DNA of 62,351 bases, from contig JAWXAT010000017.1 of NCBI GenBank assembly GCA_034439615.1, positions 1-62,351 on the forward strand, given 5' to 3'. The position numbers and the translations under genes are program-made. Positions 1 through 62,351 of this stretch are shown piece after piece (the first letter of the stretch is position 1; each line of letters starts with the position of its first letter). The DNA is from Oligoflexia bacterium. Its GTDB lineage: Bacteria; Bdellovibrionota; Bdellovibrionia; JABDDW01. Under the pieces are notes generated by a model. The model had not been told where the DNA came from and did not search any database. It saw only the letters and a program-made list of their open reading frames with translations.

Positions 1-131
1 AATTGTTTGGCTGAATTTAAATAACTAACCACACCAAGGCTGGTAATTAACAAAAGTGCTGAGGCAATTATTGCCTCAGCCATGCCGAGGCCTTTTTGAT
101 TTAAATGTCTTAGACGTATGAAGTTATCCAT
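1..131 (-). CDS. type IV prepilin-like protein, N-terminus only (cut by window edge)
   Basis: Reading the minus strand from an ATG at 131 gives 43 residues that run off the window. The start is a short basic leader ending in K-G, followed by LGMAEAIIASALLLITSLGV. If prepilin peptidase cuts after that Gly (residue 14), the fifth mature residue is Glu, the hallmark of class III signal peptides of type IV pilins and pseudopilins, followed by a hydrophobic helix. In the family this helix anchors the subunit before pilus or pseudopilus assembly. The small acidic-hydrophobic pattern resembles minor pilins of the PilV/PilE type, but the distinguishing C-terminal part is missing. No strong ribosome binding site is visible, so the exact start is uncertain. 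Confidence 0.6.
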   Translation of the reverse strand, partial: MDNFIRLRHLNQKGLGMAEAIIASALLLITSLGVVSYLNSAKQ

Positions 132-386
132 TAAATAAAAGTTATGGGTATTGAAAATACTAGTCAACATGAAACTAGAGTTTGAGCATTTTCGTGAATA
201 AATTGCGGACTTGGTTTACAAAAATACCCAATCTAATCTGAATTCTAGATTAAGTCTTTCCCTCTCCTACACCAGACCCCTTAAAAACAATAATTGTGTC
301 GAACGCTTCACTTCAGTGCATGGCATATAAGTTGCTCAAGTATCATTCAAAACCGGTAATTTACCTCTCATAAGGAGTATAATTTC

Positions 387-974
387 ATGAAAAATTTATC
401 GTTAATCATTGCTATCACCCTCATCTTTTCGATCATGCTAGTGACAAATTCGTCTCACGCTTATTTTGCGACAAATGCCCTTCAAGACTCAGTTAACACT
501 TACCCAGATGGTTCAGGTGGTTTTGTCTATCGTTATACCGAAGCTGATGGCGGAATCACATGGGCGTGGGATGCCAACGCTGACGGACGCTTCGAAAAAT
601 GGAAAAGCATTTATAATATTCCCAATCAAAAAGGTTACGGCGTATTTTATTGGGATTGGAATCAACGTGGAACACCTCAAGGTTATGCTTGGGCCTATGA
701 TAATGAAGATAATTATTTTGAAAAAGCTTGGGACGGAGACGGTGATGGTTTTTTTGAAAGTTTCTGCACCTACTCTCGTGATGTGGGCTGTGTGAGTTGG
801 GTATCAGCCAGTACATGTAATCTTGTTGAGCGTAAACAACTTCATACCAAAGCTTACCATGAGCAAATTGCTGCACTCTCATCTGGCAACACGCTTCGCA
901 TAAAACGTGCGCAAGCTGAATACACACGTGCAACTGTCGTTCTAAATGCCTGTAAGTATCGAATGGGCGGATAA
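387..974 (+). CDS. exported protein with Asp-rich, Trp-rich repeats (possible Ca2+ loops)
   Basis: 195 aa, not recognised as a named family. Residues 1-25 form a Sec signal peptide (basic start, long hydrophobic core, SHA cleavage region), so the product is periplasmic or secreted. The centre carries short repeated units rich in Trp and Asp: DANADGRFE, DWNQRG, DNEDNYFE and DGDGDGFFES, spaced roughly 20-25 residues apart. The first and last have the DxDxDG spacing of EF-hand/dockerin-like calcium loops. Two Cys lie just after the last unit and two more in a helical C-terminal tail. A strong Shine-Dalgarno AAGGAG (372-377) fixes the ATG. It is a single gene; hflX follows 44 nt later. The calcium-binding role is inference. 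Confidence 0.75.
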   Translation: MKNLSLIIAITLIFSIMLVTNSSHAYFATNALQDSVNTYPDGSGGFVYRYTEADGGITWAWDANADGRFEKWKSIYNIPNQKGYGVFYWDWNQRGTPQGYAWAYDNEDNYFEKAWDGDGDGFFESFCTYSRDVGCVSWVSASTCNLVERKQLHTKAYHEQIAALSSGNTLRIKRAQAEYTRATVVLNACKYRMGG

Positions 975-982
975 GTTTCTTG

Positions 983-999
983 AGTGGCCTTTTGCCACT
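983..999 (+). terminator. short hairpin after the Asp-rich exported protein
   Basis: AGTGGC (983-988) and GCCACT (994-999) form a 6-bp stem with a 5-nt loop 8 nt after the stop codon. Only a few T residues follow, so this is a weak intrinsic terminator at best, and it overlaps the region that must hold the hflX promoter. Confidence 0.3.
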
Positions 1000-1018
1000 T
1001 TAGTGATAGTGTTGATCG

Positions 1019-2404
1019 ATGTCGAATCAATCAAAATCTAACGCCGTTTTAGTTACAATTCACACGCCAAATTTGAGTGTGGAGGATCTAGAAAGTTCTC
1101 TTCAAGAACTCACGCGCCTTGTAACCACACTTGGTTACATGGTCGTGGGGCAAGTAAGACAAAAAAGAAGTTCAGATAAATATGCGACAGTTCTCGGAGA
1201 GGGAAAGCTTGCTGAATTAGCCCTTTGGACAAGTGGTTCCGGAAAAGTATCTACATCTTTTAAAAGAAAGAAAAATAAAGCCGCACTAAAACGTGACGCC
1301 GAAGCGGCAGAGGCTGATGAATCTGAGTTGGTCGATTCTGAAGACGACTCAGATAGCGAGCCTGAATTTACTGGTGAACAAGCTCAAATTGTCATTGTTG
1401 ATTGTGACCTTTCTCCTTCTCAACTGAGAAATCTTGAAAGTGCTGTCGGGGTCACCGTACTTGATCGTACAGGTGTGATTATTGAAATCTTTGGACGACA
1501 CGCCCGCACTCGTGCAGCAAGACTTCAAGTTGAGATCGCAAAACTTAATTACATGGCTCCTCGTTTACGCGAAACGGGAGGTAGCAGTGAACGACAAGGC
1601 GGGGGCATCGGCGGTAAAGGCTCAGGTGAAACAAGTCTTGAACTTGATAAACGTAGAATTCGTGATCGAATTAAAGAACTAAAAACTGAATTGGCATCTA
1701 TAGGTAATGAACATCAACAGCGTCGTGCAAGACGTGAAAAAGAATTAACAGTGGCGCTGGTCGGTTACACCAATGCTGGTAAATCATCATTGATGCGTGC
1801 CATGACCGGAAGTGAAGTTCTCGTTGCTGATAAACTTTTTGCAACACTTGATACAACCATTCGCCCACTGTACCCCGAAACACAGCCAAAGGTTTTGATG
1901 TCTGATACCGTAGGCTTTATTAAAAAATTACCCCATGACCTTGTGGCATCTTTTAAATCAACTCTTGATGAAGCGGTAAGTGCTTCACTTTTACTTTTTG
2001 TAGTTGATTCAGCGGATCCGTCTTTTCGATCTCAACTCGAAGTTACTCAAAAAGTTTTAGCTGAAGTTGGAGCTACTGATGTTCCTAGTAGATTAATATT
2101 GAATAAAAAAGATCTTCTTACGATAGAAGATTTAACCACACTTAAAATGGAATATCCTGATGCGGTTTTTATTTCTACAAAAAGTAAAGAAGATCTCAAG
2201 GCTTTACGTGAACTCATTATGTCTTACTTTGAAAGTAATATGATTGATGAAGATTTATTTGTTCCATTCGCAGCTCAAGGAGTGATTGGAGAAGTAAGGT
2301 CTCGGATGCGTGTATTATCTGAAGAATATAATTCTGATGGAGTAATATTGCGTGTGCGGTCTACGTCTGAAAATCTAACTTTTGTAAAAAAGAAGCTTAA
2401 ATAA
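1019..2404 (+). CDS. hflX: ribosome-associated GTPase HflX
   Basis: 461 aa. HflX is a translational GTPase-like factor that binds 50S/70S particles and splits stalled ribosomes, for example after heat stress. The N-terminal HflX domain is followed by the glycine-rich linker GGGIGGKGSGET and a helical segment. The G domain shows G1 GYTNAGKSS at about 248-256, G3 DTVGF at about 296 and G4 NKKD at about 361. An unusual feature is a charged insert (about residues 85-123, Lys/Arg-rich then strongly acidic) inside the N-terminal domain, before the conserved LSPSQLRNLE segment. That makes the protein longer than most HflX proteins, which are about 430 aa. No Shine-Dalgarno is seen. The TTGAGT (980-985)/GATAGT (1005-1010) boxes just upstream could make the mRNA nearly leaderless. 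It is convergent with the zinc-ribbon gene. Confidence 0.95.
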   Translation: MSNQSKSNAVLVTIHTPNLSVEDLESSLQELTRLVTTLGYMVVGQVRQKRSSDKYATVLGEGKLAELALWTSGSGKVSTSFKRKKNKAALKRDAEAAEADESELVDSEDDSDSEPEFTGEQAQIVIVDCDLSPSQLRNLESAVGVTVLDRTGVIIEIFGRHARTRAARLQVEIAKLNYMAPRLRETGGSSERQGGGIGGKGSGETSLELDKRRIRDRIKELKTELASIGNEHQQRRARREKELTVALVGYTNAGKSSLMRAMTGSEVLVADKLFATLDTTIRPLYPETQPKVLMSDTVGFIKKLPHDLVASFKSTLDEAVSASLLLFVVDSADPSFRSQLEVTQKVLAEVGATDVPSRLILNKKDLLTIEDLTTLKMEYPDAVFISTKSKEDLKALRELIMSYFESNMIDEDLFVPFAAQGVIGEVRSRMRVLSEEYNSDGVILRVRSTSENLTFVKKKLK

Positions 2405-2410
2405 AGAATT

Positions 2411-2602
2411 TTATAATTTAGATAATAATAATCCGCAATCTACACAGTGGCGATCGCCATTTTTTCTACGCGCTAAGTGTTTGTCGTTATCACACCTTTG
2501 TTGTTGGGGCATGTTCAGTTTTTCACCGCAAGTGGGGCAAAATGAAACTTGTGATTGAGCGCGACCATGATTCATATTCGGGCAACGTGCAGATTGATTC
2601 AT
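2411..2602 (-). CDS. small zinc-ribbon protein coupled to infA
   Basis: 63 aa. Contains CPTC, a single Cys about 14 residues on, and a C-terminal CVDC, plus an earlier Cys at residue 7, so enough ligands for one or two zinc-binding ribbons. There is no catalytic domain. The start codon overlaps the infA stop (TAATG), so translation is probably coupled and the two genes share a transcript. A role near translation or nucleic acids is plausible from the coupling alone, but no function can be assigned. It ends 6 nt from the convergent hflX stop. Confidence 0.65.
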   Translation of the reverse strand: MNQSARCPNMNHGRAQSQVSFCPTCGEKLNMPQQQRCDNDKHLARRKNGDRHCVDCGLLLSKL

Positions 2603-2823
2603 TAAAATCTTTCTCGGTGTGTGATGAATCCGTGAGTAGGATCATAAGGCGAAACAGTTACGGTAACTTTATCTCCGGGCACAATTCTAATTTTGAAGCG
2701 CTTCATTTTGCCGCTGAGTTTGGCAAGAATCGTGATTCCGCCATCAAGCAAGACGGAGTAATTACCCCCACCTTTTGTTGTGGTTATTGTTCCTGCCAAC
2801 GCAATATTATCATCCTTAGCCAA
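2602..2823 (-). CDS. infA: translation initiation factor IF-1
   Basis: 73 aa, the usual size of IF-1, a single OB-fold that binds the A site of the 30S subunit during initiation. The start MAKDDNIALAGTI and the segments SGKMKRFKIRIVPGDKVTV and SPYDPTHG match the family pattern closely. The start codon is TTG at 2823-2821. It is preceded by GAGGA at ordinary spacing and gives the family-typical MAK start, whereas no in-frame ATG does. A one-base overlap links it to the downstream zinc-ribbon gene. Confidence 0.95.
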   Translation of the reverse strand: MAKDDNIALAGTITTTKGGGNYSVLLDGGITILAKLSGKMKRFKIRIVPGDKVTVTVSPYDPTHGFITHRERF

Positions 2824-2955
2824 ATGTAATTCCTCACAGTGAAAAGTATTTCCAATACTGTAACAGTTTAGCCGACTTAGCGATACTGGAAATCGCTGAA
2901 AGCCGTCTTGTCGTATGTGTTGACGTTGACGGCTATTACAGCGGCCTAAAGCATG

Positions 2956-3561
2956 TTACTTCACGCGTTTATAAGTCATTTCCATCATTTTAAATTCTTT
3001 GTTATCGGTCATGCCGGGGCCATGCATAGTGTAGGTCATATTATTTTTATCGATAACTTTCCACTCGCCACGGTAGGTAGATTTTCTCTCTTTTTTCATC
3101 GGGCATGAAAATTCGCCACTATCAGTAAGCGTTTTTGTTGCGGCATCAAAATCACCCGTGCCATGCATAACTCCTGTGCCCATATTATCAAGCCAGATGG
3201 TTTCATATTTGTTTTTAATATTATCGTACCCAACAAGACCCATACCTTCAAAGGGCATGCCCATCGCTAAACCTTTCGTGTCATGCTGCAAAAAGCGTCC
3301 GCCAAGAATCATTTTCATGCTGCTTGTGCCTTTTGATTCTTGAGGCTTTCCATCAGCAGATTCCCACCATTTTGATGTGTACTTCCAGTTTCCTGCCATA
3401 TCAGCTAGAATTTTATGTGGAGCTCCTGGAGTTGCGTATGCAGTCCATGCTTTCATCATTTCTTGATGCTTTGGATCATTAGGAATCTTTGCTGTATCAG
3501 CAGCAACTGCAGTGACGCTCATTGCGACAGTCATGATTAATAAAAATAGATTTTTTTTCAT
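2956..3561 (-). CDS. exported DUF1579 family protein
   Basis: 201 aa with a clear signal peptide (residues 1-21, AVA-A cleavage), so periplasmic. The mature part matches the DUF1579 pattern: HKILADMAGNWKY, then ILGGRFLQ, FEGMGLVGYDN, ETIWLDNMGTG and a C-terminal KMMEMTYKR. These proteins are predicted lipocalin-like beta barrels of unknown function. A strong AAGGAG lies 6-8 nt before the ATG. The gene is divergent from the ATL gene and monocistronic as far as can be seen. Confidence 0.85.
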   Translation of the reverse strand: MKKNLFLLIMTVAMSVTAVAADTAKIPNDPKHQEMMKAWTAYATPGAPHKILADMAGNWKYTSKWWESADGKPQESKGTSSMKMILGGRFLQHDTKGLAMGMPFEGMGLVGYDNIKNKYETIWLDNMGTGVMHGTGDFDAATKTLTDSGEFSCPMKKERKSTYRGEWKVIDKNNMTYTMHGPGMTDNKEFKMMEMTYKRVK

Positions 3562-3612
3562 AGAAGTTCTCCTTTGGATGAATGTTCTTGATAAAAAAAA
3601 CTATCAGCTGAC

Positions 3613-3642
3613 TTGTCATAGAGCAAGTAGTCAGTCTACAAA
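3613..3642 (+). promoter_or_regulatory. promoter-like boxes immediately before the ATL gene
   Basis: TTGTCA (3613-3618), an 18-bp spacer and TACAAA (3637-3642) precede the ATG at 3651 by 8 nt. No Shine-Dalgarno is present in between, so a transcript from this promoter would begin almost at the start codon. Confidence 0.4.
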
Positions 3643-3650
3643 TAATAAGT

Positions 3651-3968
3651 ATGCTTACGGATTTTACAAAACAAGTAATCAAAATGATCAAAAAAATACC
3701 CAAAGGCAAGGTGGCTACCTACGGGCAAATTGCTAAACTTTCTGGTAAACCACATGGTGCTCGTGGAGTTTCTTGGATTCTTCACTCATGTTCTAAAAGT
3801 CATAATCTACCTTGGCACCGTGTTATTAATTCTAAGGGGAAAATATCATTTCATTGGTCAACGCCTGATTTTCTTCGTCAAAAAAGAATTTTGTATAAAG
3901 AAGGCATTAAGTTTTTAACCGAAGATCAAATAGACTTAGTTAAATATCAATGGCGTACTTCCAAATAA
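3651..3968 (+). CDS. atl: alkyltransferase-like DNA-binding protein (ATL)
   Basis: 105 aa, matching only the C-terminal DNA-binding half of O6-methylguanine-DNA methyltransferase. The IPKGKVATYGQIA helix region and the HGARGVSWIL helix-turn-helix are present. The active-site motif, PCHRV in true methyltransferases, reads PWHRVI here, with Trp replacing the acceptor Cys. This is the defining change of ATL proteins (E. coli YbaZ, yeast Atl1). They bind and flip O6-alkylguanine without repairing it and hand the lesion to nucleotide excision repair. The gene is convergent with the MCE gene (1-nt gap). A leaderless start is suspected. Confidence 0.92.
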   Translation: MLTDFTKQVIKMIKKIPKGKVATYGQIAKLSGKPHGARGVSWILHSCSKSHNLPWHRVINSKGKISFHWSTPDFLRQKRILYKEGIKFLTEDQIDLVKYQWRTSK

Positions 3969-3969
3969 A

Positions 3970-4827
3970 TTAGAGTTCAAGTTGGGGGTTCCATTTCCCT
4001 GAATCTTTTGGGGCTTCCCCATGAAGTGGATAACGGCTTTGTGCTTTGGCTACTGCGCCGGGATTATTTGGGGTAAAAAATTCGATGCCACCATGCATAA
4101 TAGAATCAAATGAATTCACCTTAATCTCTGAATTAAATAAACCCAGATCTGCTTTGATTCCAGCTTTTCTCCAAAATACAGAATTTGTGCGAATGAGATT
4201 CACGTATTTATTTTGAACATCAATCTGTATGACGGCCACTTGCGCGGTTTTAGAAAGGGCTACTTTACTTATTGAACCAACTTTGATTCCTCGAAATGTG
4301 ACGGAATCTCCTGGAGAGATTGATTCTGCATTACTTGTCTCAATAAAATAAACAGATGTGTTTTCTAACGAATCATTAGATTCAGGACTCAATTGCCCTT
4401 TAAATTCTAATTTGGTTTTTCCCTCAGGGTTCCCTGGTTCTACGGCAATGTAAGTGCCGTCAAAAATTGTTTCGAGGCCACTAATGCCAGCGGCACTGAC
4501 TTTAGGCATGACCATCCAAAATTTTGAACCGGCAACAGCAAAATTCTCAGCATCGCTTGTCAGCTTGATATAAACAATTGCGTCTTTTGTATCTTTTGTG
4601 AGTGAAATCTTTTTGACCGTACCAATGGGAACACCTCGATAACGAACTCGAGTTTTTTCAGCTTGAATACCAGAGGCATCGTCAAAAAATATTTTAATAG
4701 TCGGGCCGCCCTGATTAAAATGATCAAATACGAGCCAGCCTGAAATCAGTATGGCAAAAATTGGAAATAACCAAACATGCCAATTTGATCGTATATTTTT
4801 TATTTTTTGTTCAACTTGTTTTTTCAT
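3970..4827 (-). CDS. pqiB: PqiB-like MCE protein with two MCE domains
   Basis: 285 aa from the ATG at 4827, which gives the normal basic start MKKQVEQ before a membrane anchor (about residues 16-33). Longer in-frame starts would only lie inside pqiA. Two MCE domains follow (about 37-125 and 150-240), each beginning with a TxIxFxDAxGI or SISPGDSVTFRGI-like strand and the RGVPIG/RGIKVG turn. E. coli PqiB has three MCE domains, so this is a short version. MCE proteins form rings or tubes that carry lipids across the periplasm. It overlaps pqiA by 17 nt, so the two are translationally coupled. Confidence 0.85.
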   Translation of the reverse strand: MKKQVEQKIKNIRSNWHVWLFPIFAILISGWLVFDHFNQGGPTIKIFFDDASGIQAEKTRVRYRGVPIGTVKKISLTKDTKDAIVYIKLTSDAENFAVAGSKFWMVMPKVSAAGISGLETIFDGTYIAVEPGNPEGKTKLEFKGQLSPESNDSLENTSVYFIETSNAESISPGDSVTFRGIKVGSISKVALSKTAQVAVIQIDVQNKYVNLIRTNSVFWRKAGIKADLGLFNSEIKVNSFDSIMHGGIEFFTPNNPGAVAKAQSRYPLHGEAPKDSGKWNPQLEL

Positions 4828-5431
4828 TTTCTTTATCCCACAATAGTTTAGGGTCAAAATTATCAGATGCAAGCATGGTAAATATAACTACAAAAGCAAA
4901 TAAGACGGAGCCAACCTCAGGTGTTACTGATGTCCAATGACCCAATTTCATGACTGCGACAAGTACAGCCAATAAATAAATATCTAACATTGACCATCTG
5001 CCTATTGCCTCAATGATGTGGTAAAGGCGTGTTTTAAACTTGGGATTGCCCACACTATTTGCGGTTAGCGATAAATAAAATAAAATAATGAGTTTTAAAA
5101 AAGGTATTAACATACTTGCTAAAAAAACTATGAGAGCAATGGGCCAAGAACCATCTTCTGCTAGAGATAAAATTCCACTCCAAATTGTTGAGCTATTTTT
5201 ATTGCCGTAAAGTTCAACAGTCATAAACGGGAAAAAATTTGCAGGAATATAAAATATCAGTGCAGTCATAGAAAACGCTAATGTCAATTTTGCAGATTTT
5301 CTTGCAAGTCGATGATTGTTGTATCCACAGCGGTCGCACTCAATACTTTTTTCTAATTCGTCAGACAAAAGAAGTGGATTTGAGCACTGATAGCATATGA
5401 AGTGTCGGGGTTGATTTTTTAAAGTGCTCAT
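4811..5431 (-). CDS. pqiA: PqiA-type inner-membrane protein
   Basis: 206 aa, a single PqiA domain. It begins with two rubredoxin-like CxxC pairs (C13/C16 and C32/C35) facing the cytoplasm, then four hydrophobic segments (about 50-70, 95-120, 140-160, 165-185). E. coli PqiA has two such domains; single-domain forms are common in other phyla. PqiA is the membrane partner of PqiB in the MCE lipid transport system. Its start overlaps the stop of the upstream beta-barrel gene by one base (TAATG) and its end overlaps pqiB, so all three genes form one operon. Confidence 0.88.
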   Translation of the reverse strand: MSTLKNQPRHFICYQCSNPLLLSDELEKSIECDRCGYNNHRLARKSAKLTLAFSMTALIFYIPANFFPFMTVELYGNKNSSTIWSGILSLAEDGSWPIALIVFLASMLIPFLKLIILFYLSLTANSVGNPKFKTRLYHIIEAIGRWSMLDIYLLAVLVAVMKLGHWTSVTPEVGSVLFAFVVIFTMLASDNFDPKLLWDKENEKTS

Positions 5432-6027
5432 TATTTTTCCTGTATCATATATTTCACACCAAAAAGGATTCCATATTGATGGGCATCTTCATTTGGTTTA
5501 GTTGACAATGAATAACAATAACGTCCGTCTAAAATTGTTGCGATTTTTTCGTTTGTCCATACTTCCCACTGGATGGAATATTCAATCCCTGATTCGACCA
5601 TCTCACGAGCAGATGTGATTTCACCCGTAGCAATATCATTATAAATAGTCTGTGGTTCGCCATTTGAAAACATAGAATTAAAGAAAAACCCCATTGAGAA
5701 AATGTCTGATAACCAATGCCTATATCCAATCGGTACTGATATTTTATGGACCTTTTCTACCATGAATGCATTCCCAGAAGATCTTTGGTAAGTTTTATGC
5801 GTGTAAAATAATCCAATTTCGATGCCGCCTCTATCGTAAAGGTCTCCTTCAGCGAGAAATCCTATGCCCGCAAGCGGGGGCGAATATGCCGGGTTTTTTG
5901 AACGTAAGGAATGAGTTTGATGAAAAAATGGCCCAATAGTACCAAGGACTGTACCCTCATGGGCTTGGTGAGCATTGCTGGTGATGCCAACAATGAGAAT
6001 TGATAAAATTATCCAAAAGCTACCCAT
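5431..6027 (-). CDS. predicted outer-membrane beta-barrel protein, first gene of the pqi operon
   Basis: 198 aa from the ATG at 6027. A signal peptide covers about residues 1-18. The mature protein alternates short amphipathic strands rich in aromatic residues and Gly (GGIEIGLFYTH, KISVPIGYRHW, HQYGILFGVKYM), as expected for a small eight-stranded outer-membrane barrel. No specific family was recognised. The stop codon overlaps the pqiA start, so it is co-translated with PqiA and PqiB. This makes it a candidate outer-membrane end of the same transport bridge, an inference from context. It is divergent from the gene at 6104. Confidence 0.65.
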   Translation of the reverse strand: MGSFWIILSILIVGITSNAHQAHEGTVLGTIGPFFHQTHSLRSKNPAYSPPLAGIGFLAEGDLYDRGGIEIGLFYTHKTYQRSSGNAFMVEKVHKISVPIGYRHWLSDIFSMGFFFNSMFSNGEPQTIYNDIATGEITSAREMVESGIEYSIQWEVWTNEKIATILDGRYCYSLSTKPNEDAHQYGILFGVKYMIQEK

Positions 6028-6103
6028 ATTCACTGACTTAAGATACAAATACGAGTCACAAAAGACTACAAGATTCTTAAGAAGGCGGAGAGCGAATAGA
6101 TAA

Positions 6104-7042
6104 ATGTTATACTCGGTTTATACATACTTAATATTAGTACTGGCCCAAGTGCTTTTTTGCTCAGGTGTTTATGCGGCTGCCGTTGTCGAAGTCGAAAAAA
6201 AACCTAAGACTCTTATTGAGCGTAATATTGAAATTTCAAAAAAAATCGATGAATTTGCAACCGATATTGATGTTGGGTTGTCTGGTCAAAATAATAGAGA
6301 TGTAAGTTTTAGAAATCTTACTCAAGTCACTTTACGCAGTGAGGCCAATTGGGCTGAAAACGGAGCATTTACATATAAGCCTTTTCTTGACCTGAGATTG
6401 CATTTACCTAATTTTGAGAAAAAATGGCAGCTTAAATTTTCAACATCAGATGAAGAACAAGTGCGTGGTGTAAATAAAAACCGTGTGAGGACAGCACCCT
6501 CTAGACAAAATTATGGTGGTGGTGTGGGGCTTGCGCAACAGTTGGGTCAAGTCATTGCTGAGTTTGAACCTCGGGTTGAATTTCTTGATGGTGTTCGTCA
6601 TTCATACATTTTAAGACTTAAAACAAAAACTGAAAATTCATTTTTTACAATTCGCCCAGAAGCAGAACTTTTTGTGCGATCTTACGCGGGTGCAGGCGAG
6701 TTCTTTTCGATCAACACAGATATTCCTTTGTATAAAACCGCAGTTTTAACAATCATTAATGAAGAACAATATGTAGATCGAGAAAATGTTTTTTCTACAA
6801 ACAATGGTATCAGAATTGGTTATGATTATAATGATTCTATGTCACAGGGTTATTCACTCATATTTGAATCATCTAGTCGTCCGAATTATCATTTAGACCG
6901 CTATGTTGTAGCCACTGGTTTTAGCCACAAGATTTTTCAAAATATTTTGCATTACACAATTGTGCCTTACTTGGCTTTTCCAAGAACATTAGATTTTAAG
7001 GGCTCACCAGGATTAAATTTAGAGTTAAAATTAATATTTTAA
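6104..7042 (+). CDS. predicted outer-membrane beta-barrel protein
   Basis: 312 aa, with a signal peptide at about 1-24 (hydrophobic core, VYA-A). The remainder is a run of amphipathic beta strands (ITQVTLRSEANW-type, FFTIRPEAELFVRSY, GIRIGYDYNDSMSQGYSLIFES). It ends in a terminal Phe after alternating hydrophobic residues (LNLELKLIF), the classic BAM recognition signal of outer-membrane proteins. No closer family is recognised. It is divergent from the pqi operon and could share regulation with it. Confidence 0.7.
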   Translation: MLYSVYTYLILVLAQVLFCSGVYAAAVVEVEKKPKTLIERNIEISKKIDEFATDIDVGLSGQNNRDVSFRNLTQVTLRSEANWAENGAFTYKPFLDLRLHLPNFEKKWQLKFSTSDEEQVRGVNKNRVRTAPSRQNYGGGVGLAQQLGQVIAEFEPRVEFLDGVRHSYILRLKTKTENSFFTIRPEAELFVRSYAGAGEFFSINTDIPLYKTAVLTIINEEQYVDRENVFSTNNGIRIGYDYNDSMSQGYSLIFESSSRPNYHLDRYVVATGFSHKIFQNILHYTIVPYLAFPRTLDFKGSPGLNLELKLIF

Positions 7043-7044
7043 AA

Positions 7045-7069
7045 CAATAAGGTGTATTTTTACTTATTG
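7045..7069. terminator. weak hairpin between convergent genes
   Basis: CAATAAG (7045-7051) and CTTATTG (7063-7069) form a 7-bp stem with an 11-nt loop rich in T. It sits between the outer-membrane gene and the convergent periplasmic gene and overlaps the end of the latter. It is low in GC, so only a weak bidirectional terminator. Confidence 0.3.
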
Positions 7070-7645
7070 CCTTAAACCTTTTCCCTTAAATTTTATTTGT
7101 TCAACTGAATCTTCATTGGGTGTAATGCGATTCTCGATTTTTATATCTACAAGTAGATTGTCAATTAAGAGCATGTCTTCAGTAGGTTTATAGGTCAGCG
7201 TAAATTCACTTTTGGTAGTTAAAATATAAATGGCTGCCTGATCAACTTTTGGCGGAATCTTAACGGTAATTTTTTTACCTGCTAAAAGCTCTGATCTTTT
7301 TAATTCTGGCTCAATTTCATACTCTTTATCAGATACTTGTAAAGTGATGCTAATTTTGTCTGAATTGTTTTTAAGTGGTTTTAAAATAATTTTTTCTAAG
7401 CGAATGTCAACGTAAGGAGTCACTTGGATTTCAGAGTTTGATAACTTTAAAATCGAATTAAGTGTAAGGGCCATGTTTCTTTTGGCTACAGTGTTATTAA
7501 GAACACGAAAAACAGGAGTTTTTGACTTGTCATCCACAACCAAAAATGTTTCTCGGTCTTTATAAAAAAGTGGCTTTGGAATCGCTTGAACTGGCTGTGC
7601 GAAAAAAATTGATGCGATTATGAGAAATGCTTGAGCGGATTTCAT
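7064..7645 (-). CDS. exported protein of unknown function
   Basis: 193 aa with a signal peptide (residues 1-21, VQA-I). The rest is predicted all-beta with many Lys residues and regularly spaced hydrophobic strands. The mix of hydrophobic strands and the phrase VFRVLNNTVAKRN slightly recall pilus-chaperone immunoglobulin folds, but I do not recognise a family. It starts 6 nt after the DUF1232 gene and is probably the last gene of the SDR-ppc operon. Confidence 0.6.
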   Translation of the reverse strand: MKSAQAFLIIASIFFAQPVQAIPKPLFYKDRETFLVVDDKSKTPVFRVLNNTVAKRNMALTLNSILKLSNSEIQVTPYVDIRLEKIILKPLKNNSDKISITLQVSDKEYEIEPELKRSELLAGKKITVKIPPKVDQAAIYILTTKSEFTLTYKPTEDMLLIDNLLVDIKIENRITPNEDSVEQIKFKGKGLRQ

Positions 7646-7651
7646 TTAACC

Positions 7652-8005
7652 TTATTTCAAGTAAACGGAGGGTTTGAATTTCCAGATTTTGTGTTTAATC
7701 CAATCGGGGGTTAAAAAGGTTATGATGTGTGCAAATTTTCGAACTCGAATATAGCTTTTCATATCCCAGGGGTAATGTGAGAGCAGAATAACTTGATCTA
7801 AATGATTGAAAAAATAATCTAAAACAACACCTAAAATAACGATGTCATCAAGCATTCCAAAAAAGGGAATCCAATCAGGAATTAAATCAATAGGCGAAAT
7901 GATGAGTGCAATTAAAACCAGTAATATTTTTTTATCAGCATCGGGAATACGCACATCATTGGAGACGTCTTTAATAAATGCGATGAGTTGTTTTATATAT
8001 TTCAT
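7652..8005 (-). CDS. DUF1232 (YkvA-like) membrane protein
   Basis: 117 aa. The core DKKILLVLIALIISPIDLIPDWIPFFGMLDDIVILGVVLDYF is the DUF1232 signature, with its conserved SPIDLIPD and LDD motifs in a membrane helical hairpin. Function of the family is not established. It sits 38 nt downstream of ppc and 6 nt upstream of the exported gene, as part of the minus-strand operon. Confidence 0.88.
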   Translation of the reverse strand: MKYIKQLIAFIKDVSNDVRIPDADKKILLVLIALIISPIDLIPDWIPFFGMLDDIVILGVVLDYFFNHLDQVILLSHYPWDMKSYIRVRKFAHIITFLTPDWIKHKIWKFKPSVYLK

Positions 8006-8043
8006 CTCATAAATTTAGAGTTTTAACCTCCAGCAGTCAATTA

Positions 8044-10338
8044 TTAACCTGTGGTGAGCATTCCACTGGCAATACCAGTAACTGTTTCTCTCAAGAGGCT
8101 TGGGTCTTTATCTTTTAACGCTATGATCTGAAGTAGATTCATGGGGTGTATCATGGTTGAGCGGAGTCTAATACTTGTGCCTAACCATGGTCTATACCAC
8201 AGGAGATTTTGTTCTCCACTTAATGCGCGAACAAATCTCATCGCCTTTTCATGTTCTTTAGAAATCTCAATAATACTTGAGTCGATTAGTTTTTTATCCA
8301 AGCTTGAATTCATCAAATAAGAAAATGCGACTGATAAATCCACTTTTGACAAAGTAAATGCCATTAACTTTACAAACGTTTTAAAAAGCGGATGTGACTT
8401 AAATGTTTCTTTCAAGAGTACTTGCTCTTCTTTATTTAGATTCTCCCACGCTGAGCCAACACCCCACCATACTGGTAAAAGAATTCTTGTTTGTGTCCAG
8501 CACAATACCCAAGGGATAGCCCTTAAACCTTTTACTGAAAGCTGACCAGCGCGTTTTGTTGGACGTGAACCGATTTTTAATTGATCAAGATAAGAGTAGG
8601 GGGTCGCTTTTTCGACAATCTGTAGAAAATTTGGATCATGAATAAGTTTACGATAATGCTCAGCCACTTGATTTGAAAAAGAAATCAGACTCTGGGTTGT
8701 TAGAGTCGAGGGATGCTTTGCTTCTTTGTATCCGCAGTTGACTATTTTTTGAACGATGCTATTTAAAATTTCTGAAGATGCAAAAGTTCGATAGATCATT
8801 TCTCCTTGTATGGTCGCTTTAAAATTTGATCGTGCTGAATCTGGCCACCAAGCGACTTGATCTTCAACTGAACCCCCGCCACGATCAACGCTGCCTCCAG
8901 AACCGTGAAAAAAAACAGGCATGAGTCCGAAACCTTGTACGGTCTTTTCAAGTTCGTGAAGTGCGTGGCCAATCATTGTGCGACTTGAAAGTGCGCCATT
9001 TTCTTTTGCTGAATCAGAGTATCCAAGCATAATTTCAAAAGTAGAGTTCCAAAATTTCGTACAAGCTAAATGCAATTCTTTATTTTTAAGTGTCTGTGAC
9101 GTAATTTCTATGGCCAGATTTAATGCCTTTTTGTTTTCAAAAAGTGGAATCACCGGAATTACAGGTTTGCCTAATGTTTTTTTAACTATGCTTAAGCCAG
9201 CTAGAATGTCTTTTGGTGATTCAGTCATACTAACGACGAATCCTTTTACATACCATCTGGGGTTTGCCCCGCGTGAGAGTTTGTTAACTTGAGTAAACAT
9301 TTTAAATATTTCACCCGTTGATTTTTCTGCTGCAATTTGAACCAAATCACTACTTTCGCGAAGTTCTAAGGGCACAACAAGAGCGGGAAATAGATCTAAG
9401 AGACGACTGAGCTCTTTTAGCCCGGGAGAGTCAGACCTAACGAGGGTTGAGTATTGTTTTTTAGCTTTTGTGAGAAGTGCGTAAAGTGTGGTGATTTTTT
9501 TTCCATCACCTGGATTTAAATTCTTTAATTGCCTGAGGTGATTAGAAAGTGCGGTTAAACTTTTTAATTTCGCATGAATAATACTGAGATCATTTTGTGT
9601 TCTATCAACGTACGACAACGCTGTTTCAATGAGTCTTTCCCTTGAGAGGCTAAAACTTTCTGTCATCACTTTTGCAGTTACGCCGGGATGCCCATCTTTA
9701 TCACCACCAACCCAGGTACTTAAATAGACGGGTTGGTTATTACTCGCATAACGGCTAAGTACGTTAATAATATCTTCGCGTAAAACTGAATAAATATAGG
9801 CCGCTTCATCGGCGACTTCTGGTTTTTTATCACGAGCCATGGGTACTTTAATCGCAAGTAAGATGAGATGTTCGAGTTGAGCTAACGCCTCAGAATTACC
9901 ATCAAGTATATTAATGAGTGCATTTGTGATTTGAGAAAAAATAAGTATACACTCAGGGCTTCTGGATTCAGTGGGATGCGCTGTTAATACAAAGGTGATA
10001 TTCGATACACACTGAGCTGGGTTTTTCTCGGGGCTTTTTCTCAATCTAAAAGTTCTGTAAGCATTCTCACAAGCGTTGATAAGTTCAAGTGAAACCGCAA
10101 AACTATGGGCTACCCAAAATCTTTTCTTTGGCGTGAGCTTTCGAAGACTCGTAAGAATTTTTTCGTGCAATTTTAATTTTTCTGAAATTCCAGCTTCTCG
10201 TACATTTTTAAACTCAAGTCGTATGTGTTCAATGTAAGTTAGAGTGTCTTTTCCATATTCTGATTCGATTGCTTTGCCGAGAAAATTGAGTGAATCACGA
10301 ACGAGTGTTCGAAATTCTGCGGGAAGTTTTGTTTCCAT
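8044..10338 (-). CDS. ppc: phosphoenolpyruvate carboxylase (divergent, short)
   Basis: 764 aa, against about 880-930 for typical bacterial enzymes. PEPC converts PEP plus bicarbonate to oxaloacetate, replenishing the TCA cycle. Family blocks are all present in order: TAHPTES (about 118-124, catalytic His), GGDKDGHP (about 209-216), GYSDSAKENG (about 437-446, Lys kept), FHGSGGSVDRGGG (about 475-487), QGEM, LRAIPW (about 603) and the C-terminal GIASGMLTTG. The loop normally reading FHGRGG has Ser in place of the first Arg (Arg581 in E. coli numbering, from memory), a position reported as important for catalysis, so activity is not certain. It starts 9 nt after the SDR gene without a Shine-Dalgarno, suggesting coupling. 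Confidence 0.88.
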   Translation of the reverse strand: METKLPAEFRTLVRDSLNFLGKAIESEYGKDTLTYIEHIRLEFKNVREAGISEKLKLHEKILTSLRKLTPKKRFWVAHSFAVSLELINACENAYRTFRLRKSPEKNPAQCVSNITFVLTAHPTESRSPECILIFSQITNALINILDGNSEALAQLEHLILLAIKVPMARDKKPEVADEAAYIYSVLREDIINVLSRYASNNQPVYLSTWVGGDKDGHPGVTAKVMTESFSLSRERLIETALSYVDRTQNDLSIIHAKLKSLTALSNHLRQLKNLNPGDGKKITTLYALLTKAKKQYSTLVRSDSPGLKELSRLLDLFPALVVPLELRESSDLVQIAAEKSTGEIFKMFTQVNKLSRGANPRWYVKGFVVSMTESPKDILAGLSIVKKTLGKPVIPVIPLFENKKALNLAIEITSQTLKNKELHLACTKFWNSTFEIMLGYSDSAKENGALSSRTMIGHALHELEKTVQGFGLMPVFFHGSGGSVDRGGGSVEDQVAWWPDSARSNFKATIQGEMIYRTFASSEILNSIVQKIVNCGYKEAKHPSTLTTQSLISFSNQVAEHYRKLIHDPNFLQIVEKATPYSYLDQLKIGSRPTKRAGQLSVKGLRAIPWVLCWTQTRILLPVWWGVGSAWENLNKEEQVLLKETFKSHPLFKTFVKLMAFTLSKVDLSVAFSYLMNSSLDKKLIDSSIIEISKEHEKAMRFVRALSGEQNLLWYRPWLGTSIRLRSTMIHPMNLLQIIALKDKDPSLLRETVTGIASGMLTTG

Positions 10339-10347
10339 GAGATGTTT

Positions 10348-11877
10348 TTACCAATCTGTGGGTTTATAATCTTTTAAAAATTTTCCACACCAATGTTCTC
10401 CGGTTAAAATACCATCAAAAAATGGATCACACACACGTGCTGCGCCGTCTACGATGTCAAGGGGCGGTTGAAAATCATGAACCTCTTGTTTAAGTGCTGA
10501 AAGAGTTGCCGGATCTTCATCTGTTACCCAGCCTGTATCAACTGCGTTCATAAAAATTCCAAAATTAACTAAATCACCAGCAGAAGTGTGTGTAAGCATA
10601 TTCAATGCTGCTTTAGCCATATTTGTGTGAGGGTGGCGATCAATTTTTTTAAAGCGATGAAATTTTCCTTCCATCGCCGTAACATTCACGATGTGTTTTT
10701 TGCCTGTCGAATCACGCTTCATTAATGGGACAAGTTTGCTACACAAAACAAACGGTGCGATGGAATTTACTAACTGTACTTCAAGTAATTCAGGAGTTGG
10801 TACATCTGCGAGTTTGTAACGCCAGCTATTTGTGCTGCGTAAATCTACCTGTTGAAGATCGGCGTCGAGTTTACCTTGAGGAAAAACTTCTTCCACCGCT
10901 AATGAAGCATCATAGGTGTAAGGAATTTGCGAAAGCTGTGCAGAGGCGCGAAGTCCAATTCCTGGGCCTTGGCCATGCCATGCTACTAGCGGAGCTGAGT
11001 CGTTTGTTTGTGGTGCTGTTTTGCAAAAAACATCTAACTGAGCTTTGCATGTTTCGTGAGGCTTTAATAATTGTTGAACTTCCTCAGACAATTGACTGTA
11101 GGGGGTTGTTTCTCCTGCCATGAGATGAGCGTAAAATCCAGGAGGGCGCCTTACTGTTTGTGCGGCATTATTAATTAAAATATCAAGTCGATCAGTGTTT
11201 TGTTCAATATAGCGAGTGAAAATTTCAACACTTGGTGTGTGACGTAAATCTAAACCATGAATTTGAAGTCGATCTTTCCATATAATAAAATCTGATTCTT
11301 TTGAAAACCGAGTCGCCGCATCTACTGGGAATCGAGTTGTTACAATCACCCGTGCACCTGCACGTAACATCATCAGCGCAGAGTGATATCCGATTTTTAG
11401 TCGTGCACCTGTGATAAGAGCCACTTGGCCCTCGAGGGACGCTGATTGAAATCTTTTTTTGTAATTAAGCTCAGCGCACTCCATGCACATTTGGTCATAA
11501 AAAAAATGAAGTTTTGTAAACTCAGCTTTGCACACATAACAATTGCGCGCCGTTTTTAATGCATGTTCTTCGGTTGATTCAGCTGTGATTTGTAGTGGTG
11601 CTTTGAAGATAGCATCTTGGCGCGCTTTACGAATTCCTGTTGTAGCACGCGCATTGCGATTCTCACTCATCACAATTTTATGGCGATATTTATCCACAGA
11701 CTTTTGACGACGACGGCTATCATCTCGATTGGGTCTTGATAACCGGCCCGCGGCTTTAAAGAGTGCAAGCCGAGTGTCGGGTGGTAATTGGGCTAAGAGG
11801 GCGCCATTTTCCACAAGGTTTTCAAGTAGCCCTACTGTGCGTTTTATTTCTTCAATTGAAGGTGTATCGTCATTCAT
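10348..11877 (-). CDS. zinc-ribbon plus SDR-fold protein with altered catalytic site
   Basis: 509 aa from the ATG at 11877; a GTG at 11916 is in frame but would lie inside the promoter. The N-terminal basic, helical region (about 1-105) leads to four Cys as CYVC and CMEC (about 112-134), a likely zinc ribbon. Next is a short-chain dehydrogenase/reductase domain: TGARLKIG nucleotide loop (about 155-162) and NNAAQ (about 235-239). About 80 residues are inserted after it. The catalytic Ser is replaced (NVTAMEG, about 397-403) and the usual Tyr-x3-Lys reads TNMAK (about 416-420), so Tyr is missing while Lys remains. The fold probably still binds NAD(P), but ordinary SDR chemistry looks unlikely. 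It is the first gene of the ppc operon. Confidence 0.8.
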
Positions 11878-11884
11878 GGGTAGG

Positions 11885-11913
11885 AAATTATTCTTTATGG
11901 CATATAGTGTCAA
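11885..11913 (-). promoter_or_regulatory. strong sigma70-type promoter, probably leaderless
   Basis: On the minus strand TTGACA (11913-11908, perfect -35) is followed after exactly 17 bp by TAATTT (11890-11885). Only 7 nt separate the -10 box from the ATG at 11877, and there is no Shine-Dalgarno. Transcription would start at or next to the ATG. It would drive the SDR gene, ppc and the two genes behind them. Confidence 0.6.
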
Positions 11914-12095
11914 CACGCTAAGTGGTGCGTTTTAACTCCTTACATTTCTAATTTTAGGGAATTAGTGTCAATCTGACATCAGAAAACTCATCAAACTCGC
12001 ATATAAATGATCTTAAGACATTTTGAGTTGGTCTAAACCTTGCGATGAAGCGCTATTACACGGGTCATGGAGGGCCAAATACAAAGGGGTCTATT

Positions 12096-12767
12096 ATGTT
12101 TTCTAAAAATTTAGTGGCTGCGGTAATAATTCTAGGGGGCTCATCACATGCAATGGCTCAGCGGGGCGATCATGGTTCTTATGGAACATGCTATGACCAA
12201 AAAATTTCTGTTGTGCGAACCATTGACGGTGATGTGACCTCGTCAGTTCGTCAATTAGGTAGTGTAGGTGAGGAAGTTAAGAGAAGTGCTCGAACACTGC
12301 GCCAGATGGCTGATTCGATGCATGGGGGAAGTAGTATTAATGGAGGCGGAGTAGATCTCAACCGAGAGATCAACGAAGAAATTGATCGGTCTGTCTTACC
12401 ACCCTCTCAAGAAGCTGGAAATGCAGTGGCGCGAGCAATGCAACAACTCAATGTAGGTAATATTGATGCCGCACGATCTGAATTACAAGAAGCAACACAG
12501 TTGTTGAGGCAAAATCAAAATGCACTAGCTCAATTGAAATCAAAAGTTTCTAGTCTTAATTCACAAGGGAATAATGGTGGTGGCAATTCATATCAATCTC
12601 GCGAATTAAGGCAACTCTCAGAGCAGCTAGCAAGAGTGGGGTCGCAAGCTGATTATACCCTTCAAGAAATTCTCGGTGGGTATGGGTATAATAACTCAAA
12701 TGGTTCGCTGGGGCGTTTAAGACGAAGTTTTGAAGATTATGCATTAAATTGCGGTAGAGGTAGGTAA
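12096..12767 (+). CDS. exported, Gln/Ser/Gly-rich helical protein
   Basis: 223 aa from the ATG at 12096, chosen because AAGGGG lies 6 nt upstream and it begins a clean signal peptide (MFSKNLVAAVIILGGSSHAMA-Q). The mature protein has long stretches predicted as coiled coil (repeats of VKRSARTLRQMADSM type, LNVGNIDAARSELQEATQLLRQN), broken by Gly/Asn/Ser linkers (GGGNSY). Two Cys lie near the ends (CYDQK and the C-terminal LNCGRGR). No family is recognised; a periplasmic structural or binding role is possible. A strong intrinsic terminator follows. Confidence 0.65.
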   Translation: MFSKNLVAAVIILGGSSHAMAQRGDHGSYGTCYDQKISVVRTIDGDVTSSVRQLGSVGEEVKRSARTLRQMADSMHGGSSINGGGVDLNREINEEIDRSVLPPSQEAGNAVARAMQQLNVGNIDAARSELQEATQLLRQNQNALAQLKSKVSSLNSQGNNGGGNSYQSRELRQLSEQLARVGSQADYTLQEILGGYGYNNSNGSLGRLRRSFEDYALNCGRGR

Positions 12768-12773
12768 AGTTTG

Positions 12774-12804
12774 GGCCGCTTCGTAGGGGGAGCGGCCTTT
12801 TTTT
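12774..12804 (+). terminator. intrinsic terminator
   Basis: GGCCGCT (12774-12780), a 10-nt loop and AGCGGCC (12791-12797), followed directly by seven T. It lies 6 nt after the stop of the exported coiled-coil gene. The GC-rich perfect stem makes this one of the clearest terminators in the window. Confidence 0.9.
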
Positions 12805-12925
12805 AATTCACTCGTACTTATTAAATATGTTATTTTCACTTCACAATGAATCCACAGTTATTTAAAACAGCTGCAAGTTTTCGAAAATGGCTCAGCCATA
12901 ATCACGATAAAACCAAGGATCATCA

Positions 12926-13999
12926 ATGACATCTTCTGATGACCCCAAAGACAATTCAAAACCCAAACGCAGAATACGCTACAAAGGAACTCATCCGCGA
13001 AAATTTCATGAAAAATATAAAGAGCTTGCGCCAAATCAGTATGTTGAAGATATCGAAAAAATAAAATCACGCGGTGCCACACCCGCAGGTACACATCGGC
13101 CTATTTGCGTGAATGAAATTTTAGAAATTCTAAACCCACAGCCGGGCAATATTGTACTTGATGCTACTCTTGGCTACGGAGGGCATTCATCACTGATACT
13201 TCAAAAGATATTGCCCGGTGGTCGACTTATTGGCCTTGATCAAGATCCCATCGAATTGCCAAAAACAGAATTAAGATTACGCGCGCAAAATATTTCAGGA
13301 ACAACTGAAACGATTCCTGAATCAGCACTCATTGTTGAAAGTGTTAATTTTGAAAATGCTTTTAGTGTACTGAGAACAAAGGGGGTGCCATTAGTAGATT
13401 TAATTTTGGTAGATCTCGGTGTTTCATCAATGCAAATAGATGATCCTTCAAGGGGCTTTTCTTTTAAAATCGATGCCCCACTTGATCTTCGCATGAATCC
13501 ACTTAAGGGGCAGCCTGCAGCGGCCTTACTTTCACGGTTAAAAGAAAAAGATCTTATAAAAATATTAATCGAAAATGCAGATGAACCTCACGCTGAACAG
13601 ATTGCAAAGGCATTATTAAAAAACCGCCCCACAACTACAATTAAAATGGCTGATACAATACGTGAGGTTATTAAAACATTTACTCCACGAGTTCAAAAAG
13701 AAGAAGGTGATGCTCCAATCAGGCGCGCCTTTCAGGCATTAAGAATAGCTGTGAACGATGAATTTTCTGCCCTTGATCAGTTTCTCGATGACATTCCTCG
13801 AATGCTCAAAAGAGGCGGGCGTGTTGCTATTTTGTCATTTCATTCAGGAGAAGACCGTAGAGTGAAAAAATCCTTCCAGGCCAGAGAACGATTAGGTGTG
13901 TACAGCAAGGTAGCACCTACCCCCATTCGTCCCAGTTTTGAGGAGCAACACAGTAATCCTCGCTCAAAATCGGCAAAGTTACGTTGGGCAATAAAATAA
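12926..13999 (+). CDS. rsmH: RsmH-family 16S rRNA (cytosine-N4) methyltransferase, long form
   Basis: 357 aa. RsmH methylates N4 of C1402 in 16S rRNA using S-adenosylmethionine. Motifs: HRPICVNEIL, DATLGYGGHS (SAM site, about 75-84), GLDQDP, LILVDLGVSSMQID, RGFSFKIDAPLDLRMN, RRAFQALRIAVNDE and ILSFHSGEDRRVKK. Compared with the common enzyme it has a roughly 50-residue basic N-terminal extension (YKGTHPRKFHEKYKEL), and the SFHSLEDR motif has Gly for Leu. It is not next to mraZ, ftsL or other division genes. I recall a longer RsmH-like subfamily with this N-terminal motif in other bacteria, so this may be a paralogue of the housekeeping enzyme. Confidence 0.88.
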   Translation: MTSSDDPKDNSKPKRRIRYKGTHPRKFHEKYKELAPNQYVEDIEKIKSRGATPAGTHRPICVNEILEILNPQPGNIVLDATLGYGGHSSLILQKILPGGRLIGLDQDPIELPKTELRLRAQNISGTTETIPESALIVESVNFENAFSVLRTKGVPLVDLILVDLGVSSMQIDDPSRGFSFKIDAPLDLRMNPLKGQPAAALLSRLKEKDLIKILIENADEPHAEQIAKALLKNRPTTTIKMADTIREVIKTFTPRVQKEEGDAPIRRAFQALRIAVNDEFSALDQFLDDIPRMLKRGGRVAILSFHSGEDRRVKKSFQARERLGVYSKVAPTPIRPSFEEQHSNPRSKSAKLRWAIK

Positions 14000-14015
14000 G
14001 AATTTTTTAAGTAGA

Positions 14016-14059
14016 TATAATCTATTGGGGGGGTAATCTTTGCCAAACCCTAAGGAGGT
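14016..14059 (+). promoter_or_regulatory. -10 box and perfect Shine-Dalgarno of dps
   Basis: TATAAT (14016-14021) is a perfect -10 but has no good -35 partner at 16-18 bp, as in promoters that need an activator or another sigma factor. AAGGAGGT (14052-14059), fully complementary to the 16S rRNA tail, lies 4 nt before the ATG at 14064 and predicts high translation. Confidence 0.55.
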
Positions 14060-14063
14060 ATCT

Positions 14064-14534
14064 ATGAAAATTAATATCGGTATCGAAGAAAAAGATAGAA
14101 AAGAAATCGTACATGGTCTTTCAAGACTCTTAGCTGACACATACACATTGTATCTTAAAACTCATAACTTCCACTGGAATGTTAAGGGTCCGATGTTTCA
14201 AACTTTGCATCTTATGTTTGAACAACAATACAATGAACTGGCAATAGCTGTTGATTTAATCGCTGAACGAATTCGGGCCCTTGGATTTCCGTCACCTGGC
14301 ACTTATTCCGAGTTTATTGAACTCTCATCTATAAAAGAAGGCCGCGGTGTTCCGTCTGCTGAAGAGATGATTCAATCGTTAGTAGAAGGCCAAGAAGCTG
14401 TAGTGCGTACGGCAAGGACGATTTTCCCCGTAGTTGATAATTGTCATGACGAACCAACTGCTGATTTATTAACTCAACGTATGCAGATTCATGAAAAAAC
14501 AGCATGGATGTTGAGGAGTCTTTTAGAAAAATAA
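14064..14534 (+). CDS. dps: Dps/ferritin-like DNA-protection protein
   Basis: 156 aa from the ATG set by the perfect AAGGAGGT. Dps assembles into dodecamers that oxidise Fe(II) with peroxide and store it, protecting DNA in stress and stationary phase. The ferroxidase residues are in the expected blocks: [10 protein letters not shown] (His), then [27 protein letters not shown] (Asp/Glu). The length is typical. It stands alone between rsmH and the convergent yaiI, with its own promoter region. Confidence 0.93.
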
Positions 14535-14545
14535 TTTGTGATGCT

Positions 14546-14998
14546 CTAGCGAGCGTTCAAAATAGATTGAATAATTTGATCTAGTTTAGATAAAAACTGT
14601 GACTTATCTTTTTTTTCCATCGGGGCGGGGCCACCTCTGGCTTCGCCCATTTCTCTTAATCGCGCCATGAGTTCACGTGTCGCGAGCGCATCACCAATGC
14701 TATCGGGTGTGAATTCAACACCTTTTGGGCCTACAACACGTGCTTGTTTTTTTATACAGCGATCAGCTAGGGGAATATCCGCTGTGATGCAGATATCTTT
14801 TACTTGAATGTGCTCAGCGATCCAATCATCAGCAGCGTCAAATTCTCCAGAAACCACTATGAGTTCTATAAGTGGATTAAGTGGAATTTTCATGGCTTTA
14901 TTGGCAACAAGGATTACTTTGAATTTATACCGAGCTGCTACTTTATAAACTTCATCTTTTACTGCACAACCATCGGCATCTATGTAAATGTCAGGCAA
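14546..14998 (-). CDS. yaiI: YaiI/YqxD family protein (DUF188, UPF0178)
   Basis: 150 aa. It starts [21 protein letters not shown] and contains [29 protein letters not shown] and a conserved arginine-rich tail [14 protein letters not shown], all typical of the family. It has a PIN-like arrangement of acidic residues ([18 protein letters not shown]), which suggests a nuclease fold, but no function is proven. It lies 17 nt downstream of the DEAD-box gene and probably shares its transcript. Confidence 0.9.
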
Positions 14999-15015
14999 GT
15001 ATATCTCCGGGCGAA

Positions 15016-16473
15016 TTAATCTTTGGAACGACTCACACCTGAATTACCACCCCATTTTGAGCGGTGTCTTTTCTTTTGCCATCCACCTTCGGTTCGACCG
15101 CCGCTTCGGCCACGTGAAAATTCACGGGCATGCTCGCGCAGTGCTGGTGGTTCGATTGGTGATTTCTTGGGATCTTCAAATATTTCAGGGAAGGTTAACA
15201 TCAGAAATTTACCAACGATTGCTTCTTTACTTAAATCAGTAATCGCAGTTTTCCAGGTGTCATCTAAAAGTTCAATAGCACGAGAATAATTTGCCTGACC
15301 TTGAAAACGATTAAGAATTTCTGTAACTTTCTTTGTACCAACGTCTTTACGTGTGGGAAGTATTCCCTCTTTCATCTTACTTTTTGTCATTTGCTCAATT
15401 CGTGGAATCAAACCACGGTGGCTTGGTGTAACAAGGCTCATTGCAAAACCTTTTTTACCACTACGAGCTGTTCGACCAATACGATGAACATAACTATCAA
15501 GTTCACGGGGTATAGAATAGTTAACAACGTGAGTAATGTCTTTTACATCAAGGCCGCGTGAAGCAACGTCTGTACAAATAAGAATACTTGTTTTGCGATT
15601 TCTAAATGCATGCATGGTGCGCTCTCGGGCATTTTGATCTTTATCACCATGAAGACTATCAACCTTGTAACCACGTTCTGTTAGATACTGAGTTAATTCA
15701 GTAACAAGAATTTTTGTTTGGCAAAATACGAGGCCGTAAAATGCATCCGCAAAATCAATAATTTTGCACAAAATTTCACGTTTATTTGAATCTCGAGTGA
15801 CATAATAAATTTGTTCAACCGTACTTGAAAGCATCTCGGTGCGATTCACTTGAACTTGTTGTGGCTTTTTTAGATATGAATCTGCAACGCGACGTACGTC
15901 ACGTTCCATGGTGGCAGAGAAAAGCCAAATATTACTTGTCGCACGAGGTGTTTTTTTAAGTATTGCTTCTAGATCATCTTTGAAGCCCATTGAAATCATT
16001 TCATCTGCTTCATCTAAGATCACCGTATGAACGCTGTCTAAATTTACAGTTCCACGTGAAATGTGATCAATGAGTCTGCCGGGTGTTCCTACAACAATTG
16101 AAGCGCCATCTTTAAGACCGCGAAGTTGTTCGCCGTAACTAGCGCCACCATAAATGGCTACGGCACGAACGCCTTTAAATTTACCAAGTAAATTTATTTG
16201 TCCGGTGACTTGGAGTGCAAGTTCACGTGTTGGGCAAAGTATGAGCCCCTGTAACTTGCGAATTGCTGGATCAGTTTTTTCTAAAAGTGGAATTCCAAAT
16301 GCGGCGGTTTTTCCTGTGCCTGTTGCTGCAAGTCCAATGAAGTCAGTTGCGTCGCCTAATAAAATCGGTAATGCCTGCGCTTGAATAGGACTTGGTGTTT
16401 CGTAACCCATTTCGGTGATTGCACGCATAATGGGAGGGCTTAGGACTAATTCATTAAATGATTTCAAAAACAA
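15016..16473 (-). CDS. DEAD-box RNA helicase with basic, RGG-like tail
   Basis: 485 aa. All helicase motifs are present: Q motif ([13 protein letters not shown]), I ATGTGKT, Ia PTRELA, Ib TPGRL, II DEAD, III SAT, V STATE-equivalent [11 protein letters not shown] and [10 protein letters not shown]. The C-terminus (about 440-485) is rich in Arg, Gly and Ser ([14 protein letters not shown]), typical of the RNA-binding tails of CsdA/DeaD- and RhlE-type helicases that act in ribosome assembly and cold-shock mRNA unwinding. It is the second helicase within 5 kb. Downstream is yaiI; uup lies 93 bp upstream. Confidence 0.93.
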
Positions 16474-16566
16474 TCTCTTTTCTTTGAGAAATTTGGTGCG
16501 TGTAAAGCTGATCTCTACACGCGCGATTTAAAAATACTTGTATCATATTTTTTTATGAATGGGAAA

Positions 16567-18402
16567 TTATTCAAGCTCTGCCCATCGTGCATAAAGTCGA
16601 TCAATTTCTTTTTGCACGACTGACATTTCTTTAGACAGTTCTTGCAAACGAGAAGCGTTAGATGCCAGTTCTGGTTTGATACTTTCGGCAGTAAGTTCAG
16701 CTAAGCGGCTCTCAGTCTTTTTAATATTTGCTTCCATTGAATCATATTCGCGCTGTTCATTAAAACCGAGTTTGCGTTTTTTCTTTGGTTGTGAGGCCGT
16801 GTAATTTTGATCTGATTGACTATTTTTTGACACCCCATTTTTGAGTAAATCTTTTAATAGTTTTTCTTGTTCGCCATGCCAAATTTCCCATTGCTCTAAA
16901 CCAATAAGTGGCATGATCATTTTCACACCATTTTCATCAACTCCAAAGGCTAATAATTTATTTGCCACCTGATCTAGAAAGTAGCGATCATGAGTTACAA
17001 GTATGACTGCACCATTAAATTCTTGAAGTACTTCTTCAAGAACATCAAGGGTGGCCATATCAAGATCGTTTGTTGGTTCATCAAGTACCAAGACATTTGC
17101 TTTTTTAAGCATCAGTTTAGCAATGAGAAGTCTACTTTGCTCACCACCGGAGAGTTTCCCCACGGCAAGACCCATTTGTTCATAGCTAAAAAGAAAACGA
17201 CTGAGATAACTTTTAATATGAACTTTTCCGCCCGCGTACTCAACGAAATCACCTTTTGGTAAAATAGTGTTTTGTACACTTATATTTAAATCGAGTGTTT
17301 CTCTGTTTTGCTCAAAGTAGGCGACCTCAAGGCGTTCAGCGTGAAAAACTATTCCAGTGTCTGGCTTTTCTTGACCCATTAAAATTCGAATCAATGTTGA
17401 TTTGCCACAACCGTTGGCACCGATAAGGCCAATGCGGCTTTTTGGTGTTAATAGTAAATCTAATTTTGGGACCACCAACTTATCGCCATATGATTTTAAT
17501 ATGCCAGTAGCTTCGATAAGTTTTTTCGGATTTTTTTCAAGATTTTGAAAATCAATACGGACAGTTGCGTTTTTATTTCTTTCAGTTAGTTCTTCAACTT
17601 GATTTTTTAAATCGCCAGCTTGTTGTATGCGTGCTTGTTGTTTTGTTTGTCTAGCCTTAGCGCCTCGCCTTAACCATTCGGTTTCACGCCTTAATGTATT
17701 TTTAAGTTTTGTTTCGTGAAGTTCTTGAGCTGACATTAAATCTTGTTTGGCATCTAGGTAAGTGGCGTAATCACCTTTAATACTTAATAAGCCACCAGCA
17801 TTACGTCTATCGAGTTCAAGTATACGATTTGAAATGCGCTGTAAAAAAAGACGATCATGTGTGATTGTTAAAGTTGCAAATTGTGATTGCGCCAGTAAAT
17901 TCTCTAGCCAAAGAATACTTTCGACATCCAAATGATTTGTAGGTTCATCTAGCAACAACAAGTCGGGCTGTTTAAGTAGTTCGCGAGCAAGGGCTACGCG
18001 TTTTTTCCATCCACCAGATAACTTTTCTACCAGTGTTTCTGGTTCTGCTTCTGAGCCACCTGAAAGTGCTAGTTTTGACATGATCTTTTGTGCTCTAGAA
18101 ATTTCTTCCCAGTCATAGGGGTCAACGGCACCTTCCATCACAGCTGATTCAACAGTAGCATTTTCTGAAAATTTTGGTACTTGCTCAAGATAACCAACGC
18201 GAAGACCCCGTTGAACAGAAAGTGTTCCCTCATCAGGGGTTACGTTACCTGCAAGTATTTTGAGGAGTGTTGATTTGCCTGCCCCATTGGGGCCAATGAG
18301 TCCGATTCTTTCTCCACTTTCAATAGAGAAAGTAATTCCACTAAACAGAGGGCGAGCTGTGAATGACTTTGTGAGTTGGTGTGCATTGATCAAGATAGAC
18401 AT
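16567..18402 (-). CDS. uup: ABC-F ATPase Uup
   Basis: 611 aa. Two ABC domains without membrane segments: Walker A GPNGAGKST and GANGCGKST, signatures LSGGWKKR and LSGGEQSR, Walker B LLLLDEPTNHLD and VLVLDEPTNDLD. The linker between them is basic and helical, and a C-terminal coiled coil (about 535-610) carries basic Lys/Arg runs. This layout is that of Uup. It is a ribosome-associated ABC-F protein linked to branched DNA tolerance and 50S assembly. It follows the TPR gene by 16 nt. Confidence 0.92.
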   Translation of the reverse strand: MSILINAHQLTKSFTARPLFSGITFSIESGERIGLIGPNGAGKSTLLKILAGNVTPDEGTLSVQRGLRVGYLEQVPKFSENATVESAVMEGAVDPYDWEEISRAQKIMSKLALSGGSEAEPETLVEKLSGGWKKRVALARELLKQPDLLLLDEPTNHLDVESILWLENLLAQSQFATLTITHDRLFLQRISNRILELDRRNAGGLLSIKGDYATYLDAKQDLMSAQELHETKLKNTLRRETEWLRRGAKARQTKQQARIQQAGDLKNQVEELTERNKNATVRIDFQNLEKNPKKLIEATGILKSYGDKLVVPKLDLLLTPKSRIGLIGANGCGKSTLIRILMGQEKPDTGIVFHAERLEVAYFEQNRETLDLNISVQNTILPKGDFVEYAGGKVHIKSYLSRFLFSYEQMGLAVGKLSGGEQSRLLIAKLMLKKANVLVLDEPTNDLDMATLDVLEEVLQEFNGAVILVTHDRYFLDQVANKLLAFGVDENGVKMIMPLIGLEQWEIWHGEQEKLLKDLLKNGVSKNSQSDQNYTASQPKKKRKLGFNEQREYDSMEANIKKTESRLAELTAESIKPELASNASRLQELSKEMSVVQKEIDRLYARWAELE

Positions 18403-18418
18403 ATCAGTTTAATCCGGC

Positions 18419-19330
18419 CTATCTTTTCTTTGAGATGTGCTGCATGCGACTTAGTTCGGCAGCTTTATTGTCGGTGTACCAACCATTGAGTGAGAGTTCT
18501 TTATAAGCTTGTTCAAAATTTGGTTTAGCTTCGTCATATCTTTTTAAAAGTTGCAGGCATTCTGCAATTTCTAAAAATACATGCCCGTTTGTTTTACCGG
18601 TAGCAGCTACTTCATTGAGTAATTCATTTTGAAATTTTAATGATTCATCAAGCCTATTGAGTGCGCGCAATGTACGCGCAATGCTCCATTTAATGGCTAA
18701 TCCAGTGGTGGCTTGTTTTGTTGATTCAGGCCTTTCCAAAGCTTTATTGAAACTCTCAAGGGCTTCTTCATACTTTCGAAAGTCAAATGCATGCCACCCG
18801 TTCATGACATATAATTGTGAAAGCCAAAGTTTGCTCGATTGATCATCTGTGGTTTCAGCAATTTCAAGTGCTTTTTTAAGCCATTCATTTTGATATTTAG
18901 GTGGTTGGCTGATTGAAAGCATTACGGCTGATTCAATAAAAAAGAAAATCTCATTTTGTTCAGCAGCTAAATTGAGTGCTTTGGTAAAATGTGTCAGTGC
19001 TTGAGAGGGATTCATCGATAGCGCAAAAAACCTACCTTGTTCTATCAAAAATCTTACTTCAGCTCGTTTAGTTGTTTTGGTGTCAGACTTAGAAATAAGA
19101 TCCCGTGCTTGTAAGAGGGTTGCGCCTACTTCTGAGAGTTTCCCCTGAAGACCTTGAACCCGTGCGAGTTGAATGAGAAGTTCTAACGAACGAAGATCCC
19201 AAACCTCTTGCTCAGTAGGAGGTAAAACTTCTCTGATTTTAAATTCAGTTGTTAAGATATCACCAAAATCCCAAAGTCCGTCAACGTCAGGAAATTGGCT
19301 TAGCAAATCACGTAAGCTTTCAACTCTCAT
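18419..19330 (-). CDS. tetratricopeptide-repeat protein
   Basis: 303 aa, no signal peptide. Repeated 34-residue helix pairs carry TPR consensus residues, clearest at ALTHFTKALNLAAEQ, YEEALESFNKALERP, LDESLKFQNELLNEV and YDEAKPNFEQAYKEL. TPR arrays act as protein-protein scaffolds. It lies 2 nt after rhlE and 16 nt before uup, so it is expressed together with RNA helicase and ribosome-factor genes. The partner is unknown. Confidence 0.8.
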   Translation of the reverse strand: MRVESLRDLLSQFPDVDGLWDFGDILTTEFKIREVLPPTEQEVWDLRSLELLIQLARVQGLQGKLSEVGATLLQARDLISKSDTKTTKRAEVRFLIEQGRFFALSMNPSQALTHFTKALNLAAEQNEIFFFIESAVMLSISQPPKYQNEWLKKALEIAETTDDQSSKLWLSQLYVMNGWHAFDFRKYEEALESFNKALERPESTKQATTGLAIKWSIARTLRALNRLDESLKFQNELLNEVAATGKTNGHVFLEIAECLQLLKRYDEAKPNFEQAYKELSLNGWYTDNKAAELSRMQHISKKR

Positions 19331-19332
19331 GA

Positions 19333-20463
19333 TTATCGTTTTGCAGTTTGGGTGTGCCCTTGAGCTCCAGCTTTTGCAAGCATGTGAGCAATTTCTTTCC
19401 AGCGACCACGCTCTTCAGGGGTTACTAGACTGAGAGCTTCACCTTCGGCTCCAGCACGTGCTGTGCGCCCAATGCGATGAACATAGTCTTCTGCACATTG
19501 TGGAAGGTCGTAGTTAATGACGTGAGCAATTTGTGGAATATCAATGCCGCGAGCTGCGAGATCTGTGGCGACAAGAATTCTAAATTTTCCACCACGAAAA
19601 CCGCTGATCGCACTGTCTCTTTGATTTTGAGTTCTGCCGCCATGAATGCGATTCACTTGATGGCCATCTTCTGTAAGTTGTCGAGCCAAACGATCTGTGC
19701 GGTGTTTGGTTCTTGCGAAAATAAGAATTGAACCAGCTCGAGCGTTAAGCTCATTGTTTAGAACTTCATTCTTTTTAACGTTAGTAGTTTGAATCATGGC
19801 CTGTTGAATTTTCTTAACTGGTTGAGAAACAGGGCCAACACTTACGCGAACAGGGTCTTTTAAATATTTTGATGCTAATTTTTGAATGTCAGGTGGAAGA
19901 GTTGCTGAGAAAAACAAAGTCTGTCTTTGGCTCGGTAAAAATCTTAAGATCTGTGCGAGTTGTTCAGCAAAACCCATATCGAGCATGCGATCAGCTTCAT
20001 CGAGAACTAAAATATCAGTTCCGAAAAGTGAAACGGTTCCACGTTTCAAGTGATCAACAAGTCTGCCTGGGGTGGCTACGATTATTCTTGGTTTATTTTG
20101 AATCATGCGAATTTGTTTTGGCATGGGTGCACCACCCATTAAAAGTGCGAGTTTAATTTCAGGAAGTTTTTTTGTAAGTTGACCAACGACCTCAGTGATT
20201 TGCGCAGCGATTTCGCGGGTAGGTACTAAAATCAATGCATTTTTTTTGTTATTTTTTTCAAGCTTAGCAATAATCGGAATACAAAACGCTGCGGTTTTAC
20301 CAGTTCCTGTTTGTGCAGAACCAATCACATCACGATTAGAAAGTGCTGCGGGAATAGCTTGCGCTTGAATTGGTGTGGGATGTTTATAACCCATTTGTTC
20401 TAATGCTTGGTGAAGACCTGGTGATAAAGCGAAATCTTTAAAAGACTGAATAATATCAGACAT
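19333..20463 (-). CDS. rhlE: DEAD-box RNA helicase, RhlE-like
   Basis: 376 aa, a minimal two-domain helicase. Q motif YKHPTPIQAQAIP, I AQTGTGKT, Ia [53 protein letters not shown]. The DEADRMLDMGF segment and short tail are typical of RhlE, which remodels rRNA during ribosome maturation. The upstream AGAGGT gives a clear start. First gene of the rhlE-TPR-uup run. Confidence 0.92.
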   Translation of the reverse strand: MSDIIQSFKDFALSPGLHQALEQMGYKHPTPIQAQAIPAALSNRDVIGSAQTGTGKTAAFCIPIIAKLEKNNKKNALILVPTREIAAQITEVVGQLTKKLPEIKLALLMGGAPMPKQIRMIQNKPRIIVATPGRLVDHLKRGTVSLFGTDILVLDEADRMLDMGFAEQLAQILRFLPSQRQTLFFSATLPPDIQKLASKYLKDPVRVSVGPVSQPVKKIQQAMIQTTNVKKNEVLNNELNARAGSILIFARTKHRTDRLARQLTEDGHQVNRIHGGRTQNQRDSAISGFRGGKFRILVATDLAARGIDIPQIAHVINYDLPQCAEDYVHRIGRTARAGAEGEALSLVTPEERGRWKEIAHMLAKAGAQGHTQTAKR

Positions 20464-20606
20464 TTGTATTACCTCTTTTAGCTATGGTCAGCTCAAAGAG
20501 GAAATAAGCACAAAGGCTAAAAACTCGAAGAGTAGACATTCAAAATAAGGCCAATTAGTACCATGCGCATGATTAATTAGATAGGTGATAATTGGGCACG
20601 CAGAGA

Positions 20607-21839
20607 TTACAAGAGGATCTCGCCAACTTTGTCTAATAATCCTGCGGTGGTATAAGGTTTTTCCAAAAAATATGAACTGTCTTGTTTTACTCCATAACGT
20701 TCGAGTTCACCCTCTGGGTATCCTGAAAGATATAAAACTTTAATTTTTGTATTTGGATAATGCTTATTGATGTACTGAATTAATGCGGGGCCTGTCATTT
20801 CAGGCATGATGACGTCGGTAATAATTAACGCAATTTCTAAATTGGTGCTTTTTAATAATTCAAAAGCTTCTTTTCCATTTTTGGCTTCAATAACATTATA
20901 GCCTTTCATGTGCAAAAGTTCTGCAGTAACAATTCTTAATTGTTCTTCGTCTTCAACGAGTAAAATGTTTTGATTATTTATTAAGTACGGTAATGAAGAT
21001 CCTTTGGATTCATGTGTTTTAAAATCTCGTGTTTGAGAAGCTGGAAAATAAATATTAAAACTTGTTCCATTATTGACTGAGCTTTCAACGGAAATGTCTC
21101 CGCCTGTTTGTCTCACAATACCAAAAACAGTGGAGAGCCCAAGCCCTGTTCCTGAACCTTTGTTTTTTGTAGTGAAAAAGGGTTCAAAAACATGACTTAG
21201 AATTTCTTTCGGTATTCCGCAGCCATCATCTGTCACTGTAAGTGTAAAGAAGTTGCCGGGCTTTAATTGTAATGCGCGCTCGCTAATTTGTGCATCAGTG
21301 AGGTCTGTATTTGAAACCTGCAGATTGATTTTTCCTCCATGAAAAATGGCATCGCGAGCATTAACGATGAGATTTAAAATGGTTTGTTCAATTTGACTTT
21401 GATCAGCTCGAATAATTGCAGGGGTAGTGCAGAGTTGGGTGGTGAGTTTGATATCTTCGCTCACAACACGCATGAGCATTTTTTGCATGTCGTGTGCAAT
21501 AATATTGAAATCAATATCATTAATTTCAAAAGCTTGTTTACGACTGAAAGCTAATATTTGTCGTGTAAGGCGAGCTGCTCTGTGTGACGTTTCTTTGATA
21601 GATTGAAGTTTGTTAATAAGTGATTTGTCTTTAGTGCTCACTAGGGCTTGTTCGGCATGAAGAAGTATGACTCCAAGCATGTTATTAAAGTCGTGGGCAA
21701 TACCACCAGCAAATCGACCCATGGCTTCCATTTTTTGGGATTGCCTGAATTGCATTTCAAGTTTTTTCATTTCAGAGAGATCTAACGCAAAGATAATTAT
21801 TTCAGTGCCTTCAGAGTGTACCAAAACTCCCGTTGTCAT
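20607..21839 (-). CDS. hybrid histidine kinase, kinase and receiver part (5' part separated by a frameshift)
   Basis: 410 aa as read from the ATG at 21839. Contains the end of a PAS domain, a HisKA dimerisation domain with phosphoacceptor His in GGIAHDFNNMLGVIL, a HATPase_c domain (N box NLIVNARDAI, G1 DDGCGIP, G2 GTGLGLSTVFGI) and a C-terminal receiver domain (DDE-like ILLVEDEEQ, phospho-Asp in ALIITDVIMPE, Lys in FLEKPY). The ATG overlaps the upstream stop as TAATG. The frame continues open and conserved upstream of this ATG (PYEKEYICKDGSRVPV, normal PAS sequence), so the real protein began much earlier. See the PAS part at 21839-22729 and the fragment at 22689-22817. Confidence 0.85.
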   Translation of the reverse strand: MTTGVLVHSEGTEIIIFALDLSEMKKLEMQFRQSQKMEAMGRFAGGIAHDFNNMLGVILLHAEQALVSTKDKSLINKLQSIKETSHRAARLTRQILAFSRKQAFEINDIDFNIIAHDMQKMLMRVVSEDIKLTTQLCTTPAIIRADQSQIEQTILNLIVNARDAIFHGGKINLQVSNTDLTDAQISERALQLKPGNFFTLTVTDDGCGIPKEILSHVFEPFFTTKNKGSGTGLGLSTVFGIVRQTGGDISVESSVNNGTSFNIYFPASQTRDFKTHESKGSSLPYLINNQNILLVEDEEQLRIVTAELLHMKGYNVIEAKNGKEAFELLKSTNLEIALIITDVIMPEMTGPALIQYINKHYPNTKIKVLYLSGYPEGELERYGVKQDSSYFLEKPYTTAGLLDKVGEILL

Positions 21840-22729
21840 TACTGGTACTCGACTACCGTCTTTGCAGATGTATTCTTTTTCGTAGGGGGGAAAGCTGCCG
21901 GTTTAAGAAATGTATCGTTGGCTTCAAGAATTTTGCCTTCTACATTTGCTATGCTAATAGACATGGCCAGAGAATTAAAAAGTTTGAGAAATCTTTCTTC
22001 AATCCGACGAAGTGTTTGTTCATTAAGTTTTAACTCTGTTACGTCTTGGGTGATCCCGATCATTCGCAAAGGCTTACTTGATTGATCTTTGATAACCTCA
22101 GCGCGTAATCTCAGCCATTTTACATCCCCAGAAGGTTGAATAATTCTGTGATCAGCAATAAAGGGTTTATTATTTTGTATTGCTTCTTGGCTCGCTCTAT
22201 GAACTTTTTCTCGATCTTCGGGGTGAACATACGAAAAAAAATCAGAAACACGTAAAGGTTTCTTCTCATCTACACCAAACATACTATAGATCTGTTTTGA
22301 CCACTTTAATGAATCGGAATTATTTGGCCCTGATACCCAACTTCCGATTTGGCCTGCTTTTTGTGCTTCTTCGAGGAAGAACTGATATTCAGTGAGTTGC
22401 TCTTGATGCTCAAGTTCTTTGGTGGCATCACGAAAAACAAAAATTATAAAACGTACTATATCAGCGGTATCAAAAATCGGGAAAATAGATGTCTCTATTG
22501 CTAATTTTTTAGTCTCTGAATCAACCCACGTTATTGGTAATTTAATTGAATGACCCTTAAATGCATCTGTGATTTTTTCTTTATGACTGATGAGGAGGCC
22601 ATGTTCATCTTTGAGAATATTATAATTGTGGATTGGTTCGTGGCCAAAGAGATTAATATACGTTTGATTAACTAAAAGACTTTTACCATCAGGTGAAAAA
22701 ACTTGAAGGCACCACGGGTGCAAAGGCAA
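21839..22729 (-). CDS. PAS-domain part of the same histidine kinase, frameshifted at both ends
   Basis: 296 aa from a TTG start. It holds most of a first PAS domain (VFSPDGKSLLVNQTYINLFG), a second PAS with its PAC segment (IGSWVSGPNN to MIGITQDVTELK) and the beginning of a third (FLKLFNSLAMSISIANVEG). It ends abnormally right after a run of six C on the coding strand (plus-strand G6 at 21885-21890). One more base there would join it in frame to the kinase part. Its 5' end is also artificial, because the natural PAS start lies in another frame. The whole gene (22817-20607) would be about 740 codons: three PAS, HisKA, HATPase, receiver. Confidence 0.75.
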   Translation of the reverse strand: MPLHPWCLQVFSPDGKSLLVNQTYINLFGHEPIHNYNILKDEHGLLISHKEKITDAFKGHSIKLPITWVDSETKKLAIETSIFPIFDTADIVRFIIFVFRDATKELEHQEQLTEYQFFLEEAQKAGQIGSWVSGPNNSDSLKWSKQIYSMFGVDEKKPLRVSDFFSYVHPEDREKVHRASQEAIQNNKPFIADHRIIQPSGDVKWLRLRAEVIKDQSSKPLRMIGITQDVTELKLNEQTLRRIEERFLKLFNSLAMSISIANVEGKILEANDTFLKPAAFPPTKKNTSAKTVVEYQ

Positions 22730-22817
22730 AACACCCCTCTAAAAATGTCAGAGGATCTTCAACTGTTTTGAGTTTCGCGCGTAATTCATGAAGCTTGTTC
22801 AAATATTTCCAGTACAT
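22689..22817 (-). pseudogene. 5' fragment of the frameshifted histidine kinase
   Basis: From the ATG at 22817 a short frame reads MYWKYLNKLHELRAKL and then TVEDPLTFLEGCFAFAP before going out of frame. Removing one base from GGG at 22716-22718 (CCC on the coding strand) continues it as FAPWCLQVFSPDGKS, an ordinary PAS-domain beginning, in the frame of the next segment. This supports a single original gene with a one-base insertion here. Confidence 0.6.
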
Positions 22818-23011
22818 TAAAATTGTTTAGATAGATTAAAGTGTATGAGCATACTTGATTTTAGTTAAAGACTTATTTTAAGAAATCAGACGAAAATAAG
22901 GTTGTCACCATACAATTTACGGGGCATACAGTCACGTTTTATGCGGCGTATCCAGTTGATAAAATCATTTGAGTATTTCTCCAGTATAAAGATATAGGTT
23001 TAGCATTAATT

Positions 23012-23371
23012 ATGAAAAATACACGACTTGTTTATTCTACAGATCCATTACTTAATCAGAAATGTCCCAAGTGTAAAGAGCTTGTGCCAGAATGCATTTG
23101 TGTTTCAGAGCCAGATGTAAAGAATTATAAATTTATTGCTGTGATGCGCATGGAAAAATCAGGACGCAAAGGCAAAACTGTCACGGTAATTGATCAATTG
23201 CCAAAGCAAGAAATATTCTTACGTGAACTCACAACAGAACTAAAAAAGAAGTGTGGGTCGGGTGGGACGTATCTTATGGATGGCAAAGAAGGTGTTATTG
23301 AAATCCAAGGTGATAAACGAGAACAAGTAAGGTTTGTGCTTGAGAAAAAAGGTATTAAAGTTAAGGGCTGA
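23012..23371 (+). CDS. yciH: SUI1/eIF1-like translation factor (YciH)
   Basis: 119 aa. An N-terminal CPKC...CIC cluster (C18, C21, C29, C31) resembles a zinc knuckle. It is followed by the SUI1 fold: VAVMRMEKSGRKGKTVTVIDQL, a LTTELKKKCGSGGTYL block and IEIQGDKREQV. Bacterial YciH resembles eukaryotic eIF1 and influences start-codon fidelity and stress translation. It is convergent with rluF, with only 2 nt between the stop codons. Confidence 0.92.
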   Translation: MKNTRLVYSTDPLLNQKCPKCKELVPECICVSEPDVKNYKFIAVMRMEKSGRKGKTVTVIDQLPKQEIFLRELTTELKKKCGSGGTYLMDGKEGVIEIQGDKREQVRFVLEKKGIKVKG

Positions 23372-23373
23372 AA

Positions 23374-24108
23374 TTATTCTTCAAGTTCTAAAGTGTCAGG
23401 TGTCGTAACTGCTTTTGTATCGACTAAAGAATTTTTAAGAGTTTCTAGTTGGTCTTTAGGAATATCTCGCCATTCGCCAAATTTTAGATCGCCCAGTTTA
23501 ATATTCATAATTCTAATTCTTTGTAGATTTTTAACCACAGCATCTAAGGCTTCACACATGCGTCTGATCTGGCGGTTTTTTCCTTCAGTTAGAATAATTG
23601 AAAATGTATTTCCTTTGATTTTTTGAGTTTTGCAAGGAAGGGTCACATAATCGCCAATATCTACGCCTTTTGACATTTTGCTAATAAAGGCATCGTCTAC
23701 AGGGCGATTGATCTCAACAACATATTCTTTTTCATGACCAAATTGAGCACGTAGAATTTTATTTACTATATCACCATCGTTGGTCAGAAAAATCAGGCCC
23801 GTAGAGTCTTTATCCAGACGCCCTATCGGAAACACCCTGAGTGAATGCTTAACCGCATCAATGATGTTTTTGTCTATTCTTTGATCCGTTGTGCTCGTTA
23901 TGCCGCGGGGCTTATTGTACATAATGTAGGTTTTTGGGGGAGAAAAGGCGATGGTTTTACCATCAAGGGTAATTTGGTCGGTTTCGCTAACTTGATCACC
24001 CAAAACCGCTATACGGCCATTGATTTTGACGCGCTTTTCCTCAATGAGTTTATCGGCCTGACGGCGTGAGCAGTAACCCTGATCTGTAAAAAATTTATTA
24101 ATACGCAT
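23374..24108 (-). CDS. rluF: 23S rRNA pseudouridine synthase RluF-type
   Basis: 244 aa from the ATG at 24108 (MRINKFFTDQGYCSRRQAD), the conserved family start. S4 RNA-binding domain at about 1-60. The catalytic domain has GRLDKDSTGLIFLTNDGD with the catalytic Asp (about 105), and LTEGKNRQIRRMCEAL. The RsuA/RluB/RluE/RluF family isomerises uridines in rRNA. The CSRR and GITSTT features favour RluF (U2604 in E. coli numbering). The C-terminus has an extra 15-20 residues. Confidence 0.88.
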   Translation of the reverse strand: MRINKFFTDQGYCSRRQADKLIEEKRVKINGRIAVLGDQVSETDQITLDGKTIAFSPPKTYIMYNKPRGITSTTDQRIDKNIIDAVKHSLRVFPIGRLDKDSTGLIFLTNDGDIVNKILRAQFGHEKEYVVEINRPVDDAFISKMSKGVDIGDYVTLPCKTQKIKGNTFSIILTEGKNRQIRRMCEALDAVVKNLQRIRIMNIKLGDLKFGEWRDIPKDQLETLKNSLVDTKAVTTPDTLELEE

Positions 24109-24188
24109 AGGAAGCACAAATAGCGGAAAATATTCTTCTAGGGAAGTGTAATGGTTGCATCCTCGTGGAACTGTGAGATTATAGGTAG

Positions 24189-24644
24189 ATGAAGAATATT
24201 CAATTAGTGCCTATAGCGTTAAGTGGTCATCCTGAAAGAGCGAATTTAGAATTGCCTGATGAGGCAAAAGCTATTTGCTCACAACTGCCTTCGTACTATG
24301 ATCGGATGGATTATTTTCCACCCTGGATCTGGTATTTGGCGGTTGAAGAATCAACAGTCTTAGGAACATGCGCCTTTAAGACTCCACCGCGCGATAACAA
24401 AGTTGAAATCGCCTATTACACTTTCGGTAAAAATGTGGGCCAAGGCGTTGCAACACTAATGGTCACTAAACTTATTGAAATTGCACAAAAGAAAAAGCCT
24501 GGGATTATTGTTTATGCCCAGACTCTTCCGAAAGAAAATGCCTCAACAAAAGTTCTCACAAAACTTAACTTCACCCATATTGGAATGGTTAAACATCCAA
24601 CTGATGGTGATGTTTGGGAATGGCATCTGCTTCCCATAGCCTAA
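24189..24644 (+). CDS. GNAT-family acetyltransferase
   Basis: 151 aa. GNAT fold with the acetyl-CoA loop GKNVGQGVAT (about 94-103), preceded by the central strand VEIAYYTF and followed by KENASTKVLTKLNFTHIG, the RimJ/RimL-type ending. Substrate unknown. It is divergent from rluF and convergent with the GST gene. Confidence 0.85.
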   Translation: MKNIQLVPIALSGHPERANLELPDEAKAICSQLPSYYDRMDYFPPWIWYLAVEESTVLGTCAFKTPPRDNKVEIAYYTFGKNVGQGVATLMVTKLIEIAQKKKPGIIVYAQTLPKENASTKVLTKLNFTHIGMVKHPTDGDVWEWHLLPIA

Positions 24645-24646
24645 AA

Positions 24647-25249
24647 TTATTTAATAAAACCTTCGGTTTTTAATGTCGCCACAGTAGCTGGGCGGGTTTT
24701 CATTTTTTCCATAAATCCTAAGAGCTCGGGAGTTTTTGTGAGTTCAAGTTTGTGGTATCGAGCCCAGTTGAGCATCGTAAATAAATAGGCGTCAGCGATT
24801 GTGTAATCACCCATCAAAAAAGATTTTGTGCCTAATTGCTTTGCTACATAAGCAAACTTTTCTTCAAGTGTGGCCCGAGTAGTTTTAACAATCTCTTCTG
24901 GATAACTACCAACCCAAAGCACGCCAAAACCTTTATGGATTTCTGAAGAAATGTAATTGAGCCATTCTTGACAACGATAACGCTCAAGGGTTCCAGCTTT
25001 GGGGATTAATTTTTTATCAGGAGCTTGGTCAGCGATGTACTGCATAATTACTGCAGCTTCAGTTAGAATTTCGCCATTGTCCAATTCAAGTACTGGTACA
25101 TAACCTTTTGGATTCACTTGAGTGAAGTCACCTTTTTTGTAATGGCCAGTTACAAGATTAACAGGCTCGACAGTAAAGGTAAGTCCACTTTCGTTGAGTA
25201 CATAGTGTGGGGCTTGAGAGCAAGCACCTGGGCTAAAATAAAGTTTCAT
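24647..25249 (-). CDS. gstA: glutathione S-transferase, beta-class-like
   Basis: 200 aa, full length. N-terminal thioredoxin fold MKLYFSPGACSQAPHYVL has the Cys10-type active region of beta-class GSTs, then NPKGYVPVLELDNGEILTEAAVIMQYIAD (cis-Pro loop and the conserved E-[AS] glutathione site), and an all-helical C-terminal domain (FLMGDYTIADAYLF). Detoxifies electrophiles and peroxides. AAGGAG precedes the ATG. It follows the exported peroxiredoxin gene by 32 nt on the same strand, consistent with a shared oxidative-stress role. Confidence 0.93.
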   Translation of the reverse strand: MKLYFSPGACSQAPHYVLNESGLTFTVEPVNLVTGHYKKGDFTQVNPKGYVPVLELDNGEILTEAAVIMQYIADQAPDKKLIPKAGTLERYRCQEWLNYISSEIHKGFGVLWVGSYPEEIVKTTRATLEEKFAYVAKQLGTKSFLMGDYTIADAYLFTMLNWARYHKLELTKTPELLGFMEKMKTRPATVATLKTEGFIK

Positions 25250-25281
25250 ATTAGTCTCCTTCTAAAATTAACTTGTGAATA

Positions 25282-25797
25282 TCATGCGCCTTTGAGGGTT
25301 TTGATTTTTTTTGCTACTTCGTCTGCATCTTTAATGGGGTCTACTTTATTATTGATCGTGCGAATCTTTAGGCTTGGATCAATGATGAAGGTCCAACGTT
25401 TTGACATGTCAATCACAGGCATTTTTGCGCCGTAGGCATTAATGATTTCCACTTTTGGATCAGCAAGTAAAGTAAAGTTGAGATTGTGCTTTTTATGAAA
25501 CTTACTCAGCTCACTTACTTCATCAGCACTTATACCAAATACATCTGCATCCAATGCGCGAATTGATTTGATTGCATCACGAAAAGCACAGGCTTGTTTT
25601 GTGCAGCCGGGTGTTTCTGCTTTAGGGTAAAAATAAAGGACAGTCCATTTACCTTTACGTGATGCGAGGTCAAAGTTATTTCCTTCATGGGTTTTTGTCT
25701 TAAACAGGGGGGCAAGATCATCTGTTTTAAGTTCTATTGCTAAGCAATTGACGCTTAAAGTGGATAAAAATAGAGCTATAATTAGTTGTTTTGCCAT
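25282..25797 (-). CDS. bcp: exported Bcp-type peroxiredoxin
   Basis: 171 aa. Residues 1-20 form a signal peptide (LFLSTLSVNCLA), unlike cytoplasmic Bcp. The mature domain has VLYFYPKAETPGCTKQACAFRD with the peroxidatic Cys and, five residues on, a second Cys (1-Cys/atypical 2-Cys pattern), then GISADEVSELSKF and a WTFIIDP core. It reduces peroxides with thioredoxin-like donors. Periplasmic placement suggests defence against external peroxide. Confidence 0.92.
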   Translation of the reverse strand: MAKQLIIALFLSTLSVNCLAIELKTDDLAPLFKTKTHEGNNFDLASRKGKWTVLYFYPKAETPGCTKQACAFRDAIKSIRALDADVFGISADEVSELSKFHKKHNLNFTLLADPKVEIINAYGAKMPVIDMSKRWTFIIDPSLKIRTINNKVDPIKDADEVAKKIKTLKGA

Positions 25798-25914
25798 TAG
25801 TTTCTCCTTGAACTGCTACATGCGTAATAATTAATTCGTTCTCAGCATAGTCGCACAATAGAAAAAGCCTAGTAAATTCCCAAAAATGCAGAAGTTTATG
25901 CTAAGTATACAGCC

Positions 25915-26202
25915 ATGAATCAGTTGTTTTATGCTCCTGTGGATCCTATCCACATTAAAAAAGAAAAAGCAAAAGCTCGTGAATTGCGCGAGACGCAGTG
26001 GTGGAAGCAAAAGCTAGCCCAAGGGATTTGTAATTACTGTGAGCAGAAATTCACGAAAGTTGAACTTACAATGGATCACGTTTTGCCAATTGGCCGCGGC
26101 GGATTTTCTACAAAAGGTAACATTGTTGTTTGTTGCAAAGAATGTAATACAAAAAAAGCTCACAAACTTCCCGTTGAAATTTTTCTTGAAACATTGAGCT
26201 AA
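25915..26202 (+). CDS. small HNH endonuclease-domain protein
   Basis: 95 aa. CNYC ... MDHVLPIGRGGFSTKGNIVVCCKECN.KK is the HNH (His-Me finger) motif with a Cys4 zinc site. Such stand-alone HNH proteins are common in bacterial chromosomes and usually of unknown function. It lies 8 nt upstream of the ABC-F gene, so it is probably co-transcribed with it. No intron, phage or restriction genes flank it. Confidence 0.88.
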   Translation: MNQLFYAPVDPIHIKKEKAKARELRETQWWKQKLAQGICNYCEQKFTKVELTMDHVLPIGRGGFSTKGNIVVCCKECNTKKAHKLPVEIFLETLS

Positions 26203-26210
26203 GAACACAC

Positions 26211-28064
26211 ATGAGTAATCTACTTCAAGTTCAAGCAGGTACAAAATCATATGGCCCCAGAGTGCTTTTTAACGACACTTATTTTGCCATCAATGAAGAA
26301 GAACATGTTGGAGTCATTGGTCCAAATGGGGCTGGAAAAACAACTCTATTTAAAATTTTAACAAACCAAGAAACTCTTGATTCAGGAAATATCGTTAAAT
26401 CAAAATCTTTGCGCATCGGTTATTTAGCTCAACATGATCAATGGGGCGCAAATGAAACCGTTGAAGAGTATTTAAGTAAAGACTGTGTGTCGCCTCTTTG
26501 GGAGCTAAAAGCGTTGGGTAACGACCTTGGCCTCACTGAAGAGCTTTTCGCAAAACCAATCACTTCTCTGAGCGGCGGATATCGTATGCGCTGCAAGCTT
26601 TTGTATTTAATAGGTCAAGAGCCCAGTCTCATGCTTCTTGATGAACCGACAAATTATTTAGATCTTGAAACTACTTTGGTGTTAGAAAAATTTTTGCAAG
26701 GTTACAAAGGAGCTTTCTTACTTATTTCCCATGACCGTGAGTTTTTACGAAGAACAACAGATCATGTGCTCGAAATAGAGACTGGCGATATTACAAAATT
26801 TAATGGCAATCTTGATGATTATTTTGAGCAAAAAGAAATGTTACGTTCACAACTTGAGGCGCGTGCACTTTCGTTAAAAGAAAAACGTGATGAAGTTTTG
26901 CAGTTTGTTGCGCGCTTTGGTGCCAAGGCAAGTAAGGCAAAACAAGCACAATCAAGATTAAAGTCTTTAAATAAAATGGAAACCATTGAATTGAAAGCGC
27001 TTCCAGTTACGGCGGCGATTAAACTTCCGCCACCCATAAGAACCGGCAAGCTTATCATGACCATTGATAATGCAAATCTTGGTTATGGAGATCATGTTGT
27101 TTTAAAAAATGTGAATTACAAACTACAAAATGGTGATCATCTTGCTGTAGTCGGTCTTAATGGTGCGGGCAAATCGACATTCTTAAAAGTATTGGCTCAA
27201 GTAATGAGCCCGTTATCTGGAAAAGTAGAAACGGGATATCAAGTTTCAGTTGGCTATTATGCTCAACACGTTGCTGAGAATCTTAATTCGAAAAGTACCG
27301 TTATCGAAGCGATGATGGCAAAAGCACTTCCTGAGGTTACACGACAAGAAGGTCTTAATATGGCTGGGTCTCTGCTTTTTTCAGGCGATGCAATTCAAAA
27401 AAAGATTTCAGTACTTTCTGGTGGTGAAAAATCTCGTGTAGCACTCGGCCAGATTCTACTTCAAAAAGCACCATGCCTTGTTCTTGACGAACCTACCAAC
27501 CATCTTGATTTTCAAACTGTTGAAGCGCTTACCCAAGCGTTGATGAAATATGAAGGAACACTCGTGGTTGTAAGCCATGATAGAAGTTTTATTCGCCGTG
27601 TGGGTACTAAAATTTTAGAGATCAATCATGGTGAGGTAAATGTTTATCCAGGCACTTATGATGAATATGTTTGGAGTCTTCAAAAAGGAGAGCTCTCAAA
27701 GAGAGCTGCATCTAAAGAGAGCTTTCAAACTGCTGAAGTGGTTGTTGAAGAACCTAAATGGGAACGGCCCGCGGGTTTTAATTATAAAGAAACCAAAAAA
27801 AATCTCGATCGCCAACTCAAACAATGTGAAAAATCAGTTATTGAAATTGATTCTCAACTTGCAAATCTCAATCTCAAACTTGCTGTCTTAAACGATAGAA
27901 TTGCAGCTGGCTCTGGCGATAATCTTTCGCAAATGACAAAGGACCTTGTAGAAATTCAAAAACAAATTGATGAGCTTGAATCACAATGGCTATCAAATAG
28001 TGAGAAAAAAGAGGAGACCTTAAAATCATTAAATGATCTTTCTAATTCACAGAGTAAGTCGTGA
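26211..28064 (+). CDS. ABC-F family ATPase
   Basis: 617 aa, two ABC domains, no membrane segments. Walker A GPNGAGKTT and GLNGAGKST, signatures LSGGYRMR and LSGGEKSR, Walker B LMLLDEPTNYLD and CLVLDEPTNHLD. A helical arm linker sits between them and a C-terminal coiled coil of about 100 residues. This order fits YheS/ABCF3-like members, which bind the ribosomal E site to relieve stalling. It is the second ABC-F gene in the window and is clearly distinct from uup. It overlaps the methyltransferase start by 4 nt. Confidence 0.92.
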   Translation: MSNLLQVQAGTKSYGPRVLFNDTYFAINEEEHVGVIGPNGAGKTTLFKILTNQETLDSGNIVKSKSLRIGYLAQHDQWGANETVEEYLSKDCVSPLWELKALGNDLGLTEELFAKPITSLSGGYRMRCKLLYLIGQEPSLMLLDEPTNYLDLETTLVLEKFLQGYKGAFLLISHDREFLRRTTDHVLEIETGDITKFNGNLDDYFEQKEMLRSQLEARALSLKEKRDEVLQFVARFGAKASKAKQAQSRLKSLNKMETIELKALPVTAAIKLPPPIRTGKLIMTIDNANLGYGDHVVLKNVNYKLQNGDHLAVVGLNGAGKSTFLKVLAQVMSPLSGKVETGYQVSVGYYAQHVAENLNSKSTVIEAMMAKALPEVTRQEGLNMAGSLLFSGDAIQKKISVLSGGEKSRVALGQILLQKAPCLVLDEPTNHLDFQTVEALTQALMKYEGTLVVVSHDRSFIRRVGTKILEINHGEVNVYPGTYDEYVWSLQKGELSKRAASKESFQTAEVVVEEPKWERPAGFNYKETKKNLDRQLKQCEKSVIEIDSQLANLNLKLAVLNDRIAAGSGDNLSQMTKDLVEIQKQIDELESQWLSNSEKKEETLKSLNDLSNSQSKS

Positions 28065-28741
28065 TTTCTTTTTTAAACAGTGATCCTTATCCACTTCTAC
28101 CATCAGAATCTCATTCATATGCACAAGCGCAACAGCATTCCCATCATGTTGATGAATGGTTGGGTCTACAATCTGAGAAAATTGAAAAAAATCTTTCTGA
28201 AAATGGGTGTGCGTTAAAAGCCGGGCATTCTAAAGAGCGTCAAGAACTTTGGATTGGATTAGCTGTTAAAAGTTTATTAACTCCCTATACAGAAATTCGA
28301 AGCATGCTTGAGAAATTAAACCCACAAGCTGGAAGTGTGGTGGTTGATTTAGGTGCGGCGTATGGAAGAATGGGGTTTGTTATTGGAAGGCATTACCCGG
28401 ACGTTAATTTTGTGGGTTATGAATTTGTGGGCGAGAGAGTAAAAGAAGGGCGCCGGTGTTTAGAGGCTTTTAAGTATAATTTGGTGAAATTAGAACATGC
28501 CGATTTAAGCTCTCCAGATTTCACGCCACTTAATGCTGATTATTATTTTATTTATGACTACGGAAATGAAAAAGCAGTTGAGAAAACACTTCATGATTTA
28601 AGGCGCATTGCTCAAACTCGGGAAATTACTGTTATCGGAAGAGGAAGATTGTCACGTGAGCTTATTGAGCGTCGGCATCCCTGGCTTTCGCGTATGAAAA
28701 CACCTGAGCATTGTGGGCATATTTCGATATATCGCACTTAA
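28061..28741 (+). CDS. class I SAM-dependent methyltransferase
   Basis: 226 aa from a GTG overlapping the ABC-F stop (GTGA). The SAM-binding motif I is VVVDLGAAYGRMGFVIG, followed by an acidic FVGYEFV strand end and HADLSSPDF. The N-terminal 60 residues are His/Gln-rich. It contains no target-recognition motif I know. Being coupled to an ABC-F ribosome factor, it could act on a translation component, but this is inference. Confidence 0.8.
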   Translation: MISFLNSDPYPLLPSESHSYAQAQQHSHHVDEWLGLQSEKIEKNLSENGCALKAGHSKERQELWIGLAVKSLLTPYTEIRSMLEKLNPQAGSVVVDLGAAYGRMGFVIGRHYPDVNFVGYEFVGERVKEGRRCLEAFKYNLVKLEHADLSSPDFTPLNADYYFIYDYGNEKAVEKTLHDLRRIAQTREITVIGRGRLSRELIERRHPWLSRMKTPEHCGHISIYRT

Positions 28742-28747
28742 AAATGC

Positions 28748-29101
28748 TTAAAAATATTTATCGTAAAGCAAAAATAGCAAAATACACACCGACATTAAAC
28801 TTAAGATCAACACTGCACCTGCTGCGCAATCTTTGGCTTTTGCGATGACGGGGTGAACTTCTGGGTGTAGGCGATCCATCATGTTTTCAAGTGCTGTATT
28901 AATAAGCTCAGCACTCAATACACAACCTATGGCCAAGAAAAAAATCGCACACCAAATAGCGCTGGGTTGAATTATTAGTAAAATTGAGATCGCACCACAG
29001 CTGAGTGTTACTTGGGTGCGAAAACTGGCTTCTGATTTCAGGGTGTTTTTAATTCCTGAAAGTGCAAATTGTAATCTTTGGTGAAACGGTCTGTTTTTCA
29101 T
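28748..29101 (-). CDS. dgkA: diacylglycerol/undecaprenol kinase DgkA
   Basis: 117 aa, three membrane helices, the usual family size. The hallmark LSAELINTALENMMDRL holds the catalytic and Mg2+-binding Glu residues; an N-terminal amphipathic helix carries EASFRTQ. Depending on type it phosphorylates diacylglycerol or undecaprenol to recycle membrane lipid carriers. The KAKDCAAGAVL segment is of the undecaprenol-kinase-like pattern. Convergent with the methyltransferase gene. Confidence 0.92.
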   Translation of the reverse strand: MKNRPFHQRLQFALSGIKNTLKSEASFRTQVTLSCGAISILLIIQPSAIWCAIFFLAIGCVLSAELINTALENMMDRLHPEVHPVIAKAKDCAAGAVLILSLMSVCILLFLLYDKYF

Positions 29102-29200
29102 ATTTAGATTTCATTTTCCCATTAAATTTTTTAGAATTGCCAGTGCTATATTGATTAGTTGTGACAAGTTAAGTCATGGTTTAACGAAGGGAAGTATCAA

Positions 29201-29683
29201 ATGGAGATCGCCACACTTGCTGGAGGTTGTTTTTGGGGAATGGAAGAAATCATTCGTCAAATTCCTGGTGTGCTTAAAACTACAGTTGGATACACCGGTG
29301 GCAAAATAGAAAACCCGATTTACGAACAAGTCAAAACAGGTGCAACTGGTCATGCCGAAGCTATTGAAATTGTTTTTGATCCAACAAAAACATCGTTTGA
29401 TATTATTTTAAGATATTTTTTTAAAATGCATGACCCTACAACTTTAAACAAACAAGGTAATGACATCGGAAGCCAGTATCGTTCATCTATTTTTTATCAC
29501 AGTGATGAGCAAAAAAAGTCAGCTGAAAATATAAAAGAGGAGATTGATAAGTCAGGTAAGTGGGGTAAAAAAATTGTAACAGAAATATTACCCGTTCAAA
29601 AATTTTATTCCGCCGAAGATTATCATCAAAAATACTTGGTGAAAAACCCAGGTGGATATACTTGTCACTTCATGCGCGATTAA
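29201..29683 (+). CDS. msrA: peptide methionine-(S)-sulfoxide reductase MsrA
   Basis: 160 aa. The active-site motif GGCFWGMEE (Cys10), YTGG, GHAEAIE, DIGSQYRSSIFY and YHQKYL are all MsrA signatures. It reduces the S-epimer of methionine sulfoxide with thioredoxin. It has no signal peptide. msrB is 27 kb away as a separate gene. Confidence 0.95.
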   Translation: MEIATLAGGCFWGMEEIIRQIPGVLKTTVGYTGGKIENPIYEQVKTGATGHAEAIEIVFDPTKTSFDIILRYFFKMHDPTTLNKQGNDIGSQYRSSIFYHSDEQKKSAENIKEEIDKSGKWGKKIVTEILPVQKFYSAEDYHQKYLVKNPGGYTCHFMRD

Positions 29684-29789
29684 ATAATTACGAATCATAG
29701 AAAAAGCGTCGAAATTCTATGCAGCTATGCATTGGTTTTATTGAGAATTTACCTCAATCTTAGTCCAGTAATACCGATGAGATAATTGT

Positions 29790-31724
29790 ATGGGCTTAAA
29801 TAATACTTCTACGGGCAGTCATCCAGGGCTATTGTCACCAAGACCACCATCGGTGGGTCAATCTGGGGTACCATCTTCGAAAGTTTCTTCGTTTTCGCGC
29901 GAATCTGCCCCAATTGCTGCGGGTTGGGTGCGTGTACTTTCATTTTTTATAGATAATTTTGTAATGTCGATTTTGATCGGATTTATTTCAAGCCCCTGGT
30001 CACGTGGTCTCACTGAAGCCATGGCATTGGGAAACAAACTAGCAGTTATCACAAGCATCATTCATTTATTCTTAATCACTTCAGCAATAGCTTATTTGTA
30101 TGGAGTGATTCCAGTTGCAGTTTGGAATGCAACGCCGGGAATGATGGTTTTTGGACTTAAAATTGTAAATTCATATACGGGCCAAAAAATCGGTTGGAAA
30201 ACTGCAATTAGACGAACAAATGTATTTTGGTTTGCAAATATTGCGATGGGATTTGGTCTCATTGGTGCATTCACAGATAAATTTCGAAGAACATGGCATG
30301 ATCTTCATGCAGAAACCATCGTCATTCGCCCCCATCATCGAGCTCACTATCCAGGCCTGTTTGAAAAAGCAGTGGGGAACGCCGCGGTTTATGGCGTTGT
30401 AATTCTCTTCATGGGGTTGGTTTATGAGGTAACAATAAAACAAAATACACCAGGGTTTGAAAATGCATTTTTAAAAGAATTAGAAAAATCTGAAGGATTA
30501 TCTGAGGGACTATCTGAAGTTAAAAACGAGAGACATATCGCCAGTGAATCAAAACTGCTTGATGGATGCAAAGGTACTGATAAAAAAAATCCAGTTCCAC
30601 AAGGAAAATCAGAAATTGCTCAACGCTTAGAAGACCATCAATTAAGGGGTTATCCGCTTACGTGTTTAGAAGCAGTAGCAGAGCGAGCGCTAGTTACAAA
30701 CAATAAAGATGAACAGGCTTATTTCGCAAAGGCTGTAACAAGCACTGATCAAAAACATGAGTCTGATTATTTTAAAAAGATTTGCGAGGTTTCACCTCAA
30801 TCGAGAACTTGTAATTTGGTAAAGGTAGTTGAGTTTCATGACCAGGGCAAATACGCAGAGGCAGCGGGCCTAGTTTTGCCACTGATGCAGGTAAATGATT
30901 TCGTATCACTTTGGGCTTATGATTACCTTATTGCCGAATTTAAATTTAATGAAACCCTAGAGCATTTTAACAAATATAATGTAGAAAAATCTGAATTCAG
31001 ACAATTCAACACATTAAGAAGTTATATGGGTGTTGGGCGTGAGGCTGAAGCTAGAGCGGGTTTTGAATCATGGCTTTCCGTGAATAGCGGAAAGCCATTG
31101 TTGTATCTGCCTGCAATTAATATTTGCTCTATTGATGTCGCGGGTGAATGTTCAACTTCAGAAAGCCTTGGTTGTAAAAAACTTGCTAAGATATTAGATG
31201 GCTCTAAATTAAAAGACTATGAAGGCTATTTTCTTGGTCGTCATGCGCTTTGCCAAAACAAAACCGAAGAAGCTGAAAAATTATTTTCGACGGTGGTCTC
31301 AGCTGACTTGATAAACGCAGAAAAACTTGGTGTTCAGAATAAACACTTCGAAGCAATTGAATTGTATAAAAAAGTTATAGCCGCTAAAGATTCAAGTAAA
31401 GAAATAAAGGGTATTGCACAATTACGTGTGGCTTGGCTTAACAGCGATAAATTAAAGAATCACGCTGAAGCTCTAAGTGCTTTTAAATTGGCAGATCGTC
31501 ATATCATGCCGCTTGTGTGGTTAACTGTAGGGCGACAAATTCAAAAAATTGAGATGAATGAGAAGTTATATGGCCAGGCAACTGAATTTGCACAATTTAT
31601 GTTAAGTATTAACCCTCAAGATGAAATTTTGAAGCAACAATTATCCATCGCACAAACAGCTTTGATACCTGTGAGAGCACCCGCCTCTGTTAAACGATTA
31701 CCTCAACAACGAAAAAGAAAATGA
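29790..31724 (+). CDS. RDD membrane protein with large TPR-like C-terminal domain
   Basis: 644 aa. The first 40 residues are Ser/Pro-rich. An RDD domain follows (about 42-180): membrane helices, NATPGMMVFGLKIV, and the basic RRTNVFW/DKFRRTWHD segments, then another membrane helix at about 195-215. The rest (about 240-630) is soluble, helical and Cys-containing, with TPR/Sel1-like helix pairs (for example AEAAGLVLPLMQV, FEAIELYKKVIAAKDS, ALSAFKLADRH). RDD proteins are poorly understood and some are transport-related. The stop overlaps the rhomboid start by 4 nt. Confidence 0.8.
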   Translation: MGLNNTSTGSHPGLLSPRPPSVGQSGVPSSKVSSFSRESAPIAAGWVRVLSFFIDNFVMSILIGFISSPWSRGLTEAMALGNKLAVITSIIHLFLITSAIAYLYGVIPVAVWNATPGMMVFGLKIVNSYTGQKIGWKTAIRRTNVFWFANIAMGFGLIGAFTDKFRRTWHDLHAETIVIRPHHRAHYPGLFEKAVGNAAVYGVVILFMGLVYEVTIKQNTPGFENAFLKELEKSEGLSEGLSEVKNERHIASESKLLDGCKGTDKKNPVPQGKSEIAQRLEDHQLRGYPLTCLEAVAERALVTNNKDEQAYFAKAVTSTDQKHESDYFKKICEVSPQSRTCNLVKVVEFHDQGKYAEAAGLVLPLMQVNDFVSLWAYDYLIAEFKFNETLEHFNKYNVEKSEFRQFNTLRSYMGVGREAEARAGFESWLSVNSGKPLLYLPAINICSIDVAGECSTSESLGCKKLAKILDGSKLKDYEGYFLGRHALCQNKTEEAEKLFSTVVSADLINAEKLGVQNKHFEAIELYKKVIAAKDSSKEIKGIAQLRVAWLNSDKLKNHAEALSAFKLADRHIMPLVWLTVGRQIQKIEMNEKLYGQATEFAQFMLSINPQDEILKQQLSIAQTALIPVRAPASVKRLPQQRKRK

Positions 31725-32662
31725 TTATTCTACCTTGGTTGCGTGGAGTGCTAGGAGCTCATCGTGCCCCAGTCACATGGGTTTTGTTTATTATGAATCT
31801 TGGTTTTGCATTGATTACGTTTCCGGGTGATTACGAGGGTAGTAAACAGCTCAAAAAAATTGTTACACCAGAGTTTCTTCGCTCCAATGGCCGAATTTAT
31901 GCAGACTATTTAGAGAAAAATAAAGAAGAAGGTACTCATTTAAATCGAATGATCGCGGGGCGCGTTTTAAGTGTTGAGCAAGAGCCTGAATTTTTGGGTA
32001 GTCTCGCACTTCAAGATCGAGGCTTTTTATCTCAAGCGCGTGTTCTGGCGCCCGCGGGAGATCAAGTTGCTTTTACTGAGTGGCAAGAAAAGGTAAATTC
32101 ATTTCATGATATTTGGTCAAGTCTGCCTTCAATTTTTTGGGGTTTGTCGACTGATTCAAAAGGAGGTGTGCAGTGGATATCTCACGCCTTCACACATGGC
32201 GGGTACTTACATCTGCTGGGTAATATGTATTTTCTATTAATTTTTGGTTCACTTGTTGAAATATGGCTCGGTTCTGCAGTTTTTTTTCTAGGTTATTTAG
32301 GATGCGGATTATTTTCAGCTATCGCATATATTTTAGTTCAAGCAGAACCTGGTATTCCCATTGTTGGCGCGTCAGGTGCAATTTCAGGAATCATGGGTTT
32401 GTTTTGCGCGCGCTACTTTAAAACAAGAGTAAAGTTTTTCTACATGCTTTTACCAATACCTATAAAAACATTCATGGGAACTTTTACTGCTCCCGCTGGT
32501 ATTGCGTTACTTTTATGGATACTTCAAGACGTAACCGGAATGATGGCTAGTCCTGTTGGTGCAGGTGGTGTCGCCCACGCGGCACATTTAGGTGGATTTT
32601 TAGCCGGACTCACCATGGGTGCGTTGATGGTTAAAATTCAACCTGTAGATGCACATTTATAA
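31721..32662 (+). CDS. rhomboid-family intramembrane serine protease
   Basis: 313 aa, about six or seven membrane helices. The catalytic Ser is in [11 protein letters not shown] (about 219-229) and the catalytic His in [12 protein letters not shown]; the [14 protein letters not shown] helix with the oxyanion-stabilising His/Asn is also intact. An unusually long soluble stretch (about 35-145) lies between helix 1 and that helix. Rhomboids cleave membrane-spanning substrates. Its start is the ATGA overlap with the RDD-TPR gene, so the two products are made together. It overlaps the pckG end by 6 nt. Confidence 0.9.
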
Positions 32663-34486
32663 ATGAAGTTGTGGCTCAACATTTCGCGTAGTTGAAGTGA
32701 GAAGACCTGACTTCATATTTTCTTGGATTTGTTTGAATTCTTTTGGAAGCTTTGTGCCTAGTGAAGAAAAGAATTCAGCGTGAGAATCTAATTCTTTTTT
32801 CCATTTGTCAGCGTCCACCGACATCAATTCATCAAAAAGATTTTTGGTGATTTCTTCAAGGCCTGTCCAATCTAAATCTTTATAGCGTGGAACAAAACCA
32901 AGTGCGCTTTCATGGGCTTCTGCTTTTTGAGTCAATCGTTCAAAGATCCATTTTAAGACGCGCATATTATCGCCGTAACCTGGCCAAATAAATTTACCTT
33001 CAGCATTTTTTCTAAACCAATTAACACCAAAAATACGTGGAGATTTTTTTGACTTACGTCCAACATTGATCCAGTGATTAAAATAATCAGCCATGTGGTA
33101 ACCACAAAAAGGAAGCATCGCCATCGGGTCACGTCTTACTTGACCAACCACACCCGTTGCGGCGGCAGTCGTTTCTGAACCAGTAGTTGCTGCGAGATAA
33201 ACGCCATGATCCCAATTTTTTGCTTCATAAACTAAGGGAATTGTATCAGCTCTGCGCCCACCAAAAATAAAAGCACTGATAGGAACCCCAGTCGGGTTAA
33301 GCCATTCTTTATCTATTGAAGGGCATTGCTCAGCGGGTACAGTAAATCTAGCATTTGGATGCGAAGCTCTACGCCCGCAATCGGGTGTCCACTCTTGACC
33401 TTGCCAATCCGTAAGTTTTGCTGGAGGTGTTGGAGTAAGACCTTCCCACCAAACATCACCATCTTCTGTTAACGCGACGTTTGTAAAAATAGTATTTTTA
33501 CTAATTGTCGCCATCGCATTGGGATTTGTTCTATATGAAGTACCTGGTGCAACGCCAAAGTATCCAGCTTCTGGATTGATGGCGTGAAGTTGCCCGTTTG
33601 CATCGGGTTTGATCCATGCGATGTCATCACCAATTGTTGTGACTTTCCAGCCATTAAATGTTTTTGGTGGAATGAGCATGGCAAAATTTGTTTTTCCACA
33701 GGCGCTGGGAAATGCTGCTGCAACATATTTTTTCTCATGTGTTGGGGATTCAACACCTAAAATTAACATATGTTCTGCAAGCCAACCTTCGTCGCGACCC
33801 ATGGTTGATGCGATTCTTAATGCAAAACATTTTTTTCCTAAAAGCGCATTGCCGCCGTAACCACTTCCAAAAGACCAAATGGCTCGCTCCTCAGGAAAGT
33901 GAACAATATATTTTTCATCTTTATTGCAAGGCCAAGCAATGTCTTGCTGACCTTCTGCAAGTGGAGCTCCCACTGAATGTAGGCATTTTACAAAGTCACC
34001 ATCGCCTAACACATCAAGTGCAGCTTTACCCATGCGGGTCATGATTTTCATATTTACAGCAACATAAGGTGAATCAGAAAGTTCAACGCCAATTTGTGAA
34101 ATAGGTGAACCTAACGGACCCATGCAAAACGGGATCACATAAAGTGTGCGACCTTTCATGCAGCCTTTAAAAAGGCCGTTGAGTTTTTGTTTCATTTCAA
34201 CCGGTGCCATCCAGTTATTTGTGGGGCCGGCATCATCTTTATTTTGGCTGCAGATAAAAGTGCGATCTTCTACACGTGCAACATCTGATGGATCAGAACA
34301 TGCGAGATAGCTGTTGGGGCGTTTCTCTGGATTGAGTTTTGTAAGTGTGCCTGATTTAACCATTTGCGCGCACAATGAATCGTACTCAGCATCTGATCCA
34401 TCGCACCAATAAACATTTGATGGTTGGCAAAGTGCTGAGATCTCATCAACCCACGCAAGTAATTTTTGATTTCTATGGCTACCCAT
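32657..34486 (-). CDS. pckG: phosphoenolpyruvate carboxykinase (GTP)
   Basis: 609 aa, the usual length of the GTP-dependent form. The P-loop [15 protein letters not shown] includes the reactive Cys typical of GTP enzymes. Other blocks are [23 protein letters not shown] and [19 protein letters not shown]. The enzyme converts oxaloacetate plus GTP to PEP and CO2, the first gluconeogenic step, working opposite to the PEP carboxylase found at 8-10 kb. GGAGGGGAAG precedes the ATG, and an inverted repeat lies in the leader region. Confidence 0.96.
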
Positions 34487-34531
34487 ACCGAACTTCCCCT
34501 CCAGTAATTATGGTGATTTGACTAAGTTAAG

Positions 34532-34583
34532 ATGCGGGAGCGTTAATTTCCACTGAAAAATACAATACAATAACGCCCCGCAT
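34532..34583 (-). promoter_or_regulatory. long inverted repeat upstream of pckG
   Basis: ATGCGGGAGCGTTA (34532-34545) and TAACGCCCCGCAT (34571-34583) are complementary except for one bulged base, around a 25-nt A-rich loop. No T-run follows on either strand, so it is unlike an intrinsic terminator. It lies 46-97 nt upstream of the pckG start codon and could be an operator or a leader hairpin. Confidence 0.5.
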
Positions 34584-34664
34584 AACTCTGTGGAGTATCT
34601 GTACATTTGGTTTGAGGGCTATCAAGTTACTGAAGGCTCATAGCCATGATTAGAAGTAGATGAC

Positions 34665-35714
34665 CTACTCCGTTAAATGCAGTCCTCTTACCTGATAATC
34701 ATTTTTTAAAGTTTCATACAAAGATACATTCATCAGTTTAGCATTTTTTAAAAGAGCATTTGCAAGATCAGAATACGAACTAAAAGTCCTAAGTTCAGAG
34801 ATGGTTTTAATATATAGTAATTTTATTCTCTCAATACCAAATTGAAATGTTGCTCGCCAAAGAGGTTGATTGATAACAGAAGAACTTAAATAAGGGTCAG
34901 GTAATGCGTAGTTCTCAGATTGAATTAGATCAGCATCAATACTTTTAAGCTTTTTTAATCCCTTCATCGCAAATGCAGGGTAATTTTGTAAAATTATAGG
35001 CTCAGCGAGTAGTCTCACCTTAGCCTCACGTTTAGATATTAAAAGATCTGGAAATCGAATAAAATTATCGATATCAAAGCTAAACCCGCCAGCTTTTCCG
35101 ATTTGTGAGCTCCCTGTAAATAGGGCGGAGAGTAGGTTTGCTGTGCCCTCATGAATACCAAGATTTTGAACACCTTCCATATTCGTCTTACCGTCTGCAT
35201 TTCCAAATATTTCCTGTCCAGCGGCATTGAAGTGCACAAAATGTCCAATTTCATGGGCAAGTATAGAAATATCAAGAGCGGGTCTAGGATAGGCAAGAAC
35301 CATTGTTTTTATTGTCGCATAACCACCTGTAGTTGGCAGACTCACATCTTTGCTTAAGTTGATTTCTAAATCATGAAGCAGGGGCAGGCCAAGTTTTAAA
35401 AAAACTGCGTTATAATATTCAAGTGCTTTTGTAGCATAGTAATATGTGTGAACAAAAGCAAAACGCTCATCATTAAGATCAAAACAAAAACAACCTTTAT
35501 TATCTGATTTAATATTCTCAGGAAGTTTTGCAAAATGAATTAATTTATTTTGAAGCACTCCACCTGAGAACTCAGGCAGTACAACTTCAATAGAAATAGG
35601 ATTAGTATCTTGAAAGATGGCAATTTGGCCGTGCACAACATTAGAGGCAAAGCTTGAGCTGGATACTAAAAAACTAAGGCTTGAAATAATGTTTAATGCC
35701 CAATTTCTAAACAC
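34665..35714 (-). CDS. exported zinc-metalloprotease-like protein
   Basis: 349 aa if translated from GTG 35714. That GTG has GAGGT 4 nt upstream and begins a clean signal peptide (FRNWALNIISSLSFLVSS); ATG 35729 and GTG 35753 are in-frame alternatives. LAHEIGHFVHF is an HExxH zinc site, and about 35 residues later NLGIHEGTANLL supplies a Glu that could be the third ligand, a gluzincin-like arrangement. The protein is presumably a secreted peptidase of an unrecognised family. It is divergent from the exported gene at 35867. Confidence 0.65.
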   Translation of the reverse strand: MFRNWALNIISSLSFLVSSSSFASNVVHGQIAIFQDTNPISIEVVLPEFSGGVLQNKLIHFAKLPENIKSDNKGCFCFDLNDERFAFVHTYYYATKALEYYNAVFLKLGLPLLHDLEINLSKDVSLPTTGGYATIKTMVLAYPRPALDISILAHEIGHFVHFNAAGQEIFGNADGKTNMEGVQNLGIHEGTANLLSALFTGSSQIGKAGGFSFDIDNFIRFPDLLISKREAKVRLLAEPIILQNYPAFAMKGLKKLKSIDADLIQSENYALPDPYLSSSVINQPLWRATFQFGIERIKLLYIKTISELRTFSSYSDLANALLKNAKLMNVSLYETLKNDYQVRGLHLTE

Positions 35715-35866
35715 GTTTACCTCGTTCATTCCTATTAATTTAAAAACAGCCACAACTTATATCTCACTTTCAAATAGGAAGGAAGATGCTATTCATGAAG
35801 TGATTGACTTCAATCTAAACTTGTGAAGAATCTTTCTACTGTAAAGAATTTGCAAAAGGGGGAATC

Positions 35867-36562
35867 ATGAAATTTCTATTTATATTAGCCATCTGTATTT
35901 TTACAAACGTGAGCAGTTTAGAAGCAGCTCAACACTTAATGGCTACTTCTGAAATGGATGTTATATCGCCAAAATCCTGTGAAGAACTTACCAATCAAAC
36001 AACAGGTACAACAGCGCTCTATAGGCAAATCATTAATAAATTTCAGAACGTAGGCGAATACATGTCTCAGTCCACAAATGTTTGTCAGGTAGATGCCACA
36101 GGCATGAATCACCTTACCTTTTACATGCTTATTATCGGAGATACACAAAATGCTCGATTTAAAAAGATTCTTGAATTAGTACGAGTGACACCTTTTGAAA
36201 ATACACAACACATTCTTCGTACACCTACAAAAGTCATAGGTTATAAAACAGCCTCTACAGTAAAAAATAATATGTACATTTATAGAACACCAACAGCCAA
36301 AGAGGTATATGCAAACGGCATTGACGGCGCATTAGATGAGATTCGATCTATGCAATATGCCTTTGATCACGATACTGGTGTTGCATTTACAAAATTGGAT
36401 AATATTTTTGGAAATCAAATTGGGATAGAGCTGGAAACTTCGTGGGTAGAACACCCAGGTTCAGCTGTTTTTTACCATGTTTTTCCAAGCTTTGAATTCG
36501 AAAATGGCGATAAGATTTCTGGTGTCTTAGGCTGGTATGCGGAGCGCGCACCTTTAAATTAG
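35867..36562 (+). CDS. exported protein of unknown function
   Basis: 231 aa with a signal peptide (about 1-20, LEA-A). AAGGGGG is 5 nt before the ATG. Contains two Cys (C38, C73 region) and a mixed alpha/beta pattern ending in strands GVLGWYAERAPLN. No family recognised. It lies divergently from the zincin gene and may share its regulation. Confidence 0.6.
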   Translation: MKFLFILAICIFTNVSSLEAAQHLMATSEMDVISPKSCEELTNQTTGTTALYRQIINKFQNVGEYMSQSTNVCQVDATGMNHLTFYMLIIGDTQNARFKKILELVRVTPFENTQHILRTPTKVIGYKTASTVKNNMYIYRTPTAKEVYANGIDGALDEIRSMQYAFDHDTGVAFTKLDNIFGNQIGIELETSWVEHPGSAVFYHVFPSFEFENGDKISGVLGWYAERAPLN

Positions 36563-36711
36563 GTGTGTACGTTAGAATATAAACGCCTTAGTTTTTCAAC
36601 CAGGGTATTTCGATTTCTATGCAAATTCACCGTTCTTTTAATAAATAGTTTCGGACTGATGTTTGTTTCGAAATACAACGTGAAACGAGCACCACAAGAT
36701 TACACCTATAG

Positions 36712-36738
36712 AGTTAGGCTTCTATTAGATGCCTAACT
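36712..36738. repeat. hairpin in the intergenic space before the M23 gene end
   Basis: AGTTAGGC (36712-36719) and GCCTAACT (36731-36738) form a perfect 8-bp stem with an 11-nt loop. There is no T-run on either side. It lies between the exported gene (+) and the end of the M23 peptidase gene (-), so a weak bidirectional terminator is possible. Confidence 0.35.
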
Positions 36739-36801
36739 TCATAGGGTGATAAATTCTGACTTAAGAAAATGAAGTCCGCAAGCGCGACTTAGTCAATAAG
36801 C

Positions 36802-38118
36802 CTACATATCTGATGATGGATTTCTAGAATCGATTGTGGGCATTTGTGTGTTTGTCTGCGCAACACCTTGTGAGGGCCACGGAGGTAGAGTTTGAAGGGA
36901 AGGTTGGAGTGCTGCTAAAAAAACGGACATCATCGTTGTCGGGACTGGTTCAGCTGATGGAAATTTTTTTCCAAGAGGGTCAATGTAGCGGCCATTTTGG
37001 AAAAATTCAAAATGCAGATGGGGCGCTGTTGATAAGCCAGTAGTGCCCACATGACCGATAACTTGGCCTTGGCTGACGCGAGCACCTTGGCGCACATTGA
37101 TGCGACTTAAATGTAAATAAGCAGTTTCGTATACAGAGTTATGGCGAATTTTTATCGTGTTTCCACCGCCGCCACGAAAGCCTGCGATTTGCACAACGCC
37201 ATCACCAACTGCGCGAATGGGTGTGCCGGTGGGTGCAGCGTAATCAACGCCTAAGTGTGGGCGTCTGATTTTTAAAATAGGGTGAAATCTAGCTTTTTGA
37301 AAACGTGATGAAATGCGCCCAAAACGCATGGGTGTTCTTAAAAACATTCTACGAAGACTTGATCCGTCGGGTGCAAAGTAACCTAAATCTTTGCCTTCTT
37401 GACGAAAGAGGATGGCGATATTTTTTTCGCCCACATTTTCGTATTCAGCTGCGAGGATCTTACCCCATCCGAAAGGTTGGCCATGTACGAGTCTTTGTTC
37501 TACCGATAAACGCCAACGATCATTAGGGCGAACTTCTCTGGCGAAATCAACTTGCCATGCGAAAATTTCAGCTAGCTCAGAAATAAGATTTGGATCCATA
37601 CCTGCATTTTCTGCAGAACCCCAAAGTGTATCGGTAACAATGCCTGCATAGGTGACAAGTTTTATCTCAACAGTTTCGCGAATTATTTTTGCACTCCAGA
37701 TAAGGGCTTTGGTTGTAGTATCAGTCTCTTTTTTAATTTCTAAAAATTCTTCTGGCGAAAATTTAAAAGTAATTCCTCTTAATTCTTTACTAGGTTCTGG
37801 TTCGCGAAAAAGTTGATATTTTGTACCAGCTCTAAGTTTGTTCAAATTAAAGTGTGGTTTGGTATTTTCAACGATTTGATGGATATCAAACCCTGTGAGT
37901 CCGGCTTCTTGCAAAATATCAAAAGCTGTTTTGTTTTTTTTCAATTCATACGGATATATTTCAGCTCTTGCTGCAGCTTGTGGATCTGTAGAGGGGATAT
38001 CGTTTAGTCCGTAACCTGAGAGTTTGCGGCCACCAAAATAAATTCCAAAGCTGAACATCAAAATAACAAGGCAGAGGACGGTAATTTTTTTGAAACCAAG
38101 TTTTTTTACTTTTTCCAT
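36802..38118 (-). CDS. M23 family peptidoglycan endopeptidase (MepM-like)
   Basis: 438 aa. An N-terminal signal anchor (about 12-30) is followed by an OapA/LysM-like region (ELKKNKTAFDILQEAGL, LRAGTKYQLF) and then a LytM/M23 domain. The zinc ligands are in RPHLGVDYAAPTGTP (His, Asp) and APHLHFEFF (HxH). All are present, so it should be an active DD-endopeptidase cutting peptidoglycan cross-links. The C-terminal 50 residues are Pro/Gln/Thr-rich and probably flexible. Confidence 0.9.
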   Translation of the reverse strand: MEKVKKLGFKKITVLCLVILMFSFGIYFGGRKLSGYGLNDIPSTDPQAAARAEIYPYELKKNKTAFDILQEAGLTGFDIHQIVENTKPHFNLNKLRAGTKYQLFREPEPSKELRGITFKFSPEEFLEIKKETDTTTKALIWSAKIIRETVEIKLVTYAGIVTDTLWGSAENAGMDPNLISELAEIFAWQVDFAREVRPNDRWRLSVEQRLVHGQPFGWGKILAAEYENVGEKNIAILFRQEGKDLGYFAPDGSSLRRMFLRTPMRFGRISSRFQKARFHPILKIRRPHLGVDYAAPTGTPIRAVGDGVVQIAGFRGGGGNTIKIRHNSVYETAYLHLSRINVRQGARVSQGQVIGHVGTTGLSTAPHLHFEFFQNGRYIDPLGKKFPSAEPVPTTMMSVFLAALQPSLQTLPPWPSQGVAQTNTQMPTIDSRNPSSDM

Positions 38119-38189
38119 TTATCGATTATAAACAGAAAATTTCTTGCCCGACCAGTCAAGAATGCTTAAATATCGACACAGCGCGCGTG

Positions 38190-38627
38190 TCAGTGCGCGC
38201 TTTCGAAGTCCATTAACGCCTTTTCAGCAGCGAAATTCTTTTCAAAATGGAGACCTTGCTCAACGGGTAGGTCGAATTCGCCCCATGCTTTCCATCCACC
38301 TTCCATCTCGAGTACAGGAAAATCGTGAGAGGCAAAATGGTAAGCGGCTTTTGCACCCAAATGACATACATGTGAATAGCAATAAATCACGTTAGTTTGA
38401 TCTTTTTTGAGAAGTGTCAAATCACCCCATTTTTCTTCTGGAATGTTTAAAGCGCCTGGAATGTGGCCCATCTCAAAATCAACCGCACTTCGTACATCAA
38501 TGATGTGTGGCGCTTCACCTTCATCCATTAGATGTTTTATTTCCATTGGGCTAGCTGTGAAGTTTAATTTATTCTCAAAAAAATCTTTTGCTCTCTGAGG
38601 ATCGAGTACTTTAAGAGTATTTTCCAT
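38190..38627 (-). CDS. rhodanese-domain protein
   Basis: 145 aa from the ATG at 38627; a TTG further upstream is also in frame. Rhodanese fold with HIIDVRSAVDFEMGHIPGALNIP and the active-site loop YCYSHVCHLG, whose first Cys would carry the persulfide. The loop ends with His rather than the common Arg. Likely a sulfurtransferase or a regulatory rhodanese; substrate unknown. Confidence 0.8.
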   Translation of the reverse strand: MENTLKVLDPQRAKDFFENKLNFTASPMEIKHLMDEGEAPHIIDVRSAVDFEMGHIPGALNIPEEKWGDLTLLKKDQTNVIYCYSHVCHLGAKAAYHFASHDFPVLEMEGGWKAWGEFDLPVEQGLHFEKNFAAEKALMDFESAH

Positions 38628-38773
38628 AAAGTCGCTCACTTTCTTGTCTAAGGTTTGACAATATTCATTATGAGAAAGCAAATATGACGCCAAAAAACTG
38701 TCATTCGAAAATGGGAAATTTTGCCCCGTAACACGGAGATTATGTAGTGTATAAAAAAACCACCAGTGTATAG

Positions 38774-38802
38774 TTGACGGTTAGTAAAAGGTGGTGGATA
38801 TT
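38774..38802 (+). promoter_or_regulatory. promoter of the receiver gene, probably leaderless
   Basis: TTGACG (38774-38779), 17 bp, GATATT (38797-38802). The ATG begins 8 nt after the -10 box and no Shine-Dalgarno is present, so the transcript should start at or next to the ATG. An inverted repeat CCACCA/TGGTGG overlaps this region. Confidence 0.5.
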
Positions 38803-38810
38803 CCTATCGG

Positions 38811-39179
38811 ATGAATCAGAACATGACTCAAAAAATATTAATCATTGATGATGATCAATCCATCAGAGAATCAGTATCTGAACTTCTTATTTCTGAGGGA
38901 CATGAAGTTGTCACTGCAGCCAATGGCCTTGATGGGCTTGATCTACTTAAAAAAAATAAAATAAAACTTGTGATCGTTGATTTAAGAATGCCCATCATGG
39001 ACGGTTGGGAGTTTAAACAAAGTCTCGATGCTGATCCTAGTTATAAAGAACTTCCTGTTTTTGTTTTCAGTGCAACTCCTGATTATCGACCACCAGGTAT
39101 CACGGCTACAGGTTTTATTACAAAGCCGGTAGATATTGAAGAGCTGCTCCGAATGCTCGCGCCTTATTTAAAACATTAA
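38811..39179 (+). CDS. single-domain response regulator (receiver, CheY-like)
   Basis: 122 aa, one receiver domain and no output domain. ILIIDDDQS (acidic pocket), VIVDLRMPIMDGW (phospho-Asp), VFSATP (Thr/Ser) and ITKPVDI (Lys) are intact. Single-domain receivers act on a partner protein or within a phosphorelay. It is not adjacent to a kinase. The start is uncertain by four codons. Confidence 0.9.
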   Translation: MNQNMTQKILIIDDDQSIRESVSELLISEGHEVVTAANGLDGLDLLKKNKIKLVIVDLRMPIMDGWEFKQSLDADPSYKELPVFVFSATPDYRPPGITATGFITKPVDIEELLRMLAPYLKH

Positions 39180-39183
39180 ATAA

Positions 39184-39921
39184 TCAATTATTTCGCGAAT
39201 TAGAAAATCCTGATTGTAATTTTTTAAGTTTGTTTACGTATGCATGAGGATTGTGTGCCCCACAATTTCCGATTGATGCTAATTGAAAACGGTTGCGCAC
39301 GAATTGTTCTCCGCGCTGTGGCCCACAAAGATGAATGATGGCCGCTAGCTCTTGTTTTTGTTGAGTGTTTGGTGGAGCTCCTCGATATCTTTTTATTAAT
39401 TTTGTTACATGATAATCTAAATAGGCTGCTGTCATTTCAATTGCATGACTGGGAATTAATCGGTTGTATGCAAAGTTAAACCAACACGAACCAATTTCAT
39501 ACCATGGACCATCTTTTACGACTTCTCCATTGTGAATGCAGAATCTTTTCATTTGGGCATAAGTTCCATCTGTAATTTGAAACAAACCAGCAGCACTTGA
39601 AGCGGGTGCAAAAATTTTAAATGGATTTGTAGAAAACGACCATTGCCAATATGTACGTGCTATTGGATTTCCTTGAGTTTCAGTTTGCGCAAGAGCTGCC
39701 AAAAAATCTGAAGTTATAATTGATGTAGAGTGATCTTTGAAGTCAGATCCTAGATTTTGCCACGTATTTCGTGGACTGTTATAGAAATGAGAGTCGAAAA
39801 GTCCAATGACTTCTGAGGGCTTATTGATGGCGTGATAACACCAGTTGATGGTAAAAAAACTAGGGATCGCTATGACCCAAAATTTTAACCAGGCAAGTTT
39901 TTTTTTGCGTTTAGTCGCCAT
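39184..39921 (-). CDS. SLT-type lytic transglycosylase-like protein
   Basis: 245 aa with an N-terminal hydrophobic segment (about 10-27; signal peptide or anchor). AALAQTETQGNP carries the presumed catalytic Glu and SSAAGLFQITDGTYAQ matches the SLT glycine-loop motif. A Cys-rich patch (FCIHNG, GSCWFNFAY, HLCGP) is extra. Lytic transglycosylases cleave peptidoglycan glycan strands to anhydro-sugars. It is convergent with the receiver gene. Confidence 0.82.
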   Translation of the reverse strand: MATKRKKKLAWLKFWVIAIPSFFTINWCYHAINKPSEVIGLFDSHFYNSPRNTWQNLGSDFKDHSTSIITSDFLAALAQTETQGNPIARTYWQWSFSTNPFKIFAPASSAAGLFQITDGTYAQMKRFCIHNGEVVKDGPWYEIGSCWFNFAYNRLIPSHAIEMTAAYLDYHVTKLIKRYRGAPPNTQQKQELAAIIHLCGPQRGEQFVRNRFQLASIGNCGAHNPHAYVNKLKKLQSGFSNSRNN

Positions 39922-40020
39922 TTATTAAGTATATGTGAAAATGCGATTTATAGTCATCTATCATAGATAATCTCAATGCCATTTAGACTTTGGCCGAGAT
40001 TTGTTGTAAATAAAACCCCT

Positions 40021-40905
40021 ATGAAGTGTATTTCGATTGTTTTCTTTTTAATGAGTTTTATGAGTCAAAGTAGCGCTCAGCAAATCGTCGTGGAAGGAGC
40101 CTTGCAGTTGAATGAGAAATCTCAATGGTTTGAAGTAGCGCATCAAAGTAAGGGGGTAATCTTACTTGCTCACGGGCTTAATATGAAGCCTTCTAAAATG
40201 GATTCACTATCTAAGTTTTTTCACTCCGAAGGTTACGATGTCTATCGCATAGCACTCAGTGGTCATCGCGGAGATCTTCAAGAAATGCGAGAGGTCACTA
40301 AAGAAAAATGGAAAACTGAAAGTCTTCAGCATTACGAAGAAGCGAAAAAACTGGCGCTGTCTAAAGCAGTGCCCTTGTACTTTGTGGGTTTTTCACTTGG
40401 CGGTTTGCTTTATCAAGAATTGATAAATACAGAAACACATATCATCTTTGAGCGAGTTGTCCTTTTTGCACCGGCAATATCAATGCATGCACGCACGCAG
40501 CTTTTAAAAGCTGTTCGCATATTTAAACCTCAGCTCATGATATTTAGCATGAGCCCCATTGAATACCGCGCCAATGTCGAAGGTACTTCTGTGGGTGCGT
40601 ATAATGTTCTATTTAATGCGATCTCAAATCTTAGAATGCAGAACTTTAAAGCCTCAAATATTCCAACTTTACTTTTCATCGACCCGAAAGACGAGGTGAT
40701 TAGTTATAAAGGAATAATGAAAATAAAAAATCAGTTTCAATTAGATCAATGGAATTTGGTCGAGGTCACTAACTCTAGCTCGACACTTTCACAATCAATG
40801 CATCATATTATTACAGATGAAGCTGCTGTCGGCACAAGTCAGTGGAATATAATTAAAGATTTAATACGCCAACATTTTAATTATTTTGGAAGTCCTCGAA
40901 GATAA
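40021..40905 (+). CDS. exported alpha/beta hydrolase
   Basis: 294 aa from the ATG at 40021, chosen because it starts the signal peptide (KCISIVFFLMSFMSQSSA-Q). HGLNMKP (oxyanion-loop HG), nucleophile GFSLGG, and a late Asp (LLFIDPKDEV) and His (MHHIIT) complete a serine-hydrolase triad. Substrate unknown; likely a lipase/esterase. It overlaps the next gene on the other strand by 25 nt at the 3' ends. Confidence 0.82.
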   Translation: MKCISIVFFLMSFMSQSSAQQIVVEGALQLNEKSQWFEVAHQSKGVILLAHGLNMKPSKMDSLSKFFHSEGYDVYRIALSGHRGDLQEMREVTKEKWKTESLQHYEEAKKLALSKAVPLYFVGFSLGGLLYQELINTETHIIFERVVLFAPAISMHARTQLLKAVRIFKPQLMIFSMSPIEYRANVEGTSVGAYNVLFNAISNLRMQNFKASNIPTLLFIDPKDEVISYKGIMKIKNQFQLDQWNLVEVTNSSSTLSQSMHHIITDEAAVGTSQWNIIKDLIRQHFNYFGSPRR

Positions 40906-41582
40906 TTATTTACTCCGTGAAGAACTTCTTGAGGAATTTCGTGTCCTCCGCTAAAAGTTTGTAATTTTCCTTTAAGCCCCGCATCTAAAAGAGTTTTCTC
41001 TAAGGCTTGTGCGCCTTGAAGTCCGAGTAGGTCGTCGCGAGTTCCATGACTTTGGTAAAAAGAAAGTCCTGTGCGATTTTTTGCTTTTTCGGCCCAAATT
41101 TTTCCATCTAACAATGCGCCTGACATAATGATGAGCCCTTTTGGTGGTTCAGGTGCATAGAGTGTTAACGCTGTAGCAAGCATTGCACCTTGGCTAAAGC
41201 CTCCGAAGATTACTTGGGAAAGAGGAATGTTTAAGGTTTTAAGCATTTCAAAAACTTTTTCTCTGGCTTGTTTAATTCCAGGTGGTGTTGTGTTTGAAAG
41301 ATCTCGATGTGTGCCTTCAGCACGCGCTCTATCAAGTGCTTCAATATCAATCGGAAACCACGCCCGTGCTGAAAAATGAGGTCCCAGTTCGACTTCCATT
41401 GTTCCGTTAGGAAACAACCAAGTTGTGCCCGGGGGGGCTGAAATAACATTTGCCAGTGGAACTAAATCAGTGGCGTCTGCACCATAGCCATGGAAAAAAA
41501 CTATACACGGGCTTTTGGGTTGCCCTGGAATTTCGATAACTTCAAGAGAGCCGATTTTTCTCATTTTTGAAGGTCGTGCCAT
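40881..41582 (-). CDS. phospholipase/carboxylesterase family hydrolase
   Basis: 233 aa, cytoplasmic. FFHGYGADATDLVPLA, nucleophile GFSQGAMLA (about 133-141), a catalytic Asp around HGTRDDLLG and His in SGGHEIP are the YpfH/carboxylesterase pattern. Its start overlaps the dusC 3' end by 41 nt, so it is the last gene of the TonB-to-esterase run. Confidence 0.88.
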   Translation of the reverse strand: MARPSKMRKIGSLEVIEIPGQPKSPCIVFFHGYGADATDLVPLANVISAPPGTTWLFPNGTMEVELGPHFSARAWFPIDIEALDRARAEGTHRDLSNTTPPGIKQAREKVFEMLKTLNIPLSQVIFGGFSQGAMLATALTLYAPEPPKGLIIMSGALLDGKIWAEKAKNRTGLSFYQSHGTRDDLLGLQGAQALEKTLLDAGLKGKLQTFSGGHEIPQEVLHGVNNYLRGLPK

Positions 41583-42600
41583 GATGTACCTCGTTCATTC
41601 TTGTTAAGATAAAATTAATATCAGAAACACTTTTTGTTTTTTTGATTTCATCAAACCATAGAAGCTCACGTCTCTGGTTTGCCATTTTAAGCCATTGTTT
41701 AATACGACAAACCGTATATTGAGTATCGGGAGATTTATCTTTGGTGAGGTCAATAAAACGTGTGAGAAGTGGTGCCCAGTCAGATATTTCAATGCCGATG
41801 GGGTGAAGATCTTGTGCCGCAATAGATAATTTTGAGTGAATGGGTAAACCTAGTTCATGTGCAATTTGATGTTGTAATGATGGATTCGCTAATGCGCCTC
41901 GACCAATCATGAAATGTTCACAATTTGTTTCAACTTGGCATTTTTTAAAATCTTCTAAGGTCCAAATTTCCCCATTTGCAACAACGGGTATACTAAGTTG
42001 TTTTTGTACTTCGCCGATGTATTTCCAGTGAGCTGGTGGTGCGTAGCCTTGGGTTTTTGTGCGTGCGTGAATGGTGATCCAGCTGGCTCCACCATCTTGG
42101 GCTTTTTTTGCATTGGTAAATATGGAATCCATATTATCCCAACCTAAACGAAGTTTTGCTGAAACGGGAATGTGAGATGGAACTGCCTCGCGAACTGCTT
42201 TTACAATTTCTTTAATGCGTTCAGGGTATTTTAAAAGTGTAGCGCCGCCATCGTTGCGATTCACTGTGGGTGCGGGGCAGCCAAAATTAATATCAATTGC
42301 CAAAGCTCCAAGTTCAATTGCAGTTTGAGCACTTTTTGCCATCAGTTCGGCATTGCCACCCAGTAGTTGAATTTGAACGGGTACTTGTGAAAAAGTTTTT
42401 GCACCATGATTTAATTCGGGGGCGTGTTTGAGATAAACTTTTTTGGGTAAAAGTTCTTGGCTGATGCGTAAGAATTCAGCGACACAATAGCTAAATCCAC
42501 CGCGTTCTGTGAGTAAAGTGCGCATGGGATAATCCGTCACTCCCTCCATTGGAGCGAGAACAAGGGCTGGTTTGTTTTTCTCAATCCAATTAAAACTCAT
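41542..42600 (-). CDS. dusC: tRNA-dihydrouridine synthase, DusC-like
   Basis: 352 aa. FMN-dependent reduction of uridine in tRNA. APMEGVTDYPMRTLLTE, INFGCPAPTVNRNDGGATLL (catalytic Cys), GQ-like GASWITIHARTKTQGY and HFMIGRGALANPSL are closest in pattern to DusC, which modifies U16. It begins in an ATGA overlap with the subtilase gene. Its own 3' end overlaps the esterase gene. Confidence 0.92.
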   Translation of the reverse strand: MSFNWIEKNKPALVLAPMEGVTDYPMRTLLTERGGFSYCVAEFLRISQELLPKKVYLKHAPELNHGAKTFSQVPVQIQLLGGNAELMAKSAQTAIELGALAIDINFGCPAPTVNRNDGGATLLKYPERIKEIVKAVREAVPSHIPVSAKLRLGWDNMDSIFTNAKKAQDGGASWITIHARTKTQGYAPPAHWKYIGEVQKQLSIPVVANGEIWTLEDFKKCQVETNCEHFMIGRGALANPSLQHQIAHELGLPIHSKLSIAAQDLHPIGIEISDWAPLLTRFIDLTKDKSPDTQYTVCRIKQWLKMANQRRELLWFDEIKKTKSVSDINFILTRMNEVHHGTTFKNEKNRLS

Positions 42601-44072
42601 CTGTTGATGTATTTGTGAAGTTCAGAAATATCAGGAAGATTTCCAATGCGTTCATTGGTATTTCCTTTTTGCTGAGTGCCTGTTTTTCTTAATGCTTCAC
42701 GCATTTGTAATGGGGTTAAGAGCTTACCTTCAGCTTTAGCGATTCCAGAGAGTGCAGCAACTACGCCGGCTACAATAGCTGTTGCACTTGAGGTGCCTGA
42801 AAAACGTGCTGTGTAATTGTTGGTGGGATTGGTTCCATAAAGATCGCCAAAACCAGTAGTCGTAACATCTTCACCGTAACCAAAAGCGTCGATTCGATTG
42901 CCAAAATTTGAAAGCCATACGCGACTCAGATGATTAAAACTTGTAGGTGGAGCACCAGCGCCAACTAAAACCGCTCCTGAATCTCGTACTTGAATATCAA
43001 AGGCTCCTAAATTTGCTTTGTCATCAAGACTGCTTGAACCATTTGCTCCAGCTGCTACGACATAAATACCTTTAAGTGAAGCAGTCTTTACCGCATTGAA
43101 AATCAATTCCCAATATTCAGCGGGGACATAACTAATGGGTCCTCTAGTTTGTTGTTCGATTATAAGAACATCGCCGGCAGATAACTGTGTGGTGGCTAAT
43201 TCAATTGCACGCGCTGCAGATGAAAAATAATTTCCATCTCCGCTACTATCTACAGTGCCTGAAAATCCAAAAGCTGATTCGTGGGCAATTCCTGTTATTC
43301 CAGTGCCATTGTTTTTACCAGCGACTACGCCCCAAACGGCAGAGCCGTGTTCAAGGTTTAAGTTAGAATCACTACTCCAAAACGGAAGGTTAAAATCTTC
43401 GTGGTTTGCGATCCAACCCCTTTCAATATCGATTATTTTAATTCCTTTGCCTGTGCCACCGGGTGTTGCCCAGCCGTATTTAGCGTTTACACCTTGAGGT
43501 GCGGATTCTAAATAATTTTGTCGGTCTTGAAAATCTGGAGTGGAATCAAAACCGGGAGTAAAATCAAGTGTGTCCTCGATTTGTGAAGTTTTAGTTACGT
43601 GACTGAGATTTAATTTTGATTCAGAAATCACAGTGTCAAACAACTCAGGCTCAAAGTATGCGTAGGCAATATTGTGATCTGCATAGAGTGATTCTAGAAG
43701 TGCCTTGGCTTGGTCTTGTGTGGGTGCTTGAGTAAAATAATAATAATAATAATTTTCAAGATTAGGTGGTTTTATAGTTTTTGCGAAATGCGATGGCACA
43801 TTGGGATATCTTTTTTTACCGCTTAAAAACACCGGCTCTACTTTGTACGAAATACTTGTGTTGAGTTTAAATTGACTTTTGTTAATGGGTGCTGATTTTC
43901 CAAAGATATTAGAATTAAGTATGTCTTTAAATTTTATCAGTAATATTTTTTCTTGAACGTACCCGTTTTTAAACATTGTTATTGATTCTTCAAGTGTATG
44001 CGCAAATGTTGAGGTCGTTAAATGGATATTGAGAATTATTAAAAGCAGAATTCTAAAATTTGAAATTTGCAT
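42597..44072 (-). CDS. exported subtilisin-family (S8) protease
   Basis: 491 aa from the ATG at 44072; GAGGAT lies upstream and this ATG begins the signal peptide. An inhibitor-like propeptide follows (to about 200). The catalytic triad is Asp215 (IIDIERGW), His242 (LEHGSAVWG) and Ser428 (FSGTSSATA). The oxyanion Asn, usually in AAGN, appears one residue later (AAGANGSSS). A run of five Tyr lies in the propeptide. It sits in a run with a TonB system and is a plausible processing or degrading partner for it. Confidence 0.88.
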   Translation of the reverse strand: MQISNFRILLLIILNIHLTTSTFAHTLEESITMFKNGYVQEKILLIKFKDILNSNIFGKSAPINKSQFKLNTSISYKVEPVFLSGKKRYPNVPSHFAKTIKPPNLENYYYYYFTQAPTQDQAKALLESLYADHNIAYAYFEPELFDTVISESKLNLSHVTKTSQIEDTLDFTPGFDSTPDFQDRQNYLESAPQGVNAKYGWATPGGTGKGIKIIDIERGWIANHEDFNLPFWSSDSNLNLEHGSAVWGVVAGKNNGTGITGIAHESAFGFSGTVDSSGDGNYFSSAARAIELATTQLSAGDVLIIEQQTRGPISYVPAEYWELIFNAVKTASLKGIYVVAAGANGSSSLDDKANLGAFDIQVRDSGAVLVGAGAPPTSFNHLSRVWLSNFGNRIDAFGYGEDVTTTGFGDLYGTNPTNNYTARFSGTSSATAIVAGVVAALSGIAKAEGKLLTPLQMREALRKTGTQQKGNTNERIGNLPDISELHKYINR

Positions 44073-44074
44073 AT

Positions 44075-44455
44075 TTATTTTATCCTCACGGAGGGGCGTG
44101 TCCATATAAACACCAATACACATAAAATTATCGATGCGATCACAATTTTAATAGTTTGTGAGATCGGGCCCCAGATCAAGGGGTAACTTATAAGTACAAA
44201 AATCATAATGGTAGCTGCGATTTTTGCTTGGAGCTCAATGACTCCGTGTCGTTCCCAATCTTTTAACATGGGCCCGATATGGGGAAGTGAGATGAGCCAA
44301 TGATGAAGTTTGGGTGAACTTTTTGAAAAACAAAGTGCTGCTAAAATTAAAAACGGAACACCAGGAATTAATGGTAAAATAATTCCTAAAATACCCAAAG
44401 CTACAAATATAAAACCTAGAGCAGTTAAAATGTAGTTCATCGGTGGCTTCAACAT
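44075..44455 (-). CDS. YbaN family membrane protein (DUF454)
   Basis: 126 aa from the ATG at 44455; ATG 44440 is also possible. Hydrophobic helices ALGFIFVALGILGIILPLIPGVPFLILAALCFSKSSPK with the conserved LPLIPGVPF motif and a final membrane helix are typical of DUF454. No function is established. It starts 32 nt after the lipoprotein stop and ends 2 nt before the subtilase ATG. Confidence 0.85.
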   Translation of the reverse strand: MLKPPMNYILTALGFIFVALGILGIILPLIPGVPFLILAALCFSKSSPKLHHWLISLPHIGPMLKDWERHGVIELQAKIAATIMIFVLISYPLIWGPISQTIKIVIASIILCVLVFIWTRPSVRIK

Positions 44456-44487
44456 GACTGAGGCTGTATCAGAAATAGAGGTGAAAA

Positions 44488-45309
44488 TCACTGAAGAATA
44501 ATCGTCTTCCAATCTGTGCCACCGCGACCATCATGGAGCACTACGGTGAGTTGTACAAGTGATCGTGTTTTTGGCGCGGGGGCTGTCCATTGATTGTTTT
44601 TATCACCGCTAAAAGTGCGTGTGGCCTCCATGGTGCCCTCTGTTTGAAACCACGTGATGAGAATGTCTTCTTGAACATTGCGTGTGTTATTTAGTGCGTC
44701 CATAAAAGTATAATTTTCATAACTAGCTGAGGGTATTGTCGCCTCTAATGTCACAGTACCTGTTCCTATTAGGTCATTATCGGCAAGTGTTACCGTGTTT
44801 CGCGTAAGTGCTGTGACACTGGGATTATTATTTTTTGTAGCTTTTGAAGTTACGACAATTCTTTTAAAAGCGGTAACGGTCTCACTCCCTGCTGTCACTG
44901 TGAGGGAGACAATGTAGTTAACACCATTATGTGCTTGTGCAGCTGAAACGAGCGCCAGCATGGTTAACGCAATGGTTTCTGCTCCAGCATTTGATGTGGT
45001 AGCTGAACCTAAAGAAATTTTATCTGGAGCATCGACACATTGAAAACGCGTTGAAGATGAAGTGGGAAGTTCACGGCAGCCGACCCAAGTGTACGTGATT
45101 GTGCGACCGGCTCCATCGGGGTCAAGTACTAATGCAGAGACAACGGGTATTGCGTCGCCAATTGAAACTTCAGGGGCTGTACTTTTCATGGCCAAAATTC
45201 GCAAAGAATTCACAAGATTATATTTAGGCAATTTAGATTCAGTACAAGCTGTAAATACAGTGGTGCTTGCAAAAATAAGAATTGTTAAAAATAAGTTTTT
45301 ATAAAACAT
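44488..45309 (-). CDS. lipoprotein with PKD/cadherin-like domains
   Basis: 273 aa. Signal peptide with lipobox VFTAC (Cys21), so a lipid-anchored protein, probably on the outer membrane. Two beta-sandwich-like repeats follow (VVSALVLDPDGAGRTITYTWVGC at about 55-80 and ILITWFQTEGTMEATRTFSG further on), the pattern of PKD or similar Ig-like folds. Its start overlaps the TonB-dependent-receptor stop (TAATG), so it is probably a surface partner of that receptor, analogous in role to SusD but unrelated in sequence. Confidence 0.75.
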   Translation of the reverse strand: MFYKNLFLTILIFASTTVFTACTESKLPKYNLVNSLRILAMKSTAPEVSIGDAIPVVSALVLDPDGAGRTITYTWVGCRELPTSSSTRFQCVDAPDKISLGSATTSNAGAETIALTMLALVSAAQAHNGVNYIVSLTVTAGSETVTAFKRIVVTSKATKNNNPSVTALTRNTVTLADNDLIGTGTVTLEATIPSASYENYTFMDALNNTRNVQEDILITWFQTEGTMEATRTFSGDKNNQWTAPAPKTRSLVQLTVVLHDGRGGTDWKTIILQ

Positions 45310-47525
45310 TAAAACTCCGCTCTCAAGCCAAAGCTTGGAATTAGAGGAAGGCCTGTGATGTATTCTTTTTGCGAAAAATTATAACTATAACTTATGCTTT
45401 CAACATTTTTTGAATTTGTTAAATTTTGAATATCTAAGTAAGTATTGAGAATCCAGGTGTTGTAGACCCATCTTTTGTCGATTCGAAAATCAATTTGAAA
45501 AAATGCGGGCAATCTTTCTGAATACGCAGAGCCATATTCGGGGGCATAGGTGTCATTGTCTGCATCAAAGCGAGCGCCCACAATTGGAGTTTTTGGATTG
45601 CCCGTGACATAGCGGCCCCGCAAGCCATATTCCCAACTCGTTGTTGTTTTGTAGTTTGCCACTAACGTGACGTTATGGGTTTGATCATATTTAAAAGTAT
45701 GTTCTGAAGCATCGGGTTCTGTGCGTGTGCTGCGTGAGAGAGTGTAGCTAAGCCAACCAGCCCATTGATTTTTTGCAAACCTCATCATGAGTTCTGCTCC
45801 TACAATGCGGCCAATGCCATCATTTGAATAACGCATTCTAGAGTTTGTAATGATGAGATCGCGTAAATCTTTGTAAAATAAATCTGTTTCCAGTGTGAAA
45901 CTATTAAACCAAGCTAGATTGGGGTTTGCTTCTGCACCTAAAACATAATGAATAGCGTGGGGTGATCGAATACCTGGATTTCCATACACAGAGTCTGTGA
46001 ATTGTGGATTTGGTGGTTGATAATAAAGTCCTGAACTTGCTCGTAAAGCAAAAGAATCACTAAGTGCGTAACGACTGGAGAGTCGAGGCGAGGCGAGAGT
46101 TTCTTGGGTAATTTTAAAGCGATCTACGCGTACACCTGGGGTGAGAGTCCATTTTTCAGAATCTTCAAGTAAACCAACTCTATGTTCAGTAAATACAGCT
46201 GTCTGTGCTTCTTTGGGATGTGTTTCATTCTCAACAAGATTGGCGACAGTAATTGGATTTCCGAATGTTAGTGGAATTTTATATTTTACTGTACCTTCCC
46301 AATAAACATTATCAACGCCAATACGTGTGGCGTTTCTAGTGTTATGTCGATGTTCCCAATCGGTACGAATAGAAATATTTTTTGTAGCTAAGTCGAAATA
46401 ATAATCGCCTATGTCAAAATGAACATTATCTACACCGTAGGCTGTTGAAAATTTAAACGTATCGGTTTCTGAAATTTTGTCTGTGTAAGTTCCGATGACG
46501 CGGTAAAATTTTGTAATGTTGTTGAGATTGCCCCGTATAGCGGGTTCTGTGTCTCTGGGTTCTTTAATTAAAAAAGAAAGCTCATCGTAAGAACCTAATA
46601 ATGAAAACTTTAGTTTTTTGGTTTCAGAGATTTTATTAGTGGCGGTGATAAGGCCATCGTAATAATAGGGGGCTACAGAAAATTCAAAACTTTTATTATT
46701 TTTTGCAACGGCTTTAAGTACATCGCCAATATAACTGCGTCGACCAGTGATTCCTAAACTCCAATTTGAACCCAGTGGAGTTTCAATTAAGAGCCCCGCA
46801 TTGATAACGTCGGCAAAAATATACCCGTGCATGCGATCAGTTTTCGGATCACGAAGAGTGGTGCCTATGATACCGCTTGTGACTCTTCCGTACGGTGAGC
46901 CAAAACCACCGGGGAGATAAATCACCTCGTCTAAAAGGTCTGTATTTACAACGCTAGCGAGACCACCGAAATGAAAAATTATTGGCACTTCATGGCCGTC
47001 GATTAAATAATGAGTGTCATTAGGATCACTGCCACGAATGATTACGTTGGCAGAAGTTGCTGATGAACGTGCAACGCCAGGCAATGTTTGAACTGCGCGC
47101 AGTGTATCGCCGCCGGTACCTGCAATTTTTGAAGCGTCAGCGGCCGAAATATTTTTTTGACTAACTTGTACTGTATTAGCTTTGGTTTGAACTGTGGTTT
47201 CATAGGGATTGTAAGTTGATTTTTCAACAAGCAGTTCAACTGAGCCATTATGTGGTACGTCAAAATCAATTCTTGTTTTGATGTAACCGGGAATATTCAC
47301 GTGAGCAGAGTGTTTACCATCGGGGAGTGTGGTTTCAAATTCTCCTTTTTCATTTGTGGTAACCCGTGTTTTTTCTGGTAAAATAAAAAATGTGATATCG
47401 GTAAATGGAGTTCGTGTGCCTAGCTCCATGAGACGCCCTTTAATTGGTGTGTCGGCATTTACATTGAAAGATAAAATTAAAATAAAAAGTGAACTTAAAA
47501 ATCTTATCACGTGTTGTTCTTTCAT
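45309..47525 (-). CDS. TonB-dependent outer-membrane receptor
   Basis: 738 aa with a signal peptide (about 1-24). N-terminal carboxypeptidase-regulatory-like domain (KGRLMELGTRTPF...TTNEKGEFETTLPDGKH), then a plug domain (DTLRAVQTLPGVARSS, VIIRGSDPNDTHYLIDGHEVP, YGRVTSGIIG) and a 22-strand-type barrel ending in Phe (PSFGLRAEF). Imports a ligand using proton-motive force through TonB. Ligand unknown. It overlaps tonB by 4 nt and the lipoprotein by 1 nt. Confidence 0.93.
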   Translation of the reverse strand: MKEQHVIRFLSSLFILILSFNVNADTPIKGRLMELGTRTPFTDITFFILPEKTRVTTNEKGEFETTLPDGKHSAHVNIPGYIKTRIDFDVPHNGSVELLVEKSTYNPYETTVQTKANTVQVSQKNISAADASKIAGTGGDTLRAVQTLPGVARSSATSANVIIRGSDPNDTHYLIDGHEVPIIFHFGGLASVVNTDLLDEVIYLPGGFGSPYGRVTSGIIGTTLRDPKTDRMHGYIFADVINAGLLIETPLGSNWSLGITGRRSYIGDVLKAVAKNNKSFEFSVAPYYYDGLITATNKISETKKLKFSLLGSYDELSFLIKEPRDTEPAIRGNLNNITKFYRVIGTYTDKISETDTFKFSTAYGVDNVHFDIGDYYFDLATKNISIRTDWEHRHNTRNATRIGVDNVYWEGTVKYKIPLTFGNPITVANLVENETHPKEAQTAVFTEHRVGLLEDSEKWTLTPGVRVDRFKITQETLASPRLSSRYALSDSFALRASSGLYYQPPNPQFTDSVYGNPGIRSPHAIHYVLGAEANPNLAWFNSFTLETDLFYKDLRDLIITNSRMRYSNDGIGRIVGAELMMRFAKNQWAGWLSYTLSRSTRTEPDASEHTFKYDQTHNVTLVANYKTTTSWEYGLRGRYVTGNPKTPIVGARFDADNDTYAPEYGSAYSERLPAFFQIDFRIDKRWVYNTWILNTYLDIQNLTNSKNVESISYSYNFSQKEYITGLPLIPSFGLRAEF

Positions 47526-48151
47526 TTTTGTATCACGAATTTATAGCTGTATCGAATTACCACGGGCACAGCTTTTTCACCAACTTTAGCTGGTGAAAAT
47601 AAGAATTGTTTTGCAGCTTCAAGGGCTGCTTCATTGAGTCCGTAACCTGGGCCGCGCACGAGTTTTACTTTTTTAACTCTACCTTCTCCATCAATGTAGA
47701 GATCCATTACTACTGCACCTTCAACACCTTTTTGTTTTGCGTCTCGCGGGTAGGGTGTGCGTACATCATTTTGAAGCATCGGCCATTTGTTGACTAAGAA
47801 ATCTTCGGTCGCAGGAGGAAGTCCGTCATCTGTTGGTGGTAAATTATCTGGCGCTTTAGAAAGTGTATTTCCAATTTTTGCAGCCGTATCTGATTCGCTC
47901 ACTGTAGAATTACGTGAGACACCCGTTGTCGGTACAGCTTTCTTAGAGGTTTTGGAAGTTTGAGTAGGAATAATCATGGGCTTAACTGGCTGCGTGTTGA
48001 GTGGTGTAGTTGGAGTTTCAATAATTGAGACTTCAAGTGTTGTGGATTGTGTGGGGTTATAGTTTTGAAAACCAACTAATAAGCCGAGTAAAAAACCATG
48101 TAAAAAAATCGAAAGCGCCAGAGAAATCTCAAGGGCGGCAAGCTTTTTCAT
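47522..48151 (-). CDS. tonB: TonB-family energy transducer
   Basis: 209 aa. N-terminal membrane anchor (about 10-28), a Thr/Pro-rich spacer, and a C-terminal TonB domain (PYPRDAKQKGVEGAVVMDLYIDGEGRVKKVKLVRGPG, FSPAKVGEKAVPVVIRYSYKF). The YP motif typical of receptor contact is present. ExbB and ExbD are not encoded in the window, so the motor must come from elsewhere. First gene of the operon, stop overlapping the receptor start (ATGA). Confidence 0.9.
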   Translation of the reverse strand: MKKLAALEISLALSIFLHGFLLGLLVGFQNYNPTQSTTLEVSIIETPTTPLNTQPVKPMIIPTQTSKTSKKAVPTTGVSRNSTVSESDTAAKIGNTLSKAPDNLPPTDDGLPPATEDFLVNKWPMLQNDVRTPYPRDAKQKGVEGAVVMDLYIDGEGRVKKVKLVRGPGYGLNEAALEAAKQFLFSPAKVGEKAVPVVIRYSYKFVIQK

Positions 48152-48211
48152 GACCGTAAGATCGCTGATTTGGCTTCAAGAGTCTAGGTCAATGTGGTAG
48201 TGATTTGAGGC

Positions 48212-48799
48212 ATGAAAAGAATTTGTGTTTTTTGTGGTTCAAATCCAGGAAATCGACTTGAGTATCTAACTGCAGCCAAAGAACTTGGACATCTTTTAGC
48301 AGCTAAAAAGATCGGCCTAGTATACGGCGGTGCTAGCATCGGAATCATGGGCGCTATTGCCAATGCCGTGCTTGAAAAAGGTGGTGAAGTCATTGGTGTA
48401 ATGCCTCAACATCTGGTTGATCGTGAGGTGGCCCATAAAAACTTAACGACTCTTCACGTAGTCAAAACCATGCATGAACGTAAAGCTTTGATGGAAAAAC
48501 TTTCCGATGCCTTTATTGCGTTACCCGGTGGCTTTGGCACATTAGATGAATTTTGTGAGATATTAACTTGGTCACAACTTGGTTTTCATAAAAAGCCTTC
48601 AGGATTACTTAATATCGTGGGCTACTATGATTTATTTATTAAATTTATCAACAATTGTAATGCTGAAGGTTTAATACGTAAAGAAAATCACGAGATGATG
48701 TTTGCTGCATCAAATGCCAAAGACTTACTTAAAATTTTTGACGACTATATTGCTGCCACAAACAATCTCGAACCAAAATCACGATTTATGGAAAGTTGA
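48212..48799 (+). CDS. LOG family nucleoside 5'-monophosphate phosphoribohydrolase
   Basis: 195 aa. VFCGSNPGN at the start and the signature PGGFGTLDEFCEILTWSQLG are the LOG/TIGR00730 motif. The enzyme releases a base from nucleoside 5'-monophosphates (cytokinin ribotides or AMP). It lies 7 nt upstream of an MFS transporter with a shared transcript, which could export or import related metabolites, an inference only. Confidence 0.9.
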   Translation: MKRICVFCGSNPGNRLEYLTAAKELGHLLAAKKIGLVYGGASIGIMGAIANAVLEKGGEVIGVMPQHLVDREVAHKNLTTLHVVKTMHERKALMEKLSDAFIALPGGFGTLDEFCEILTWSQLGFHKKPSGLLNIVGYYDLFIKFINNCNAEGLIRKENHEMMFAASNAKDLLKIFDDYIAATNNLEPKSRFMES

Positions 48800-48806
48800 C
48801 AAAATA

Positions 48807-50012
48807 ATGAATGTTACAACTCTAAGAGAACGCCCATTGATTCTTACGCTTGCCTTAATTTTATTTATGCATGTCGTAGATTTCATGCTGATCATGCCCC
48901 TTGGACCACAGCTCATGCGCACACTTTCAATTACTCCAAAACAATTTGGTATAGTTGTGTCTTCTTATATTTTTAGTGCAAGTGCCATGGGTCTTTTGGC
49001 TGCGGCATTTATTGATCGCTTTGACTATAAAAAATCATTACTCGTTCTTTATTTTGGTATGATGCTCGGCAACCTTGCGTGCGGCCTTTCTCAAACATAC
49101 GAAGTTCTTGTTTTAGCGCGTATTATTACAGGTGGCTTTGGTGGTGTACTGAGTGGTTTATGTTTAGCAATTGTCAGCGATGTCGTACCCGGGCCAAGAC
49201 GAGGTGCCGCCATCGGATTAGTTATGGCTTCGTTTCCTTCAGCTTCTGTTCTTGGAGTTCCCATCGGATTATATTTTGGCACACATTGGGATTGGCACAT
49301 GCCTTTTCTTATTTTAGCCGGATTAGGTGTGCCCGTTTTGGCAATGTCTTATTATGTATTGCCTAGTATGAAAAAACATCCTTTGTCGCCCATAGCAAAA
49401 CATCCACTTCGAACAATAACTGATTTGTTTACTGCACCAGAGAATGTTCGTGGCCTGCTTTTGTTCGCAGTTTTGGGATTATCAAGTTTTTCGGTAATTC
49501 CTTTTTTAAGCCCTTATCTAGTTGCTAATGGTGGAATTGCTGAGGCGGATTTGGTTTACACTTACTTCGCCGGTGGAGCCTGTAACCTTTTTGCAATGCC
49601 ATTCATTGGTAGATGTGCAGATCGATTCGGTAAATATAGAGTATTTTTAATCACAGCTATAATTTCTATCATTCCCATAGCGATAGTAACAAATCTTCAG
49701 CAAATTTCTTTATTCATGGGGATGTTTATCACTACATTTTTTATGATCTTTGTTTCAGGTAGAGCGGTTACGGCCATGTCTTTAATTTCAATCACTGTTA
49801 AGCCGTCAATTCGAAGTAGCTTTATGTCCCTTAATTCATCGGTGCAGCAGTTCTCCTCCGGAATTGCGTCATTTATGGCGGGAAATATTATTGTTAAATC
49901 TGCTACCGGGCAGCTTTTACACTATAATGTGGTTGGTTATATTTCAGTTGCGGCTACTCTGCTTAGCCTCTATCTTGGCTCACGACTCATACCACTTAAG
50001 GAAGAATTATGA
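48807..50012 (+). CDS. MFS transporter
   Basis: 401 aa from the ATG at 48807, 7 nt after the LOG gene. Twelve-helix major facilitator pattern with the motif-A-like loop DRFDYKKS and two homologous halves. The MFS drug/sugar-type sequence GVPIGLYFGTHWDWHMPF is visible in the first half. Substrate cannot be given. It overlaps the symporter start by 4 nt. Confidence 0.88.
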   Translation: MNVTTLRERPLILTLALILFMHVVDFMLIMPLGPQLMRTLSITPKQFGIVVSSYIFSASAMGLLAAAFIDRFDYKKSLLVLYFGMMLGNLACGLSQTYEVLVLARIITGGFGGVLSGLCLAIVSDVVPGPRRGAAIGLVMASFPSASVLGVPIGLYFGTHWDWHMPFLILAGLGVPVLAMSYYVLPSMKKHPLSPIAKHPLRTITDLFTAPENVRGLLLFAVLGLSSFSVIPFLSPYLVANGGIAEADLVYTYFAGGACNLFAMPFIGRCADRFGKYRVFLITAIISIIPIAIVTNLQQISLFMGMFITTFFMIFVSGRAVTAMSLISITVKPSIRSSFMSLNSSVQQFSSGIASFMAGNIIVKSATGQLLHYNVVGYISVAATLLSLYLGSRLIPLKEEL

Positions 50013-51277
50013 AAAAACACGTTCAACTCTTAATTGCCTTGGTACTCGGAATGCTCGCAGGCGTTTTACTGCATCCGTATTCTGATGTCGTGTGGCTTAA
50101 TCAGGTCAACACCAACTTCTTGCAACCTGTGGGACAAATCTTTTTACGACTGATTTTTATGATCGTTGTACCTATGATTTTTTCTGCCATGGTCATTGGA
50201 GTATTTGAATTAGGAAAAGGTCGTGGCCTAGGGCGCGTTGCTGGTCGGACAATGTTTTTTACACTTATTGCCAGCACATTTTCAGTATTCATTGGAATAC
50301 TTTTGGTAAATGCTTTTCAACCCGGCAGAGGTTTAACACTCGACTCTAATTTGATTAGTCAGCAATCGGCATCAGTTACAAAACTTCAACAAAATGCGGA
50401 TGCTGCAAAACCACTGACCCAAATATTAGTTGAACTCATACCTAAAAATCCACTTGATGCAGCTGTTCGAGCGTTTGATGGTGAGATGATTGCATTTATG
50501 TTTTTTGCTCTTATCTTTGGATTTGCTCTAAGCCTTTCTGCTGGACGAGAGAAAAAAGAAAATGTTCTGATTTCAGTTTTAGAACAGATTTTTGCTGTAT
50601 GTATGAAGGTCGTAGATTTTGCCATGGTGCTTGCACCCTATGCGGTGTTTTGTTTAGTATTCAACACGACATTTAAATTTGGGCATGGCGTATTTAAATC
50701 TGTATTAGCTTACGTACTTGTTGTTGTGTTCGGTCTTTTAATTCAACAATTTGTTGTTTACTCAGCGATGCTCAAAACAATGAGTAAAATTTCTCCATTT
50801 GAATTTTTTAAAAAATGCCGAGAAGTTTATCTCTATGCATTCTCAACAGCTTCATCCAATGCGACTTTGCCCCTGGCCTTAGACACAGCGGAACATAAGC
50901 TTGGGCTGAGACCCGATGTCTCGCGATTTGTTTTAACCGTTGGTTCAACGGCGAATCAAAATGGAACAGCACTTTTTGAAGGCGTGACAGTTCTGTTTTT
51001 AGCGCAAGTATACAATATTGATTTAACACTGGCTCAACAGATTCAAGTGGTCTTGATGTCAATTCTTGCAGGCATCGGCACTGCTGGGGTGCCTGGTGGT
51101 TCATTACCGCTCATTATGATTTTACTCCAATCTGTCGGCATTCCCGCTGAAGGTATGGGTTTGGTTTTGGGAGTCGATAGATTCTTAGATATGTGCCGTA
51201 CCACAGTGAATGTCAGTGGAGACTTAGTAATTGCAGCACTTGTTAATTCAGGGAAAAAAGAAAAATTAGTTGTGTAG
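50009..51277 (+). CDS. dicarboxylate/amino acid:cation symporter (SDF/DAACS)
   Basis: 422 aa. Contains FSTASSNATLPLAL (hairpin HP1), TANQNGTALFEG (NxNGT-type motif), GTAGVPGGSLPL (HP2) and DRFLDMCRTTVNVSGD (substrate-binding helix), matching GltP/DctA-like carriers. The Arg in DMCRTT suggests an amino-acid-dicarboxylate preference of the glutamate/aspartate type. ATGA overlap with the MFS gene. Confidence 0.93.
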   Translation: MKKHVQLLIALVLGMLAGVLLHPYSDVVWLNQVNTNFLQPVGQIFLRLIFMIVVPMIFSAMVIGVFELGKGRGLGRVAGRTMFFTLIASTFSVFIGILLVNAFQPGRGLTLDSNLISQQSASVTKLQQNADAAKPLTQILVELIPKNPLDAAVRAFDGEMIAFMFFALIFGFALSLSAGREKKENVLISVLEQIFAVCMKVVDFAMVLAPYAVFCLVFNTTFKFGHGVFKSVLAYVLVVVFGLLIQQFVVYSAMLKTMSKISPFEFFKKCREVYLYAFSTASSNATLPLALDTAEHKLGLRPDVSRFVLTVGSTANQNGTALFEGVTVLFLAQVYNIDLTLAQQIQVVLMSILAGIGTAGVPGGSLPLIMILLQSVGIPAEGMGLVLGVDRFLDMCRTTVNVSGDLVIAALVNSGKKEKLVV

Positions 51278-51284
51278 TAACCGC

Positions 51285-51962
51285 TTAATGAAAATCAACT
51301 TTACCTGTATCTAAATAATAAAGTGCCGAAGCTATTTTTAATTTTCCGGTACTAATTTTAGCTTCAAGAATCTTTGAGCGCTTTGCAAGATCACGCGCAA
51401 CTCCTTTTGCATTTATAGAAGCTTCTTCAGCGACATCAGTTTCTGCAGGACCACGTGCCGCGGAGCTGATGCGGGGTTTGATGTCGCCAATTAATTTATC
51501 AAGGCTTGGGCTGCCATTACTTTCACCCTCTTTTGCATTAAGAGCTGCCTTGATAGCGCCACAACTTGTATGACCCATTACTAAAATTAATTTTGAACCT
51601 AAATTTTCAACTGCAAATTCAACACTTGCGAGTACAGATGAATCTATTGCTTCGCTCGCAACACGAATGGTGAAAATTTCACCTAAGGCTTGATCAAAAA
51701 CATGTTCAGGTGGAACCCGTGAATCAGAGCATGACAAAACAATTGTGTGGGGGTGTTGACCCTTGGTTAAACGTTTTCGATCATCGGTTGAGTTGCCATC
51801 TTTTCTCATTCTATTTTTATAAAATCGAGTGTTCCCACTTTTTAGTAATTCAATGGCAGCGTCTGCGTTTACTGTGTGATTAGATTCATGAGCACTTGCT
51901 GTGGCGGCGTAAGCGAAAAAAAGAAAACTCAACAATGTGATGAGGTGTCGAAAATATTCCAT
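51285..51962 (-). CDS. exported beta-class carbonic anhydrase
   Basis: 225 aa from the ATG at 51962, chosen because AAGGGG is upstream and a signal peptide follows (FLFFAYAATASA-H). LSCSDSRVPPEHVFD (Cys zinc ligand, Asp/Arg dyad) and GHTSCGAIKAA (His and Cys zinc ligands) are the full beta-CA active site. A periplasmic location is unusual for this class but known. It hydrates CO2 to bicarbonate at the cell surface. Confidence 0.92.
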   Translation of the reverse strand: MEYFRHLITLLSFLFFAYAATASAHESNHTVNADAAIELLKSGNTRFYKNRMRKDGNSTDDRKRLTKGQHPHTIVLSCSDSRVPPEHVFDQALGEIFTIRVASEAIDSSVLASVEFAVENLGSKLILVMGHTSCGAIKAALNAKEGESNGSPSLDKLIGDIKPRISSAARGPAETDVAEEASINAKGVARDLAKRSKILEAKISTGKLKIASALYYLDTGKVDFH

Positions 51963-52037
51963 GGCATCGCCCCTTAAATTTTTGTTTATAATATAATGGT
52001 GACATAAGGTGAACAAATTGTGAAGGGCTGGATAGAT

Positions 52038-52817
52038 TTAGAAATTCAACGCGACGTTGGGCCCGCTGTTTTGTGGTGAATGACTTGAGTGACTTACGAT
52101 CCCTTCTTTATTTAAAGTGTAAATATTAAAAATATGTCGAATAACGGGCTGAGCGACGTTGCGCACAGGAATACCTCCAGGTGTTACTCCTTTTTCAATT
52201 CCTCTGTGTGCGTGTCCATGAAAAACAATATCTGCACCTGCGGCATCAATAGCTTCAGCAAAAAGGTAGCTTCCTAAAAAGGGGTAAATTTCTTTTTTCT
52301 CACCAGTAAGTGTTCCAGGAATGGGGGAGTAGTGCATCAGTACGATTTTATAATCTGTCTTCATTGCTAGAAGTGAATCGTGCAGGCCATGAGCCAGGAT
52401 TTTAGTATGATGTATGAACGCTTTCATTTCTTTTTCACCAAAGTCACTACCGCAAGCCCCCATAAATCCACCACCAAAACCTTTGAGGCCGACAATACCT
52501 ACGGCAGATTTTTGAACTTCAACGACACAGGTTTTATTTTCAAGAACATTCACATTCGCAGATTCAAGAATTTTACAAACCTCTGGAACTTGATCTGTGT
52601 GAAAATCATGGTTTCCTAAAACAGCAAATACAGGCACGGGTGAGTTATGAAGTTCTTTTGCAAGGATGTTTGCTTCTTCTGCATGACCCGTCTGAGTGAG
52701 ATCACCAGCAAGTAAGAGTAAATCAGCTTTTTGATTTAAATTTTCAAGGTGAGGTTTAAATTTGCCTTGAGAATTTCGATCAAAATGAATATCTCCTGCT
52801 GCGGCAATTCGTATCAT
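52038..52817 (-). CDS. calcineurin-like metallophosphoesterase
   Basis: 259 aa. Full metal-binding motif set: DIH (Asp9, His11), GDLT (Asp39), GNHD (68-71), a later LMHYSP and GHAHRG. Members hydrolyse phosphodiesters or phosphomonoesters. It starts in a 4-nt overlap (ATGA) with the nucleotidyltransferase-BON gene, so the two enzymes are co-translated and likely act on the same nucleotide or modification, one adding and one removing it, as hypothesis. Confidence 0.9.
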   Translation of the reverse strand: MIRIAAAGDIHFDRNSQGKFKPHLENLNQKADLLLLAGDLTQTGHAEEANILAKELHNSPVPVFAVLGNHDFHTDQVPEVCKILESANVNVLENKTCVVEVQKSAVGIVGLKGFGGGFMGACGSDFGEKEMKAFIHHTKILAHGLHDSLLAMKTDYKIVLMHYSPIPGTLTGEKKEIYPFLGSYLFAEAIDAAGADIVFHGHAHRGIEKGVTPGGIPVRNVAQPVIRHIFNIYTLNKEGIVSHSSHSPQNSGPNVALNF

Positions 52818-53782
52818 ACGACGGCCTCAGCCCCTTCTGGGCCAGGAAGCACAGGTACGGTGATTTGATTATCGACTTCACATGCTGGGACAATAGTTTT
52901 GATTACCTCAATAATGGCTAGTTTTTGTTCTTCACTGGCGCATTCTCCACGAACAAGAATGTGATTTTGTTCTGCGACAATTTTTATATTTTGATCACCG
53001 GTACGACTATCTTGGGCTAATGCATCTTTAATACGACCCACAACGTAAACATCATTTTCAACCCGCCTATGAAGTGAGAATCCACCAAGTGGGCTTGTCG
53101 ATTGTTGAAAAGACCCAACAGCATTTTGTGCATGAGCTTGATCATCTTCAAAAATAGATTTAAAAAGTGTTTGTATAATTCTATTGGGCACAAGAATGTC
53201 ATTAGATTGGCCATAAATCAGCAAAGCTAAAACTCTTCTCGGGGCACGTCGGGCGCGCTTTAATAAATATTCCCAATCGAGATGAGCATGAGACAAAACA
53301 GCTAGAGCATCATGCCAATGGTGTGGGCCAATTTCATTATGAACAGCTGACTTGATAATAATGAAATCTTCAGGTGCAACGACTTTAACTTGTCGGTCAT
53401 GAAAATTGATGGCTCTTGCACGTTTGTGCATTTCATCATCGAAGTACATATCTCCGGATGATTTAAAAATGATGTCGACTAGGATGTCTTCCTTCCAGCC
53501 TTTAAAAAGCCAATTGTAATCAGTTTTTTCTGTCAAAAAATGATTCTTAGCCAATGCGTCAATTGCAGCTTCAGCATCTTCTGGTCGGACAAAAATGTCT
53601 ATGTCATGTGTCGATCTGGGACGGCCTAGACCACTTGCTGCAACGCCACCAATAAGTGCGTAGGGTAGTTTTGCAGTTTCAAGGGCATCTAAGGCATCAA
53701 AAAGTGTACGATTAAATCGATCTCCATCTTCAGTGTGTCTAGCACTTACTTGATGAGAGGGATTATTTTTACCTGGCTCCAT
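52814..53782 (-). CDS. nucleotidyltransferase fused to a BON domain
   Basis: 322 aa. The N-terminal half is a polymerase-beta-like nucleotidyltransferase: ALIGGVAASGLGRPRSTHDIDIFV (GG 45-46, DID 60-62), a third acidic residue in EDILVDIIF (about Asp103) and helices of the AbiEii/MNT style. The C-terminal 80 residues fold as a BON domain (VYVVGRIKDALAQDS, IVAEQNHILVRGECAS, ACEVDNQITV), a module that usually binds phospholipid or other ligands. I do not know this fusion. A perfect AAGGAGGT precedes the ATG. The gene is the first of a two-gene operon with the phosphoesterase. Confidence 0.82.
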   Translation of the reverse strand: MEPGKNNPSHQVSARHTEDGDRFNRTLFDALDALETAKLPYALIGGVAASGLGRPRSTHDIDIFVRPEDAEAAIDALAKNHFLTEKTDYNWLFKGWKEDILVDIIFKSSGDMYFDDEMHKRARAINFHDRQVKVVAPEDFIIIKSAVHNEIGPHHWHDALAVLSHAHLDWEYLLKRARRAPRRVLALLIYGQSNDILVPNRIIQTLFKSIFEDDQAHAQNAVGSFQQSTSPLGGFSLHRRVENDVYVVGRIKDALAQDSRTGDQNIKIVAEQNHILVRGECASEEQKLAIIEVIKTIVPACEVDNQITVPVLPGPEGAEAVV

Positions 53783-53935
53783 TTGACCTCCTTAAATAAA
53801 GAACCATGCTTATTCAAGTTCTGCGCCAGAAAATTTATTACAAATTTTGAGCAACAATTATTCACATTGTTTTAACAGTCAGTACAGTGACTAGACTTTG
53901 GATAATCAAGTTCTGGTCTCTGTGCGTATAAATCA

Positions 53936-53944
53936 TGTTATAAT
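53936..53944 (+). promoter_or_regulatory. extended -10 promoter element
   Basis: TGTTATAAT holds a perfect -10 TATAAT (53939-53944) with the extended TG two bases before it. The -35 region is not consensus, which extended -10 promoters tolerate. Transcription would start near 53951, giving a very short leader that contains the AGAGGT Shine-Dalgarno of the receiver gene. Confidence 0.6.
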
Positions 53945-53963
53945 CTTTAAAGAGGTAACATTG

Positions 53964-54361
53964 ATGAGCGAAGAAGCTGTCATTCTTATTGTTGATGATG
54001 AAAAAGAATTACGTGAAAGTCTTGGAGAGTTATTAGCGCGTAAAGGCTTTGCCGTGCAATGTGTCCAAAGTGGTAACGAAGCACTTCAGGTTTTTCATGA
54101 ACGTAAAAAAAGTTTGGTCGGCCAGAAGTTAAATTAGTACTCAGTGATTGGATGATGAGTGATGGCGATGGCCTTGCGTTATTAGAGAAATTACGTGTTG
54201 GTGAGTTTCATTATGTTCCGTTTATTCTCATGTCAGGTGCAGTTACAAAAGAAGTGTTAAAAAATGTGGTACATCAAGGTGCAGATGGTGTGCTTTTAAA
54301 GCCATTTAGTGGTGACACGCTAATTAAAAAAATCTCAGAAGCAATTGCAAATCGTGAATAG
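53964..54361 (+). pseudogene. response-regulator receiver gene with a frameshift in A7
   Basis: The ATG at 53964 has AGAGGT upstream. The first frame reads an N-terminal receiver (VILIVDDEKELRESL) and stops at 54137 with nonsense after CGT-AAA-AAA. The frame shifted by one base continues at KKFGRPEVKLVLSDWMMSDGDG with the phospho-Asp, then LMSGA and LLKPFSGD to the stop at 54361. Together they form one normal receiver of about 131 residues. One extra A in the seven-A run at 54105-54111 restores it. The defect is a sequence error, true mutation or slippage site. Confidence 0.75.
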
Positions 54362-54381
54362 CAAGAGTTAGCGCGGGAACT

Positions 54382-54849
54382 TCACCAGCGGTGAAATGCT
54401 GGGTGACCTGGTTTTACGGAAACAAAAATTCCACGACATGTAGCGCAGACCTTACCGTCAACAATGAGTTTGGCCTCAACAGTAGCGCGATCATTTTGTG
54501 ATTCAACGATCCAAGCTTCAAGTTCAATGGGCTTATCAACCGGTGTCGGGCGCATCAGTTTAATGGCATACTCTGAGGTCACTGTGCAGGGCGGTTCTGC
54601 GAGTTTGGTTTTTTCCATTAAATGCCATGCTGCTGTCCAATTGGAATGACAATCTAGTAGGCTTCCGATTATTCCACCGTTTAATACACCCGGAAATGCT
54701 TGATGGTATTTTTGGGCATGCCATGTTGCGATGACTTTATCACCTTTGACAATACTTTTGATGTGAAGACCTTTTTCATTGGCAGGCCCACAACCGAAGC
54801 AAATACTTTTTAGAGCATATCGTTCTTGAAGGCTTTGTTCTTGAATCAA
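54382..54849 (-). CDS. PaaI/hotdog-fold thioesterase
   Basis: 155 aa. CFGCGPANEKGLHIKS, GVLNGGIIGSLLDCHSNWTAAW (catalytic HotDog loop) and VTSEYAIKLMRPTPVDKPIELEAW fit the THEM4/PaaI type of acyl-CoA thioesterase. Its substrate is unknown. It lies 13 nt downstream of the cysteine dioxygenase on the same strand. Confidence 0.85.
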   Translation of the reverse strand: MIQEQSLQERYALKSICFGCGPANEKGLHIKSIVKGDKVIATWHAQKYHQAFPGVLNGGIIGSLLDCHSNWTAAWHLMEKTKLAEPPCTVTSEYAIKLMRPTPVDKPIELEAWIVESQNDRATVEAKLIVDGKVCATCRGIFVSVKPGHPAFHRW

Positions 54850-54862
54850 AGAATTCCCCCTT

Positions 54863-55438
54863 TTAGAGTGCTTGGTTAATTTCTTTTGCAGGCCAAGGTC
54901 CGCCGCGTTTACCTTGTAGGCTGTGATAAACGAGATTTAATTCATTCACTGATTTATTTTGTAAGTCATAAGCCATGCACGAAGAAAATGGTTTTGAATA
55001 CACATGAAGTGTCATGGCTCTTTGATGTGTTTTCACAGGGTTACGTAGTGAGTGAAGCGCAACCGTATCGTCGATATAGTAGGATTGACCTTTTTTAAAA
55101 CTTGCACACGAAATTTTTTCTAATGACCCAGTAAATGATGCGGGTGCAATATATTTGAAATCATCGGACATGATGAGGCCATCAATCATAGTCATCCAAC
55201 AACCTTGAGCCGCATGATCGTGGATCATGGTTGAGTGTCCGGCTTCCCAACATAAAATAATCATTTCAAAAAACGCATTTTTGCAAACAAGGTTTCGTGT
55301 ATAAGTTGCTTTTTCAAAATGGACGTACTTTTTCACGCTGTCTTTAGTTATGTTTGCGTCTTGAAGAAATTTGAGAATAGTTTCAGGCTTAAACTCATCT
55401 TCTTTAAGTGCTAAGAGTTTCTTTTTTAAATTTTCCAT
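54863..55438 (-). CDS. cysteine dioxygenase (type I)
   Basis: 191 aa, cupin fold. Fe(II) ligands fit HDH (His73, His75) and His129 (ALHSLRNP). Cys80, five residues after the second His, and Tyr147 (LHVYS) are at the positions of the Cys-Tyr thioether cofactor pair of mammalian CDO (numbering recalled). The enzyme oxidises cysteine to cysteine sulfinate. It overlaps the YeiH-family gene by 13 nt, so the two are coupled. Confidence 0.88.
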   Translation of the reverse strand: MENLKKKLLALKEDEFKPETILKFLQDANITKDSVKKYVHFEKATYTRNLVCKNAFFEMIILCWEAGHSTMIHDHAAQGCWMTMIDGLIMSDDFKYIAPASFTGSLEKISCASFKKGQSYYIDDTVALHSLRNPVKTHQRAMTLHVYSKPFSSCMAYDLQNKSVNELNLVYHSLQGKRGGPWPAKEINQAL

Positions 55439-56376
55439 TCAATAAATCCAGTTCTTATAGCAAGAAGAGTTATGACACTCACTGCAACCCAAAGAATTAC
55501 GCCTTGGATGAAAGGCTTCACACCTATGTTTTTGAGCGATGCCTTAGTAAGATTAGCACCAATGAAAAACAAAGCTACTATTAAGAGTTTTTGACTTAGA
55601 AAAGCAACCGTGCGCCCAGTCTCAGCGAGTACAGGAAACACAGTAACAACTGTTGCACTGAGTAAAAAGCCAGGAATAAACCATGGAATTTTTGCTTTTG
55701 TGTCTCCAGTATGTTTTTTATCAGAGTAGAAATATTTAATCACAAGTGAAACCGGGATTATCCATAATGCTCTGGCCAATTTTACAGGTGTGGCTATTGC
55801 TAGTGATTCTGAGCCGTATTGCAAAGCTGCACCTACTACGGAACTTGTGTCATGAATCGCAAGTGCACTCCATAAACCAAACTGTGCATGATTAAGATCT
55901 AGTGCATGCCCAATCATCGGGAATGTTAAAAGTGCGAAAGTATTAAGTAGAAGTACGGTTACAAGGGCAATAGATGTGTTTTCATTTTTTGCATTCAGCG
56001 TTGCAGTTAATGCCGCAATGGCACTGCCACCGCAAATGGCTGTACCAACAGAAATGAGCAGCGATGCTTCTTGATTAACTTTCAACCATTTGCCTAATTG
56101 TATTCCTGCAACCATGGTTAAAAAAATTCCGATGATTGTATAGATTAAGCCTTGCGCTCCCGCTTGAAGAACTTTATTGAGCTCCATGCCGGCACCAAAA
56201 CCTGTGATCGCGATGCCAAACATAAGGGGTGTGAGTTTTTTAGTATAAGTGATGAAGGGGTTACCCATAGTGAGAGATGTGATGATGCCTAAAATGAGCA
56301 TGACACCACCTGATAGGTAAAATGACAAAGTTACGAGAATTACACAGACAAAAGAGAATTTAAATTTATCATTCAT
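55426..56376 (-). CDS. yeiH: YeiH-family (UPF0324) putative sulfate/sulfite exporter
   Basis: 316 aa, about ten membrane helices. GTAICGGSAIAALTATLNAK, FPMIGHALDL, GLWSALAIHDTSSVVGAAL and VKLARALWIIPVSL are the family signatures. The family is annotated as putative sulfate export. The overlap with cysteine dioxygenase makes disposal of oxidised cysteine-derived sulfur its likely task here. Confidence 0.9.
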   Translation of the reverse strand: MNDKFKFSFVCVILVTLSFYLSGGVMLILGIITSLTMGNPFITYTKKLTPLMFGIAITGFGAGMELNKVLQAGAQGLIYTIIGIFLTMVAGIQLGKWLKVNQEASLLISVGTAICGGSAIAALTATLNAKNENTSIALVTVLLLNTFALLTFPMIGHALDLNHAQFGLWSALAIHDTSSVVGAALQYGSESLAIATPVKLARALWIIPVSLVIKYFYSDKKHTGDTKAKIPWFIPGFLLSATVVTVFPVLAETGRTVAFLSQKLLIVALFFIGANLTKASLKNIGVKPFIQGVILWVAVSVITLLAIRTGFIEWKI

Positions 56377-56411
56377 GTCTATTCAATATCGGAAGCACTA
56401 TTGGAATACAA

Positions 56412-56810
56412 TTATTTCTTTGGGTTTAATTTCAGCGAAACTGAATTTATGCAATAGCGTTGCCCGGTAGGTTTTGGCCCATCATCAAATAGATGCCCCA
56501 AGTGTGCCCCACATTTTCCGCATAAAACTTCGGTGCGAGACATTCCGTGACTCTCATCAACGTTGAGTTCAATATTTTTTTTATCTAGAGCGTTCCAAAA
56601 ACTTGGCCAGCCACTTCCAGAATCATATTTTGTTTCTGAACTAAAAAGTTCACTCTCGCAACAAATGCAAGTGTAAGTACCTGGTGTTTTGCAGTCGTAA
56701 TACTCACCCGAAAAGGCGCGTTCAGTACCTTTTTCTCGGGCAATCTTAAATTGCTCTGATGTGAGTTTATCTCGCCAGTAAGTATTGTCTTTGATGTTTT
56801 TATCAGTCAT
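56412..56810 (-). CDS. msrB: peptide methionine-(R)-sulfoxide reductase MsrB
   Basis: 132 aa. Zinc Cys pairs (CICC region and [12 protein letters not shown]), SGSGWPSFW and catalytic Cys in RYCINSVSL are all present. It reduces the R-epimer of methionine sulfoxide. It lies 35 nt upstream of yeiH on the same strand, possibly one transcript of oxidised-sulfur repair and disposal. Confidence 0.95.
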
Positions 56811-56827
56811 TAGTTTTACTCCTTAAA

Positions 56828-56857
56828 TAAAAAGGCCATCTAGACTACTAGATGGCC
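56828..56857 (-). terminator. intrinsic terminator of the C-terminal-tagged subtilase
   Basis: A perfect 10-bp stem (56834-56843 with 56848-56857, GGCCATCTAG/CTAGATGGCC) and 4-nt loop, followed on the minus strand by TTTTTATTT. It lies directly downstream of the subtilase stop at 56883 and before msrB, so it separates these transcripts. Confidence 0.9.
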
Positions 56858-56882
56858 CAAGCTTTTACTTGTATAACTTAAA

Positions 56883-58475
56883 TTACTTTTTTCTGCGTCT
56901 TAAAATTGCACCCAAAGCAAAAGGAAGTGCTAATCCAACCATGGCTGTGGGAATGCCCTCTGACGACTGACTTGAGGATTTTCCACAACCCGGGGCGCCA
57001 CCACCTCCACTACCGGTACCATCAGAGATTGTGACTTTAAGTGTACTTGCAATAGCACCAGCTGCATTTTTTGCTGTTACTTTAACTTCGCCATTTTCAA
57101 GAGCTGTGAGCGCACCGTTTGCATCAATGCTCGCAAGTGCTGCATTATCTACAGACCACGTTACAGCACCATTTGCTTTATATGCTGTGAACGTGAACGA
57201 AGCCCCTTTGGCAATATTCATGCGTGCTGGCCAAACTTGAAAGCCCTGCGACAATTGTCGAATTGCTACAACTGCATCTATATCACCAGATGTAGCGAGT
57301 TTATTTACGTAACCACTATTATAGTTTGCACTATTTAATACTGCGTTTTTTAAATCGCGGACTGAAAGACCTGGTTCAACCGATAAAATGAGTGCTGCTA
57401 TCCCCGCTACCATGGGTGAGGCCATAGAGGTCCCACTCAAAACTCCATATTCATTATTTAAAAGTGTTGAATAGACATCTTTGCCCGGTGCCGCGATGTC
57501 TACTTTTGTACCACCGTAATTTGAAAATCCTGCAAGTTGACCATTAGACTGAGAAGCTGCAACAGAAATTATTCCATCAATATCAGATGAAGCTGGATAA
57601 GTTGGAGTTGCGTCATTGTCATTTTGATCGTTACCGGAGGCGGCTACAAATAATGTGCCTTTGTTATTTGCATAAACAATGGCATCTTTTACTGTCTGAG
57701 ATTCTGGTCCGCCACCCCAACTTGCATTAATAATACGAGCTCCGTTGTCAGCAGCATAAATAATTGCAGCTGCAGCGTTTTCGATATTTCCGCCACCGTA
57801 GTCATCTAAGAATTTAAGCGGCATGATACGAACATTCCAATTGGCTCCGACAATACCGACGCCATTATTACCTTCAGCACCGATGATTCCTGAGACGTGG
57901 GTACCATGTCTCAATGCGTCGGTTGAATCGTTGTCGTTGCTGTGAAAATCCCAGCCCTCATAATCATCTACATAACCGTTACTGTCGTCGTCTTTACCAT
58001 TATTTGGAACTTCACGTGTGTTTTTCCAAAGACGATTTTTTAAATCATCATGATTAAGTGCAACGCCTGAATCTGTAACCGCAACAATAATTGAACTGCT
58101 ACCCGTTGTGGTTTCCCACGCAGTTTCAATATTGGTACGAATAAGTCCGTCGAGACTGTTGTACTTCGGGTCATTGGGTTTTAAAAATGTGTGAACTTTG
58201 AAACTTTTCTCAACATAAAGCACATCTGGTGATGCGCGAAGTTGCTTAAGACCAACCTCTAAAAAACCCTTTGTATTGAGCGCTTCAGCGACTACGAGAT
58301 TGAGCTGTGGAATTTCTTGTCGCTGCTCGAGTCCAAAGCTTTTTAAAAAGGTGGTGGATTTAACGAGAGTGTTTGTCTTGTAACGAATGAGGTAACGTTG
58401 CGAGGCTAGTGCGGAGGTTGTTGCAAATAACAGTATTGCTGCTAAACCTACGGACTTCCATATCCGAAAAGGCAT
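56883..58475 (-). CDS. exported subtilase with BIG2-like domain and C-terminal sorting-like tail
   Basis: 530 aa from the ATG at 58475, set by AAGGAG. Signal peptide, inhibitor I9-type propeptide, then the S8 domain with Asp135 (VTDSGV), His190 (HGTHVSG), Asn282 and Ser350 (SGTSMASP). An Ig-like BIG2 domain follows (about 420-490). The C-terminus is Gly-rich, has one Cys (GAPGCGKSSS), a membrane helix (MVGLALPFALGAIL) and RRRKK, resembling MYXO-CTERM/GlyGly-CTERM sorting tails that hold a protein at the surface. Terminator downstream. Confidence 0.92.
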   Translation of the reverse strand: MPFRIWKSVGLAAILLFATTSALASQRYLIRYKTNTLVKSTTFLKSFGLEQRQEIPQLNLVVAEALNTKGFLEVGLKQLRASPDVLYVEKSFKVHTFLKPNDPKYNSLDGLIRTNIETAWETTTGSSSIIVAVTDSGVALNHDDLKNRLWKNTREVPNNGKDDDSNGYVDDYEGWDFHSNDNDSTDALRHGTHVSGIIGAEGNNGVGIVGANWNVRIMPLKFLDDYGGGNIENAAAAIIYAADNGARIINASWGGGPESQTVKDAIVYANNKGTLFVAASGNDQNDNDATPTYPASSDIDGIISVAASQSNGQLAGFSNYGGTKVDIAAPGKDVYSTLLNNEYGVLSGTSMASPMVAGIAALILSVEPGLSVRDLKNAVLNSANYNSGYVNKLATSGDIDAVVAIRQLSQGFQVWPARMNIAKGASFTFTAYKANGAVTWSVDNAALASIDANGALTALENGEVKVTAKNAAGAIASTLKVTISDGTGSGGGGAPGCGKSSSQSSEGIPTAMVGLALPFALGAILRRRKK

Positions 58476-58610
58476 TAATTTTTCTCCTTGTTCATGTCCT
58501 ATAAGTAAATCGTAGCAAGGTTTTCCGGGCGATCCTAACAAATATGCATGGCGCAAGACCTAAAGCGAGACGAGTTTTCATAATGATTTGTGCGACATTT
58601 ACTAGTGAGA

Positions 58611-58619
58611 TGTTATACA
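58611..58619 (+). promoter_or_regulatory. possible extended -10 element before fadE
   Basis: TGTTATACA (58611-58619) has a -10-like TATACA with the extended TG, resembling the element before the receiver gene at 53936. No clear -35 at 17 bp. It lies 44 nt upstream of the fadE start. Confidence 0.35.
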
Positions 58620-58663
58620 ATATTTTTGGCACGGCCTATTAACTTATTCTCTCAGGAGACACT

Positions 58664-61156
58664 ATGTTCATTTCACAATACTCTGGAATACTTCTTGGTG
58701 ATAATTTTCGAGTCGCATTCATAACAATGTTAGTCATTGTTCTTGCGCTTGGATTTTTAGGAGCACCATTCATTGTTTGGACCATTGTCGTAGGTGCATT
58801 GCTCATCGGCTTTAATGCCCCGGTTTGGGTATTGGCTGTTTTTGCAGTCATCGCGGTGGTTTTTAACATTAAGCCCATCAGACAAATGCTTGTGTCTTCG
58901 GTGATCATGAAAGTAATGAAGATCATGGAATTCATTCCGCGCATTTCTGAAACAGAGAGAACAGCATTAGAAGCTGGTGTGGTCTGGGTTGAAGGAGATC
59001 TTTTTTCTGGAAAGCCTGATTTTAAAAAATTAATGAATGAACCTTATCCAAGACTCACATCTGAAGAGCAGGCGTTCATTGATGGTCCAGTAGAAAGGTT
59101 ATGTACATTAGTAGATGATTGGTCGGTTTGGAAAACTCGCGAAATTCCACCTGAAGCATGGGCGATTATTAAAAAAGAAAAATTCTTGGGAATGATTATT
59201 CCAAAAGAATATGGTGGTCTTGGTTTTTCTGCCATGGCGCATAGTGAAGTTATTCATAAACTTGCGACAAGGTGTATTCCTTTAAGCATCACAGTTATGG
59301 TTCCTAACTCTTTGGGGCCTGCCGAACTTCTCATTCACTACGGTACAGATGCTCAGAAAAAACATCTGCTTCCTAAATTAGCCAGTGGTGAAGAACTTCC
59401 ATGTTTTGCACTCACTGAACCCAATGCCGGTAGTGATGCGGGTTCTATTGTTTCTGAGGGAACTCTATTTAAAGGAACTAACGGAAAACTTCAAATCAAA
59501 CTTAATTGGAACAAACGTTGGATCACACTTGCTGCAATTTCAACAACCCTGGGTCTTGCTTTTAGACTGAGAGATCCAGAGAATCTTTTAGGAAAAGGAA
59601 CTGATATTGGTATTACTTGCGCACTTATACCTTCACACACACCAGGTGTAGTGCTTGGGCGACGTCATGATCCATTGACGGTTCCGTTTTACAATTGTCC
59701 TACACAAGGTAAAGATGTCATCGTTAATGCTGAAGATGTAATTGTTGGCGGACTCGAAGGAGCTGGTAAGGGTTGGAAGATGCTAATGGAATGTCTTTCA
59801 GCGGGTCGCGGAATTTCATTGCCTGCGCAAAATTCTGGCGGAACAAAAATGTCATTACGTGTGGTGAGCGCACATGCCACCATTCGAAAACAATTTGGAA
59901 TTCCAATAGGAAAATTTGAAGGTATCGAAGAGCCGCTCTCACGCATCGCAGGTTTTAGTTATATCTGTGAAGCCCTAAGACGTTTCACATTGGGTGCACT
60001 TGATAAAGGAATCAAACCACCAGTTGTTACTGCAATTGCCAAATATCATTCAACCGAACTTTCACGTAAAGCCATCAACGATGCAATGGATGTTATGGGT
60101 GGTGCTGGAATTTCTTTAGGACCCAAAAATTTATTAGCACATGGTTATCTCACAATGCCCATTGGTATCACGGTTGAGGGAGCTAACATTCTCACAAGAA
60201 CTTTGATTATCTTTGGGCAAGGCGCTATGCGCGCTCACCCGTTTGCATTTAAAGAAGTTAACGCCATGGAAAAGGGTGATACAAAAGCTTTTGATCGTGC
60301 ATTCTGGGGGCACATCGGCCACGTCGTAAGAAATCTTTTTCGCTCCGTACTCTTAAGTATCACCCGCGGTTATTTAGTGGCAAACCCCGTTGGTGGATCA
60401 CTGGCCCGCTATTACAGAAAACTTTCGTGGGTTTCGGCAAGCTTTGCTATCATGGCTGACATTGCCATGGCATCACTGGGTGGAACTCTTAAACAAAAAG
60501 AAAAAATCACGGGCCGTTTTGCAGATATTTTATCTTGGATGTATATCGGAACTGCGATTTTAAGACGCTACCAAGCAGATGGTTCTCGTAAAGAAGATTT
60601 ACCTTTTGTGCATTTCACAATGAATTACGCATTTTATGAAATGCAACAGGCCTTTGACGGAATATTCTCAAACCTCAGTGTTCCTGGTTTGTCATGGTTT
60701 TTCAAAGGCCCTATACGCTGGTGGTCAGGTTTAAATACTCTCGGAAATCGAGATACCGATGATCATAGTCATAAAATCGCAACACTTGTGATGACTGACA
60801 GCGCACAGAGAGATCGCATGGCTGAAGGAATATTTATTCCTACAAATCCAAGCGAACATTTTGCTCAGTTAGAAGAGGCTTTCAAGGTTTGTAAAAAAGC
60901 AGAAGAAATTGAACGAAAGATTCGTAAAGCCGTTCACACAAAGCTGATTCCAAAAGTTAAAGGAGCGCAGCTTTTAACCGTGGCGCTTGAAAAAGGAATC
61001 ATTACTAAAGATGAACATACTGATCTTGTTCGTTCTGAAAAACTTCGTTGGGAAGCAATCCAAGTTGATGACTTCTCACAAGAGGAATTCTTAGGACATA
61101 AAAAGCCTGAAGACAAACCCGCTTTTGAGCCGCGTATAAAGCGAATGGAAGCTTAA
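58664..61156 (+). CDS. fadE: FadE-type acyl-CoA dehydrogenase
   Basis: 830 aa, similar in size to E. coli FadE (814). Two N-terminal membrane helices (about 15-65), then the acyl-CoA dehydrogenase fold: ALTEPNAGSDAGS (FAD/substrate loop), MDVMGGAGISLGP, GITVEGANILTR containing the conserved Glu base, and a long C-terminal FadE-specific part. It catalyses the first step of fatty-acid beta-oxidation at the membrane. AGGAGA is a few bases before the ATG. It has its own promoter region and terminator. Confidence 0.95.
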   Translation: MFISQYSGILLGDNFRVAFITMLVIVLALGFLGAPFIVWTIVVGALLIGFNAPVWVLAVFAVIAVVFNIKPIRQMLVSSVIMKVMKIMEFIPRISETERTALEAGVVWVEGDLFSGKPDFKKLMNEPYPRLTSEEQAFIDGPVERLCTLVDDWSVWKTREIPPEAWAIIKKEKFLGMIIPKEYGGLGFSAMAHSEVIHKLATRCIPLSITVMVPNSLGPAELLIHYGTDAQKKHLLPKLASGEELPCFALTEPNAGSDAGSIVSEGTLFKGTNGKLQIKLNWNKRWITLAAISTTLGLAFRLRDPENLLGKGTDIGITCALIPSHTPGVVLGRRHDPLTVPFYNCPTQGKDVIVNAEDVIVGGLEGAGKGWKMLMECLSAGRGISLPAQNSGGTKMSLRVVSAHATIRKQFGIPIGKFEGIEEPLSRIAGFSYICEALRRFTLGALDKGIKPPVVTAIAKYHSTELSRKAINDAMDVMGGAGISLGPKNLLAHGYLTMPIGITVEGANILTRTLIIFGQGAMRAHPFAFKEVNAMEKGDTKAFDRAFWGHIGHVVRNLFRSVLLSITRGYLVANPVGGSLARYYRKLSWVSASFAIMADIAMASLGGTLKQKEKITGRFADILSWMYIGTAILRRYQADGSRKEDLPFVHFTMNYAFYEMQQAFDGIFSNLSVPGLSWFFKGPIRWWSGLNTLGNRDTDDHSHKIATLVMTDSAQRDRMAEGIFIPTNPSEHFAQLEEAFKVCKKAEEIERKIRKAVHTKLIPKVKGAQLLTVALEKGIITKDEHTDLVRSEKLRWEAIQVDDFSQEEFLGHKKPEDKPAFEPRIKRMEA

Positions 61157-61177
61157 ATATAAAATATGATTAATAAT

Positions 61178-61209
61178 AAATAAGGCTACCTTCTCAGGTA
61201 GCCTTATTT
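61178..61209. terminator. strong bidirectional terminator
   Basis: A perfect 14-bp stem AAATAAGGCTACCT (61178-61191)/AGGTAGCCTTATTT (61196-61209) with a 4-nt loop. The A/T-rich arm ends give T tracts on both strands, so it can terminate fadE (+) and the convergent exported gene (-). Confidence 0.93.
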
Positions 61210-61235
61210 ATTTAATGCTTAATTAAAATTTATTC

Positions 61236-61721
61236 TTATTGGCCTAAACGCTGTGATTTTAAAACTGCGAGGGTTCGTTGATTGCCGCTAACAACTTCTG
61301 AACGAACCACACCAAATGCAACAAGACCGACATTAATTTTTCCAGTTACACCGTTGCTTGCAGTAAGTGGTAATGCACAGGTATCAAATGTTCCAGCAGC
61401 TGTTGTCACACTTTCAGATTGACCGCCAGCTTGTGTGCAGTTAGCAAGAGCTTGAGTAACAAGTTCGGTTGTAAAGAGGCTGTTTGACTCTACATTACGA
61501 AGTTGTGTTTGAACTTGGCCATTGCTCGTTACAGTGCTTTTAACGCTGTAACTGTTAGAGGCTTGATTAAAAGCTGTGATCTCTTGTTCGAAAGTCATTG
61601 CACTTTGTGCTTCACCTTGTGTGACAGTCACTTCATATTGTGCGTAGTCACCAATTGTAGGCATAGCGGCGACGGCCATTGAACTCATGAGAACAGTTGC
61701 AACAAGAATCATTAATTTCAT
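61236..61721 (-). CDS. exported protein of unknown function
   Basis: 161 aa. Signal peptide (about 1-19, AVA-A), then a Gln/Ser/Thr/Ala-rich beta-type protein with two Cys (C93, C113 approx.) that could form a disulfide. Repeated polar segments (TVTQGEAQSAMTFEQ, VTSNGQVQTQL) suggest a small secreted beta-sandwich. No family recognised. A strong AGGGGG precedes the ATG. Confidence 0.6.
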   Translation of the reverse strand: MKLMILVATVLMSSMAVAAMPTIGDYAQYEVTVTQGEAQSAMTFEQEITAFNQASNSYSVKSTVTSNGQVQTQLRNVESNSLFTTELVTQALANCTQAGGQSESVTTAAGTFDTCALPLTASNGVTGKINVGLVAFGVVRSEVVSGNQRTLAVLKSQRLGQ

Positions 61722-62037
61722 TGAATCCCCCTAATGGATTAATTGTTATTGATTTTGATCAAAGACTTGCCTGTATTGAGTTTTAAAAGCAATATTAAAA
61801 AACTTACAAATTCCAACAAAGACTAATTGATTCATTGGTACTCGAAAGATGAGAAAAGGGGGCGGTTAGACCCTAAGCTTCTTCACTGGGCCTATAGTCA
61901 GAGGTAACGCCGTTTAGGTTTGAGCCATCATGATATTTAGGCTGATTTTCTTGGAAAGCTATAGGTGAATTCTAAAGGTGGCTAAGGAAGTGGGTTTGAA
62001 ATAGAGCTGCTGATCCGTACAGTGTGAAATAATGAGT

Positions 62038-62107
62038 GCGATTTTGCCGAAGTGGCTTGGAAAAGGATGATCGCAATTTTACCAAGGTTTCTTGGGATGG
62101 TGATAGT
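62038..62107. repeat. two degenerate 35-nt direct repeats
   Basis: The stretch from 62038 (GCGATTTTGCCGAAGTGGCT) and the one from 62073 (GCAATTTTACCAAGGTTTCT) align with several substitutions, starting exactly 35 nt apart. No gene spans them. Confidence 0.4.
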
Positions 62108-62167
62108 GAAGTGCATCGTCTAAGCTCCCCACATTTTCATTTTAATAAAACCTGATAGATTGAATCG

Positions 62168-62265
62168 TGAATATGTTGGCGCGAATATATGCGCATGAAA
62201 ATATAAGTACGAATATGTAAACGCGAATATTTAAGTACGAATATGTAAGTATGAATATGATGAGA
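62168..62265. repeat. array of seven 14-nt degenerate tandem repeats
   Basis: Units start at 62168, 62182, 62196, 62210, 62224, 62238 and 62252. Core GAATAT follows a C or T in six units, and units 4-6 (CGAATATGTAAACG, CGAATATTTAAGTA, CGAATATGTAAGTA) are nearly identical. The phase is exact at 14 nt throughout. No coding frame supports it. Confidence 0.75.
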
Positions 62266-62351
62266 GATAATATTTTTTAATTTTAATATGGTGACATTAT
62301 CGCTGCAACGCCACATTTTTTAATGGCGCAACCTGAAACATAATTTTACCG

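Follow-up and report, generated by a model that had tools for sequence, protein, structure and literature searches.

What could a nucleotidyltransferase with a C-terminal BON domain accomplish together with the calcineurin-like phosphoesterase whose gene overlaps its own? This question is raised by a gene pair of an Oligoflexia bacterium, located in the window, the whole stretch of 62,351 nucleotides that was analysed. Both open reading frames were borne out with the coordinates, lengths and stop/start overlap given in a first-pass annotation made from the DNA letters (Table 1). The strong Shine-Dalgarno sequence, which had also been described, is real; high expression cannot be deduced from this one sequence, since it is not conserved in many orthologues and therefore does not characterise the system. 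Divergent from the NTase-BON gene lies an apparently broken response-regulator receiver frame (53963-54378, plus strand). The break is a one-base shift at an A run near 54105, which points to either gene decay or a mistake in the assembly.

Table 1. Features of the NTase-BON/phosphoesterase locus, in window positions
Feature	Position	Strand	Size or residues	Remark
NTase-BON fusion gene	52814..53782	-	322 aa	
Calcineurin-like (class III) phosphoesterase gene	52038..52817	-	259 aa	
ATGA stop/start overlap, NTase-BON/phosphoesterase	52814..52817	-	4 nt	
Shine-Dalgarno sequence AAGGAGGT of NTase-BON gene	53786..53793	-		strong here
Promoter-like element CTGGCGCAGAACTTGAATAA	53810..53829	-		5' of NTase-BON gene
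TTGGC[CGA][CT]-N5-TTGA[AT] element	53810-53829; also L043-L061, L079, L081			upstream of NTase
MNT-fold nucleotidyltransferase domain	53147..53716	-	about residues 23-212	Pfam, AlphaFold2, Foldseek
GG of NTase	53645-53650	-	45-46	invariant, 28 orthologues
D-x-D of NTase	53597-53605	-	D60, D62	invariant, 28 orthologues
Third Asp of NTase	53474-53476	-	D103	invariant, 28 orthologues
BON domain, alpha-beta-beta-alpha-beta	52859..53071	-	238-308	Pfam, AlphaFold2, Foldseek
KGFGGGF loop of phosphoesterase	52464-52484	-		GFGGGF part invariant, 28 Bdellovibrionota orthologues

The nucleotidyltransferase (NTase) domain had been labelled as AbiEii/MNT-like. Its MNT fold was confirmed, but the Pfam profile AbiEii is matched below the cut-off (E-value of 0.023, 15.1 bits versus 22.5). 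Scores above the cut-offs were obtained with NTP_transf_5 (8.6e-11, 42.3 bits versus 31.2) and DUF2204 (8.6e-10, 39 bits versus 20.3), and both profiles are matched by all 28 orthologues at E <= 0.01; judged by these profiles, the label should read 'MNT-fold, NTP_transf_5/DUF2204'. Aminoglyc_resit is matched with 22.3 bits (cut-off of 21) and by 20 of the 28 members. The catalytic GG, DID and third Asp were already thought to be intact, and indeed G45, G46, D60, D62 and D103 are unchanged in 28/28 orthologues. An AlphaFold2 model of NTase-BON (pLDDT 84.5) contains an MNT-type domain and a disordered linker (residues 216-239). A Foldseek search with this model revealed MenT1, LnuA, the putative TM1012 and ANT(2'') as the nearest solved folds, the closest being MenT1 (8an4, 8an5; E-value of 4.1e-07). 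MenT1, LnuA and ANT(2'') are nucleotide transferases. None of the PADLOC defence models matched the NTase, and no NCBIfam equivalog model reached its cut-off for either the NTase or the phosphoesterase.

The BON domain claimed for the C-terminus is genuine. Its Pfam score lies close to the threshold (3e-06, 27.9 bits versus a cut-off of 27.0, residues 247-309); however, the match is not due to chance, because the profile is matched by 23 of the 28 orthologues, the AlphaFold2 model adopts the BON order of secondary structure elements at high confidence and Foldseek matches this part of the fusion to OsmY, DolP and BonA. A signal peptide is not evident on NTase-BON. The fusion had been put forward as an unfamiliar combination, but a class of this kind has already been catalogued: Table 1 of the DolP paper from 2020 contains a cluster 10 with 'one BON and one DUF2204', comprising 80 proteins, 77 of which are actinobacterial (PMC7806268). 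As an architecture, the fusion was thus already on record; its likeness to cluster 10 was judged by domain content. The paper counts the class without discussing a function and appears to report neither an adjacent phosphoesterase gene nor regulation nor members from Bdellovibrionota (PMC7806268).

The second enzyme was correctly described as a complete calcineurin-like phosphoesterase. It matches the Pfam profile Metallophos with an E-value of 3.8e-17 (63.8 bits versus a cut-off of 21.5) and possesses the full di-metal site set D-x-H / GD / GNH[DE] / H / GHxH, and the class III motif residues D9, H11, D39, N69, H70, H162, H200 and GHxH are invariant in 28/28 orthologues. PADLOC PDC-S10 yielded a partial match only, to the core of the protein (6.4e-08). 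Foldseek analysis of the AlphaFold2 model (pLDDT 85.4) placed it near GpdQ, aq_1956, LpxH, Mre11 and MPPED2 and, further down, PptH. GpdQ, LpxH, Mre11 and PptH cleave phosphodiester or pyrophosphate bonds. As the class III enzymes include those acting on 2',3'-cyclic nucleotides, e.g., Sinorhizobium meliloti SpdA (PMC4222275), and MenT1 is the nearest solved fold of the NTase, the pair might modify and repair the 3' ends of tRNA or other RNA under stress: a MenT-like NTase would add nucleotides, and the phosphoesterase would process ends or cyclic phosphates. This is a rather unlikely explanation, given that the NTase family is about equally close to antibiotic adenylyltransferases and to MenT and that no ligase, kinase or Hen1 was noticed in the neighbourhoods read.

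A search for the fusion and its neighbour across genomes, which had been suggested at the outset, revealed a conserved linkage. Among 369 Bdellovibrionota assemblies, mostly metagenome bins, the NTase is present in 45 and the phosphoesterase in 43, all of which are among the 45. Both genes are adjacent in every genome whose region was read; the sole split case, G268, has a contig end inside the phosphoesterase gene. A 4-nt overlap, either ATGA or GTGA, is found in 28/28 orthologous junctions read. The protein distances of NTase and phosphoesterase correlate with r = 0.86, a value reached by 0 of 2000 permutations. The flanking genes vary between families, and beyond local synteny inside families, no third conserved gene was found beside the pair. 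The comparison shows co-inheritance and predicted translational coupling of NTase and phosphoesterase. Two relatives, G233 (L107) and G242 (L108), encode an NTase domain whose catalytic motifs are all present, but neither BON nor phosphoesterase. It follows that BON and phosphoesterase were lost as one part and that the NTase is tolerated without its partner. Two short NTase paralogues of the window's own genome (L105, L106) were rejected as additional copies of the system, as neither has an adjoining phosphoesterase gene. Two further observations were made at single loci or in single families. The NTase frame at L026 3562-4362 lacks the N-terminus and start, probably due to an assembly frameshift, and in family f26 (L066, L067, L069, L073, L075, L077, L078, L080), a divergent gene for a small protein with an apparent KGG-type stress-protein motif adjoins the NTase gene, a synteny limited to this family.

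Gene overlaps are typical of coupled expression, and together with the MenT1-like fold of the NTase, the overlap would fit a toxin-antitoxin pair with a toxic NTase whose mark is undone by the phosphoesterase. We consider this improbable. The first-pass annotation had argued that the locus lacks an AbiEi partner and is not a plain type IV pair, which agrees with our results: the NTase has a phosphoesterase as its conserved partner, the AbiEii profile stays below its cut-off, and a reading of the neighbouring genes turned up no recognisable AbiEi or MenA antitoxin, either next to the window pair or common to its relatives. Furthermore, the supposed toxin comes first in the gene order, the pair is broadly retained within genera and did not turn up in the viral and phage collections that were searched, and both proteins diverge in correlation. 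The intact NTase of G233 and G242 argues against an obligate toxin-antitoxin pair, as does the general-stress promoter at alphaproteobacterial loci described below.

Outside the Bdellovibrionota, the sampling consisted of plasmid-collection records; a contig pattern scan, which was built from three sequences and missed most Bdellovibrionota copies, has little bearing on the outside distribution. A tblastn search with the phosphoesterase yielded 131 plasmid records, with 39-53% identity among the matches listed, which include Sinorhizobium, Rhizobium, Sphingobium, Azospirillum, Skermanella, Streptomyces, Nonomuraea and other genera. An origin of the pair from phages or mobile elements was considered and rejected: viral contigs contained no relative of the NTase-BON query, phage records contained neither protein, and the plasmid matches listed are mostly on large alphaproteobacterial replicons, including rhizobial ones. 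In Streptomyces fungicidicus, the NTase gene is followed by a separate BON gene (87 aa) with its own ribosome-binding site, which the phosphoesterase gene overlaps by 4 nt. By its gene order, this split arrangement is the apparent 'Rosetta stone' of the Bdellovibrionota fusion and is new here. Nonomuraea has the BON gene immediately 5' of the phosphoesterase gene, and the NTase gene is located around 12 kb away. In Nonomuraea gerenzanensis (L082, L086), BON and phosphoesterase genes lie directly downstream of an apparent topoisomerase IB gene; in Sphingomonas melonis, topoisomerase IB is among the top EcfG-regulated genes (PMC6599016).

In the alphaproteobacterial loci (rhizobia, Sphingobium, Azospirillum, Skermanella), the NTase gene is immediately 5' of the phosphoesterase gene, and another C-terminus replaces BON. 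This BON-less pair is likewise new here. The NTase profiles of Bdellovibrionota and Alphaproteobacteria match with a probability of 99.1%, and the alphaproteobacterial phosphoesterases are 39-42% identical and keep the KGF-x-GGF loop. A phosphoesterase tree separates, with full support, the BON-linked enzymes of Bdellovibrionota and Actinobacteria from the BON-less ones of Alphaproteobacteria. Since BON is fused, split or absent around one conserved enzyme pair, it is best seen as an accessory of that unit. It is well supported that the predicted NTase-phosphoesterase unit occurs in three or more bacterial phyla. The two enzymes, paired here by sequence and linkage, could also be an ordinary gene pair held together by operon inertia, with unrelated housekeeping roles. 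This seems doubtful to us because the adjacency is kept across three phyla at approximately 40-60% protein divergence and with differing neighbours, and it persists whether the BON module is split off or fused.

The upstream regions provide a hint at regulation. GGAAC-N16/17-[CT]GTT is found near the NTase start in six of eight alphaproteobacterial loci, with TGTT in most sites, and corresponds to the EcfG general-stress consensus GGAAC-N16-CGTT (PMC3892343; PMC7083833), whose -10 box is flexible (PMC7083833). The chance rate of such a site, estimated from dinucleotide shuffles, is 0.05-0.55% per region. The six loci comprise five from Rhizobium/Sinorhizobium and one from Sphingobium and therefore amount to fewer than six independent cases; the Skermanella and Azospirillum loci have no EcfG site. 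The sites are located 36-55 nt upstream of the NTase start, except in S. meliloti (L092 6872-7774), where the EcfG-like site is 26 nt inside the annotated NTase frame, whose start is probably annotated too far upstream. The alphaproteobacterial pair is, as predicted from these motifs, behind a general-stress-response (EcfG) promoter in most loci examined. S. meliloti 1021 carries a BON-less pair on pSymB with 99.6% identity to the strain that gave the EcfG-type site.

No EcfG-type site was found at the Bdellovibrionota loci, and the region upstream of the window's NTase-BON gene matched no EcfG, sigma-54 or SigB-type site. Instead, 20 of 28 Bdellovibrionota orthologues possess TTGGC[CGA][CT]-N5-TTGA[AT] upstream of the NTase gene, compared with 0.4% per region in shuffled sequences. 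Its spacing is that of sigma-54 promoters; however, these have GC at -12, which the Bdellovibrionota element lacks, having TTGA in place of TTGC. As a genome-wide pattern, the element is rare in the two genomes that were scanned and does not outnumber its reversed control, and we therefore claim no regulon. The same element, TTGGCCTCAGGTTTGAA, was seen 5' of the gene for a conserved protein of 88-91 amino acids in G241 and G248 (f12; L095, L098), which may be another target of the same regulator. The Streptomyces operon is preceded by a single weak SigB-like match. The proposed assignment to stress rests on the alphaproteobacterial promoters, with several of the eight loci being close relatives, and Bdellovibrionota has another element.

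What the pair does can be narrowed down from these observations. We favour, though with less than even confidence, a chromosomal, stress-induced nucleotidylation/phosphodiesterase pair, whose write-erase chemistry is inferred. Under stress, the NTase would transfer a nucleoside monophosphate to a hydroxyl group of a substrate in the cytoplasm, be it a protein, a tRNA or a small molecule, yielding a phosphodiester. The phosphoesterase would cleave this bond, which would allow reversal or turnover of the mark. Through binding of a ligand or a membrane lipid, as in DolP and Kbp, BON would tether or gate the pair; its absence in Alphaproteobacteria means that BON is dispensable and not essential to the core chemistry. 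The fuller version, an undescribed stress system of at least three phyla, in which a BON-guided NTase reversibly nucleotidylates protein or RNA, the phosphoesterase removes the mark and the unit occurs fused, split or BON-less, is put forward somewhat more tentatively. The phosphoesterase plausibly acts on the product of the NTase itself, but linkage alone also fits two steps of one pathway. In such a biosynthetic or salvage route, the NTase would make a nucleotide-linked intermediate (sugar, lipid head group, pantetheine), which the phosphoesterase trims in the manner of LpxH or PptH. The fold neighbours of the phosphoesterase (LpxH, GpdQ, PptH) and the small-molecule modifiers LnuA and ANT(2'') near the NTase speak for this route, as does the location of some rhizobial copies near sugar and polysaccharide genes; however, the sugar neighbours are confined to Rhizobium, and no biosynthetic partner gene is conserved across phyla, which makes the route unlikely in our view. 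It heads the rivals that remain, followed by the RNA-end system and then the toxin-antitoxin pair.

Our literature search, with most subscription papers outside it, retrieved no account of the NTase-phosphoesterase pair or its function, and a look for published expression data on the rhizobial genes by presumed locus tags did not lead to these genes. If the nucleotidylation reading is true, a widespread writer-like and eraser-like module would constitute a new layer of the bacterial general stress response; to our knowledge, post-translational and RNA nucleotidylation has so far been described mainly for toxins and a few regulators. The pair also hints at what a BON domain in the cytoplasm might concretely do, and as far as we know, the ligands of BON domains are mostly unknown. 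The pair of S. meliloti 1021 makes the system directly testable in a tractable organism.

Among known systems, the MenT1/AbiEii-like type IV toxins provide the closest solved fold. Their GG and DxD motifs align with those of the NTase, the third Asp is present in both, and K144 and D158 of the NTase resemble later motifs of the toxin family. In contrast to these toxins, the NTase scores below the AbiEii cut-off, lacks an AbiEi/MenA partner, is fused to BON and coupled to a phosphoesterase, and is a chromosomal gene product retained within lineages. LnuA and ANT(2'') have the MNT fold and the catalytic acids in common with the NTase, in line with the Aminoglyc_resit matches; however, identity is only around 15-20%, and the NTase has a conserved operon partner and no resistance context. 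The phosphoesterase shares its fold and the D-x-H / GD / GNHD / H / GHxH set with GpdQ, CpdA, SpdA, LpxH and PptH, but forms a distinct subfamily with the KGF-x-GGF loop and a PFLG motif. The BON fold is common to NTase-BON and to OsmY, which is osmotically inducible, DolP, whose BON domain binds phospholipid, and Kbp, whose BON domain binds K+. These are envelope proteins, lipoproteins or BON-LysM proteins, whereas the BON domain described here accompanies two enzymes, either by fusion or as a gene encoded with theirs.
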